A stretch of DNA of 42,375 nt from Caldilineales bacterium (GCA_019695115.1 JAIBAP010000053.1:1-42375), one strand, 5' to 3'. Counted from the stretch's first letter, positions 1 through 42,375 are shown. The notes: generated by a model not told the origin, from the letters alone. A program made the numbers and translations.

Positions 1-103
1 GTGGCAGGTGGCAGGTGGCGGGGCGGGTGGCGGGTGGCAGGTGGCGGGTGGCAGGGGCGGCGGGGCGGGTGGTGGGAGGCGGGGGCGGGGTGGCCGGGGG
101 CAG
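1..103. repeat. G-rich heptanucleotide tandem array (GTGGCAG/GTGGCGG)
   Basis: About 14 degenerate 7-bp units of the form GTGGCRG run from the window edge to the ROK gene stop, with one 5-bp slip after the third unit (bases 22-26). The plus strand is almost all G and T with many GGG runs, so it could form G-quadruplexes. It lies just past the 3' end of the minus-strand kinase gene. It is the first of several period-7 arrays in this window. The array may continue to the left of the window. Confidence 0.85.
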
Positions 104-104
104 G

Positions 105-1001
105 TTACTGCGCTGCGGCTGCGGCCAGGGCGATGGCCCCCAGGACGCCAGCGCGATGGCCCAGGGCCGGCGGGACGATGTAGCTCTCGATGTCGGACAG
201 CAGGGCCGGGTGCTGGACATAGCCGTTGAGCAGCGCCTGCACTTTGGCGCGCACCAGGGGGAACATGACCGGCTGGCTCATCACACCGCCGCCGAGGATG
301 ATGCGTTGGGGTGAGAGGATGCAGATGAAGTTGTTCAGGGCCAGGGCCAGATAGTGCGCCTGCAACTCCCAGGCCGGGTGGTCGGCAGGGAGGGTCTCGG
401 CCGGCTGGCCCCAGCGAGCGCGCAGGGCCGGGCCGCAGGCCAGCCCCTCCAGACAATCGCCGTGGTAGGGGCAGCTGCCAGGGAAGGGGTCGATGGCCGG
501 GTCGCGGGGCAGCCGGATATGCCCCATCTCGGGGTGCACCAGCCCGCGCAGGAGCTGCCCGCGCGCCATGCCGCCGCCGCCGATGCCGGTGCCGATGGTG
601 AGGTAGATGAAGGTGTCCAGCCCCTGGCCCGCGCCCCACCGATGCTCGCCCAGGGCGGCGCCGTTGACGTCGGTGTCGAAGCCGACCGGCAGGCCCAGGC
701 CGCGCCCGATTTCCCCAGCCAGATCGGTGTTGGCCCAGCCGGGCTTGGGCGTGGTGGTGATGAAGCCAAAGGTCGGTGAATCGGGATGCGGATCGACCGG
801 GCCGAAGGCAGCGACGCCGACTGCCGCCAGCGGCCAGCGTTCGGCCTGCTGGCGCAAGAAGGCAATGGCCCGGCCGATCGTCTCGGCGGGCGTGGTGGTA
901 GGAAAGCGGCTCTCGGCCCGGATGTCATCGGGGCCGCTGCCGACCGCACATACGAACTTGGTGCCGCCGGCTTCGATGCCGCCAAACAAGCGAGTTTTCA
1001 C
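105..1001 (-). CDS. ROK-family sugar kinase, fructokinase-like
   Basis: This is a predicted cytoplasmic ATP-dependent hexose kinase of 298 residues, the usual size for the ROK family. Visible motifs are the phosphate-binding GIEAGGTKF (residues 8-16), FGPVD (66-70), [10 protein letters not shown] with the likely catalytic Asp111, TIGTGIGGG (135-143), and a zinc site formed by HPEMGH (156-161) and CPYHGDC (177-183) followed by LEGLACGPA. The [10 protein letters not shown] form is typical of ROK fructokinases, so phosphorylation of fructose is the best guess; glucose or mannose cannot be excluded. The chosen start is GTG at 1001, preceded by AAAAAGGAG with a 7-base spacer. An open extension to 1091 runs through a duplicated non-coding repeat and is unlikely to be translated as part of the protein. 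The gene lies downstream of the M16 peptidase on the same strand. Confidence 0.88.
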
Positions 1002-1107
1002 AGCATGGCTCCTTTTTGGGTGTGATCCGCCAAGGGCGCGAAGGTGGCGAAGTCGATTTCTCTTCGCGTTCCTTCGCGTCCTTGCCGCCAAACAGGCGAG
1101 TTTTCAC
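925..1107 (-). other. Decoy/leader ORF created by a 106-bp duplication
   Basis: The tandem duplication at 977-1188 copies the kinase ribosome-binding site and its first eight codons. From the copied GTG at 1107 an out-of-frame ORF of 60 codons starts VKTRLFGG, exactly like the kinase, then diverges. It reads through the true kinase start and stops at 925 inside the kinase gene. It has no recognisable domain. It may be a by-product of the duplication or may act as a translated leader; the sequence shows only that it could be initiated. Confidence 0.35.
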
Positions 1108-1188
1108 AGCATGGCTCCTTTTTGGGTGTGATCCGCCAAGGGCGCGAAGGTGGCGAAGTCGATTTCTCTTCGCGTTCCTTCGCGTCCT
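977..1188. repeat. Two-copy 106-bp tandem duplication at the kinase start
   Basis: Two units with a period of 106 bases begin at TGCCGCCAAACA (977 and 1083) and are nearly identical. Each carries the kinase Shine-Dalgarno sequence, its GTG start and part of a hairpin-forming element rich in CGCGAAGG/CCTTCGCG words. Few differences are seen, for example an A/G change at 990 versus 1096, which suggests a recent duplication. Confidence 0.9.
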
Positions 1189-1196
1189 TCGCGGAT
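1130..1196. repeat. Imperfect inverted repeat (GATCCGC...GCGGATC), REP/terminator-like
   Basis: The left arm (1130-1158) and right arm (1167-1196) are near-perfect reverse complements separated by about 8 bases. They are built from the words GATCCGCSAAGG and GCGCGAAGG. The right arm touches the stop codon of the M16 peptidase gene, so the hairpin may end its transcript, although no T-tract follows. A related half-element, GATCCGCGAAGGGCGCGAAG, occurs at about 34264-34283, so it is probably a dispersed repeat of this genome. Confidence 0.6.
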
Positions 1197-4102
1197 CAAA
1201 GCACTTTGACCATTTCGAGGGGCAGGCCGCTGGCAGTCATGGCAGCTTCGGCGCCGAGGACGACGACGCCGGCAGCGGCGTCGAAGCGGCGGAGCACCTC
1301 GGCGAAGACGCGCAAGTCGGCGTTGGTGGCGCCCAGGATTTGTTGGCGCAGCTGCTGGCGGAGGGCGTCGGTCTCGCCCAACAGATGCCGCTGCATCGAA
1401 GCCCAGCCTTTGGCGTCGGGCAGCATGTGGGCGTCGATCTGGCCGATGACGCCGATGATGGCACGCGTCAGCTCGTCCTCGCCCAGCTCCAGCCCGGCCA
1501 CGAACTCGGCCGAGCGGTCATAGGCATCGAGCGTGGCCTGCAGGTTGGGGTCGCGATAGGAGACGAAGCGGAAGGCGCCCGAACGCTGGTCGAAATTGGC
1601 GAAGACGCCATAAGCGCCGCCCTGCATCCGCACCCGCTCCCACAGCCAGCCGGTGTTGAGCAGGTTGAGCAGGACGAAGACCGAACCGTGCAGCTTGTAG
1701 CCCAAATCGTACAGATTGGCGCCTTTGCCCACGAAATTGACCGCCGCCGGGATGGTCAGCCCCTCGCCATGCGGGTTGGACCAGAAAGACCATTCGTTGC
1801 GGTTGGCGGGCGGGGCAGGCAGCCGCTCGATCAGGGCCTGCAGCCGGGGCTGCACCGTTGCCCAATTCTTGTCATCGACGGTGACGTTCCACAGCATGGT
1901 GTTGCGCCCGACCAGGAGCGAACGCATGGCTTGCAGCCGCTCGTACACGGCCGGCCAGTCGGAATCGATCTCAGCCGCCAACCGGCGCAGGAACAACAGA
2001 TAACTGACCCCGCCCATCTGCTCGGCCACCCAATCGGCCAGCCCCAGCTGCGCCCCCATCCGGCTGAGGACGACGGCATGGCCCGCCGACAGCAGACCGC
2101 TCTCCTGTCCGGCCTTTTCTTCCAACACGATTTGGCGGATGCGCTCGCGGTTGTCCAGGCGGGCGCCGGCAAGCACGTCGCCAAAGATGTCGCACAAGGC
2201 CCCGGTTTGGGCGACGGTGGCCTTGCCGCGCAGGAACAGCCAGGCGACGGGGCGGCGGTCATGGCGGTGGGCGCCCACAAAGCGGGTGGGATAGATGCCG
2301 CCGGTCTGGCTGCCGATGCGCTGCGAGAGGCTGACGAAGTCCTCGGCGCCGGTCCCCGTCTCCAGCAGGATGCGACCGAAGACGGCCACATAGGGCAGAT
2401 AGGCGGCGGGCAGGGTGCGCAGGTTGAGGCCCGCATCCACATAGACGACGCCATTGGTGAACAGATCGTGATAGAAGATGGGGCTGCCCAGGTGGTCGAG
2501 CTCGGCCAGGGGGATGAGCTTGTTCTGGCGGTCGAGGTCGGCCAACGAGAGGCGGGGGATGGTGGCCAGCGCCTGGGGCGGGTCGGGCGTCTCCTGGTGG
2601 CGGCGCAGTTCCTCGTTTTCGGCCCGGATGGCGGTCAGGGGGTCGGCCAGGGGGTCGGCAGTCAGTCGGGCGCGCTCGTTAGTCAGGCGTTCGGCTTCGG
2701 CGGCCAGTTGGCGGTCTTCCAGGTCGGGGTCAGGATAGAGGGCGAGCGTGAGGCGATGAGGGTTATCCAGCAGGTGAGTCTGGATCAGGCTCTCGAAAAA
2801 GCGGGGGTCGGCGGCGTAGGCGGCTTTCACCGTCTGCAAGGGCGTCTCGAAGGCGATGGGGGCCAGGGGGTCGCCGCCATAGAGCCAGGTGGTCAGGCCG
2901 CGCAACATCACGGCCAATCCGCGCGGGAAGCCGCCGGTGTTGTTCTCGCGCAGCCGGAACTCGACCGTGTTCAACGAGGCGGCGATGGTGCGCGGGTCGA
3001 GACCGTCTGTGACCAGGCTTTGCAGGGTGTCGAGGATGAGGCTCTCGACGGCGTCTTCATCCGCCCCGGCTGCCACGCCCTTCAAGCCGGTGGAGAAGAC
3101 CGTCTGCCGCAGTTCGCTCATCAACCCCAGCCCGGTCAGGTCCTCGCCCAGGCCGGAATCGATCAGGGCTTTGTAGAGCGGCGAGGCGGGCGCGCCGATG
3201 AGGATGTGGCCGAGGATGCCGAGGGCCAGGTCGAGGGCGGGGTCCTGAACCTCGGTCAGCGCCCAGTTGACGGTGACAAAGGTCTTGGCATCATCGCCGG
3301 GGATGTAGGGCTGGCGCTGGCGGCGGGGCGCAGAAAAGCGCGGGTGGCCGCTGACGGCTGCGGAGGCGGGTTGGCGGTCGAAATCGGCCAGCCAGCGGTC
3401 GAGGAGCTGAAGGCGGGCCGGGGCGGGGTCGTCGCCGTGGAAGAAGAAGAGGGCGTTGGAGGGGTGGTAGTGGCGGCGATGAAAGGCCAGAAGCTGTTCG
3501 TGGGTCAGGTCGGGGATGTGGGCCGGGTCGCCGCCGCTATCGAGGCCATAGACATTGTCGGGGAAGAGGCGGCGGAGGATGGCGGTTTCGAGCAGGTCGT
3601 CGGGCGAGCTATAGACGCCCTTCATCTCGTTGAAGACGACGCCAGTGTAGCCAAGGCGGCCGGCGTCATCGACCTCGTGACGCCAGCCCTCCTGGATGAA
3701 ACTGAAGCGGTTGAGCAAGGGGTAGAAGACGGCGTCGAGATAGACCTCGATCAGGTTGTAGAAATCTTGCCGGTTCTGGCTGGCGATGGGGTAGGTGGTG
3801 CGGTCGGGATAGGTGAGGGCGTTGAGAAAGGTCTTGAGCGAGCCTTGCAGCAGCTCTTTGAACGGTTCTTTGAGCGGATAGCGCCGCGAGCCGCAGAGGA
3901 CGGCGTGTTCGAGGATGTGGGCGACGCCGGTGGAGTCGGGCGGCAGGGTGCGAAAGGTGACGCCGAAGGCTTTGTTTTCGTCGTCATTGACCAGCGATAG
4001 CACTTCGGCGCCGGTGCGGAGGTGGCGGAAGCGCCAGGCGGTGGTGTTGAGTTCGGGAAGGGCCCGCTCGGCCAGCAGTTCGAAGCCGTGTTGGGTGGTC
4101 AT
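1196..4102 (-). CDS. PreP-like M16C metallopeptidase (presequence protease family)
   Basis: This 968-residue protein is a zinc peptidase of family M16C, which degrades unstructured peptides inside a closed chamber made of four M16 domains. The inverted zinc motif HILEH is at residues 62-66, and the third ligand is the Glu in FNEMKGVYSS (about residue 159), as in PreP. Length and N-terminal position of the motif match PreP/CymA-type enzymes. There is no signal peptide, so it is probably cytoplasmic. The start at 4102 is preferred because CGGAG lies about 5 bases upstream; an alternative ATG at 4132 has no ribosome-binding site. It is divergent to an M3 oligopeptidase gene, so both sides of this intergenic region encode peptide-degrading enzymes. 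Confidence 0.92.
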   Translation of the reverse strand: MTTQHGFELLAERALPELNTTAWRFRHLRTGAEVLSLVNDDENKAFGVTFRTLPPDSTGVAHILEHAVLCGSRRYPLKEPFKELLQGSLKTFLNALTYPDRTTYPIASQNRQDFYNLIEVYLDAVFYPLLNRFSFIQEGWRHEVDDAGRLGYTGVVFNEMKGVYSSPDDLLETAILRRLFPDNVYGLDSGGDPAHIPDLTHEQLLAFHRRHYHPSNALFFFHGDDPAPARLQLLDRWLADFDRQPASAAVSGHPRFSAPRRQRQPYIPGDDAKTFVTVNWALTEVQDPALDLALGILGHILIGAPASPLYKALIDSGLGEDLTGLGLMSELRQTVFSTGLKGVAAGADEDAVESLILDTLQSLVTDGLDPRTIAASLNTVEFRLRENNTGGFPRGLAVMLRGLTTWLYGGDPLAPIAFETPLQTVKAAYAADPRFFESLIQTHLLDNPHRLTLALYPDPDLEDRQLAAEAERLTNERARLTADPLADPLTAIRAENEELRRHQETPDPPQALATIPRLSLADLDRQNKLIPLAELDHLGSPIFYHDLFTNGVVYVDAGLNLRTLPAAYLPYVAVFGRILLETGTGAEDFVSLSQRIGSQTGGIYPTRFVGAHRHDRRPVAWLFLRGKATVAQTGALCDIFGDVLAGARLDNRERIRQIVLEEKAGQESGLLSAGHAVVLSRMGAQLGLADWVAEQMGGVSYLLFLRRLAAEIDSDWPAVYERLQAMRSLLVGRNTMLWNVTVDDKNWATVQPRLQALIERLPAPPANRNEWSFWSNPHGEGLTIPAAVNFVGKGANLYDLGYKLHGSVFVLLNLLNTGWLWERVRMQGGAYGVFANFDQRSGAFRFVSYRDPNLQATLDAYDRSAEFVAGLELGEDELTRAIIGVIGQIDAHMLPDAKGWASMQRHLLGETDALRQQLRQQILGATNADLRVFAEVLRRFDAAAGVVVLGAEAAMTASGLPLEMVKVL

Positions 4103-4143
4103 GGGGTCTCCGGTGGGATGATGTTTCGGCAATTGTGTTGGAC

Positions 4144-4149
4144 ATTATA
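4144..4149 (-). promoter_or_regulatory. Putative -10 box for the M16 peptidase gene
   Basis: The minus strand reads TATAAT here, in a locally AT-rich patch 42 bases before the ATG at 4102. No good -35 is visible at 17 bases, so this is a partial match only. Confidence 0.4.
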
Positions 4150-4192
4150 GCATTTTTGGGCGGCGAGATCGGATGATAGCGATGTTGGTCGT

Positions 4193-4255
4193 AGTGCGAC
4201 GCACGGCGCTTCATCGAAGCTGCATCGCTCTTATCCTGGCGCCGTGCGTCGCACT
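4193..4255. repeat. 17-bp perfect inverted repeat in a divergent promoter region
   Basis: AGTGCGACGCACGGCGC (4193-4209) is the exact reverse complement of 4239-4255, with a 29-base interval. It sits between the divergent M16 and M3 peptidase genes and ends 30 bases before the M3 ATG. It could be a stem-loop in the M3 leader, a binding site for a dimeric regulator, or a dispersed palindromic repeat. No T-run follows, so a terminator is unlikely. Confidence 0.75.
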
Positions 4256-4285
4256 TACTTTTGTCTCGCTCTCTTGCCCCTGCCC

Positions 4286-6082
4286 ATGCCCACCGCATCC
4301 TATTCACAAACGGCCTGGAGTCTGGCCGGCCTTTTTCCCTCAGCCGATGGCCCCGAGATCGAGGCCGCCTTCACGGATCTGAGCGCCAAAGTCGATGTCT
4401 TCGAGGCCGAGCGCCAGCACCTGACCCCCGCTATCGACCCCGCCGACTTTCGGGCAGTCGTTCGCCAACTCGAGGCCATCCATCAGATGGCCTACCGGCT
4501 TTCTTCTTATGCCGGTCTGTGGTTCGCCGCCGACACCCAAAATCAGGCGGCGCAGAGCCTGCGGGCGCGCGTCGATCAGTTCATGGCCGAGGTGCGCAAC
4601 CGCACGCTGTTCTTCAGCCTGTGGTGGAAGGCGCTGACCGACGAGGCCGCCGAACGCTTGCTGGCGGGCGATGTCGGCGATTGGCGCTACTGGCTGGAGG
4701 AGATGCGGCATTTCAGGCCGCACACCCTGACCGAGCCGGAAGAGAAGATCATCAATATCAAGGATGTGACCGGCGTTTCGGCCTTGCAGGCCCTGTACGA
4801 TTCCATCACCAACCGTTATGTCTTCAGGCTGGAGGTGGACGGGCAGGTGAAGGAGATGACGCGCGGGGAGCTGATGGTGAATGTGCGCAGCCCCAGGCCG
4901 GAGGTGCGGGAAGCCGCCTATCGCGAGCAGTTCCGGGTCTATGGCCAGGATGGGCCGATCTTGGGGCAGATGTATCAGACCCTGGTGCGCGACTGGCGCA
5001 ACGAGAATGTGGATCTGCGCCGGTTCCGCAGCCCCATCGCCGTCCGCAACCTGAACAATGACATCCCCGACGATGTGGTGGACTCACTGCTGGATGTGGC
5101 GAAGGCCAACGCCTCGGTTTTCCAGCGTTTCTTTCGGCTCAAGGCCAAACTGCACGGGGTGGAACGGCTGCGTCGCTACGACATCTACGCGCCCTTCACC
5201 GCCGCCGAAAAGAGCTACAGCTACGAACAGGCGGTGGACATGGTGCTGGATTCTTTCGCGCGCTTCGAGCCGCGGATCGCCCAGCTGGCCGCACGCGTCT
5301 TCGACGAAGGCCGCATCGATTCTGAGGTGCGCAAGGGCAAGCGCTCGGGCGCTTTCTGCTGGTCGGTCACGCCGCAGCTGACGCCGTGGGTGCTGGCCAA
5401 CTATCAGGGCCGGGCCAACGATGTCTCGACGCTGGCCCACGAGCTTGGCCATGCCATCCACACCATGCTGGCCAGCCATCACAGCGTCTTCACCTTCCAT
5501 GCCTCGCTGCCTCTGGCCGAGACGGCCTCGACCTTTGGCGAGATGTTGCTGGTGGACCGGCTGCTGCACGATGAGCCCGACGAGGCCGTGCGCCGCGACC
5601 TGCTCTTTCAACAGATCGATGACGCCTATGCCACCATCCAGCGCCAGGCGTTTTTCGCCTTGTTCGAGCGCCAGGCCCACGAGATGGTGCAGGCCAACGC
5701 CGCGGTGGACGAGATCTCAGCCGCCTATCTGCAAACCTTGCGCGACCAGTTTGGCGACGCCGTAGAGGTGGCGGACGAGTTCAAATGGGAGTGGGTGGCT
5801 ATCCCCCACATTTTCCATAGCCCGTTCTATGTCTATGCCTACGCCTTCGGCCAACTGCTGGTTCTGTCGCTCTATCGCCGCTATCAGAGCGAAGGCGACG
5901 CCTTCAAGCCGAAGTATCTGGACATCCTCGCCGCTGGCGGTTCGGACGCCCCCGCCCGCATCCTGGCCGCGGCCGGGATCGACATCCACAGCCGGGAGTT
6001 CTGGCAGGGCGGCTTCGACATCATCGCCGAGCGGGTCGGCCAACTCGAACAGGCGGCAATCGCAACCTCCGGCCACCACTGA
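4286..6082 (+). CDS. M3-family oligoendopeptidase (PepF-like)
   Basis: This is a predicted cytoplasmic zinc oligopeptidase of 598 residues, the usual size of the M3B/PepF group, which cleaves short peptides. The metal site HELGH is at residues 385-389 and the third ligand is Glu412 in ETASTFGEML. The C-terminal half also has the conserved PHIFHSPFYVYAYAFG region seen in the family. The start MPTASYSQTAW at 4286 is preferred over an upstream ATG at 4244 because the latter lies inside a long inverted repeat; no clear Shine-Dalgarno precedes either. The MBL-fold gene starts 3 bases after this stop, so the two are cotranscribed. Confidence 0.92.
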   Translation: MPTASYSQTAWSLAGLFPSADGPEIEAAFTDLSAKVDVFEAERQHLTPAIDPADFRAVVRQLEAIHQMAYRLSSYAGLWFAADTQNQAAQSLRARVDQFMAEVRNRTLFFSLWWKALTDEAAERLLAGDVGDWRYWLEEMRHFRPHTLTEPEEKIINIKDVTGVSALQALYDSITNRYVFRLEVDGQVKEMTRGELMVNVRSPRPEVREAAYREQFRVYGQDGPILGQMYQTLVRDWRNENVDLRRFRSPIAVRNLNNDIPDDVVDSLLDVAKANASVFQRFFRLKAKLHGVERLRRYDIYAPFTAAEKSYSYEQAVDMVLDSFARFEPRIAQLAARVFDEGRIDSEVRKGKRSGAFCWSVTPQLTPWVLANYQGRANDVSTLAHELGHAIHTMLASHHSVFTFHASLPLAETASTFGEMLLVDRLLHDEPDEAVRRDLLFQQIDDAYATIQRQAFFALFERQAHEMVQANAAVDEISAAYLQTLRDQFGDAVEVADEFKWEWVAIPHIFHSPFYVYAYAFGQLLVLSLYRRYQSEGDAFKPKYLDILAAGGSDAPARILAAAGIDIHSREFWQGGFDIIAERVGQLEQAAIATSGHH

Positions 6083-6085
6083 CCC

Positions 6086-6979
6086 ATGGTCGATGTCATC
6101 GATCTCGGCTTCCAGGGCCAGGCGGAAGTCATCGCCAGCTATGTGGTGCGGGGGCCGGGCGGCGCCGCCCTGGTCGAGACTGGCCCCGGTTCGACCCTGC
6201 CGCAGCTCGAGGCCGGTCTGGCCCGGCTAGGGCTGGGATGGGAAGATATCGGCGATGTGCTGCTGACGCACATCCACCTGGATCACGCCGGCGCGGCCGG
6301 GTGGATCGCCCGCCGGTCGGGCGCACGGGTGCATGTCCACCACCTCGGCGCGCCGCATCTGGCCGACCCCTCCCGGCTGCTGGCCTCGGCCCAGCGCATC
6401 TACGGCGACCTGATGGCCCCGCTTTGGGGTGAATTCCTGGCCGTCCCCGCCGAACAACTGCACATCCTGCACGACAACGATGTGATCGAGGCCGCCGGCC
6501 GTCGCTTCATCGCCCTGGATACGCCCGGACACGCCTATCACCACATGGCCTACCTGAGCGAGGGCTTGTGTTTCACCGGCGATGTGGCGGGCGTGTGTTT
6601 GCCGGGGTTCCGACACATCCGCCTGCCCACGCCGCCGCCCGAATTCGACCTGCCGGCCTGGAAAGCCAGCCTGGCCCGGCTGAAGGCGCTGAAACCCGAC
6701 CGGCTGCTGCTCACGCATTTCGGGCCAGTGGCGGCCGAGGTGCAGGCCCATCTGCAAGGTGTGGAGGCGCGGCTGGACGAGGTGACGGCTTTCATTGCCG
6801 GCCGCTGGCGGGTGGGCGCAACACAGGCAGAGATGGTGAGAGACTACGCCGACTGGGTGGCGCAGCAGGCCGCCGCCGAGGGCTGCGACCCGGCTACGGT
6901 GCATCGTTACGAGGTGGTGGTGCCGTCGTTCATGGAGATCACGGGGTTGGTGCGGTATTTGACGAAGGCGGCGGGGTAA
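6086..6979 (+). CDS. Metallo-beta-lactamase-fold hydrolase
   Basis: This 297-residue protein has the MBL-fold zinc signature THIHLDHAG (residues 61-69), a downstream histidine in DTPGHAYHH, the metal-bridging Asp in FTGDVAG, and a final LTHFGP histidine. These are all the expected ligands for a two-metal site. Family members hydrolyse thioesters, lactones, phosphodiesters or other esters, and the sequence does not tell which. No signal peptide is present. It starts 3 bases after the M3 peptidase stop, which suggests a shared transcript and perhaps a shared role in turnover of small molecules. Confidence 0.9.
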   Translation: MVDVIDLGFQGQAEVIASYVVRGPGGAALVETGPGSTLPQLEAGLARLGLGWEDIGDVLLTHIHLDHAGAAGWIARRSGARVHVHHLGAPHLADPSRLLASAQRIYGDLMAPLWGEFLAVPAEQLHILHDNDVIEAAGRRFIALDTPGHAYHHMAYLSEGLCFTGDVAGVCLPGFRHIRLPTPPPEFDLPAWKASLARLKALKPDRLLLTHFGPVAAEVQAHLQGVEARLDEVTAFIAGRWRVGATQAEMVRDYADWVAQQAAAEGCDPATVHRYEVVVPSFMEITGLVRYLTKAAG

Positions 6980-7107
6980 AGAGCTAAGGCGCCACCCGTC
7001 AAAGTCATTTGACCGCATCATGAACGCACGGTCGCCGGGAGTGAACTACTCCAGCGCGCCGAGCAACGATCTGGGCCGACTACCGCGCGCACGGTGACGG
7101 AAGGTGA

Positions 7108-7171
7108 GCGTTCGTTGGAGAGGGCACGGCGGTTCGCAATTGCCAACGAACTGGCAATTGACGACGAACGC
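7108..7171. terminator. Nested hairpin between convergent genes
   Basis: An inner stem CAATTGCCA/TGGCAATTG (7137-7145 with 7152-7160, 6-base loop) is flanked by an outer pair GCGTTCGT/ACGAACGC (7108-7115 with 7164-7171). It lies between the 3' ends of the MBL-fold gene and the O-methyltransferase gene. There is no T-tract, so use as a two-way terminator is inferred from position only. The rest of 6980-7237 shows nothing recognisable except a small GTCAAA/TTTGAC stem near 7000. Confidence 0.4.
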
Positions 7172-7237
7172 GAGGCCGCGCTTGGCGACTAACCGGGCGC
7201 CGCTCCGTGTGGTTTGGGCAGGCCCCCAGGCCGCCGC

Positions 7238-7909
7238 TCACCCGCCAGAAGCGCCCACCCTGATCGCGACCAACAGCCCATCCCTGATCGGCAGGAGGGT
7301 GCTGATCCAGCCGCCATCCTCGGTCAGCAGCCGCGTCAATTCCCGCACGCCCGCGGTGGCCGGGCTGTGGTCGCCGGCATCGAAGATGCGCCCGCTCCAC
7401 AGCATGTTGTCCACGATCAGCAGGCCGCCGGGACGGAGTTTGGCGGCGATGACGGGCAGCGAGGCGGGGTAAGCCTGCTTGTCGATGTCGTTGAAGATCA
7501 GATCGAAAGGGCCGGGCGTGTGGCTGAGCGCCGCCACCGCCTCGCCCACGTGATAACGGACGATGTCGCTGTAACCGAGCGCGGCCAGATGCCCGCGCGC
7601 CTGCCTCGAAAGCGCCTCATCCCAGACCACATGGTGGACGACGCCTTCGTCCTGCGTCCCCGCCAAATTCTCTTGCACGGCGCGGGCGAACCAGGCGGTG
7701 GAGTAGCCAAAGCCGGAGCCAAGCTCGAACACCCGGCGGGCGCCGATCATCCGCGCCAGCTGGTAGCAGAGATAGCCGGCGGTGGGGCCGATGATGGGGA
7801 AGTTGATGGCGCCGGCGTGCGCTTCCATCGCCATCATCTCGGCCGGGCGCTGGGGGACCAGGCCCTCGAGATACGACTGAACCTGGGTGGATTGTTGTTC
7901 GAGGGGCAT
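7238..7909 (-). CDS. Class I SAM-dependent O-methyltransferase
   Basis: This 223-residue protein has the layout of the caffeoyl-CoA/catechol O-methyltransferase family. The SAM-binding motif I is VFELGSGFGYST (residues 60-71), DLIFNDIDK (136-144) carries metal-binding acidic residues, and LLIVDNML (163-170) supplies the DN pair of the metal site. It probably methylates a hydroxyl on a small aromatic or similar compound using a divalent cation; the substrate is unknown. It is cytoplasmic, with no signal peptide. It follows the ABC exporter on the same strand but a 150-bp heptamer array separates them. Confidence 0.88.
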   Translation of the reverse strand: MPLEQQSTQVQSYLEGLVPQRPAEMMAMEAHAGAINFPIIGPTAGYLCYQLARMIGARRVFELGSGFGYSTAWFARAVQENLAGTQDEGVVHHVVWDEALSRQARGHLAALGYSDIVRYHVGEAVAALSHTPGPFDLIFNDIDKQAYPASLPVIAAKLRPGGLLIVDNMLWSGRIFDAGDHSPATAGVRELTRLLTEDGGWISTLLPIRDGLLVAIRVGASGG

Positions 7910-7912
7910 AGG

Positions 7913-8066
7913 GATTGCGAATTGCGAATTGCGGATTGCGAATTGCGAAGTGCGGATTGTGAATTGCGGATTGCGAAGTGCGAAGTGCGAAGTGCGGATT
8001 GCGGATTGCGAAGTGCGGATTGCTCCTCACTCATCACGCATCACGCCTCACTCCTCACTCCTCACT
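7913..8066. repeat. 22-unit heptanucleotide array (GATTGCG/AATTGCG/AAGTGCG, then CCTCACT/CATCACG)
   Basis: Twenty-two consecutive 7-bp units run without a break in phase. The first sixteen are GATTGCG, AATTGCG or AAGTGCG variants and the last six are CCTCACT or CATCACG. The left edge lies 4 bases upstream of the O-methyltransferase start, and the right edge covers the last codons and the stop of the ABC exporter gene. The structure resembles the short tandemly repeated repetitive (STRR) heptamers of cyanobacteria in period and degeneracy. Confidence 0.95.
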
Positions 8067-9930
8067 CATCCTGCTTGCGAAACTGCGTGTTGTACAGCCG
8101 GGCATAGAGGCCGTCGCGAGCCAGCAGTTCGGCGTGCGTGCCCTGCTCCACCAGCCGGCCGCCGTCGATGACCAGGATGACATCGGCGGCGAGGATGGTG
8201 GAGAGGCGATGGGCAATGACGATGCTCGTGCGTTGGTGCATCAATGGCTCCAACGCCTCCTGGATCAGCCGTTCGGACTCGGAATCGAGCGAGGAGGTGG
8301 CCTCGTCCAGCACCAGGATGCGCGGGTTCTTGAGGATGACGCGGGCGATGGCGATGCGCTGCTTCTCGCCGCCCGAAAAACGATAGCCGCGCTCACCGAC
8401 GATAGTATCGTAACCATCGGGCAGCGAGGCGACAAGCTGGTGGATATTGGCTGCCCGGCAGGCAGCGGTCAGCTCATCGTCAGTGGCATCGGGTTTGGCG
8501 TAGCGCAGGTTGGCGCGCAAGGTGTCGTGGAAGAGGAAGGTCTCTTGCGTCACCATGCCGATGGCGTCCGTGATCGATGCGCTCGTCGTCTGGCGCAGAT
8601 CCTGGCCGTCGATGCGGATGGCGCCCTGGGTGGGGTCGTAGAGGCGGGGGAGCAGATAGGTGATGGTTGTCTTGCCCGCGCCCGATGGCCCCACCAGCGC
8701 CGCCAGTTGGCCCGGCCGCACCGTGAAACTGAGGTCGTCCAGCGCCCACCGCCGGTCGGTGATCGGTCGCACCGCGCCGGCGCTCTCGCCATCCTTCGAG
8801 CTTAGCGTCACCGCCTCGCCTTCGCCGAGATAGGAGAACGAGACATGGTCGAACTCCACCTCGCCCCGCACCAACGGCAGCGGCCGGGCGCCGGGCGCGT
8901 CGCTCACCTCCAGCGGCAAGTCGAGGACCTCGAACACACGCTCGAACGAGACCAGCGAGGTCGCCAGATCAACGCGGGCGCTGGCCAGCGCGGCCAGGGG
9001 GCCATACAAGCGGGGCAAATAGAGGGCAAAGGCGACGATGTCGCCGATGAGAAAGCTGCCCTGAATGGCGAGATAGCCGCCCACCCAGTAGACGGCGGCT
9101 GTGCCGACGGCCGCCACCAGGCCGACGATGACGAAAAACACCCGCCCCACGCGCGCTTGCTGGATGCCGAGATCGCGCACCGTCTTCGCCCGCTCGGCGA
9201 ACCTGCCGCCCTCATCGACACCTCGCCCGAACAGTTTGACCAACAAGGCCCCGCTCACATTCAGCGTCTCTTGCATCAACGAGGTCATCTCGGCATTCGC
9301 CTTCATCTGCTGGCGGCTGATGGTGCGCAGCCGGCGACCGATGCGTTGGGCAGGGAGGATGAACAGCGGCAAGACAAGCGAAGCCAACAGAGTCAGCCGC
9401 CAATCCAGCCGCAGCATGATCGACAGCGTGATCGTCAGGGTGATGACATTGGTGATCAGATCGATGAGCGTGCCTGTCACCGCCCGCTGCGCCCCCACCA
9501 CGTCGTTGTTCAGCCGCGATATGAGCTCGCCCGACTTGGTGGTGGTGAAGAAACGCAGGCTCATGCGCTGCAGATGGCCGTAGAGGGCGCAGCGCAGATC
9601 GAAAATGATGCCCTCGCCCATCTTAGCCGAATACTGTCGCTGCCAGACGTTGATCAGCCCGCCCAGGAGCGGGAGGGCAATCAACATCAGGGCGAGCACA
9701 TTCAGCCGCGACAGGTCCTTCTGGGGTACAGCCCGGTTGATCAGGTCGCGCACCAGCAACGGCAGGGCGGCGTCGAGCAGGCTGGTCAGAAAGATGGCAG
9801 CCAGGACATAGCCCACCCAGCGCCAATAGGGCCGGGCATAGCCCCAGACGCGCCGGAGCAAGGATGTGCTGATAGTTGGGCGGGCGTCTTCGTCACGGAC
9901 GAAGCCCCACCAGCCGCCGCCGTGGAACAT
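8062..9930 (-). CDS. ABC exporter, fused membrane and ATPase domains
   Basis: This 622-residue half-transporter has an N-terminal type IV exporter membrane domain with six predicted segments (about residues 35-330) and a C-terminal nucleotide-binding domain. Walker A is GPSGAGKTT (414-422), the signature is FSGGEKQRIAIA (about 518), and Walker B is ILVLDEATSSLDSE (about 536). The H-loop histidine is in IVIAHRLSTI. It would act as a homodimer in the inner membrane and export a lipid, peptide or drug; the substrate is unknown. The start MFHGGGWWGF at 9930 is preferred because the longer reading from 9969 translates heptamer repeat sequence. No Shine-Dalgarno is seen. The 3' end overlaps a heptamer array. 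Confidence 0.93.
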   Translation of the reverse strand: MFHGGGWWGFVRDEDARPTISTSLLRRVWGYARPYWRWVGYVLAAIFLTSLLDAALPLLVRDLINRAVPQKDLSRLNVLALMLIALPLLGGLINVWQRQYSAKMGEGIIFDLRCALYGHLQRMSLRFFTTTKSGELISRLNNDVVGAQRAVTGTLIDLITNVITLTITLSIMLRLDWRLTLLASLVLPLFILPAQRIGRRLRTISRQQMKANAEMTSLMQETLNVSGALLVKLFGRGVDEGGRFAERAKTVRDLGIQQARVGRVFFVIVGLVAAVGTAAVYWVGGYLAIQGSFLIGDIVAFALYLPRLYGPLAALASARVDLATSLVSFERVFEVLDLPLEVSDAPGARPLPLVRGEVEFDHVSFSYLGEGEAVTLSSKDGESAGAVRPITDRRWALDDLSFTVRPGQLAALVGPSGAGKTTITYLLPRLYDPTQGAIRIDGQDLRQTTSASITDAIGMVTQETFLFHDTLRANLRYAKPDATDDELTAACRAANIHQLVASLPDGYDTIVGERGYRFSGGEKQRIAIARVILKNPRILVLDEATSSLDSESERLIQEALEPLMHQRTSIVIAHRLSTILAADVILVIDGGRLVEQGTHAELLARDGLYARLYNTQFRKQDE

Positions 9931-9934
9931 GGGT

Positions 9935-9955
9935 AGTGATAAGTGAGGAGTGAGA
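9935..9955. repeat. Three-unit heptamer array (AGTGATA AGTGAGG AGTGAGA)
   Basis: Three 7-bp units sit just upstream of the ABC exporter start. AGTGAGG is the reverse complement of the CCTCACT unit found at the other end of the same gene, so related units bracket the exporter in opposite orientation. Confidence 0.7.
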
Positions 9956-10050
9956 TGCGGAGTTCGCACGCCTACGTGCGAATGGGTTCCGGGTTCCGGG
10001 TTCCGGGTGCCGGGGCTTGCGGAGTTCGCACGCCTACGTGCGAATGGGTT
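9956..10050. repeat. 33-bp direct repeats with internal palindromes around a GGGTTCC heptamer array
   Basis: The same 33 bases occur at 9956-9988 and 10018-10050. Each copy contains a palindrome with arms TTCGCACG and CGTGCGAA around a 4-base loop. Between them are four in-phase heptamers GGGTTCC, GGGTTCC, GGGTTCC and GGGTGCC (9984-10011). The block fills the gap between the ABC exporter start and the 3' end of the next minus-strand gene. It looks like a non-coding repeat element and could include regulatory sites for the exporter. Confidence 0.9.
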
Positions 10051-10056
10051 ATCAGA

Positions 10057-10620
10057 TCACACGACGGCTTCCTGGCCGAGGATGATCGCCCCCGCCTCGG
10101 CGCCATCCGCTTCGCCCGGACGGGCGGCGGCCGGCGCCTGGAAATGCTGGCGATGGCGCTGGAGCGAGACCACCTCATCGACCGAAAGGCCATAGCGATT
10201 GGCAAAGTGGAGGAGGGTGTCGATCAGGTCGAGGCCGACCAGCCGGGCCAGGTCGGCGTCGGAAGCGAACGAGCGCCAATCTTGGGCGGGAACGTGGAGG
10301 GCGGTCAGGCGCAGGAACTGGAGCGCGGCCGGGGTCAGACGCCGGGTCGTGCGCAACGCCACCACAGGGCGCTCCAGTTGCCAGGCCAGGTCCCACTCGC
10401 TGCCCGATGGCGCCGTGATGTCCTGGCCGAGCAGGAAATAGACCCGATCGACATGGCTGATCAGCTCGAACAGTGTCTCGTACGACACGCCTGTGGGTGG
10501 AAAACGGCGGATCTCGGCCCCAACCTTCACCGGCAGCCCGGCCAACGTGCGACCGATGACCCCGCGCTGGGCCTCCAGATCGGCGGTGGCGCTGACGAAA
10601 ATGCGAAGAAGTTCGGCCAT
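10057..10620 (-). CDS. DUF4062-like small protein
   Basis: This 187-residue protein begins MAELLRIFVSATADLEAQR, which matches the start of DUF4062 proteins (a beta strand, an S-[AS]-T loop and an acidic helix with an arginine), a TIR/toll-like nucleotide-binding fold often found at the N terminus of signalling or conflict proteins. Here it is nearly the whole protein. The C-terminal third is Ala-rich and low in complexity. The ATG at 10620 is preferred; an open extension to 10731 crosses the divergent promoter region. Its job is unknown. It is divergent to the LysM lipoprotein gene and upstream of the ABC exporter on the same strand. Confidence 0.65.
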   Translation of the reverse strand: MAELLRIFVSATADLEAQRGVIGRTLAGLPVKVGAEIRRFPPTGVSYETLFELISHVDRVYFLLGQDITAPSGSEWDLAWQLERPVVALRTTRRLTPAALQFLRLTALHVPAQDWRSFASDADLARLVGLDLIDTLLHFANRYGLSVDEVVSLQRHRQHFQAPAAARPGEADGAEAGAIILGQEAVV

Positions 10621-10686
10621 GTGAGAAGCTTCCGTCCAAATCCTCAAGATTTCAGAAACCTTGATGGCGCCGATTCTAGCACAACG

Positions 10687-10715
10687 TTGGTCGGTGCGCC
10701 CAGGCTGTGTATAAT
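10687..10715 (+). promoter_or_regulatory. Putative sigma-70 promoter of the LysM lipoprotein operon
   Basis: TTGGTC (10687-10692) and a perfect TATAAT (10710-10715) are separated by 17 bases. A start about 7 bases downstream would leave a leader of roughly 15 bases before the ATG at 10737. The -10 region reads TGTGTATAAT, the same ten bases as upstream of the sugar-binding lipoprotein at 28765-28774. Confidence 0.6.
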
Positions 10716-10736
10716 CCTGCATCGGCCACACTCATC

Positions 10737-11795
10737 ATGCGAACCCACCTTTTCCGTCCCTCGCCGCCTCTGCTGGCGCTGATCCTGGCCTGGTTGGCCG
10801 TTTTCGGCGCCGGCTGCGGCCAGATCATCACCCGCCCCACGCCCGTCGCCAGCCTGCCGGCCTCGTCCACACCGCCGCCGACCGCCACCCCCGCCCCCCG
10901 GCCCACCGCCACCCCCGCCCCCTACACCCCCGAACCGACCGCCACCCCCACCCTCACCCCCACACCCATCATCCACACCATCGCCCGCGGCGAGACCCTG
11001 ATCGCCATCGCCGGCCGCTACGGGGTCAGCCTGGCCGACATCCAGGATCTGAACGGCATCACCGACCCCCGCCGCCTGCAAGTCGGCCAGCAACTGTTCA
11101 TCCCCGCGCCGGCGGCAGATGCCCCCACCGCCGCGACGCCGACTGTGGCCAGCACCCCCATGCCGGTCGAACTGAGCGCCATCCACTTCGGCAACAGCGG
11201 CACGGGCGGGTTGTGGGCGCTGGGCGAGGTCGCCAACCCCATCACCGTGCCCCTGGAGGGCGTGCGGGTGGGCCTCAGCCTGCTGGATGGCGAGGGAACG
11301 CCGGTGGCCGGCGGCGAGGCCCTGGCCCAGACCGAAGTGATCACACCCGGCGGCAGCAGCCCCTTCGGCATCTATCTCGACCACCCGCCGGCTGCGTTTA
11401 CCTCCTACGTGCTCCAGGTCCTCAACGCTTTCCCCGCCCACGTCGGCGTCTACTATCTCGACCTGCAGACGGCGGATGTGGTGGGCGAGGGCGACCGCTT
11501 CCAGGCCTACCGGGTGCGCGGGCGGGTGATCAACACCGGCCCTGAAGACAGCGTCGAAGTCCGCCTCACCGTCACCCTCTTCGACGCCCTCGACCGCGTG
11601 ATCGGCTTCGCCCGCGCCGAGCCGGAACACAACGTCATCCCGCGCGGCGGTGAAACCACCTTCGACGTGCAAGTCATCCCCCTCGGCGGGCCGGTCGCCC
11701 GTGTGAGCGTCAGCGCCCAGGGCCTGCGCATCCCCACCCCAGTGGCCGGCGGCATCCAGGCGTCGGCCACAGCCAGCCCCACCCCTCTGCCATGA
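10737..11795 (+). CDS. LysM lipoprotein with FxLYD-like domains
   Basis: This 352-residue protein starts with a signal peptide ending in the lipobox GAGC (Cys27), so it is lipid-anchored outside the membrane. Residues 32-78 form a Thr/Pro/Ala-rich linker. A LysM domain (about 80-127, HTIARGETL to QQLFIPA) should bind peptidoglycan or another GlcNAc polymer. The rest (about 143-335) looks like two FxLYD-type beta domains, with SAIHFGN followed by a glycine-valine-rich strand pattern, and then YRVRGRVIN followed by LFD. The tail is again Thr/Pro-rich. The start at 10737 is chosen over 10707 because the latter begins in the promoter. Its stop overlaps the next ATG (ATGA), so it is cotranslated with the acyltransferase. 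Confidence 0.85.
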   Translation: MRTHLFRPSPPLLALILAWLAVFGAGCGQIITRPTPVASLPASSTPPPTATPAPRPTATPAPYTPEPTATPTLTPTPIIHTIARGETLIAIAGRYGVSLADIQDLNGITDPRRLQVGQQLFIPAPAADAPTAATPTVASTPMPVELSAIHFGNSGTGGLWALGEVANPITVPLEGVRVGLSLLDGEGTPVAGGEALAQTEVITPGGSSPFGIYLDHPPAAFTSYVLQVLNAFPAHVGVYYLDLQTADVVGEGDRFQAYRVRGRVINTGPEDSVEVRLTVTLFDALDRVIGFARAEPEHNVIPRGGETTFDVQVIPLGGPVARVSVSAQGLRIPTPVAGGIQASATASPTPLP

Positions 11796-12466
11796 AGCAA
11801 CCGTCTCCCACCCCCTTCGCCTTCTACTTCGTCCAACGTTTGGTGCGTTTGCTCATGCGCCTCCTCACGCACGTGGAGGTGGGTGGGTTGGAACATCTGC
11901 CCGACCACGGCCCGGCCATCCTGGCCCCCAATCATGTGGTCTGGTTCGATGTCGTCCCCGTCTTTGCCTACACCAAGATACCCATCGTCACCCTGGCAGC
12001 CGAAAAATGGGAGCATCACTGGGCGTTGGGGCCGCTCTTCCGACATTTCGCCCGCGCCGTCTTCGTCCAGCGCGGTGAGGTCGATCGCAAGGCGCTGGAA
12101 GCGTGCATGACGGCGCTGCGCCGGGGCGAGGTCGTGGGCGTGGCGCCGGAGGGGACGCGCTCGTACACGGGCGTGCTTGGCCCCGGCCATGATGGCCTCG
12201 CCTGGCTGGCCGGCCGCACCAATGCCCGGATTGTGCCGATCGCGATCTGGGGGCACGAGGATGTCTTCGGGCACTGGAAACGGCTCCGCCGCCCGCGCGT
12301 CCATTTCCATGTCGGCGAGCCGTTCGTCTTGCCCGCCGAGGCCGCCAAGGCCCGCAGCCGCGACCTGTCGGCCTATACCGGGCAGATCATGCACCACCTG
12401 GCCGTCATGCTGCCGGAGGAGAGGCGAGGAGCCTATGGTGAGGAGCACGGTGGGGCCGACGGCTGA
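11792..12466 (+). CDS. plsC: PlsC-type 1-acyl-glycerol-3-phosphate acyltransferase
   Basis: This 224-residue protein has the acyltransferase catalytic motif NHVVWFD (residues 47-53; the His and Asp are the charge relay) and the substrate-binding motif PEGTRS (119-124), in the right order and spacing for the PlsC family. Members add a fatty acyl chain to lysophosphatidic acid in phospholipid synthesis at the inner face of the membrane. The N-terminal segment is hydrophobic and basic. It overlaps the LysM lipoprotein gene by 4 bases (ATGA) and the next gene by about 30 bases, so all three form an operon. A role in acylating another lipid cannot be excluded. Confidence 0.88.
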   Translation: MKQPSPTPFAFYFVQRLVRLLMRLLTHVEVGGLEHLPDHGPAILAPNHVVWFDVVPVFAYTKIPIVTLAAEKWEHHWALGPLFRHFARAVFVQRGEVDRKALEACMTALRRGEVVGVAPEGTRSYTGVLGPGHDGLAWLAGRTNARIVPIAIWGHEDVFGHWKRLRRPRVHFHVGEPFVLPAEAAKARSRDLSAYTGQIMHHLAVMLPEERRGAYGEEHGGADG

Positions 12467-12953
12467 AGCGGGGGCTGCACTGGCCGAGACCAGAGTCTGC
12501 CCCTACCTGCGCGGGCGGCATCAGGCCGAACCGATCCTCGCGCCCAGCCCGAACAACCACTGCATCCTGGCCGCCTCGATCCACCTGCCCTCGGCCCAGC
12601 AGTCGCGCTATTGTCTCGGCGGCCAACATCCGGCCTGTTCTCGCTTCCAGCGCCAGCAGATGCGGCCCTTGCCGCGCTATGTCACCGGCATTCCCACGCC
12701 GCCGGCGCCCATCCTGCCCCCGCGCCCGGCCCTGCCCACCCTCTGGTGGCGGCGGCCCTGGGGACGGACCACCCTCCGGTTCTTCCTGGCCCTGGCTTTG
12801 GTGGCGATGATCGTGTTGGGTTGGCGATGGCGCAGCGCCTCGATCTCGACCCGTTTCGTCGAGCGTCCGCCGCTGCCCATCCCGGCGGCCATCATCACCC
12901 CCACGCCCGTCAACCCCTACCTGCCGCCCCGCTTCGGCCCGCCCGCACCCTGA
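12435..12953 (+). CDS. Small membrane protein with N-terminal cysteine motif
   Basis: This protein of about 172 residues has two parts. The N-terminal region carries spaced cysteines in CPYLRG, NNHCILA, SRYCLGG and HPACSRF, with a Pro/Ser-rich spacer, which resembles a short cysteine module I recall from LysM-type proteins of Chloroflexota. A hydrophobic helix follows near residue 115-133 (LRFFLALALVAMIVLGW), then a Pro-rich tail. This suggests a cytoplasmic or redox/metal-binding head and a short outer tail. The start is ATG 12435 or GTG 12438; GAGGAG at 12426-12431 fits the GTG better. It overlaps plsC at its start and the convergent rsmA by 37 bases at its end. No function is assigned. Confidence 0.6.
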   Translation: MVRSTVGPTAEAGAALAETRVCPYLRGRHQAEPILAPSPNNHCILAASIHLPSAQQSRYCLGGQHPACSRFQRQQMRPLPRYVTGIPTPPAPILPPRPALPTLWWRRPWGRTTLRFFLALALVAMIVLGWRWRSASISTRFVERPPLPIPAAIITPTPVNPYLPPRFGPPAP

Positions 12954-13780
12954 ACAGCCGCCAGCAAGCGCAGCCAATCGGCGATGGCAAGCTCCTGCGC
13001 CCGCTGCTGCGGCGAAAGCCCGGCAGCCAGCAGCGCTGCTTCGGCCTCGCCGGCCGGCAGGCCCAGGCCCGCGGCCAGGCTGTTGCGCAAGGTCTTGCGT
13101 TTCTGCCCGAAGCCGGCGCGCACCAGCTCGAAGAAAGCCTGCCGCTGCCCGGTCGAGACAAGAGGTTGGGGATGGGGGTCGAGCCGGAGCACGGCGGAGG
13201 TGACTTTGGGCGGGGGGACGAAGGCGCCCGGCGGCAGGCGACGGACGAGGGTCGGGCGAGTATAGACCTGTACGGCTACCGCCAGCACGCTCATCTCCGG
13301 CGGCTGGGCGATGATGCGCTGCGCCACATCCAGTTGCACCGTCACCACCGCGCGGGCGGGCGGCTGGTCGGCTTCCAGGAAATGCCGGAGCAGGGGCGAG
13401 GTGATGTAATAGGGCAGGTTGGCAACCAGGAAGTAGGGAGCCGGCCCGCCGGTGGCCTCTAGCGCCTGGCCGGGGCTGATGGCCAGGGCGTCGGCATGGA
13501 GCAAATGGAAGCCCGGCCAGTGGCGGAAGTGATCGGCCAGCATCGGCGCCAGGTGGTCGTCCAGTTCGATGGCGATCAACCGCCCCACCCGCGGCAGCAG
13601 CGCCGCCGTCAGCGTCCCCGGTCCCGGCCCCACCTCGATCACCACGGCCTCCGGCGGCAGTTCGGCGGCGGCGACGATGGCGGCGAGGATATTGGCGTCG
13701 GTCAGGTAGTGCTGGCCCAGGCCCTTGCGCGGGGCCAGGCCCTGGGAGCGTAGCTGCGGCAACAAGGTGTCCGGCATCAT
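12917..13780 (-). CDS. rsmA: 16S rRNA dimethyladenosine transferase RsmA (KsgA)
   Basis: This 287-residue enzyme dimethylates two adjacent adenines in the 3' hairpin of 16S rRNA during small-subunit assembly. The family marks are all present: LGQHYL (residues 21-26), the SAM motif EVGPGPGTLT (49-58), the acidic motif IELDD, and the catalytic NLPYYI (121-126), followed by a C-terminal helical domain. The chosen start is the first of two adjacent ATG codons at 13780; a TTG start at 13816 is possible but no ribosome-binding site is seen for either. Its 3' end overlaps the convergent small membrane protein gene. Confidence 0.95.
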   Translation of the reverse strand: MMPDTLLPQLRSQGLAPRKGLGQHYLTDANILAAIVAAAELPPEAVVIEVGPGPGTLTAALLPRVGRLIAIELDDHLAPMLADHFRHWPGFHLLHADALAISPGQALEATGGPAPYFLVANLPYYITSPLLRHFLEADQPPARAVVTVQLDVAQRIIAQPPEMSVLAVAVQVYTRPTLVRRLPPGAFVPPPKVTSAVLRLDPHPQPLVSTGQRQAFFELVRAGFGQKRKTLRNSLAAGLGLPAGEAEAALLAAGLSPQQRAQELAIADWLRLLAAVQGAGGPKRGGR

Positions 13781-13858
13781 GGCGAGAAGATACTGTCGAT
13801 GCGCGTCAGATGTCAAAAACAGGGGGGTGTGCGGGCATCATTTATTCCCGCATGTCGC

Positions 13859-13887
13859 TTGCGCTGGAACGGAGGGCGCACTAGAAT
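13859..13887 (+). promoter_or_regulatory. Putative promoter of the secreted metalloprotease gene
   Basis: TTGCGC (13859-13864) and TAGAAT (13882-13887) are 17 bases apart, in the gap between the divergent rsmA and the protease gene, with the protease ATG 65 bases downstream. The -35 half matches only TTG of the consensus. Confidence 0.4.
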
Positions 13888-13952
13888 TCTTGTGGCGCTG
13901 ATCTGGGCGCAAGGTCATGCGTACTGACGCTATTCCTGTTGGAGGTCTGGCA

Positions 13953-16268
13953 ATGAAAATTACATGGCATGGCGCTTTTCATGTTCAGAGGATCGTCATC
14001 CGGCTGGCCGCTTGCCTGTGCATGGCGATGCTGCTCTCGCCCTTCGCCGCGCCCTCGGCCCAGGCTGCCGGCGCCTCGCCCGAAGATGAAGGCGCGCCGG
14101 CAGCGGCTGCAACCCGACTGCCGGCGACCGAGCCGGCATCCTTCACCGTCTTTGCGCCGCTGGTGCAGATGCCAGCCACCAGCAGCTACCTGATCGCGGA
14201 GGCCGTGCAGCGGGGCGAGATCAGCGAGGAAACCGGCCTTGTCTATCAGGTGTTCGCGGCCTTTGGCGACGAGCGTCTCCCCGCCCGTTATCAGGGCGAC
14301 GACAGCCAGGTGCTCGACAGCATGATCATGGCCGAGGTGGATCAGCGCTTCGAGGGCCTTTCGGTGGAAACGCAGGCCACGTTGGCGCCGTTCCGCTTAT
14401 CGCCGGCCGAACCGGGTAGTTGGCTGGAACTGCGTGAAGGCGGCGCTCAAGCCGGCGCCCAAAGCAACGACGAGGGGGCCGAGCCGGCCGCGCTGACCTT
14501 TCGCCGCATTACGGCGGCCAACGACAGAGCCTGGGTCTGGTATCTGACGGCCCTTCCGGACGATGAGCCGAAGGCGCGGGCGATGGCCGCCGAACTCACC
14601 CACCGGATTTGGCCGGTACTGACCGCAAAGATGGGTCGCCGCGAACCGCTTCCCGACGCCGGCTTGCCAGATGGCGGCGTGGACGGGCGATTGGACATCT
14701 ACCTGGTGCCACTGGGCGATGACGCGGGCCAGGCACCTGCGATTCCACCCGGCTGCAAGGGAACGCCCTCGTTTATCTACCTCAAAAGAAGCCTAGACAC
14801 TACCCAGATGAAGGCTGCCCTGGCGCATGAGTTCATGCACGTCCTGACGTGGACCTACTGGCCTAATGCACACTGCGTTTTTCCCGGCGAGTATGCCTGG
14901 CTCACGGAGGCAACCGGGACGTGGGCAGAAGAGGTAGTCTATCACGACCTGAATATGGCCGCCGAGTGGCGCCGTGCACCATTCTTCCTGATGCTGCCCA
15001 GACTGCCACTGGAGAAGGATCCAGCCCCGCCGCGACGTTGGTACGGCGCCTATTTGTGGCTGTTCTATCTCGATAAAACCAACAACCCGGCGAGCAGAAT
15101 CTGGACGGCCTCCGCGGGCGCCACCGACAGCCTGGACGCCGTCAATCGCAGTATCGAAGGGGGATTCGCTGAACAGTGGTCCAAGTTCACGCTGCGCAAT
15201 TGGAACAAACCACCAGTGGACGACTACAACACGTGGGATCCAGGACTGACCTACACCGTCAGCCAATTCGCCAATGTGGTTGAGAAACGCGACATCACCC
15301 TGGCCGGCATGCCCGATTTTGCCTTCAACCTGGACCTGAACAATGGCGTCGAGCACCTGTCGGCGCACTACTTCCACCTCAAGTTCCCGGATGAAAACGT
15401 GCGCACGGCCGTCTTCTACAATGGCTTCTCGTACAAGTTGGGCATGAAGGACGTGACCACCAATGGCCTCCCCTATGGCGTCCAGCGGGTGGCCTCGACC
15501 CTGAGCGATGCCGATCGCAAGGGGCGCAACGTGCGGGCGTTGGTCAAGATCAGCGGCCAGCCCTGGAAAGAAGAAGACTGGACCAACAGGGCCTTTGTCA
15601 GCTATTGCCGCGACAAGACCGACGAGCGCGTCGAGGAGATCGTGCTCGTCTTCAGCAACAGCGACCATTCCGACCGCACGCGCAAGCTCCAGCCTCTCGA
15701 CCTGCCCCCGACGTTGTGGGCCTCGAACATGGCTTGTTGGAAATGGACCGGGACGGCGAAGTACCGGGTTACGCACCCGAACGGGGTCATAGATACGGCC
15801 GATGCCACGATCACCTGGTCGCGCCCCGCCGCCGGCGAAGCAACGGCGGTCGACAACGACATCGCCCTGCGCGCGACGGGCTTCGAGGTGCAGGGGACGG
15901 TCGCTTGGACGGTGTCGGGCTACAACACCACCAACGGCTGCCAATACAGCGGCAGCGGAACCACGGGAATCAGAGGATCGCTCACGCTCTACAACTTCAC
16001 GACGGAAGGCGAGCGGCATCGCGGCTATCATGGCGACGCCAAAATGGATGTGCACGAGGTTCAAGTCAACCGAACCTGCAGCGACGGTAGCGGCGGACCT
16101 TCCCCCTACCCTATCCTGGTTCCCGTGTTCACGACCTGGACTCCAATCGGCGACCATTGGGCGGTGAAGACGATCGATGCCGGCGGGGCCAAGATGAAGG
16201 ATGAGTTTCGGAACTTTATGGGTATCAACGCCGTTATCGACTGGGATTTTCAGGCCCAACGCGAATGA
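13953..16268 (+). CDS. Secreted zinc metalloprotease (gluzincin-like)
   Basis: This 771-residue protein has a signal peptide (residues 1-38, cleavage after SAQA). A propeptide-like region (about 39-220) comes before the protease core. The zinc motif HEFMH is at 292-296, and Glu319 in WLTEATGTWAEE is a likely third ligand, 23 residues later, as in gluzincins related to secreted clan MA peptidases. The C-terminal half (about 440-771) is rich in beta strands and cysteines and resembles no domain I can name. The ATG at 13953 is fixed by GGAGGT six bases upstream; an upstream ATG at 13917 has no such site. The 3' end lies 3 bases from the convergent epimerase gene. Confidence 0.75.
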   Translation: MKITWHGAFHVQRIVIRLAACLCMAMLLSPFAAPSAQAAGASPEDEGAPAAAATRLPATEPASFTVFAPLVQMPATSSYLIAEAVQRGEISEETGLVYQVFAAFGDERLPARYQGDDSQVLDSMIMAEVDQRFEGLSVETQATLAPFRLSPAEPGSWLELREGGAQAGAQSNDEGAEPAALTFRRITAANDRAWVWYLTALPDDEPKARAMAAELTHRIWPVLTAKMGRREPLPDAGLPDGGVDGRLDIYLVPLGDDAGQAPAIPPGCKGTPSFIYLKRSLDTTQMKAALAHEFMHVLTWTYWPNAHCVFPGEYAWLTEATGTWAEEVVYHDLNMAAEWRRAPFFLMLPRLPLEKDPAPPRRWYGAYLWLFYLDKTNNPASRIWTASAGATDSLDAVNRSIEGGFAEQWSKFTLRNWNKPPVDDYNTWDPGLTYTVSQFANVVEKRDITLAGMPDFAFNLDLNNGVEHLSAHYFHLKFPDENVRTAVFYNGFSYKLGMKDVTTNGLPYGVQRVASTLSDADRKGRNVRALVKISGQPWKEEDWTNRAFVSYCRDKTDERVEEIVLVFSNSDHSDRTRKLQPLDLPPTLWASNMACWKWTGTAKYRVTHPNGVIDTADATITWSRPAAGEATAVDNDIALRATGFEVQGTVAWTVSGYNTTNGCQYSGSGTTGIRGSLTLYNFTTEGERHRGYHGDAKMDVHEVQVNRTCSDGSGGPSPYPILVPVFTTWTPIGDHWAVKTIDAGGAKMKDEFRNFMGINAVIDWDFQAQRE

Positions 16269-16271
16269 GCA

Positions 16272-17327
16272 CTAGCCCCAAAGATCGCCCACCGTAAAGC
16301 CATCGGGAAAGGGATCGGTCGCGTCCACCACGAATTGCGTGATGGCCGTGATCCAGGCCTGGCCGCTGAGGGTGGGGACGACGGCCCGGTAGGGGCCGAC
16401 TTGCGTCTCTTCCACCAGCCGCCCGGTGAAGACCGTGCCCAGGATGCCCTCGTGCCGGAAGTCCTGGTTCAGGCCGAGCTGGCCTTTGGCATAGAGCGCC
16501 GCCATCTTGGCGCAGGTGCCGGTGCCGCAGGGCGAGCGGTCGAGCACGCCCGTCCAGGTGGCGGGCCGCTCCCAGTCGAAAGCGCCGGTCGAGAGGGTGA
16601 CGGCGTTCTTGCGGTGGGCGCTGGGGTGAGTCGGCGGCGCGGAAAGCTGGGCGATGGTGGGGCCGATGATCTCAGGGTTGTCGGGGTGCACGACCGGGTA
16701 CTGCTCGCGAGCGGCGGCCTTGATCATTTCACTCACGCGCACGATGTCCCGGCCTTCGTCGGGCGTCAGGCGCAGGCCCAACTGGGCGGCGTCGGCGATG
16801 ACATAGAACATGCCGCCCCAGGCGATGTCGCAGACGACCGTGCCCAGGTGCGGCGTCTCGACCGGCACATCCAGGTGCACGGCAAAGGCGGGGACGTTCT
16901 TGAAGGTGACGGACGTGACCTTGCCGTCGCTGACTTCGGCGCGGACGCGGATCAGGCCGGCGGGCGCTTCCAGCGTCAGCTCGGTGACAGGCTCGACCGC
17001 GGGCAGCATCCCCGTCTCCAGTAGCACGGTGACGACGCAGATGGTGTTGGTGCCCGACATGGGCGGGTACTCCATCGGCTCCATGATCACGAAGCCGGCG
17101 CCGGCCTGGGGATCGGTGGGCGGCAGGATGAGGTTGCAGCACATGGCCGGGTAGCCGCGCGGCTCGTGCAGCATCCGCAGGCGCAGGTCGTCGCCGTGCT
17201 GTTCCAGATATTTCATCTTCTCGAACATCGTGCGGCCGGGCACATCCAGCACCCCACCGGTGATGACGCGCCCCGGCTCGCCGCAAGCGTGGGCGTCGAT
17301 GGCGGTGATCAGTCTCGCTAGTTTCAC
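16272..17327 (-). CDS. Proline racemase superfamily enzyme (hydroxyproline epimerase/dehydratase type)
   Basis: This 351-residue protein belongs to the proline racemase superfamily, which epimerises or dehydrates proline and hydroxyproline using two active-site residues. The second, Cys-containing motif [14 protein letters not shown] is intact. The first motif reads MSGTNTIC where racemases have MCGH, so the first catalytic Cys is replaced by Ser. Ser-Cys pairs are known as a natural subgroup of this superfamily; their activity cannot be read from the sequence. The start is the GTG at 17327, which overlaps the gltD stop (GTGA), so translation is coupled to the glutamate synthase small subunit. 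An open extension to 17786 lies antisense within the gltD frame and is rejected. Confidence 0.85.
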
Positions 17328-18817
17328 GGCAAACTCGTCTCGCCCATCAGCCAGCGATCCACCTCGCGCGCCGCGCCCCGGCCTTCGTTGATCGCCCAGA
17401 CCACCAGGCTCTGGCCGCGGCGCATGTCGCCGGCGGCGAAGATGCCCTCGATGCTGGTCTGGAATTTGCCGTGCTCGGCCTGCACATTGCTGCGGGCGTC
17501 GCGGGCCACGCCCAGCTGGTCGAGCAGCAGGTCTTCGGGGCCGCGGAAGCCCATCGCCAGCAGCACCATAGTGCCCGGCCACACCTGCTCGGTGCCGGGG
17601 ATGTCGGTGAATTGCAGGCGGCCGTTCTCGACCGACATAGTCACCTTGACCGTGTGCAGTTCCTTCACCCAGCCGTTCTCGTCGCCGACGAAACGCTTGG
17701 TCGAGATTTGATAGATACGCGGGTCGGCGCCGTAGCGCGCTTGCGCTTCCACCTGGCCGTAGTCCTGCTTGAAGACGCGCGGCCACTGCGGCCAGGGGTT
17801 GTCGGCGGCGCGGGCGTCGGGCGGGCGGGGGACGATCTCGAACTGGGCCAGGCTGCGGCAGCCGTGGCGTAGCGAGGTGGCGACGCAGTCGGTGCCGGTG
17901 TCGCCGCCGCCCATGACGACAACATCCCGGCCCTCGGCGGAGATGAAATGGCCGTTGCTGGCCACGCCGGCGCGTTCATCGAGCAGATGCCGGGTGTTCC
18001 CGCGCAAGAAATCCAGGGCGAAGTAGATGCCTTTCAGCTCGCGGCCAGGGATGGGCAGGTCGTTGGGTTTGCCGGCGCCGCCGCAGAGGACGATGGCATC
18101 GAAACGGGCGCGCAGCCTATCGACGGGATAATCCTTGCCGATCTCGGTGTTGGTGATGAAGCGCACACCTTCGGCCGCCAGCAAATCCACCCGGCGCTGC
18201 ACGACCTGCTCTTTGTCCAGCTTCATGTTGGGGATGCCGTACATCAGCAGGCCGCCGATGCGGTCGGCGCGCTCGAAAACCGTGACCCAATGCCCGGCTT
18301 TGTTGAGTTGGGCGGCGCAGGCCAGCCCGGCCGGGCCGGACCCCACCACCGCCACCTTTTTGCCCGTGCGCACCGGCGGCGACTGCGGCACGATCCAGCC
18401 TTGCTCGAAGCCGTGATCGACGATCGCACACTCGATGCTCTTGATCGTCACCGGCGGGTCGATGATGCCCAGGGTGCACGAGCCTTCGCACGGGGCCGGG
18501 CAGACGCGGCCGGTGAATTCGGGGAAGTTGTTGGTCTGATGCAGGCGGTGCAGGGCCTCGCGCCAGAGGCCGCGATAGATCAGGTCGTTCCATTCTGGGA
18601 TCAGGTTGTTGATCGGGCAGCCGGCTGCCATGCCGTTGATCAGTTGGCCGGTGTGGCAAAAGGGGACGCCGCAATCCATGCAGCGCGCGCCCTGCGTCTG
18701 CAAGGCGGCGTCGTCCATGTGCAGATGAAATTCCTGCCAGTCGTGGACGCGTTCGAGCGGGTCGCGCTCAGCAGGCGTCTGGCGGGTGAATTCGAGGAAT
18801 CCGGTCGGCTTAGCCAT
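17324..18817 (-). CDS. gltD: Glutamate synthase, small (beta) subunit
   Basis: This 497-residue FAD/NADPH-binding iron-sulfur protein passes electrons from NADPH to the large subunit GltB. Cysteines for two 4Fe-4S clusters lie at CMDCGVPFC (46-54), Cys67 and CPAPCEGSC (106-114). GSGPAG (159-164) binds FAD, and [10 protein letters not shown] (about 291) is the second nucleotide site. The family length is normal. The start ATG overlaps the ATPase stop (TGATG), and its Shine-Dalgarno AGGAG lies inside the last codons of that ATPase gene, so the pair is tightly coupled. Its partner gltB is upstream on the same strand, separated by the ATPase gene. Confidence 0.96.
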
Positions 18818-20229
18818 CAGTCATCTCCTACAGTCGTTTGTCGTTGCCGCATCAAATCGTCGAGAGCGACCAGGCGCACACCCTGCGCGCTCGCTCGATC
18901 GCGGAGGGCAGGGGTGAAACCTGCGCGGGCAAAGAGGGCATAGTGAACCCGTTTGGGATCGCCCGATGTCTTGAGCAATGTCGCTTTGCGCATGAGTTCG
19001 TCCAGGATGTTCTCCCCGACGGGCTTTGTCGACCACTTGCACTCGCCCACCAGCAGATCGTCCTCGCCCACCGCCATCACATCGATCTCTTCTTGCCGAT
19101 TCCACCAGCGCCCTACCGCACGCGGCGTGAAACCAAGTTCACCAGCGCCGTGCAATCGCCAGACAACCTCGCGGCAGATGCTCTCGAAGGCCGGCCCGGT
19201 GAACTGGTCGATTTCCGCCATGATTTTGCGCAGGGTCAGGGTAGTCTCGCCGCGTTCCAGCAAGGAACGGTTGGGGTAGACGAAGCGGAACCAGAAACGG
19301 AAGTAAGGGTCGGCGACATGATACAGACCCAGCTTGCTCTTGTCGGGCAGCAGCTCGGTGGCCGGCACCGTGCGCTCGATCAAGCCCATCTCCTGCAGGG
19401 TGCGCAGATAAAACGCCAGCGAGGTGACGGCAACGCCGGAGGTTTGAGCGATCTCGTTGCTGCGCGTGCGGCCTCCGGCGATAGCCTCCAAGAGTGCAAA
19501 GTAGCGGCTGGGGTCGCGCAGTTCTTGCAGGAGGAGGAAGCGCGGCTCATCGTACAGATACGCGCCCGGCGTCAGGATTTTGCGTTGGATGTTCTCGGCC
19601 AGCGTCAGGTCGGGATCATACTGGCGTAGATAGGCCGGCACGCCGCCCAGGATGGCATAGATGGGAACGAGTGCTTCAGGGGCGATGCCGGGCAGCATCT
19701 GCGGCGCCTCCCAGAAGGTGAAAGGCTGCAACCGCCATTGGCCTGTGCGCCGCCCATAGAGCGGCGACCGGTAGGCCAGCACCGACTGCTCGATGACGCC
19801 CACGTAGGAGCCGCACAACACCAACATGATCCCCGTATCCTTCAAGTGCGTGTCCCAGAGCTTCTGCAGCGCCGAAGGGAAGGCGCGGTTGACCTCGATC
19901 AGATAGGTCAACTCGTCCAGCACCACCACCAGCCGTTCATGCGTCTGTGCAGCCAGGAAGTTGAATGCCGCCGCCCATGACCCGAACGGCGGCAGTAGGT
20001 CGGGATCGCCCGCCAGATACGCGCCCACCTGCCGGGTGAAATCGGCCAGTTGGCTTTCTTCGGTGCCCAAATCGGCCACGAAGAAGATGTGCTTCTTTCC
20101 CTGGCAGAAGGCGCGCAGCAACTCAGTCTTGCCCACCCGGCGGCGGCCATACAGCACGACCAACTCCGCTTGACCGGTGGCATAGCGCTGTTCCAGAAAA
20201 CTGAGTTCGCGTTCGCGGTTGACAAACAT
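18817..20229 (-). CDS. DUF234-type ATPase (AAA + nuclease-like domain)
   Basis: This 470-residue protein is an archaeal-type AAA ATPase. Walker A is GRRRVGKTE (residues 28-36), and Walker B is [10 protein letters not shown] (about 104-113). A winged-helix segment follows (about 260-315). The C-terminal DUF234 domain carries [19 protein letters not shown] (about 378-396), a PD-(D/E)xK-like pattern (D...ECK). The family has no firm function; STAND-like regulation, nucleic-acid cleavage and defence have all been considered. The start is ATG 20229; upstream TTG 20241 is open but weak. It sits between gltB and gltD, overlaps gltD by one base and has its own palindrome-containing promoter. Confidence 0.88.
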
Positions 20230-20254
20230 GGGAATAGACAATTATTGGTCTGAC

Positions 20255-20276
20255 AATTATAGTTCTAACTATAATT
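20255..20276. promoter_or_regulatory. Perfect 22-bp palindrome, operator-like, over the -10 region of the ATPase gene
   Basis: AATTATAGTT and AACTATAATT are perfect arms around a 2-base centre. The minus strand gives TATAAT at 20261-20256, a few bases in from the palindrome's edge, and TTGGCT at 20286-20281 is a possible -35 with a long 19-base spacer. A start near 20249 would give a leader of about 20 bases to the ATPase ATG at 20229. The AT-rich block is unlike its GC-rich surroundings. A dimeric repressor binding here would block the promoter. Confidence 0.7.
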
Positions 20277-20326
20277 ATCGAGCCAACTTTGGGCAAATCG
20301 AGCGGGGCAAACCGGCAGTTTCACCC

Positions 20327-23300
20327 TCAATTCCCGCCCACGCGGGCGGCGTCGCGCTTGTTGCGCTCGAAGGCGGCCATTACGGCCTCGTCGCCGCTCA
20401 AGCCTTGCGCCGTCACCTCGGCGTAGGCTTCGAGCACGCGCTTGTAGTCCTTCGGCAGGATCTTGACGACTTTGGGGAGCAGTTCATCCCAGCGGGCCAG
20501 CACACGCCCGGCCAGGTCGCTGTTGGTGTACTCGGCGTGCTTCTCGATCAGCGCCCGCACCGCGGCGATCTCGTCGGGGTCGCAGAGCGGCTCCAGCCCG
20601 ACCATCTCGAAATTCACCCGCGTCTTGAAATCGCCCTCCCAGTCGATCACATAGGCCATGCCGCCCGACATGCCGGCGGCAAAATTGCGCCCGGTCTTGC
20701 CCAGCACCACCACCTGCCCACCGGTCATGTACTCGCAGCCGTGGTCGCCCACGCCTTCCACCACCGCCCGCGCGCCCGAATTCCGCACCGCGAAACGCTC
20801 GCCGGCCATGCCACGGATATAGGCATCGCCGTCCGTCGCCCCATACAGGGCCACATTGCCGACGATGATATTCTCCTCGGCCCGGAACGGGCTGCCAACC
20901 GGCGGATAGGCGATCAGCTTGCCGCCCGACAGCCCCTTGCCGTAGTAGTCATTGGCGTCGCCCTCCAGTTCCAGCGTCATCCCGCGCGGGATGAAGGCCC
21001 CGAAGCTCTGGCCGGCCGAACCCTGGAAGGTGAAGTGGATGGTGTCTTCGGGCAGGCCGCAAGCGCCATAACGCCGCGTCACTTCGCTGCCCACCATCGT
21101 TCCCACCACGCGATTGACATTGCTGATCGCCAGCGTCGCCTGCACCTTCTCGCCGCGGTCGAGCGCCGGTTGCGCCAGGGCCAGCAGGGTCGTGCGGTCG
21201 AGCGACTTGTCCAGGCCGTGATCTTGCCCGATCTGGCAATAACGACCGACATCCTCGCCCATGGGCGGCTCCCACAACAAGGGCGAGAGGTCGATCCCGC
21301 GCGCCTTCCAGTGCGCGACCGCCCGTTTTGGCTCCAGCCTGTCCACGCGGCCCACCATCTCGTTCACCGTGCGGAAACCGAGCCGGGCCATGATCTCGCG
21401 CAGTTCCGCGGCCACGAAATACATGAAGTTCTCCACATCCTCCGGCTGGCCGACGAACTTCTGGCGCAGCTCCGGGTTCTGCGTGGCCACGCCCGCCGGA
21501 CAAGTGTCCAGGTGGCAGACGCGCATCATGATGCAACCCATGCTCACCAACGCCGTGGTGGCGAAGCCGAACTCCTCGGCCCCCAGCAGGGCGGCGATGG
21601 CCACATCGCGCCCGGTCTTGAGTTGGCCGTCTGTTTCCAGGGCCACGCGGCTGCGCAGCTTGTTCAGCACCAACGTCTGGTGCGTCTCGGCGATGCCCAG
21701 CTCCCACGGCAGCCCGGCGTGTTTGATGCTGGATTGCGGCGAGGCGCCGGTGCCGCCATCATGCCCGGAGATCAGGATCACATCGGCATGGCCTTTGGCC
21801 ACACCGGCGGCAATCGTGCCCACCCCCACCTCCGACACCAGCTTGACGCTGATGCGGGCGTGATGGTTGGCATTCTTGAGGTCGTGGATCAATTCCCCCA
21901 GGTCTTCGATCGAGTAGATGTCGTGGTGCGGTGGGGGCGAGATCAGCCCGACGCCGGGCGTGGAGTGCCGGACTTTGGCGATCCACGGATAGACTTTGGC
22001 GCCGGGGAGCTGGCCGCCTTCGCCGGGCTTGGCCCCCTGCGCCATCTTGATCTGCAGCTCCCGGGCCTGCACAAGGTATTGGCTGGTGACGCCGAAGCGG
22101 CCCGACGCCACCTGTTTGATGGCGCTGTTCTTCGAGTCCCCGCGCTCGTTCGTCCAGCCATAACGAGCCGGGTCCTCGCCGCCTTCGCCCGTGTTGCTGC
22201 GCCCGCCCAGGCGGTTCATGGCAATGGCCAGCGTCTCGTGCGCCTCCTGGCTGATCGAACCATAGCTCATGGCGCCGGTCTTGAAGCGTTTGACGATCTT
22301 GCTGGCCGGCTCCACCTCGTCGAGCGGGATCGGCGTCTCGGCGAACTTGAAATCCAGCAGCCCGCGCAGGGTGCAGTACCCGCGCTCCTGCTCATCCACC
22401 AGCCGCGAGTATTCCTTGAAGGCTCGATAGCCCTGGCCCCACACCTGACCGTCGCGCGTCCGCACCGCCGCCTGCAACTTGTGGATCGTCAGCGGGTTGA
22501 AGAGATGGCGTTCGCCCTCGGCCCGCCACTGGTAATCGCCCCCGGCCACCAGCACGCCCGGCCTATCGGCGCGGTCGGGATAGGCGCGCAGGTGGCGCAT
22601 CTTCACCTCTTCGTAGATTTGCTCCAGCCCGATGCCCTCGATGCGCGTCGGCGTCCAGGTGAAATACTTGTCCACCAGCTTTCGGCTCAGCCCCAGCGCC
22701 TCGAAAATCTGCGCCCCGCAATAGCTTTGCAGGGTGCTGATGCCCATCTTCGAGCAGACCTTGATCACGCCCTTCATCGCCGACTTGATGTAATGGGCGC
22801 GGGCCTTTTCGTAGGTGATGTCGGTGACGATGCCCTGGTCGATCAGGTCGTAGATCGTCTCGAAGGCCATGTACGGGTTGACGGCGGTGGCGCCATAGCC
22901 GATCAGCAAGGCGAAGTGATGCACCTCGCGCGGCTCGCCCGATTCGACCAAGATCGCGCATTGGGTGCGCGTCTCCTGGCGGATGAGATGGTGATGCAGC
23001 CCGGCCGTGGCCAAAAGGGCGGGGATAGGGGCCATCTCGCGGCTGACCCCGCGATCCGAGAGGATGAAGATGTTGACGCCCTGCTCGATAGCCTCGTCCG
23101 CCAGCATGAACAGATAGTCCAGCGCCCGCTCCAACCCCTGCCAGCCTTCCTTGATCGGGAAAATCATCGGCAGCTTCTGCGATTTGAAGCCCGGCTCTTT
23201 GATGTGGGCGAGCTTGGCGAGCTGCACATTGGTGAGAATGGGGTTCTTCAACCGGATCTGGCGGCAGTTTTCGGGCGCGGTCTCGAGGATGTTGCCTTCG

Positions 23301-25009
23301 GTGCCCATCATCACATCGGTCGCCGTCACCAGTTCCTCGCGGATGGCGTCGAGCGGCGGGTTCGTGACCTGGGCGAAAAGCTGGCGGAAATAGGTGTACA
23401 GCAGTTGCGGCCGGTCCGAGAGCACGGCGACGGGGGCGTCGTCGCCCATGCTGCCCAATGCCTCGACGCCGTTCCTGGCCATGGGCGCGATCAGGGTGCG
23501 CAGCGTCTCGAAGGTGTAGCCGAAGATATGCTGGCGATGGAGCACGCTGTCATGCAGGTCGGCCTGATACAGGTCGGGCGGCTCCGGCAGATTGTCCAAC
23601 TCGACCAGGTTGGCGTCCAGCCATTCCTGGTAGGGGTGCGCCCACGCCATCGTCTCCTTGATTTCCTCGTCGGCGATGATGCGGCCCTGCGCGGTATCGA
23701 CCAGGAACATGCGGCCCGGCTGCAAGCGCGCTTTGTAGGCCACGTTTTCGGGGGCGATCTCATCGCCCAACACGCCCACTTCCGAGGCCATGACGACGAT
23801 GCCATCCTGGGTGACGTAATAGCGCGAGGGGCGCAGGCCGTTGCGGTCGAGCACCGCGCCCACCACCGTGCCATCGGTGAAGACGATCGAGGCCGGGCCA
23901 TCCCACGGCTCCATCATCGTGGCGTGATATTCATAGAAGGCCTTCTTCGCCGGCGACATGCTCTCGTGGTTGCTCCACGGCTCTGGGATCATCATCATGG
24001 CCACGTGGTGCAGCGGGCGCCCGGCCAGGTGCAGGAACTCCATGGCGTTGTCGAACTGGGCGCTGTCTGAGCCGTCGGGGTCGATGATCTGCTGTCTGAC
24101 CTTGTCCAGGTCGGGGCCGAACAGGTCAGATTTGACCACGGATTGGCGGGCGTACATCCAGTTGACATTGCCGCGGATGGTGTTGATCTCGCCGTTGTGG
24201 ATCAGATAGCGGTAGGGGTGGGCGCGCTCCCACGAGGGGAAGGTGTTGGTGCTGAAGCGCGAATGCACGACGGCGATGGCGGCCTCCATGTCGGGCGCCA
24301 CCAGGTCGGGATAGTATTCCTCCACCTGTTCGGCCAGCAACATGCCTTTGTAGACCAGCGTGCGGCTGGACAGGCTGGCGATGTAGAAACGGTTGCCGTG
24401 TTCGTGGCCGTTGTAGCGGATGGCCCGCTCGGCCCGCTTGCGGATGACGTAGAGCTTGCGCTCGAAGGCCAGCGCATCTTGCCCGACCAATGCCTGCTCG
24501 TTCCGGCCGATGAAGACCTGGCGAATGAATGGCTCCCCGGCTTGGGCCGTCTCGCCCAGCGATTGGTTGTTCGTGGGCACGGTGCGCCAGCCCAACACCG
24601 TCTGCCCTTCCTCGGCCACGATCTGCTCGAATTCCTGCTCGAACGTCCGGCGCAGATCAGCGTCTTTGGGCAGAAAGACCATGCCTACGCCATACTGGCC
24701 CAATGGCGGCAACGCGCAGCCGCATTCCGCCGCCACCCGGCGCAGGAATTTGTCGGGCAATTGCAGATTGATGCCGGCGCCATCGCCGGTGTTGGCCTCG
24801 CAACCGCAGGCCCCGCGATGGTTCAGGTGCACCAGCACGGTCATGGCCTGGCGCACGATGTCATGCGACCTTTCGCCCTTGATGTTGACGACGAAACCCA
24901 CGCCGCAGGCATCTTTCTCGAAGGCGGGGTCGTACAGGCCCTGTTTGGCCGGATAGCCGAAGGGGGCCGGGGTGGGCGGAAGGCTGGCGGTGGTGTGTGG
25001 GTGGTTCAT
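20327..25009 (-). CDS. gltB: Glutamate synthase, large (alpha) subunit
   Basis: This 1560-residue enzyme makes glutamate from glutamine and 2-oxoglutarate. The N-terminal glutaminase domain has its nucleophile Cys35 in KDACGVGFV, so a propeptide of about 34 residues is removed for activity. The central and FMN-binding synthase domains follow. The 3Fe-4S cluster cysteines are C1159, C1165 and C1170 (CX5CX4C). The C-terminal GXGXG domain ends at about residue 1500. The length is normal for bacterial GltB. The start at 25009 has AGGA seven bases upstream. It is followed by the ATPase gene after 97 bases, then gltD. A 13-bp-arm palindrome lies just before the start. Confidence 0.97.
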
Positions 25010-25024
25010 GGTCGGTTCCTGGTC

Positions 25025-25051
25025 GTCGGGCAAGTTGCCAACTTGCCCGAC
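25025..25051. repeat. 27-bp perfect palindrome upstream of gltB
   Basis: Arms of 13 bases (GTCGGGCAAGTTG and its reverse complement) flank a single central C. It ends 16 bases before the gltB ATG, so it lies in the leader or promoter of gltB. Similar GGCAAGTTGCCAACTTGCC-type palindromes are common as dispersed repeats in bacterial genomes, so it may be a repeat and not an operator. Confidence 0.8.
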
Positions 25052-25399
25052 AGAATAACGCGCTGAGGCCGGTGGAACATCGGTAGGATGCCGCCGGGAG
25101 GGTGCAAACGAGAGCAGAGCGCAGGGTCATTCACCCCAACCCGACAGACAAGACGCTGCGTTCACCGCTCGATGTGACGAAGAGGCCTGGATCGTGCGCG
25201 ACAGTGCGCGGCCTCACGCATTATGAATTGGGCTGCACGCCGAAGCGTCCGCAGACTATACACGAGACGCGGCCATTTGATCAAACTGGCACAAGACCCC
25301 TACCCTGCGTACTCGGTGTCGAAAGCATACATGTGCCCACCACAGGCGAATGACACGCTGGCGGACCCTATCAGAATCGCAACCTGGGGGTTCGGTTGC
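25052..25399. other. Intergenic stretch without recognised features
   Basis: About 350 bases between the gltB promoter side and the 3' end of the DUF4276 gene hold no convincing ORF, RNA gene or repeat. The base composition is mixed and somewhat less GC-rich near 25210-25340. It probably includes the gltB promoter, but no clear -10/-35 pair is visible on the minus strand. Confidence 0.5.
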
Positions 25400-26041
25400 T
25401 CAGGATAGGACTCCACTGCTCTGAGGCGTCACCAGCGGCTGACCGATCTTTCGCGCTTCGATGAGTTCTTCGAAGGCGTGACAAAGGCGCCGAAACGAGC
25501 GCGAACCTTGACCGGTTGCCACTATGTCGAGTGACTGTGTATAACTGGCCTGGTCCCGCACCTCTCGGTAGCCGAAACGCTGGCGCAGCCAACCCTTTGC
25601 ATCCCGATGCGATTCAGGATTTCCTGGGTATCTCTCTCCGCGAATCGCATCAAGACCGACCAAGAACCATGTCTCGTATTCCCTGTAGGCACATACCACC
25701 ATGACGGTGAAAGGCAGATCGTCGCCCATGTTTCTGATCCGTGCGGCCAGTTCGGGGCCACGCAGGGCTGGGCAATCGTCTTCCATGTCCATCAACACCA
25801 GTACGCCTGCGCAGTCAGCAAAGGCTTTGTGAGCGCGAACCGCGCGTTCGAGGGAATCGCCGTGGAAGAATTCACCTGTGGAACGAAGCCGCCATGGCCG
25901 ATCGGCGGGGTAAAGGTCATAGCAGCCGAAGTGCTGCAGCAGTCGGATCGTTAGCATCGCCACGGCCGCCTGTGTGTTTGCTATCGGGCGGTCTGCTTCG
26001 CCATGTCCTTCGACGATGGCATACACTTTGTTGCGAAGCAT
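25400..26041 (-). CDS. DUF4276 protein with Toprim-like motifs
   Basis: This 213-residue protein starts with a conserved YAIVEGHGEA (residues 7-16), the acidic EGxGE loop of DUF4276/Toprim-like proteins, and has LVLMDMEDD (81-89), whose acidic cluster would complete a metal site. A further EYETW motif follows near residue 121. This layout is that of a metal-dependent nuclease-like fold of the kind found at the C terminus of OLD nucleases and in RloB. It lies 3 bases downstream of an AAA ATPase gene, so the pair resembles a two-gene OLD-like or AbiL-like system. No activity is known for the family; the nuclease role is inference. Confidence 0.8.
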   Translation of the reverse strand: MLRNKVYAIVEGHGEADRPIANTQAAVAMLTIRLLQHFGCYDLYPADRPWRLRSTGEFFHGDSLERAVRAHKAFADCAGVLVLMDMEDDCPALRGPELAARIRNMGDDLPFTVMVVCAYREYETWFLVGLDAIRGERYPGNPESHRDAKGWLRQRFGYREVRDQASYTQSLDIVATGQGSRSFRRLCHAFEELIEARKIGQPLVTPQSSGVLS

Positions 26042-26044
26042 AGC

Positions 26045-27193
26045 TCAAGCAGCGCCGGCTCGTCTCAGGCCCTGAGCCTGCAGCAACTGCCCAGGTGCGA
26101 ATAGTTTCTGCTGAATGATCTGCTTTTGTTCTTCGGCGACCGGGCCGACATGGGTCATGCCGTTGATTTTTTCCACCACACGAATCTGATCGGCTTCGCA
26201 CATGTCTAGGAGATCCGGACTGTGCGTTGTCAGAATAACCTGCGTCTGGCGTTGCCGCGTCGCGGTCACGATCTCCTCCCAAAGCAGTCCCATGGCGCCG
26301 GGATGGATGGTCAACTCCGGCTCTTCGAGAACGATCAACCCACGAGGGGGTGTTTGGTAGAGCGCAGACAAAATACCAAGCATCCGTAGCGTGCCATCTG
26401 ATTCTTGAGATAACTCGAACAATGGCTGTTGGTCTTTGCCGGCGCCGGCATGACGCAACTTCGTCACCAAATAGCCCCCCACTTGCGCGACTTGATAGCC
26501 CAGGACATCGCCTGTCACACTGTTCAAGGCATCCTCCAATTCCTTTGAGACAGTGGCATGACTTCGTCGCAAATCTCTGAGCAGACTGGCAAGGTTATCG
26601 CCACGTTCCATCAGGGGATAGGCATTGACAGGTTTCTGTGGTTCCGCCAGGTCGTTCGGCACGATATTGTAGAAACTCGTGTTGGTGAGCAGGTCATACA
26701 CTTGCCGAAACGGCTCAAGCCCTGTCAGCAGAGGCAGGCCCAGTGCGGTTGGCTGCAAGGCCGGCGCAACATCCATTGGTGGCATGAGCCAATTGCCATC
26801 GATGGTCAGGAATCGTGCAATCGGCTTCGGAAATGGCGATGACCGGTCATAGACCTCACAATGCTCAGATTTCACCCGGTAGCCGCCGCGCGATTCGCTG
26901 CCTAGTGACAGTTGGTAGCTGGCAACCAGATCGCCATTGCCACTCACCTTAAGCTCAATTTCCACGTCATAGGGCCGGCCTTTTCTTGACCAACGACGCA
27001 GCGCGCCCATGCCGTGGCGGTTGATGATGGCAGAGCCCAGCCCATGCATCAGGGCCTCGGAAACAAAACGCAGTACGTCCACCAAATTACTCTTGCCGGA
27101 ACCATTCAATCCGACCAGAACGGTCAATGCCTCGAAATCGACGGCAATATCGGCCAGACTTCGATAGTTCTTGACCTTGAGATGGCTGATCAT
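26045..27193 (-). CDS. AAA/SMC-like ATPase, partner of the DUF4276 protein
   Basis: This 382-residue protein is an ABC/SMC-type AAA ATPase (AAA_15/AAA_21 type). Walker A is GLNGSGKSN (residues 28-36), the family start is ISHLKVKNYRSL, Walker B is LIVLEEPELTIHPGA (about 287-301), and the switch histidine is in ILTTHSPDLLD (about 318-328). It lacks a fused Toprim domain; the next gene 3 bases downstream encodes the Toprim-like protein. The start at 27193 has GGGAGG about 10 bases upstream; open codons further up to 27226 and beyond are possible. The base composition is less GC-rich than the gltB and glycosidase genes on either side, which fits an acquired module. Confidence 0.85.
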   Translation of the reverse strand: MISHLKVKNYRSLADIAVDFEALTVLVGLNGSGKSNLVDVLRFVSEALMHGLGSAIINRHGMGALRRWSRKGRPYDVEIELKVSGNGDLVASYQLSLGSESRGGYRVKSEHCEVYDRSSPFPKPIARFLTIDGNWLMPPMDVAPALQPTALGLPLLTGLEPFRQVYDLLTNTSFYNIVPNDLAEPQKPVNAYPLMERGDNLASLLRDLRRSHATVSKELEDALNSVTGDVLGYQVAQVGGYLVTKLRHAGAGKDQQPLFELSQESDGTLRMLGILSALYQTPPRGLIVLEEPELTIHPGAMGLLWEEIVTATRQRQTQVILTTHSPDLLDMCEADQIRVVEKINGMTHVGPVAEEQKQIIQQKLFAPGQLLQAQGLRRAGAA

Positions 27194-27372
27194 GTGTGAG
27201 TTTCCTCCCACAGATGAGTGTATCATGCGGTCGCCATCCGCACAAGTGATGTTGATGGCTCCAGGCTCCAGGTCAGTCTCTTGCGCCACCCTTCGACGGG
27301 TGCTACCATTACCAAATCCAAATGAACCAGGAACATCGACGATGCCATGAACAGACAGCCAACAGGTGAACG

Positions 27373-28707
27373 ATGAAAACCGAACGCTTGCTCGATGACG
27401 CCCGCGACCGGGCGATGGACATCCTGCAAAGGTGCGTGACGCCGCACGGCTTCCGGGCCTCGGGTCTGGCCGCGGGCTACCCGCAAATCTGGGCGCGCGA
27501 CAGTATGATCGTCTTTCTGGGTGCGGTCGCCAGCGGCGACCCCGGCCTGGTGGCCGCCGGCCGGGCGTCGCTGGCAACGATGGGGCAGAGCCAGTCGCCG
27601 CGGGGCCTGATCCAGCTCAACATCAATCCCGACACCGGCTATGTCAGCACCGAAAACGCCGGGGCGGTGGATGGCAACCTGTGGTATGTGTTGGGCCACT
27701 ATCTGCACTTCAAGTTGACCGGCGATTGCGATTTTTTTGTGCAGCACTGGCCGACGATCGAGCGAGCGATGTATTGGCTGGAATACCAGGACATGAACGA
27801 GTGCGGGCTGGTGGAGGTACCGGAGGCGGGCGATTGGATGGATCTGCTGGCCGTCCGCTACAACGTGCTCTACGACAATGTGCTGTACTATGCCGCCACG
27901 CTGGCCTATGAGGAACTGGCGCAACAGCTGCCACCGGAGAAGACCTGCCACCATCCCGAAGTTGGGGCCGAGGGCATCCACGAGCGGCTCAACCTGCTGC
28001 TGTGGATCGACCGTTGTTGGGTGGCCGAGCACTTCGCCGAACACCTGGAGAAGCTCAAGAGCATCCGGCTGGAGTGGTTCATGCTCTATCACAACGTCGG
28101 CACCATCTCCAGCCGGCCGTTCTATCTGCCCTGGGTGGCGTTTCGCGAGTATGGGGATTGGTGCGACAGCCTGGGCAACTGCCTGGCCATCCTCGCCGGC
28201 GTCGCCGACCGGCATCGGGCCGAGCACATCCTGCGCTACATGCACCAGGTGGGGATGGCGGAGCCGTATCCCACCAAAGCCATCCACCCGCCCATCTACC
28301 CCGGCGAGCCGAACTGGCGCGAGTATTACCGCAGCCGCACGCTCAACCTGCCCCACCAATACCACAACGGCGGCATCTGGCCGATGATCGGCGGCTTCCA
28401 TGTGGCGGCGCTGGTGCAGCACGGCTGGAAATCGGAGGCCGAGCGGCTGCTGGTCTCGCTGGCCAAAGCCAATCACCAGGGCGTCTACCAGCCGTGGGAG
28501 TTCACCGAATGGTTGCACGGCGAGAGCGGCCACCCCATGGGCTATGCACAGCAAGCATGGTCGGCGGCGATGTTCGTCTATGCCGAGCACGCCGTGCGTA
28601 GCGGCCGCCTGCCCCTGTTCGACGATCTGCTGGCAACCAAGCCTGCCTCGGCCCGCGCTGCCGAAGTGAACGAAGCCTACGACCATGCCGGCGGCGGGCC
28701 GGTGTAA
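27373..28707 (+). CDS. Alpha/alpha-barrel glycoside hydrolase (amylo-1,6-glucosidase/invertase-like)
   Basis: This 444-residue protein looks like a six-hairpin (alpha/alpha) barrel glycosidase. Typical segments are GYPQIWARDSMI (about residues 35-46), GAVDGNLWYVL, PEAGDWMDLLA with a candidate catalytic Asp, QYHNGGIWPMIGG and ESGHPMGYAQQAWSA near the end with a candidate Glu. The closest families are debranching enzyme-type, GH63/GH15-like or neutral invertase-like; the exact substrate is unknown. No signal peptide, so it is cytoplasmic and acts on imported oligosaccharides. AGGTGA lies just before the ATG. A sugar-binding lipoprotein gene follows 136 bases downstream, which supports a role in sugar use. 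Confidence 0.75.
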   Translation: MKTERLLDDARDRAMDILQRCVTPHGFRASGLAAGYPQIWARDSMIVFLGAVASGDPGLVAAGRASLATMGQSQSPRGLIQLNINPDTGYVSTENAGAVDGNLWYVLGHYLHFKLTGDCDFFVQHWPTIERAMYWLEYQDMNECGLVEVPEAGDWMDLLAVRYNVLYDNVLYYAATLAYEELAQQLPPEKTCHHPEVGAEGIHERLNLLLWIDRCWVAEHFAEHLEKLKSIRLEWFMLYHNVGTISSRPFYLPWVAFREYGDWCDSLGNCLAILAGVADRHRAEHILRYMHQVGMAEPYPTKAIHPPIYPGEPNWREYYRSRTLNLPHQYHNGGIWPMIGGFHVAALVQHGWKSEAERLLVSLAKANHQGVYQPWEFTEWLHGESGHPMGYAQQAWSAAMFVYAEHAVRSGRLPLFDDLLATKPASARAAEVNEAYDHAGGGPV

Positions 28708-28768
28708 GACCTGCGCGCCTTCGCCTTCGATTCGGTTGTGGTGGTGCGGCTGCGTGGTGCGAAGTGTG

Positions 28769-28774
28769 TATAAT
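28769..28774 (+). promoter_or_regulatory. Putative -10 box of the sugar-binding lipoprotein gene
   Basis: The sequence TGTGTATAAT ends here with a perfect TATAAT, 70 bases before the ATG at 28844. No -35 match is seen at 17 bases, so it may depend on an activator. The same ten bases precede the LysM lipoprotein gene. Confidence 0.5.
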
Positions 28775-28843
28775 TCAATTCTACGCCAACATGCGCCCGC
28801 TGCGAGCGCATCAACCTTTCATCAAACTCACAAAGGAGCCAAC

Positions 28844-30202
28844 ATGAGAAGCAAGCATATCTTCCTGTTCATCGTTCTGGCGCTGTTTGCCGCGCTTGTT
28901 CTGTCGGCCTGCAATCCGCCGGCCGCGGCGCCGCAACCGGCCGCCACCCAGGCGCCCGCCGAGCAGCCCGCCGAACCCACCGCCGCCCCTGAACCGGTCA
29001 CCATCACCTGGGCCTTCTGGGGCAGCCCCGAAGAAGCCGCCAGCCACAAAGTCGTCGCCGACGCCTTCATGGCCGCGCATCCCGAGATCAAGATCGAGCT
29101 TTGGAATCAGCCCTGGGATGATTACTTCACCAAGATCCAGGCGCTGTGGGCCAGCAACGACGCCAAAACGATCCCGGACATCGCCTTCCTGTGGCCGACG
29201 CCGCAGTACGCAGCCGAGGGTGTGCTGGAGAATCTGGATTCCTACATCAAGGCTTCGGGCTATGACCTGAACGACTACTGGCCCGGGCTGCTGGAATCGG
29301 CCAGTTACAACGGCAGCGTCTACGGTTTCCCGCGCGATATCGAGGTCAACGTCCTCTACTACAACAAGGATCTCTTCGATGCCGCTGGCGTCGAATACCC
29401 TGATGAAAATTGGACGTGGGACGACCTTTTGGCTGCCGCCGAAAAACTGACGGTGAAGGACGCCAGCGGCAATGTGACGCAGTATGCGCTGGCAGCCGAG
29501 GGCGGCAAGTTCTACAAGTGGCTGAATCAGAACAATGGCGCTGTGCTGGACGATTACCGCAACCCGAGCAAGTGCGCATTGGCCGAACCGGCCTCGGTGG
29601 CGGGCATCAAGTTCTTCTCTGACATGATGGACAAAGGCTATGCCATGCGCCCGGCCGACCTCAACCAGGCTGGCGGCGACGCCGGCGTGTTCCAGAGCGG
29701 ACAGGCGGCCATGATCCTGCAGAACACCAGCCGCGTCTCGGCCTTCAACAAAGCCAGCATGAACTACGATGTGGCGGTCGTGCCCATCCCTGCGGGCGGC
29801 AAGCGCTGGAACGGCGCTGGCGGCGCCGCCTGGGTGATGAGCAGCGGCAGCGACAACAAAGATGCGGCCTGGACGTTCTTGCAGTGGCTGCAGAGCACCG
29901 ACGGCGGCGAAAAGATCTATACCGAGCGCGGCGAGATCTTCCCCGCCCTGCAATCCACCGCCAATAGCCCGGTGTTCATGACCGATCAGCCCCCGGCCAA
30001 CAAGAAAGGCATCATCACCGAAGCGGCGGCCTCGGGCGTGGGTGGTTTCGGCTACTTCCCCGAATGGGGTGAACTCGACGGCTCGGTGCTCGGCCCGACC
30101 ATGGACACGATCTGGGCCGGCGAAGCCACGCCCGAAGAAGCCCTGCCCGCCCTGTGCGAGCAGGTGAATCAGTTCCTGAAGGACAAGGGTTATCCGAAGT
30201 AA
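28844..30202 (+). CDS. Sugar ABC transporter, substrate-binding lipoprotein
   Basis: This 452-residue protein has a signal peptide with lipobox LSAC (Cys23), an Ala/Pro-rich linker to residue 48, and then a family 1 solute-binding fold beginning TITWAFWGSPEEAASHKVV. It is a lipid-anchored receptor for a CUT1 sugar importer. AAAGGAG five bases before the ATG supports the start. Its partner permeases are at 32478-34263 on the same strand, but a restriction-modification cassette of about 2.2 kb is interposed. No dedicated ATPase gene is present; CUT1 systems often share one encoded elsewhere. Confidence 0.93.
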   Translation: MRSKHIFLFIVLALFAALVLSACNPPAAAPQPAATQAPAEQPAEPTAAPEPVTITWAFWGSPEEAASHKVVADAFMAAHPEIKIELWNQPWDDYFTKIQALWASNDAKTIPDIAFLWPTPQYAAEGVLENLDSYIKASGYDLNDYWPGLLESASYNGSVYGFPRDIEVNVLYYNKDLFDAAGVEYPDENWTWDDLLAAAEKLTVKDASGNVTQYALAAEGGKFYKWLNQNNGAVLDDYRNPSKCALAEPASVAGIKFFSDMMDKGYAMRPADLNQAGGDAGVFQSGQAAMILQNTSRVSAFNKASMNYDVAVVPIPAGGKRWNGAGGAAWVMSSGSDNKDAAWTFLQWLQSTDGGEKIYTERGEIFPALQSTANSPVFMTDQPPANKKGIITEAAASGVGGFGYFPEWGELDGSVLGPTMDTIWAGEATPEEALPALCEQVNQFLKDKGYPK

Positions 30203-30222
30203 TTTGAGGAAGTAGACAAGGA

Positions 30223-30265
30223 AACAAGTAGACAAGGGGCCTATCCGGTCCCTTGTCTACTTGTT
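30223..30265. repeat. 16-bp perfect hairpin at the left edge of the restriction-modification cassette
   Basis: The arm AACAAGTAGACAAGGG (30223-30238) pairs perfectly with 30250-30265 across an 11-base loop. A further direct copy of AAGTAGACAAGG lies just upstream at about 30210-30221. It follows the sugar-binding lipoprotein stop by 20 bases and could end that transcript, although no T-run follows. It could equally mark an insertion edge. Confidence 0.8.
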
Positions 30266-30377
30266 GGAGATGCCGACACAGGAAGCGCGTCCTTTGGACG
30301 TGACCTGACCCATGGTGTAGCATTCTCAAGCTCTTCGACCACGGTAGTCCTTCGCTGCCATCATCCACGACGACTTT

Positions 30378-31604
30378 ATGGCCACTCAACAGTTAAGTCT
30401 TATCACCAACGAAGAGCGGCGCGTAGGTTGGTACCAAGATGTCCATCCTCCAACCCGGCCGGAGGAGGTCACACCCAGCACAAAACCAGAAGACCTGGAC
30501 CTGAATTGGCGCGAAAGCGATTTGCCGGAACGAATACGGACCAAGCACGTTCATCGCTTGCATCCATATCTGGGAAAGTTTATTCCTCAACTGGTTGAGG
30601 TCTTTCTGCGCATGTATTTCAAGCCAGGCGAGACCGTATACGATCCATTTTGTGGCTCTGGCACGACGCTCGTCGAGGCCAACGTGTTGGGCGTTAATGC
30701 CATTGGCTGTGATATCTCTGGGTTCAACTGTTTGCTTTCAAAGGTGAAGACTCAGAAATATGATGTTTCGCGAGCGAAAAGGGAGATTATTGATATTTTG
30801 CAGGAAACTGAAACCCATTGTCGTCCTAATTTGTTTTCCTCGGCTGGCGATGAAGTGATCAAAGAAACCGGCAATAGTTATCTTTTGGAATGGTATGCAC
30901 CGCAAGCAAGAAAAGAATTGTTGACTTACAATAGTTTGATTGGCAGTCATTCTTATCCTGATTTGCTCAAGATTATCCTATCTCGCTCTGCGCGTTCTGC
31001 TCGCTTGACAACTCATTTCGACCTTGATTTTCCTAAAAAACCGCAAACAGAATCTTACTACTGCTATAAGCACTCTCGATCTTGCAGCCCGACACAAGAG
31101 GCGCTAGGTTTTCTGCGCCGCTACAGTTTAGATACGATTGAGAGGATTGTGGAATTTGCAGCACTGCGCACAAACGCTCAAGTCACCGTTCTCAACGCAG
31201 ATTCAAGATACGTCGAACTGCCCGACCAAATAGATGGAATCATTACTTCCCCACCTTATGTTGGCTTGATTGACTATCACGAACAGCATCGCTATGCCTA
31301 CGAGCTTTTGGGCCTGACCGATAAGCGCGATCTCGAGATCGGCGCAGCCGCTCGCGGCTCATCGCAAGCGGCAAAGAAAGCTTATCGTGAAGACATCATG
31401 GCAGTGTTCACACACGCCGCACAGCATATGAGACCAGGATCACCGGCAGTTGTGGTTGTGCATGATAAACATGATCTGTATCCTGAAATTGCGAGCGCCT
31501 GTGGGTTCAAAGTGGAGTGTGTGATCGAGCGACATGTCAATCGCCGCACAGGTCGCCGCGCCGGGGAGTTCTTCGAGGAAATCTATGTTTGGAGGCGGCA
31601 GTGA
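30378..31604 (+). CDS. DNA methyltransferase of a type II restriction-modification system
   Basis: This 408-residue protein is an N4-cytosine/N6-adenine type methyltransferase. SAM motif I is DPFCGSGTT (residues 89-97), and the catalytic motif IV is TSPPY (290-294), in the order I-then-IV with about 190 residues between them that may include target recognition. It would protect host DNA from the endonuclease encoded next. No clear ribosome-binding site precedes the ATG at 30378. The stop overlaps the next gene (GTGA). Base composition is clearly AT-richer (many A/T-ending codons) than the sugar genes on both sides, which points to acquisition. Confidence 0.88.
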   Translation: MATQQLSLITNEERRVGWYQDVHPPTRPEEVTPSTKPEDLDLNWRESDLPERIRTKHVHRLHPYLGKFIPQLVEVFLRMYFKPGETVYDPFCGSGTTLVEANVLGVNAIGCDISGFNCLLSKVKTQKYDVSRAKREIIDILQETETHCRPNLFSSAGDEVIKETGNSYLLEWYAPQARKELLTYNSLIGSHSYPDLLKIILSRSARSARLTTHFDLDFPKKPQTESYYCYKHSRSCSPTQEALGFLRRYSLDTIERIVEFAALRTNAQVTVLNADSRYVELPDQIDGIITSPPYVGLIDYHEQHRYAYELLGLTDKRDLEIGAAARGSSQAAKKAYREDIMAVFTHAAQHMRPGSPAVVVVHDKHDLYPEIASACGFKVECVIERHVNRRTGRRAGEFFEEIYVWRRQ

Positions 31605-32416
31605 TCGAGAAGCAGACACGCGCAGAAATCAAGGGCTATCTGCAGGGCTTCGTTCATGCCCTGATCGAAGAACATCGCCCCGAGAAGCGCGCATCGCTCG
31701 TGGCAGAGAGGCGCGTCACCTATTCGTCAAAAGAGGGTGGTCTCAAACCGTTTCATGAAGCAATCATTCCGGCCGAGGTCATTCGCATCAGCGAGTTCGA
31801 ACGCTCGTTCTCGACCAAACTTGGAACCACATTCGAAGAATGCGCCCGCCTGATAGCCAGACAGTCTTTCGAGGTCGCACAACGGGGCTACAAGGCGAGC
31901 GGGAGGTTGCCTCTCGCTGCTGCGGCGAAAATAGAAGAAATAGTCGCCCAACTCGGCCAAAAGGAGAAAAGGTTATCTTTTCTCGACATGATCGATCTTG
32001 TTTTGAGAATCCAGGATGACACCTGGGTTGAACGACCTGCCATTGCCGATCTCTATCTCAAAGAGTCAAATGGGCGCGAACATTTCTTCGAGATCAAATC
32101 GCCAAAGCCAAACAAGGGCCAGTGTCTTGAGATAACCGAGAGATTGCTCAGAATTCATGCCATAAAGCAGGCAAACCGCCCATCCGTCAATGCCTACTTT
32201 GCGATGGGTTATAATCCTTATGGACGGTTGAAGACATCTTATCAACATAGCTTTTCGCTGCAATACCTCGATATCGCGAATCAGTTGTTACTCGGCGAGG
32301 AGTTTTGGGCCTACATCGGCGGGGCTGACACTTTTGATCAGTTGCTGGAAATCTACCAGGAAGTGGGGTATGAGATGGGGAAAACAATCGTAGACGCGCT
32401 TGCCTTCGATTTCTGA
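31601..32416 (+). CDS. TdeIII-like type II restriction endonuclease
   Basis: This 271-residue protein resembles the TdeIII family of type II endonucleases, with ERSFSTKLGTTFEECARLIA (residues 68-87) as the clearest family-like segment. A PD-(D/E)xK core is visible: Asp150 in AIADLYLKES and Glu164-Ile-Lys166 in HFFEIKSPKP. It would cut unmethylated DNA; TdeIII itself recognises GGNCC, but specificity cannot be read here. The start is GTG at 31601 with GGAGG five bases upstream, overlapping the methyltransferase stop, so methylation is produced first. It shares the AT-rich composition of the methyltransferase gene. Confidence 0.82.
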   Translation: MIEKQTRAEIKGYLQGFVHALIEEHRPEKRASLVAERRVTYSSKEGGLKPFHEAIIPAEVIRISEFERSFSTKLGTTFEECARLIARQSFEVAQRGYKASGRLPLAAAAKIEEIVAQLGQKEKRLSFLDMIDLVLRIQDDTWVERPAIADLYLKESNGREHFFEIKSPKPNKGQCLEITERLLRIHAIKQANRPSVNAYFAMGYNPYGRLKTSYQHSFSLQYLDIANQLLLGEEFWAYIGGADTFDQLLEIYQEVGYEMGKTIVDALAFDF

Positions 32417-32477
32417 ACACCAGCACTCACGAGCCTTTGCCGTGGATTCGCAGCCAACAAGTCAGCAGCCACGTTCG

Positions 32478-33395
32478 ATGACGGCATCCCGCTCCCCCTT
32501 CCGCTGGCGGCCTGACCAGCAGTGGGAGGCGTATGTCTTCATCCTGCCGGGGCTGCTGGGGTTCCTGGTCTTCGTCTTCGTGGCGCTGGCGGCGTCGCTG
32601 GGGATCAGCTTCCTGGATTGGGGGCTGAAAGGGGCGAAGGGCTTTGTGGGGCTGGGGAATTACCGGGAATTGCTGCGCGACCCGGTGTTCTGGCGGGCGT
32701 TCGGGAATACTGCCTTCTACATCGTCACCATCGTCCCGCTGCAACTGGCGCTGGGCCTGGCCATCGCTGTGGCCCTGAACCAGGCCATCCGGGCGCGAGC
32801 GGCTTTCCGGCTGATCTACTTCCTGCCGGTGGTCACCACCATCGTCGCCGGGGCCATCGTCTTCCGGCTGCTGCTGGCCAAGAACGGCCCCCTGGCCGAC
32901 CTGGTCAATGGCTTTGGCCTGCTGACCGGGCTGCCCATACGCCTCCCCGACATGTTCGGCAGCTCGGCCTACTCCAAATGGTCGGTGGTGCTGCTGACGC
33001 TGTGGAAAAACGTCGGTTTCACCCTGGTCATCTATCTGGCGGCGCTGCAAGGCGTGCCCAAAGAGTTGCAGGATGCCGCCCATGTCGATGGGGCCAATGG
33101 CTGGCAGCGTTTTCGCAACGTCACCGTGCCGTTGATCAGCCCCACCACTTTCTTCCTGTTCGTGTTGCAGACCATCGGCGCCTTTCAGCTCTTCACCGAG
33201 CCGTTCGTGATGACCCGCGGCGGCCCCGCACAATCCTCGATGCCGGTGGTGCAGTACATCTACGACAACGCCTTCCGCTTCACGCGCATGGGCAAAGCCT
33301 CGGCCATCGCCTGGTTCCTGTTCATCTTCATCTTCGGCTTTACGCTGGTGCAGAACATCATGCAGCGGCGCTGGGTGCACTATGAGACAGAGTGA
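32478..33395 (+). CDS. CUT1 sugar ABC transporter permease (MalF/UgpA type)
   Basis: This 305-residue inner-membrane protein has about six transmembrane segments and the coupling EAA-loop DAAHVDGANGWQRFRNVTVPL (about residues 200-219), which contacts the ATPase. It is one half of the translocation pore of a sugar importer; the binding lipoprotein is encoded at 28844-30202. The ATG at 32478 is preferred over 32400, which overlaps the restriction endonuclease end. The next permease follows after about 13 bases. GC content returns to the high level of the rest of the locus here, right after the cassette. Confidence 0.92.
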   Translation: MTASRSPFRWRPDQQWEAYVFILPGLLGFLVFVFVALAASLGISFLDWGLKGAKGFVGLGNYRELLRDPVFWRAFGNTAFYIVTIVPLQLALGLAIAVALNQAIRARAAFRLIYFLPVVTTIVAGAIVFRLLLAKNGPLADLVNGFGLLTGLPIRLPDMFGSSAYSKWSVVLLTLWKNVGFTLVIYLAALQGVPKELQDAAHVDGANGWQRFRNVTVPLISPTTFFLFVLQTIGAFQLFTEPFVMTRGGPAQSSMPVVQYIYDNAFRFTRMGKASAIAWFLFIFIFGFTLVQNIMQRRWVHYETE

Positions 33396-33408
33396 GGCGT
33401 GAGACGTG

Positions 33409-34263
33409 ATGAGTGAATCGGCGGGGCCAACATTTGCACGAGCCGGTGACGGTCGCCTGGCCCGTTACGCTCTCTATGCGGCGTTGATCCTGGGCAGCCT
33501 GCTCATGCTGCTGCCGTTCTTGCTCATGCTGCTGGTGTCGCTGCTGCCGCTCGAAGCCTTCATGTCGCGGCAGTTCTCGCTCGGCCAGCTGACGTTGAGC
33601 AATTATGTCGAAACCTTTCGGGTGGCGCCCTTTGGCCGCTATATCTTCAACAGCGCCGTGGTGGCGGTCACGGCCACGGTGGGGCAGATGGTGATCTCGT
33701 CGCTGGCGGCCTTCGCCTTCGCCCGCATGCGTTTTTGGGGCCGCGAAGCGATCTTCCTCCTCTTCCTGGCCACGATGATGATCCCCGAACAGGTGACGCT
33801 GATCCCGCGCTTCCTCATCATCCGCGAGCTGCACTGGTACGACACCTTCTATGCGCTGATCGTCCCCAACCTCTTCACCGCCCTCAGCGTCTTCCTCCTC
33901 CGCCAATACTATCGCGGCATCCCGCTCGACCTGGACGAAGCCGCGCGCATGGATGGCGCCTCTAGCCTGCGCATCTGGTGGCAGGTGATCATGCCGCTAA
34001 GCTGGCCGGTGCTGGCGGCCCTGACCGTTTTCCGCTTCCAGGCCGTCTGGAACGACTTCCTCTGGCCGCTGGTCGTCACCGGCTCGGACGAGATGCGCAC
34101 CATCCCCATCGGTCTATCGTATTTCGTCGGCCAGTACAGCACGGCCTGGAATCTGTTGATGGCCGGCTCGGTCGTCGCCCTGCTGCCCGTCCTGGTCATC
34201 TACCTGCTGGCGCAGAAAACCTTCATCGAGGGCATCACGCTGTCGGGGATGGGGGGGAGATAG
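33409..34263 (+). CDS. CUT1 sugar ABC transporter permease (MalG/UgpE type)
   Basis: This 284-residue inner-membrane protein has six predicted segments and the EAA-loop EAARMDGASSLRIWWQVIM, typical of the MalG half of CUT1 sugar importers. It pairs with the upstream permease and starts 13 bases after it (GTG 33406 is an alternative). The sequence MSESAGPTF starts at ATG 33409, preceded by GAGGCGTGAG. No ATPase gene follows; the next plus-strand sequence is a repeat fragment. Confidence 0.92.
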   Translation: MSESAGPTFARAGDGRLARYALYAALILGSLLMLLPFLLMLLVSLLPLEAFMSRQFSLGQLTLSNYVETFRVAPFGRYIFNSAVVAVTATVGQMVISSLAAFAFARMRFWGREAIFLLFLATMMIPEQVTLIPRFLIIRELHWYDTFYALIVPNLFTALSVFLLRQYYRGIPLDLDEAARMDGASSLRIWWQVIMPLSWPVLAALTVFRFQAVWNDFLWPLVVTGSDEMRTIPIGLSYFVGQYSTAWNLLMAGSVVALLPVLVIYLLAQKTFIEGITLSGMGGR

Positions 34264-34300
34264 GATCCGCGAAGGGCGCGAAGGGCCGCGAAGCGCCTGG
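34264..34300. repeat. Half copy of the GATCCGC/GCGCGAAGG repeat
   Basis: GATCCGCGAAGGGCGCGAAG begins two bases after the permease stop and is followed by further GCGAAG words. It matches the arms of the imperfect inverted repeat at 1130-1196 but has no opposite arm here. Confidence 0.6.
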
Positions 34301-34310
34301 CCGGCATCGG

Positions 34311-34631
34311 TCAGGCTGGTGTAGGAGAGAAGGGCGGGGCGCTGAACACGCGGACTTCCTGCTCCAGGCGGCCTTCCAGTCGATCTTTCTCCACCTCGAG
34401 ATCGTAACACGTCTGGAGATTGAGCCAGTAGCGCTCCGATAGCCCGAAGTAGCGCGAGAGTCGAAGGGCCGTATCGGCGGTGATGGCGCGCTTGCCGTGC
34501 ACGATCTCATTGATGCGCCGCGGGTGGACGCCGATGTCGTGCGCCAGCCGATATTGACTGATGCCAAACGGCTGCAAAAACTCTTCCAGCAAAATCTCGC
34601 CGGGATGGACAGGGGCAATTTTGGTGTTCAT
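34311..34631 (-). CDS. higA: HigA-family antitoxin, orphan
   Basis: This 106-residue XRE-type DNA-binding protein starts MNTKIAPVHPGEILLEEFL and has a helix-turn-helix (about residues 22-55) typical of HigA/VapI antitoxins, which bind their own promoter and neutralise a RelE-like HigB toxin. The C terminus (about 75-106) is acidic and then low in complexity. No higB is present: only about 80 bases lie upstream before the next gene, and none downstream. So it is a solo antitoxin or repressor. The ATG at 34631 is preferred over 34664. Confidence 0.85.
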   Translation of the reverse strand: MNTKIAPVHPGEILLEEFLQPFGISQYRLAHDIGVHPRRINEIVHGKRAITADTALRLSRYFGLSERYWLNLQTCYDLEVEKDRLEGRLEQEVRVFSAPPFSPTPA

Positions 34632-34690
34632 GTCAACTTCGCTCGTTTGGTGATAGCTTGTCACTTGGGTAACGCCTCGCGATACTCAAT

Positions 34691-34711
34691 ACGGAACACG
34701 GAACCCGGAAC
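34691..34711. repeat. Three-unit heptamer array (ACGGAAC/CCGGAAC)
   Basis: Three in-phase 7-bp units ACGGAAC, ACGGAAC and CCGGAAC lie between the orphan antitoxin and the peroxidase gene stop. The third unit is the reverse complement of the GGGTTCC-type unit (phase-shifted) at 9984-10011. Confidence 0.7.
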
Positions 34712-34713
34712 AC

Positions 34714-37700
34714 CTACGGCTCGGGCGCTTCAATCGTCGCCCGCACCTGCAACCCATCCACATCCTCCCTCTCGCCCGGAATCCACGGCGCCAGGCAGGC
34801 GGGATCCTTCACGCAGGGGTCGGTCAGCGCCCGGAGGAACTCGACCAGGTCGGCAATCTGGCGGTCGGACAGGGCCAGGTCGCGCAGGGGCGTGCGTCCG
34901 GCGGCGCGGTCGGCGGCCAGCTTGGCCAGCGCCCGGCTTGTGTTCTCGGCCATGTGCTCGGTCTTGGCCTGGGGGTCGATCAGGGTCGGGTCGTAGGCGG
35001 CGACGGCGGCGGCCGGGTTCAGGTGGTGGCGGACAATGGCTTCGAGGGTGGGGTAAGCGCCATCGTGGCCATACGGCCCGGTGACCTCGACATTGAGCAG
35101 CGTGGGGGTGCGGAAGGCATAGAGGTCTTCGGGCCGGCCGCTCTCGCGAAAGCGCCCAAAATCGTCGTCGCCAAAGCGACCATCGCCCTTGCCCATGCCG
35201 ATCTGTGGCACGGCCAGCGTGTAGAACTGCTCGTCGGTGAAGAAATCGCCGCTGTGGCAGGCGGCGCAACCGGCCCCGCCCTCTTCTGGTAGACGGAAGA
35301 AGAGCAGCGCCCCGCGCCTGGCGCCCTCAGCCAGCGCCGCCTCGTCACCCTGCACATACTGCTTCCACGGCGTGTTCACGAACACCTGCGAGCGTTCGTA
35401 AGCGGAGATGGCGGCGGCGATGCCCTCGTAGGCAACGAAGATATCGACCGCTGGGCTGGCGCCATAGGCATTCTGGAACTCGGCTGTCCAGCCGGGGTCA
35501 GCCAGCTCGCCTCGTCCCACCCCGAAATTGCCCAGCCGGGCGATGAGATGCGCCCGCACAAACTCGTTGGGTCGATGCCGCTCGAAGCTGTGACCGCGCA
35601 TCTCCTCGACCGAAGTGACCGGAAAGCGCGCCTGGGCGGCGACCATGTCGGCGCCCGCCGCCGGGTCGGCCTGGCCGAACACCACATCGGGCGTGCGGAT
35701 GCCGGCGTCGCCCAGCTTTTCGATGCGGCCATCATGGAAGAGCACCCGCTCCCACAGGCCGATGTTGAAGGTGGAGGGGGCATTGCGGGGCACGTTGAAG
35801 AGGCCGCTGGGGTGCGCTCGTCCGGGGCCGAGCAGGTCGGGGGCGGGGGCGCCGACGCCGATCGACAGCGGCAAACCATCGCCGCCACCCAACAGTGGGT
35901 GATGGCAACTGACGCAGGCCGAGTCGAAATCGCCGCCCAGGGCCTTGCTGAAGAACAGTTTCATCCCCAATTGCGCCAGCGGCGAGTCGATGCCGGGTAA
36001 ATCTCGGCCGGTGCTGGGGTCGCCCGTCAGCCCGCGGGCGGCGATGATGGCCCGCAGATCGGCATCGAGCGAGCCGACCTCGGTGGGCAGAGGAACGGTC
36101 GTTTGCGGCTGCTGGCGGCTAACCCGCACGAGCGTGTTGGGCTGGAGATCGGTCACGGTCGAGACGGCGCCATCGGGCCAGTGGATTTCCAGCGCCTGTG
36201 GCCGGGCGATGGCGGGGAGACCAAAGTGCAGCCGGGGCGAATCGCCGGAGAGATAGCCGCTGCCCGACCGCACGTCGCGGGTGAAGTCGCCGGCGCTGGT
36301 TTTCAGGATGACGGTCGCGCCCAGGGCGTGGGTGTTGGCGCTTCCTGGCCAGGAGAGATCGACCAACAGGCTGGCCCCGCCGCACAGCCGGTTCTCGAAC
36401 AGTTGCGCTGGCGAGCGCAGGTTGTTGACGACGATATCGAGGTCGCCATCGCCGTCGAGATCGGCCATGCTCATGCCCCGGCCGCCTGAGGTGGACCCCA
36501 GTTGCCAGCTGGGGGCCGGGCGGAAGTAGCCGTCGCCGATGTTGCGCAGGGCCTGGTTTTCCTCCACCAGTTCGTGGTTGGGCAGGTGCGCCATCATGGT
36601 CGATTCGGCCATGCCGTTGACGGCATAGAGGTCGAGCAGGCCATCCTGGTCGAGGTCGCCGAACTTGGCCGACCACGTCCAGCCGGTGGCAGCCAGCCCG
36701 CGCGGGCGGGCGGCATCCTGATAGCCTGCCACCCCCGACCAGGCTTGCAGCACGTTGGCCATGATTTGCGGGTCGCCGGGCAGGGGATCGACCATGTCGG
36801 CCATGATCGGCTCCCAGGCAGCCACGGCGGCGGGGTCTTCGGCCTGACCGATAGGCGGCATCATATCGGTCGAGAAAAGCTCGAAGCGACCGTCGTTGTC
36901 GATGTCGCCGGCGTCGAGGCTCATGGTGCTGTGGCTCATGGTCTCGAAGAACGTTTCCCGCCAGCCGGTCGGCGCCCACAGCCAGGCGTAATCGGGCACG
37001 AGGAAGTCGTTGCCGACGACGATGTCGCGCTGGCCGTCGCCGTCGATGTCGAAGAGGGCGATGGCCATGGCCTGCGCCGGCTTCTTCAGCAGTTGGCCGG
37101 CGAAGCGCCCGCCCTGGTTCTGGTAGGTGAATACGCCCGCCCCGCCGCCGGTGAGGAATTCGTTGCCCAGGTCGTCGAGCAGGCTGGCATCGTAGGAGCC
37201 GGTGACCAGGTCGAGGTCGCCGTCGCCATCGAGGTCGCCCCAGGCCAGGGCATAGGCGGGGCGGGCGATGCCGGGCAGGATTTGCGTCTGGAAATGCCCG
37301 CCGCCGGTGTTGCGCCAGAAGGTGATGCCGCCGGTGCGCCGGGTGAAGACGATGTCGAGCCATCCGTCGGCATCGACATCGACCAGGTTGACGCTGCGCG
37401 AGTCGCCGTGAGCCATGCGTTCGCTGCGGAAGCGAAGGTCGCCCTCGTTCCACAGGATGGTGTTTGGCCCGGCGTGATTGCCGAGGACGATGTCCTCATC
37501 GCCATCGTTGTCCAGATCCCCCACCGCCACACCGGCGCCGTTGGCCTCGAAGTGATCGACCGTGTCGCCGGGGACGGTGGTGGTGTGGTCGAGTTCATGG
37601 CTGACGAAGGCGCCGGTGCAGGCTTGGGCGGGCGGGCGCAGGGGGGTGCGTTGCACCGCGATGGGGGGCGGGCCGGCCTGGGCCTCTGATCGGGGCAGCC

Positions 37701-37770
37701 CTGGCCCCAGGCCCAGGCAGAAGAAGAGGAGAAGGAGCAAGGTTGCCAGGCGGCGAAAGGCGGTGTTCAT
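34714..37770 (-). CDS. FG-GAP/ASPIC beta-propeller fused to di-haem cytochrome c peroxidase
   Basis: This 1018-residue exported protein has a signal peptide (residues 1-31). Residues about 60-490 hold FG-GAP/VCBS repeats with calcium-binding loops such as DLDNDGDEDIV, DVDADGWLDIV and DLDGDGDLDLV. An ASPIC/UnbV domain (about 490-560, with the SGSGYLSGDSPRLHFGL segment) follows, as in CRTAC1-type proteins. The C-terminal 450 residues are a di-haem cytochrome c peroxidase/MauG-like domain with haem motifs CVSCH (619-623) and CAACH (835-839) and the peroxidase segment FHDGRIEKLGDAGIRTPD. It would act outside the membrane, reducing peroxide or oxidising a partner. The two halves are usually separate proteins. 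Confidence 0.85.
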   Translation of the reverse strand: MNTAFRRLATLLLLLFFCLGLGPGLPRSEAQAGPPPIAVQRTPLRPPAQACTGAFVSHELDHTTTVPGDTVDHFEANGAGVAVGDLDNDGDEDIVLGNHAGPNTILWNEGDLRFRSERMAHGDSRSVNLVDVDADGWLDIVFTRRTGGITFWRNTGGGHFQTQILPGIARPAYALAWGDLDGDGDLDLVTGSYDASLLDDLGNEFLTGGGAGVFTYQNQGGRFAGQLLKKPAQAMAIALFDIDGDGQRDIVVGNDFLVPDYAWLWAPTGWRETFFETMSHSTMSLDAGDIDNDGRFELFSTDMMPPIGQAEDPAAVAAWEPIMADMVDPLPGDPQIMANVLQAWSGVAGYQDAARPRGLAATGWTWSAKFGDLDQDGLLDLYAVNGMAESTMMAHLPNHELVEENQALRNIGDGYFRPAPSWQLGSTSGGRGMSMADLDGDGDLDIVVNNLRSPAQLFENRLCGGASLLVDLSWPGSANTHALGATVILKTSAGDFTRDVRSGSGYLSGDSPRLHFGLPAIARPQALEIHWPDGAVSTVTDLQPNTLVRVSRQQPQTTVPLPTEVGSLDADLRAIIAARGLTGDPSTGRDLPGIDSPLAQLGMKLFFSKALGGDFDSACVSCHHPLLGGGDGLPLSIGVGAPAPDLLGPGRAHPSGLFNVPRNAPSTFNIGLWERVLFHDGRIEKLGDAGIRTPDVVFGQADPAAGADMVAAQARFPVTSVEEMRGHSFERHRPNEFVRAHLIARLGNFGVGRGELADPGWTAEFQNAYGASPAVDIFVAYEGIAAAISAYERSQVFVNTPWKQYVQGDEAALAEGARRGALLFFRLPEEGGAGCAACHSGDFFTDEQFYTLAVPQIGMGKGDGRFGDDDFGRFRESGRPEDLYAFRTPTLLNVEVTGPYGHDGAYPTLEAIVRHHLNPAAAVAAYDPTLIDPQAKTEHMAENTSRALAKLAADRAAGRTPLRDLALSDRQIADLVEFLRALTDPCVKDPACLAPWIPGEREDVDGLQVRATIEAPEP

Positions 37771-37878
37771 GGCGCCATTCTAGCCGCCGGGGCGGAGGGG
37801 CGCAACCTGGCTCTGTTAAGCGCGCCGCCTACGGTTTGGCGACGCGCAGCGATATTTCGACCGCACTCAGGGTATTGA

Positions 37879-37907
37879 TTGACAGGTCGAAACACGATCC
37901 TTACAAT
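37879..37907 (+). promoter_or_regulatory. Near-consensus sigma-70 promoter of the TRAP-type binding protein
   Basis: TTGACA (37879-37884) and TACAAT (37902-37907) are separated by exactly 17 bases. A start near 37914 would give a leader of about 68 bases before the ATG at 37982. This is the best promoter match in the window. Confidence 0.8.
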
Positions 37908-37925
37908 GCCGCCCACCACGCATCC

Positions 37926-37949
37926 AGGGAGGCGGCCCATCGCCTCCCT
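37926..37949 (+). promoter_or_regulatory. 5'-leader hairpin before the TRAP binding protein gene
   Basis: AGGGAGGCG and CGCCTCCCT form a perfect 9-bp stem with a 6-base loop inside the predicted leader, about 17 bases before the Shine-Dalgarno AGGAGG. It could stabilise the mRNA or control translation. No T-run follows, so it is not a simple terminator. Confidence 0.6.
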
Positions 37950-37981
37950 ATCCATTTCATTCCCACAGGAGGGGATGCACC

Positions 37982-39124
37982 ATGAATCGACGAGAGTTTT
38001 TGGGCTTTGCCGCGAAAGGCGCGCTGGGGGTGTCTGCTCTCAGCCTGGCCGGTTGTGACAGCAGCCAAATTGTGCCCCAAGCAGCGGCCGGACAGGTTGC
38101 GGCGGCGGTTGCCGATGCCTCGCTACCCAGCATTGATTGGCAGATGGCGACGAGTTGGCCCGCCAATCTGGATACGATTTTCGGCGGCGCCCAGATTTTT
38201 GCTGAGCGGGTGGCGGCCATGACCGGCGGCAAGTTCAAGATCACACCGCACCCGGCGGGTGAATTGGCGCCGGCCCTGAAGGTGCTGGATGTGGTCTCGC
38301 AAGGAGCCGTGCCCATCGGCCACACCTCCTCCTACTACTACATGGACAAGAGCCCGGCCACTGCCTTTGGCACATCCTTGCCGTTTGGCCTCACGGCGCA
38401 ACAACAGAACTCCTGGCTCTACGAAGGCGGCGGCCTGGCGCTCATGCAGGACTTCTTCGCCCGTAAGTTCAATATCATCCAGTTCCCCGCTGGCAACACG
38501 GGCGCGCAGATGGGCGGCTGGTTCCGCAAGGAGATCAACACGGTGGCCGACCTGCAGGGCCTGAAGATGCGCATTGCCGGCCCGGGTGGGCAAGTGATGT
38601 TCAGGCTGGGCGTGACCGTTCAGACGCTCCCTGGCGGCGAAATCTATGCGGCGCTGGAAAGCGGCGCCATCGATTCCGCCGAATGGGTCGGACCGTATGA
38701 TGACGAGAAGCTGGGCCTGAACAAGGCGACCACCTTCTACTACACGCCCGGTTGGTGGGAGCCAGGCCCAACCCTCGATGTGCAGATCAACCTGTCCGAG
38801 TGGAACAAATTGCCTGCTATCTACAAGGAAATCATCCAGACAGCCTCCTATCAAGCCAATATGCAGATGTTGGCCCGCTACGACGCCCGCAATACCGAGG
38901 CCCTGGAGCGTCTGCTGGCCCAGGGAGTGCAGCTCCGCACCTACAGCACCGAGATTCTGGATGCGGCGCAAACCATAGCCTTCGATCTGTTCGATGAATA
39001 CGCAGCCAGCGACGCGGATTTCAAGGCTATCTTCGCCGAATGGAAGCCATTTCGAGATCGCGCCTATGCCTGGAGCAACCTGAACGAGGGCGTGTTCGAG
39101 CGCTTCGTCTACGCGGCCCTGTAG
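37982..39124 (+). CDS. TRAP-type substrate-binding lipoprotein, Tat-exported
   Basis: This 380-residue protein has a twin-arginine signal [10 protein letters not shown] followed by a lipobox (Cys25 in LSLAGC), so it is folded before export and then lipid-anchored. The remainder matches DctP/TakP-type TRAP receptors, which bind organic acids such as 2-oxo acids: [39 protein letters not shown] and [17 protein letters not shown] are typical segments. AGGAGGGG just before the ATG supports the start. The TRAP permease genes are not in this window. A strong promoter and a leader hairpin precede it, and a strong hairpin follows. Confidence 0.92.
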
Positions 39125-39139
39125 ATCGAGGTCGAAAGT

Positions 39140-39175
39140 GGTGGGGGTGAGGGCGCTGCCGCCCTCACCTCCACC
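39140..39175. terminator. Long hairpin between convergent genes
   Basis: The 16-base arms GGTGGGGGTGAGGGCG (39140-39155) and 39160-39175 pair with one G-T mismatch around a 4-base loop CTGC. It lies between the stops of the TRAP binding protein gene and the large secreted protein gene and fits a two-way terminator, though without a T-tract. Confidence 0.7.
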
Positions 39176-39180
39176 AGCCC

Positions 39181-42100
39181 TCACTGCAACATCAGCGGCA
39201 AATACACAGGCAGATTCCCGGCCAGAACGAGCAGGGGCGCTTCGTTGTCCTGGCGATGTGATTCCAGCGTGGTGGTGGTGATGATGAGGTCGCCGTGCAA
39301 ACGGGCGCCGTGCTCGACCGTGACCGGGATGCGGGCCGAGATGGTCACTTCGCCCGCCTGGGCGCTCTGCAACCGGCCCAAGTCCCAGGTGAGCACCTGG
39401 CCATCTTCCTGGCGTTCCAGCGCCGCCCGCACCTGGCTCAGGCGCAGAGCAGCGCTGCTGGCGGCCGGTTGCGGCGCCGGGTCAGTGGCGATGACGCCGA
39501 TCTCCGGCGCCAGGACGGCGATCAGTTCGGTGTCGGCGGCGCTGCCCTCGCCGCGGTTGCCATAGGGCAGGGTGAAGGTGAAGACCTCGCCCGGCGGCGG
39601 CATCAACACCGGCCCGCGCGTCCACACGTCCGGGACTGTGGCGGAGCCTAAGCTCACTTCGTCCAGCCCTACCCAGGGGAAAGTGGAACCGGCGGCTTTG
39701 TCCAGGCGGAACCGAACGGTGAGCGGCTGGCCGAGCCAGCGTGAAAGGTCGAATGAGCGATAGGCCCAGCCAGACGTGGGATCGCTGGTGCTGAAGACCG
39801 TGCGCCGGCCGGCGCTGTTCTCCACCTCCACCGTCAGTGTGTTGCCGCCGGGCGGGCCGCCGGGGTCGAAGCGGTAGGCGAAGGTGAGGGCAGGTGCAGA
39901 CAGCGACGAGGGGAGGAACAGGCGTTGTTCGAGGGTGCTGGTTTTGGCAGGTTGGCCGTCGACCCGCGGCCAGGAAACGTTTATCTTGCTGGCTGATTCG
40001 TTCCACCAGTCTGCTGCCCATCCAAACGCAACCCCAGCCTGCTGTTCGCTTGTACTCGTGAGCATCCCAGCCGAGTCGCCGTCCGTTCCTATTGGCTGTG
40101 GGTGCGCCCAATTGCCATCTAGGGGCCGCCACGAATAAAAGACCCTGACATCATCCTCAAACAGCTGCGTCCACAGCAGATACTGGCCGTCACGGTCGTG
40201 AACTGTCAGCACCAAGTCGTTTTGAGGGGTTGAAACCGCTGCGGCCAATTCTGGGGGCGACCAGTCGCCAATGGGCAGCAAAGTGGCATAGTAGATACCC
40301 GGTTGCTTCAACCAGGCAGCGTGCAGGCGACCGCCCTCATCCATCTTGACCTGAAACGGCAACAGCGAAACTGACCTGTCGATCCGTTCGGGTGCAGACC
40401 AATTTCCATGCTCATCGAAGTAGCCATAGCAGAGACCGCACTGATCGCCGACCCATAGGAAGTGCAGGCGTGTGCTTTCAGCGGCCATCTGAAACTGTGC
40501 GGCGTCAGCGGTCATGTTTGGACGACCGACATCCGTCCAGACGCCGTCGAGCGAGCGTTCTCTTATGGCCACCCCATCCGTTGGGTGCAGCCAGGCCACG
40601 AAGATTTTGCCGGTGGGAGATAGCGCCATATCGAGCGGGAATGGGCTTGTATAGCGCATCGATGCCACTGTTTCGGCAGCGCCTCCCTGACCGACCTGCC
40701 GTCGCCACGTGTAACGAATGTTTATATTTTCATCCCTCACCTCCGACCAGAGAATATGGGCATTGCCGCTTGCATCCACCAGCACCTTACCAAGATGACT
40801 CGCATAGTACGTGGAAATGCTGGCGATGATTTCAGGTTGATCCCACGCGCCAGCCAGGTTGCGGCGCGTGTAGAACACGTAGTGAACTGGCGGATATACA
40901 TTGGTGTCCTCGCCAATCCAAGCGGCATGGGCAACGCCTCCTGGCGTCACGGCCAGCATAGGCTCCCGAAAGTTGTTCAGGCCAAGAGGTTGGGTGAGAT
41001 TGAGAACACCTGACCAAACCCCGTTGGCCGCACGGTTGCGGTAGAAGATATCCTGAATCTGAAAATCAGGGTTGACATGGTTTCGTACGCGTCGCCAAAG
41101 AACATGCAACAGACCGTTGCTATCCAGACCAATGCTCGGAGAGGAACCGGCGCTGACCAGAACAGGGCTGACAAGGCGACTGGGGTCGCCCAGGCGAAAA
41201 CTGCCCGTTCCTGTATGAGCGGAGTCTATCTGCTGCATTCGAGAACCATCGCCGCTCTTGTTCCAGGCTGACGCCAGCGCAGCACCCTCGAAACCACCCT
41301 GAACGACTCTGTCATCTGCCGGTGGCACAACGATATCGAATCCGGCATCTGCATCGCTGGCAGGAAAGACATTGGTAATGGCGCCTTGATCGGGGCGAGA
41401 CCAGGTGACTTCGTAAGAGGTTGCATAGTTAGCCACGTACTTATGATAACGGCCATTGTCATCGCTCCGTACCGGCATAAAGCTATCCGGATTGACGCTG
41501 ACCATCACCCCCTGCATCGGTCGCAAGAGTGTATCGTACACCTTTCCGGCAATGGCCCATGAATACAGCGTTGTCCTCGCCTCGCCTGGCTCGGGCGGCC
41601 AGGCTTCCACATTTTGGGCGCGGTCGATGCCGCGCACACGCAAGTCGTAGGTAAAGCCTGGATTCCCCGTCAACTGAGTGACGGTGCCTTCGCCGTAATA
41701 CGAAGAGAACCAGGTCGAGTCTGGCGGACCCACCTCGCGCATCTGCATCTCGTAGCGATCGATGCCAGAGCCGCCGGGATCGTTTCCTTGCCAGGAAACA
41801 AAACCGGTGTAGCGCATCATCGGCGGCACGGGCAACATCTGGCTCTGCGGCGGCAAAGCCTCCACCGTCGTGCCGGCGTCCCAGTCCGGCGGCCACGGCT
41901 CCTCGTTGCCGGCGTGGTCGCGCGCCCGCACCCGGAAGAAATAGGTGTGCCCGCCCACGCCCCGCCACTCGGCGCTGGTCCAGGTCGTGTCCATCAGCCA
42001 CGGAACCCAGCCGGCATCGACGCCGTCGCGCACCTGCAGATCGAAATTGGCCAGACCGGATATGCCCGCATCCGCCCCGCTCCAGCGCACGGTGAAAGGC

Positions 42101-42285
42101 GATGGCGAGAGGCCAGGCAAGGCCTCCATCGACGACGTGGGCGCCAGACGGTCATTCCCCTGCCATGTCGGCACCATATCGATGCCGCTGCCGGGCAGGG
42201 CGCGCCGATCTTGAAGATAGTTGTATTCGTAATACCGCCCCTGCACCAGATACTCAATTTTTGCGCAAAATTTTGGGAGGAGCAA
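39181..42285 (-). CDS. Large multi-domain secreted-type protein, 5' end apparently truncated
   Basis: The open frame encodes 1034 residues. It starts mid-module at a TTG (42285) with no signal peptide and no ribosome-binding site; an in-frame stop lies just upstream. Visible order: two fibronectin-III-like modules (about 35-240, both with WQGND), a carboxypeptidase-regulatory-like beta domain (about 250-310), a sialidase-like beta-propeller region (about 370-740), a jelly-roll/MAM-like domain with a conserved YRFDPGGPPGG (about 770-880), an Ig/DUF11-like domain, and the tail NLPVYLPLMLQ, which resembles the C-terminal motif of many exported Chloroflexota proteins. The lack of a signal peptide and mid-domain start suggest a truncated gene or a missed 5' end. 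Confidence 0.65.
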   Translation of the reverse strand: MLLPKFCAKIEYLVQGRYYEYNYLQDRRALPGSGIDMVPTWQGNDRLAPTSSMEALPGLSPSPFTVRWSGADAGISGLANFDLQVRDGVDAGWVPWLMDTTWTSAEWRGVGGHTYFFRVRARDHAGNEEPWPPDWDAGTTVEALPPQSQMLPVPPMMRYTGFVSWQGNDPGGSGIDRYEMQMREVGPPDSTWFSSYYGEGTVTQLTGNPGFTYDLRVRGIDRAQNVEAWPPEPGEARTTLYSWAIAGKVYDTLLRPMQGVMVSVNPDSFMPVRSDDNGRYHKYVANYATSYEVTWSRPDQGAITNVFPASDADAGFDIVVPPADDRVVQGGFEGAALASAWNKSGDGSRMQQIDSAHTGTGSFRLGDPSRLVSPVLVSAGSSPSIGLDSNGLLHVLWRRVRNHVNPDFQIQDIFYRNRAANGVWSGVLNLTQPLGLNNFREPMLAVTPGGVAHAAWIGEDTNVYPPVHYVFYTRRNLAGAWDQPEIIASISTYYASHLGKVLVDASGNAHILWSEVRDENINIRYTWRRQVGQGGAAETVASMRYTSPFPLDMALSPTGKIFVAWLHPTDGVAIRERSLDGVWTDVGRPNMTADAAQFQMAAESTRLHFLWVGDQCGLCYGYFDEHGNWSAPERIDRSVSLLPFQVKMDEGGRLHAAWLKQPGIYYATLLPIGDWSPPELAAAVSTPQNDLVLTVHDRDGQYLLWTQLFEDDVRVFYSWRPLDGNWAHPQPIGTDGDSAGMLTSTSEQQAGVAFGWAADWWNESASKINVSWPRVDGQPAKTSTLEQRLFLPSSLSAPALTFAYRFDPGGPPGGNTLTVEVENSAGRRTVFSTSDPTSGWAYRSFDLSRWLGQPLTVRFRLDKAAGSTFPWVGLDEVSLGSATVPDVWTRGPVLMPPPGEVFTFTLPYGNRGEGSAADTELIAVLAPEIGVIATDPAPQPAASSAALRLSQVRAALERQEDGQVLTWDLGRLQSAQAGEVTISARIPVTVEHGARLHGDLIITTTTLESHRQDNEAPLLVLAGNLPVYLPLMLQ

Positions 42286-42350
42286 ACGGTCGAGCGGAAC
42301 GTTAACAATTGAGGTAGAATAGAAGTCACATCATTCGAAGGAGGTTTGCT

Positions 42351-42375
42351 ATGTCAACTGTCATTCGCCTGGTGT
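42351..42375 (+). CDS. Start of a gene running off the window
   Basis: An ATG at 42351 is preceded by AAGGAGGT (42338-42345) with a 5-base spacer and by TAGAAT (42315-42320) as a possible -10. Only MSTVIRLV is visible, so no function can be given. Confidence 0.6.

Follow-up and report, generated by a model that had tools for sequence, protein, structure and literature searches.

The window, i.e. the whole stretch of 42,375 nucleotides analysed from a Caldilineales bacterium of the phylum Chloroflexota (GCA_019695115.1 JAIBAP010000053.1:1-42375), encodes a genuine fusion, in one protein, of an FG-GAP/ASPIC propeller of the CRTAC1 type with a di-haem domain of the cytochrome c peroxidase (CCP)/MauG type. 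The two parts were joined several times independently, often near genes for sugar import, which points to a hitherto undescribed redox reaction that accompanies extracellular sugar uptake. Our tentative reading, held at somewhat less than even probability, is that of an extracellular peroxide-using redox module on the sugar-capture propeller of the importer. Features of the window are listed in Table 1.

Table 1. Coordinates, strand and evidence for features of the fusion gene and the importer genes near it.
Feature	Coordinates	Strand	Evidence
Glycoside hydrolase (GH), GH100/GDE_C-like	27373..28707	plus	67% identity to GH of locus L032; Pfam; PDB alkaline invertases
CUT1 ABC solute-binding lipoprotein (SBP)	28685..30202	plus	Pfam SBP_bac_8; SBPs at propeller loci 56-64% identical
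CUT1 ABC permease 1	32400..33395	plus	Pfam; relatives at propeller loci
CUT1 ABC permease 2, convergent with fusion gene	33406..34263	plus	Pfam; relatives at propeller loci
FG-GAP/ASPIC - di-haem CCP/MauG fusion gene, 1018 aa	34714..37770	minus	ORF; Pfam; even codon composition; L053 orthologue
Sec-type signal region, N-terminal (residues 1-31)	37678..37770	minus	Sequence; comparison with lipoprotein signals of relatives
Seven-bladed FG-GAP/VCBS propeller (residues 51-465)	36376..37620	minus	Pfam; AlphaFold2 model; CRTAC1 9etn match
UnbV/ASPIC domain (residues 481-546)	36133..36330	minus	Pfam PF07593, E 6.5e-18
Short linker (residues about 555-564)	36079..36108	minus	pLDDT dip to about 65, residues 551-560
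Di-haem CCP/MauG domain (residues 565-1006)	34753..36078	minus	Pfam; 2c1v Z 28.3; MbnH 6e1c Z 26.9; MauG Z about 26
CxxCH 1 (residues 619-623), predicted peroxidatic haem site	35902..35916	minus	Motif; invariant in 43 rows
His679, CCP Trp94 position (FWDGR to FHDGR)	35734..35736	minus	Alignment; H17/W17/Y4 in relatives
Gln713...Pro717...Glu723-Met724	35602..35634	minus	Spacing as CCP Gln104/Pro108/Glu114; Q, P, E, M invariant in 43 rows
CxxCH 2 (residues 835-839), predicted electron-transfer haem site	35254..35268	minus	Motif; invariant in 43 rows
His916, haem 2 axial-ligand position	35023..35025	minus	Alignment; CCP Met, MauG/MbnH Tyr there

The fusion gene is a single reading frame, as an earlier note on this DNA had described without stating the strand. 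It begins with ATG, contains zero internal stops and is single-copy in its own genome. All four Pfam-A matches of its product, i.e. FG-GAP_3 (E 1.6e-43), FG-GAP (8.5e-21), UnbV_ASPIC (6.5e-18) and CCP_MauG (4.3e-28), exceed the curated cut-offs. The closest homologues of the two halves are separate genes in a genome of the same family (G008, locus L029), where a propeller frame of 589 aa and a di-haem frame of 501 aa lie head to tail, both with lipoprotein signals. Such an adjacent pair could be merged by an assembly join or a frameshift, and the earlier note had named a break of this kind near residue 580 as the event that would undo the fusion. The position-specific GC content is level along the whole ORF, including the junction, and the codon composition is even throughout. 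A second signal peptide, sought at the domain junction, is absent: that of the separate MauG gene is missing and about ten linker residues are left. In an independent Chloroflexota MAG (UBA6495, locus L053) the two parts are fused in identical order through a longer, unrelated linker, and its protein and that of the window are sisters in the propeller tree (support 100/97). An artefact is rejected because of this orthologous fusion, the even codon composition and the loss of the second signal peptide, and we consider it extremely improbable. In the haem-domain tree, the window and L053 fall within a set of four with L029 and L051, with no finer resolution; a single shared fusion event is the simplest reading. 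The signal of the fusion protein has no clear lipobox, in contrast to the lipoprotein signals of unfused relatives.

The exported CRTAC1-type calcium propeller proposed earlier is borne out, as far as sequence and model can tell, by the Sec-type signal, the Pfam matches, seven DxDxDG motifs and the structural match to CRTAC1. The motifs are located one per blade, at residues 85, 131, 179, 241, 289, 372 and 437, and are predicted to bind calcium; Cys51 and Cys463 are conserved. Scores of 147.6, 73.9 and 64.8 bits (cut-offs 26.9, 22.1 and 23.4) place the protein among the CRTAC1/UnbV-ASPIC proteins. The AlphaFold2 model of the fusion protein, computed from a 67-row alignment, has a mean pLDDT of 89 and a pTM of 0.65, too low to fix how the domains sit relative to each other, which is a point against our reading. 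Two rows of alignment A3, derived from plasmid records, were omitted for folding. Residues 52-554 match CRTAC1 (9etn) with Z 38.6 and 2.5 Å over 430 residues, and the propeller matches aldos-2-ulose dehydratase (4a7y) with Z 28.6. CRTAC1 proteins (9etn; PF13517 + PF07593) share the seven-bladed calcium propeller followed by ASPIC, but are without a haem enzyme, whereas the subfamily of the window is associated with a bacterial ABC importer for sugars. Among FG-GAP/VCBS propellers, PVL lectins bind sugars and aldos-2-ulose dehydratase is a sugar enzyme, a precedent within the VCBS superfamily for sugar binding or catalysis (PMC8023676); the likeness of the window propeller to the dehydratase is one of fold, with only about 12% identity.

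The second half is a di-haem enzyme of the CCP/MauG type, and the two CxxCH sites noted earlier are indeed found, at residues 619 and 835, according to motif, Pfam and predicted fold. The CCP_MauG Pfam match spans residues 598-809 and a second stretch. Residues 564-1006 resemble di-haem CCPs (Z about 28) and MauG and MbnH (Z 26-27), and the family score, the two CxxCH motifs, the CCP fold and the Gln/Pro/Glu set near haem 1 place the domain in superfamily PF03150. The numbers given for CCP and MauG residues are those customary for these enzymes; the catalytic Gln, Pro and Glu are equated with their CCP counterparts by motif spacing and this numbering, and the column matches come from the alignments. 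His, Tyr and Met are haem ligands; at position 916, which aligns with the axial Tyr of MbnH, the 43 relatives possess His (26), Tyr (11), Met (4) or Asn (2). Since the inactivating His71 of CCPs is Val639 in the window, haem 1 is expected to be accessible, as it is in MauG. As read from the alignment, the haem ligand set is neither that of classical CCPs nor that of MauG. The separate MauG homologue of G008 (L029 2975-4477) has Asn (RQN) at the haem-2 ligand position, in contrast to the His, Tyr or Met found elsewhere.

CCPs (2c1v, 4aam, 1nml) are the closest solved sequences and folds and share both CxxCH motifs and the Gln/Pro/Glu set with the window, so that the haem domain could be a cytochrome c peroxidase clearing extracellular H2O2, with the propeller only anchoring it at the importer or the cell surface. 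Many standalone gammaproteobacterial relatives have no special neighbours, in line with peroxide defence. The classical bacterial CCP, however, has Met at haem 2, a switched His71 loop and Trp94, where the window has His916, Val639 and His679 and, in addition, an attached propeller; and repeated fusion to one propeller type by sugar importers would be needless for a scavenger. We regard peroxide defence as unlikely, although it deserves consideration.

MauG and MbnH oxidise side chains of partner proteins. The haem domain is akin to both (3l4m, 6e1c) in fold and sequence, with no blocking His and with the catalytic residues kept, and like them it has a possible partner close by, here fused or adjacent. 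It might oxidise Trp or Tyr residues in the propeller to which it is joined, or in the adjacent binding protein, into a protein-derived cofactor, for which the Trp364/Trp366 pair, invariant in the propeller subfamily, would be the candidate. The same pair is, however, invariant in many propellers without a MauG neighbour, the axial Tyr is replaced by His916, and the NCBIfam scores remain far below cut-off for MauG of TTQ biosynthesis (equivalog TIGR03791, 92 vs 443.85 bits) and MbnH (TIGR04039, 101 vs 362.85 bits). The His-Xaa-Ser-associated MauG-like model (TIGR03981) aligns over nearly its whole length, with 207 bits vs a cut-off of 340. No mau or mbn genes occur among the scanned window genes. 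The genes that flank standalone MauG relatives in gammaproteobacteria were clustered in search of a shared substrate protein, and only regulators emerged. A maturase role seems distinctly improbable to us.

Hydrazine synthase combines a seven-bladed propeller (beta) with a MauG-like di-haem unit (gamma), which are fused in non-anammox homologues, and CRTAC1 and ABC binding-protein genes adjoin the clusters of such propeller-MauG genes (PMC12758564). Nitrogen-oxide chemistry, with propeller and haem unit acting jointly, would agree with this layout, with a profile match of the haem domain to the gamma subunit (5c2v_C, E 4.8e-11) and with His679 and His916, which mirror gamma-His144 and the bis-His haem (PMC12758564). 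The window propeller, in contrast, is of the FG-GAP/CRTAC1 type with ASPIC, and the gamma-subunit model (NF052341, hydrazine_gamma) scores 23 bits vs a cut-off of 625. The 50 structural matches listed do not contain 5c2v, an absence that carries no weight either way. No alpha-subunit-like gene is seen among the scanned window genes, and the neighbours are sugar genes. His679 is not even kept between the window (His) and L053 (Tyr); its column varies (H17/W17/Y4), and it was rejected as a defining feature of hydrazine synthase-like proteins because of this variation. Chemistry of this kind is very unlikely here.

The neighbourhood carries a full importer set, consisting of GH, SBP and both permeases; the true start of the SBP is probably near 28840. 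A CUT1 ABC-linked propeller cluster, i.e. a propeller of the A2 subfamily with the orthologous SBP and two permeases, is present in the window. Propellers of the subfamily lie near window-related SBP and CUT1 permease genes, mostly directly adjacent, in 23 of the 25 testable loci (those with enough flank), while any CUT1 genes occur in 7 of 20 random control regions (Fisher p 8e-5), although the propeller loci are not all independent because many come from one family. High-scoring ABC orthologues are still rarer in the control regions than CUT1 genes of any kind. Seven loci of the subfamily also possess the GH, of which the window gene is an orthologue. Within Chloroflexota, ABC permeases lie within 5 kb of 7/8 fusions with the FG part first or in triple order, vs 1/12 MauG genes without FG (p 8e-4); the ABC genes near the other FG-first or triple fusions score lower and need not be orthologous. 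Several observations stand against our reading. The fusion gene runs in the opposite direction to the ABC genes, facing the permeases; SBP and permeases are contiguous in related loci but split by a restriction-modification pair in the window; and ABC neighbours are found at none of the four MauG-first fusions of Chloroflexota, nor at L034. Among the ABC-linked propellers seen, only those of the window, L053 and L029 have a MauG partner. The oxidase would be an accessory, because most ABC-linked propellers have no such partner.

The pair between SBP and permeases (30378-32416) comprises a TdeIII-type restriction endonuclease (PF09520, E 2.7e-61) and a DNA methylase. On the other side, a TRAP DctP binding protein (37982-39124) is divergent from the fusion gene at a distance of 212 bp; no DctQ or DctM gene was recognised after it. 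A 1034-aa frame on the minus strand (39181-42285) has only weak fn3, CarboxypepD_reg and BNR matches and is possibly another exported propeller protein.

The propeller subfamily occurs in 94 places in 60 of the 396 genomes of the class and, judged by open-frame lengths, is fused only in the window. The earlier statement that propeller and peroxidase are usually separate thus holds within this subfamily (one fused among 94 places); the fusion is nevertheless no one-off, since both orders occur in several lineages of Chloroflexota and gammaproteobacteria. The domain survey that the earlier note had proposed (80 + about 20 haem-domain loci) recovered the FG-MauG order of the window in L053 and in a second set, L033 (from the window's own genome), L034, L102, L116 and L119. 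The reverse order is present in Chloroflexota (L035-L037, L039) and in the gammaproteobacteria Endozoicomonas, Pseudoalteromonas, Alteromonas, Glaciecola and Woeseiaceae, and a triple order, NHL-type propeller-MauG-FG, in L040, L041, L106, L110 and L129. On the haem-domain tree, five labels call for 8 changes; its starred branches, taken by themselves, already demand two for MauG-FG and three for FG-MauG. Comparison of sequences thus suggests that fusion of the two parts took place about four to five times and in either order, a count that is only an estimate because label changes may be gains or losses. The propellers of the other fusions have only about 23-37% identity to that of the window over aligned parts, in line with separate origins.

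The second fusion of the window's own genome (L033, contig C5, 129334-132477), which belongs to another lineage, is 1048 aa long, has a hydrophobic stretch between its two parts and lies directly behind another CUT1 ABC importer. The triple-order proteins reach about 1400 aa and consist of an NHL/ScyD-like propeller, a di-haem MauG domain and an FG-GAP/ASPIC propeller. In three alphaproteobacterial loci (L120, L126, L127) a MauG gene is convergent with an FG-GAP/ASPIC gene, i.e. linked without fusion, the frames being 3 bases apart in L126 and L127. Shewanella (L091, L093) possesses a 1026-aa protein with a C-terminal MauG domain, the first 510 residues of which are not FG-GAP. A phage origin was rejected on a single remote phage match, restricted to the haem part, and a plasmid origin on plasmid matches covering at most 70%, in one place and in the other domain order.

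Among the gammaproteobacterial fusions, the MauG-FG gene of Glaciecola sits between SusC/SusD genes and sugar MFS and GH32 genes, which supports our reading; the whole region (L092 2906-14498), with SusC-like receptor, SusD, MauG-FG fusion, sugar MFS and GH32, is a fructan-type utilisation locus. The MauG-FG protein of Alteromonas macleodii plasmid pTE101a (WP_101566838.1) and its relatives likewise combine both domain types in one exported protein, but in reverse order and with a separate origin on the tree, and the gene neighbours a PQQ alcohol dehydrogenase, Rieske, 2-hydroxyacid oxidase and TonB receptor. Three gammaproteobacterial loci (L049, L085, L086) contain the series sigma-54 regulator, PQQ alcohol dehydrogenase, Rieske, hypothetical, MauG-FG, 2-hydroxyacid oxidase and TonB receptor. 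That Alteromonas, Pseudoalteromonas and a third gammaproteobacterium possess a fixed gene set of this kind, and not glycan genes, is a point against our reading.

In the sugar-uptake reading that we prefer, this Chloroflexota propeller subfamily would work outside the cell as the partner of a CUT1 ABC importer for oligosaccharides, in many loci together with a glycoside hydrolase. The calcium-stabilised propeller is likely to bind the substrate sugar or to dock with the binding protein of the transporter. Before fusion, the haem half would have had its own gene next to that of the propeller, encoding a secreted lipoprotein like the one in G008, and it would have lost its signal peptide when the two were joined. 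H2O2 may react at haem 1, at the Gln713/Pro717/Glu723 site, which would be open because the blocking His is absent, and haem 2, with putative His/His ligation, would store or pass on the second oxidising equivalent. The oxidation would then act on the substrate held by the propeller, possibly the glycan that has been captured or a compound attached to that glycan. Haem loading, peroxidase activity and ligand of the fusion protein are predictions from sequence. The "extracellular redox enzyme attached to a large binding scaffold" of the earlier note stands as an exported propeller-enzyme fusion with predicted peroxidase activity, and its scaffold can be refined to a companion of a CUT1 importer and glycoside hydrolase. 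A wider scheme, in which a glycan-binding calcium propeller and a di-haem oxidase, repeatedly fused, would carry out a hitherto undescribed peroxide-driven oxidation of glycans outside the cell ahead of ABC or SusCD import, and so match in function the copper LPMOs and the flavin sugar oxidases, is speculative and appears improbable at present.

A search of the open-licence literature gave no published account of the FG-MauG linkage, a negative of little weight, and a single relevant paper (PMC12758564). Both domain families are known, and their combination is already contained, unremarked, in public records such as that of the Alteromonas plasmid. New is the importer linkage of the propeller subfamily, and the repeated fusion together with this linkage forms the interesting part. 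To our knowledge, environmental bacteria possess FG-GAP/ASPIC proteins of the CRTAC1 type in abundance, nearly all of them without known function, and we know of no substrate for many MauG/CCP relatives. The fusion of the window is a simple fused counterpart of the propeller-plus-MauG layout of hydrazine synthase. Repeated, independent fusion in both orders and a common site by sugar importers link the two poorly understood families and offer a testable role for them, i.e. the redox handling of glycans or of peroxide where sugar enters the cell.
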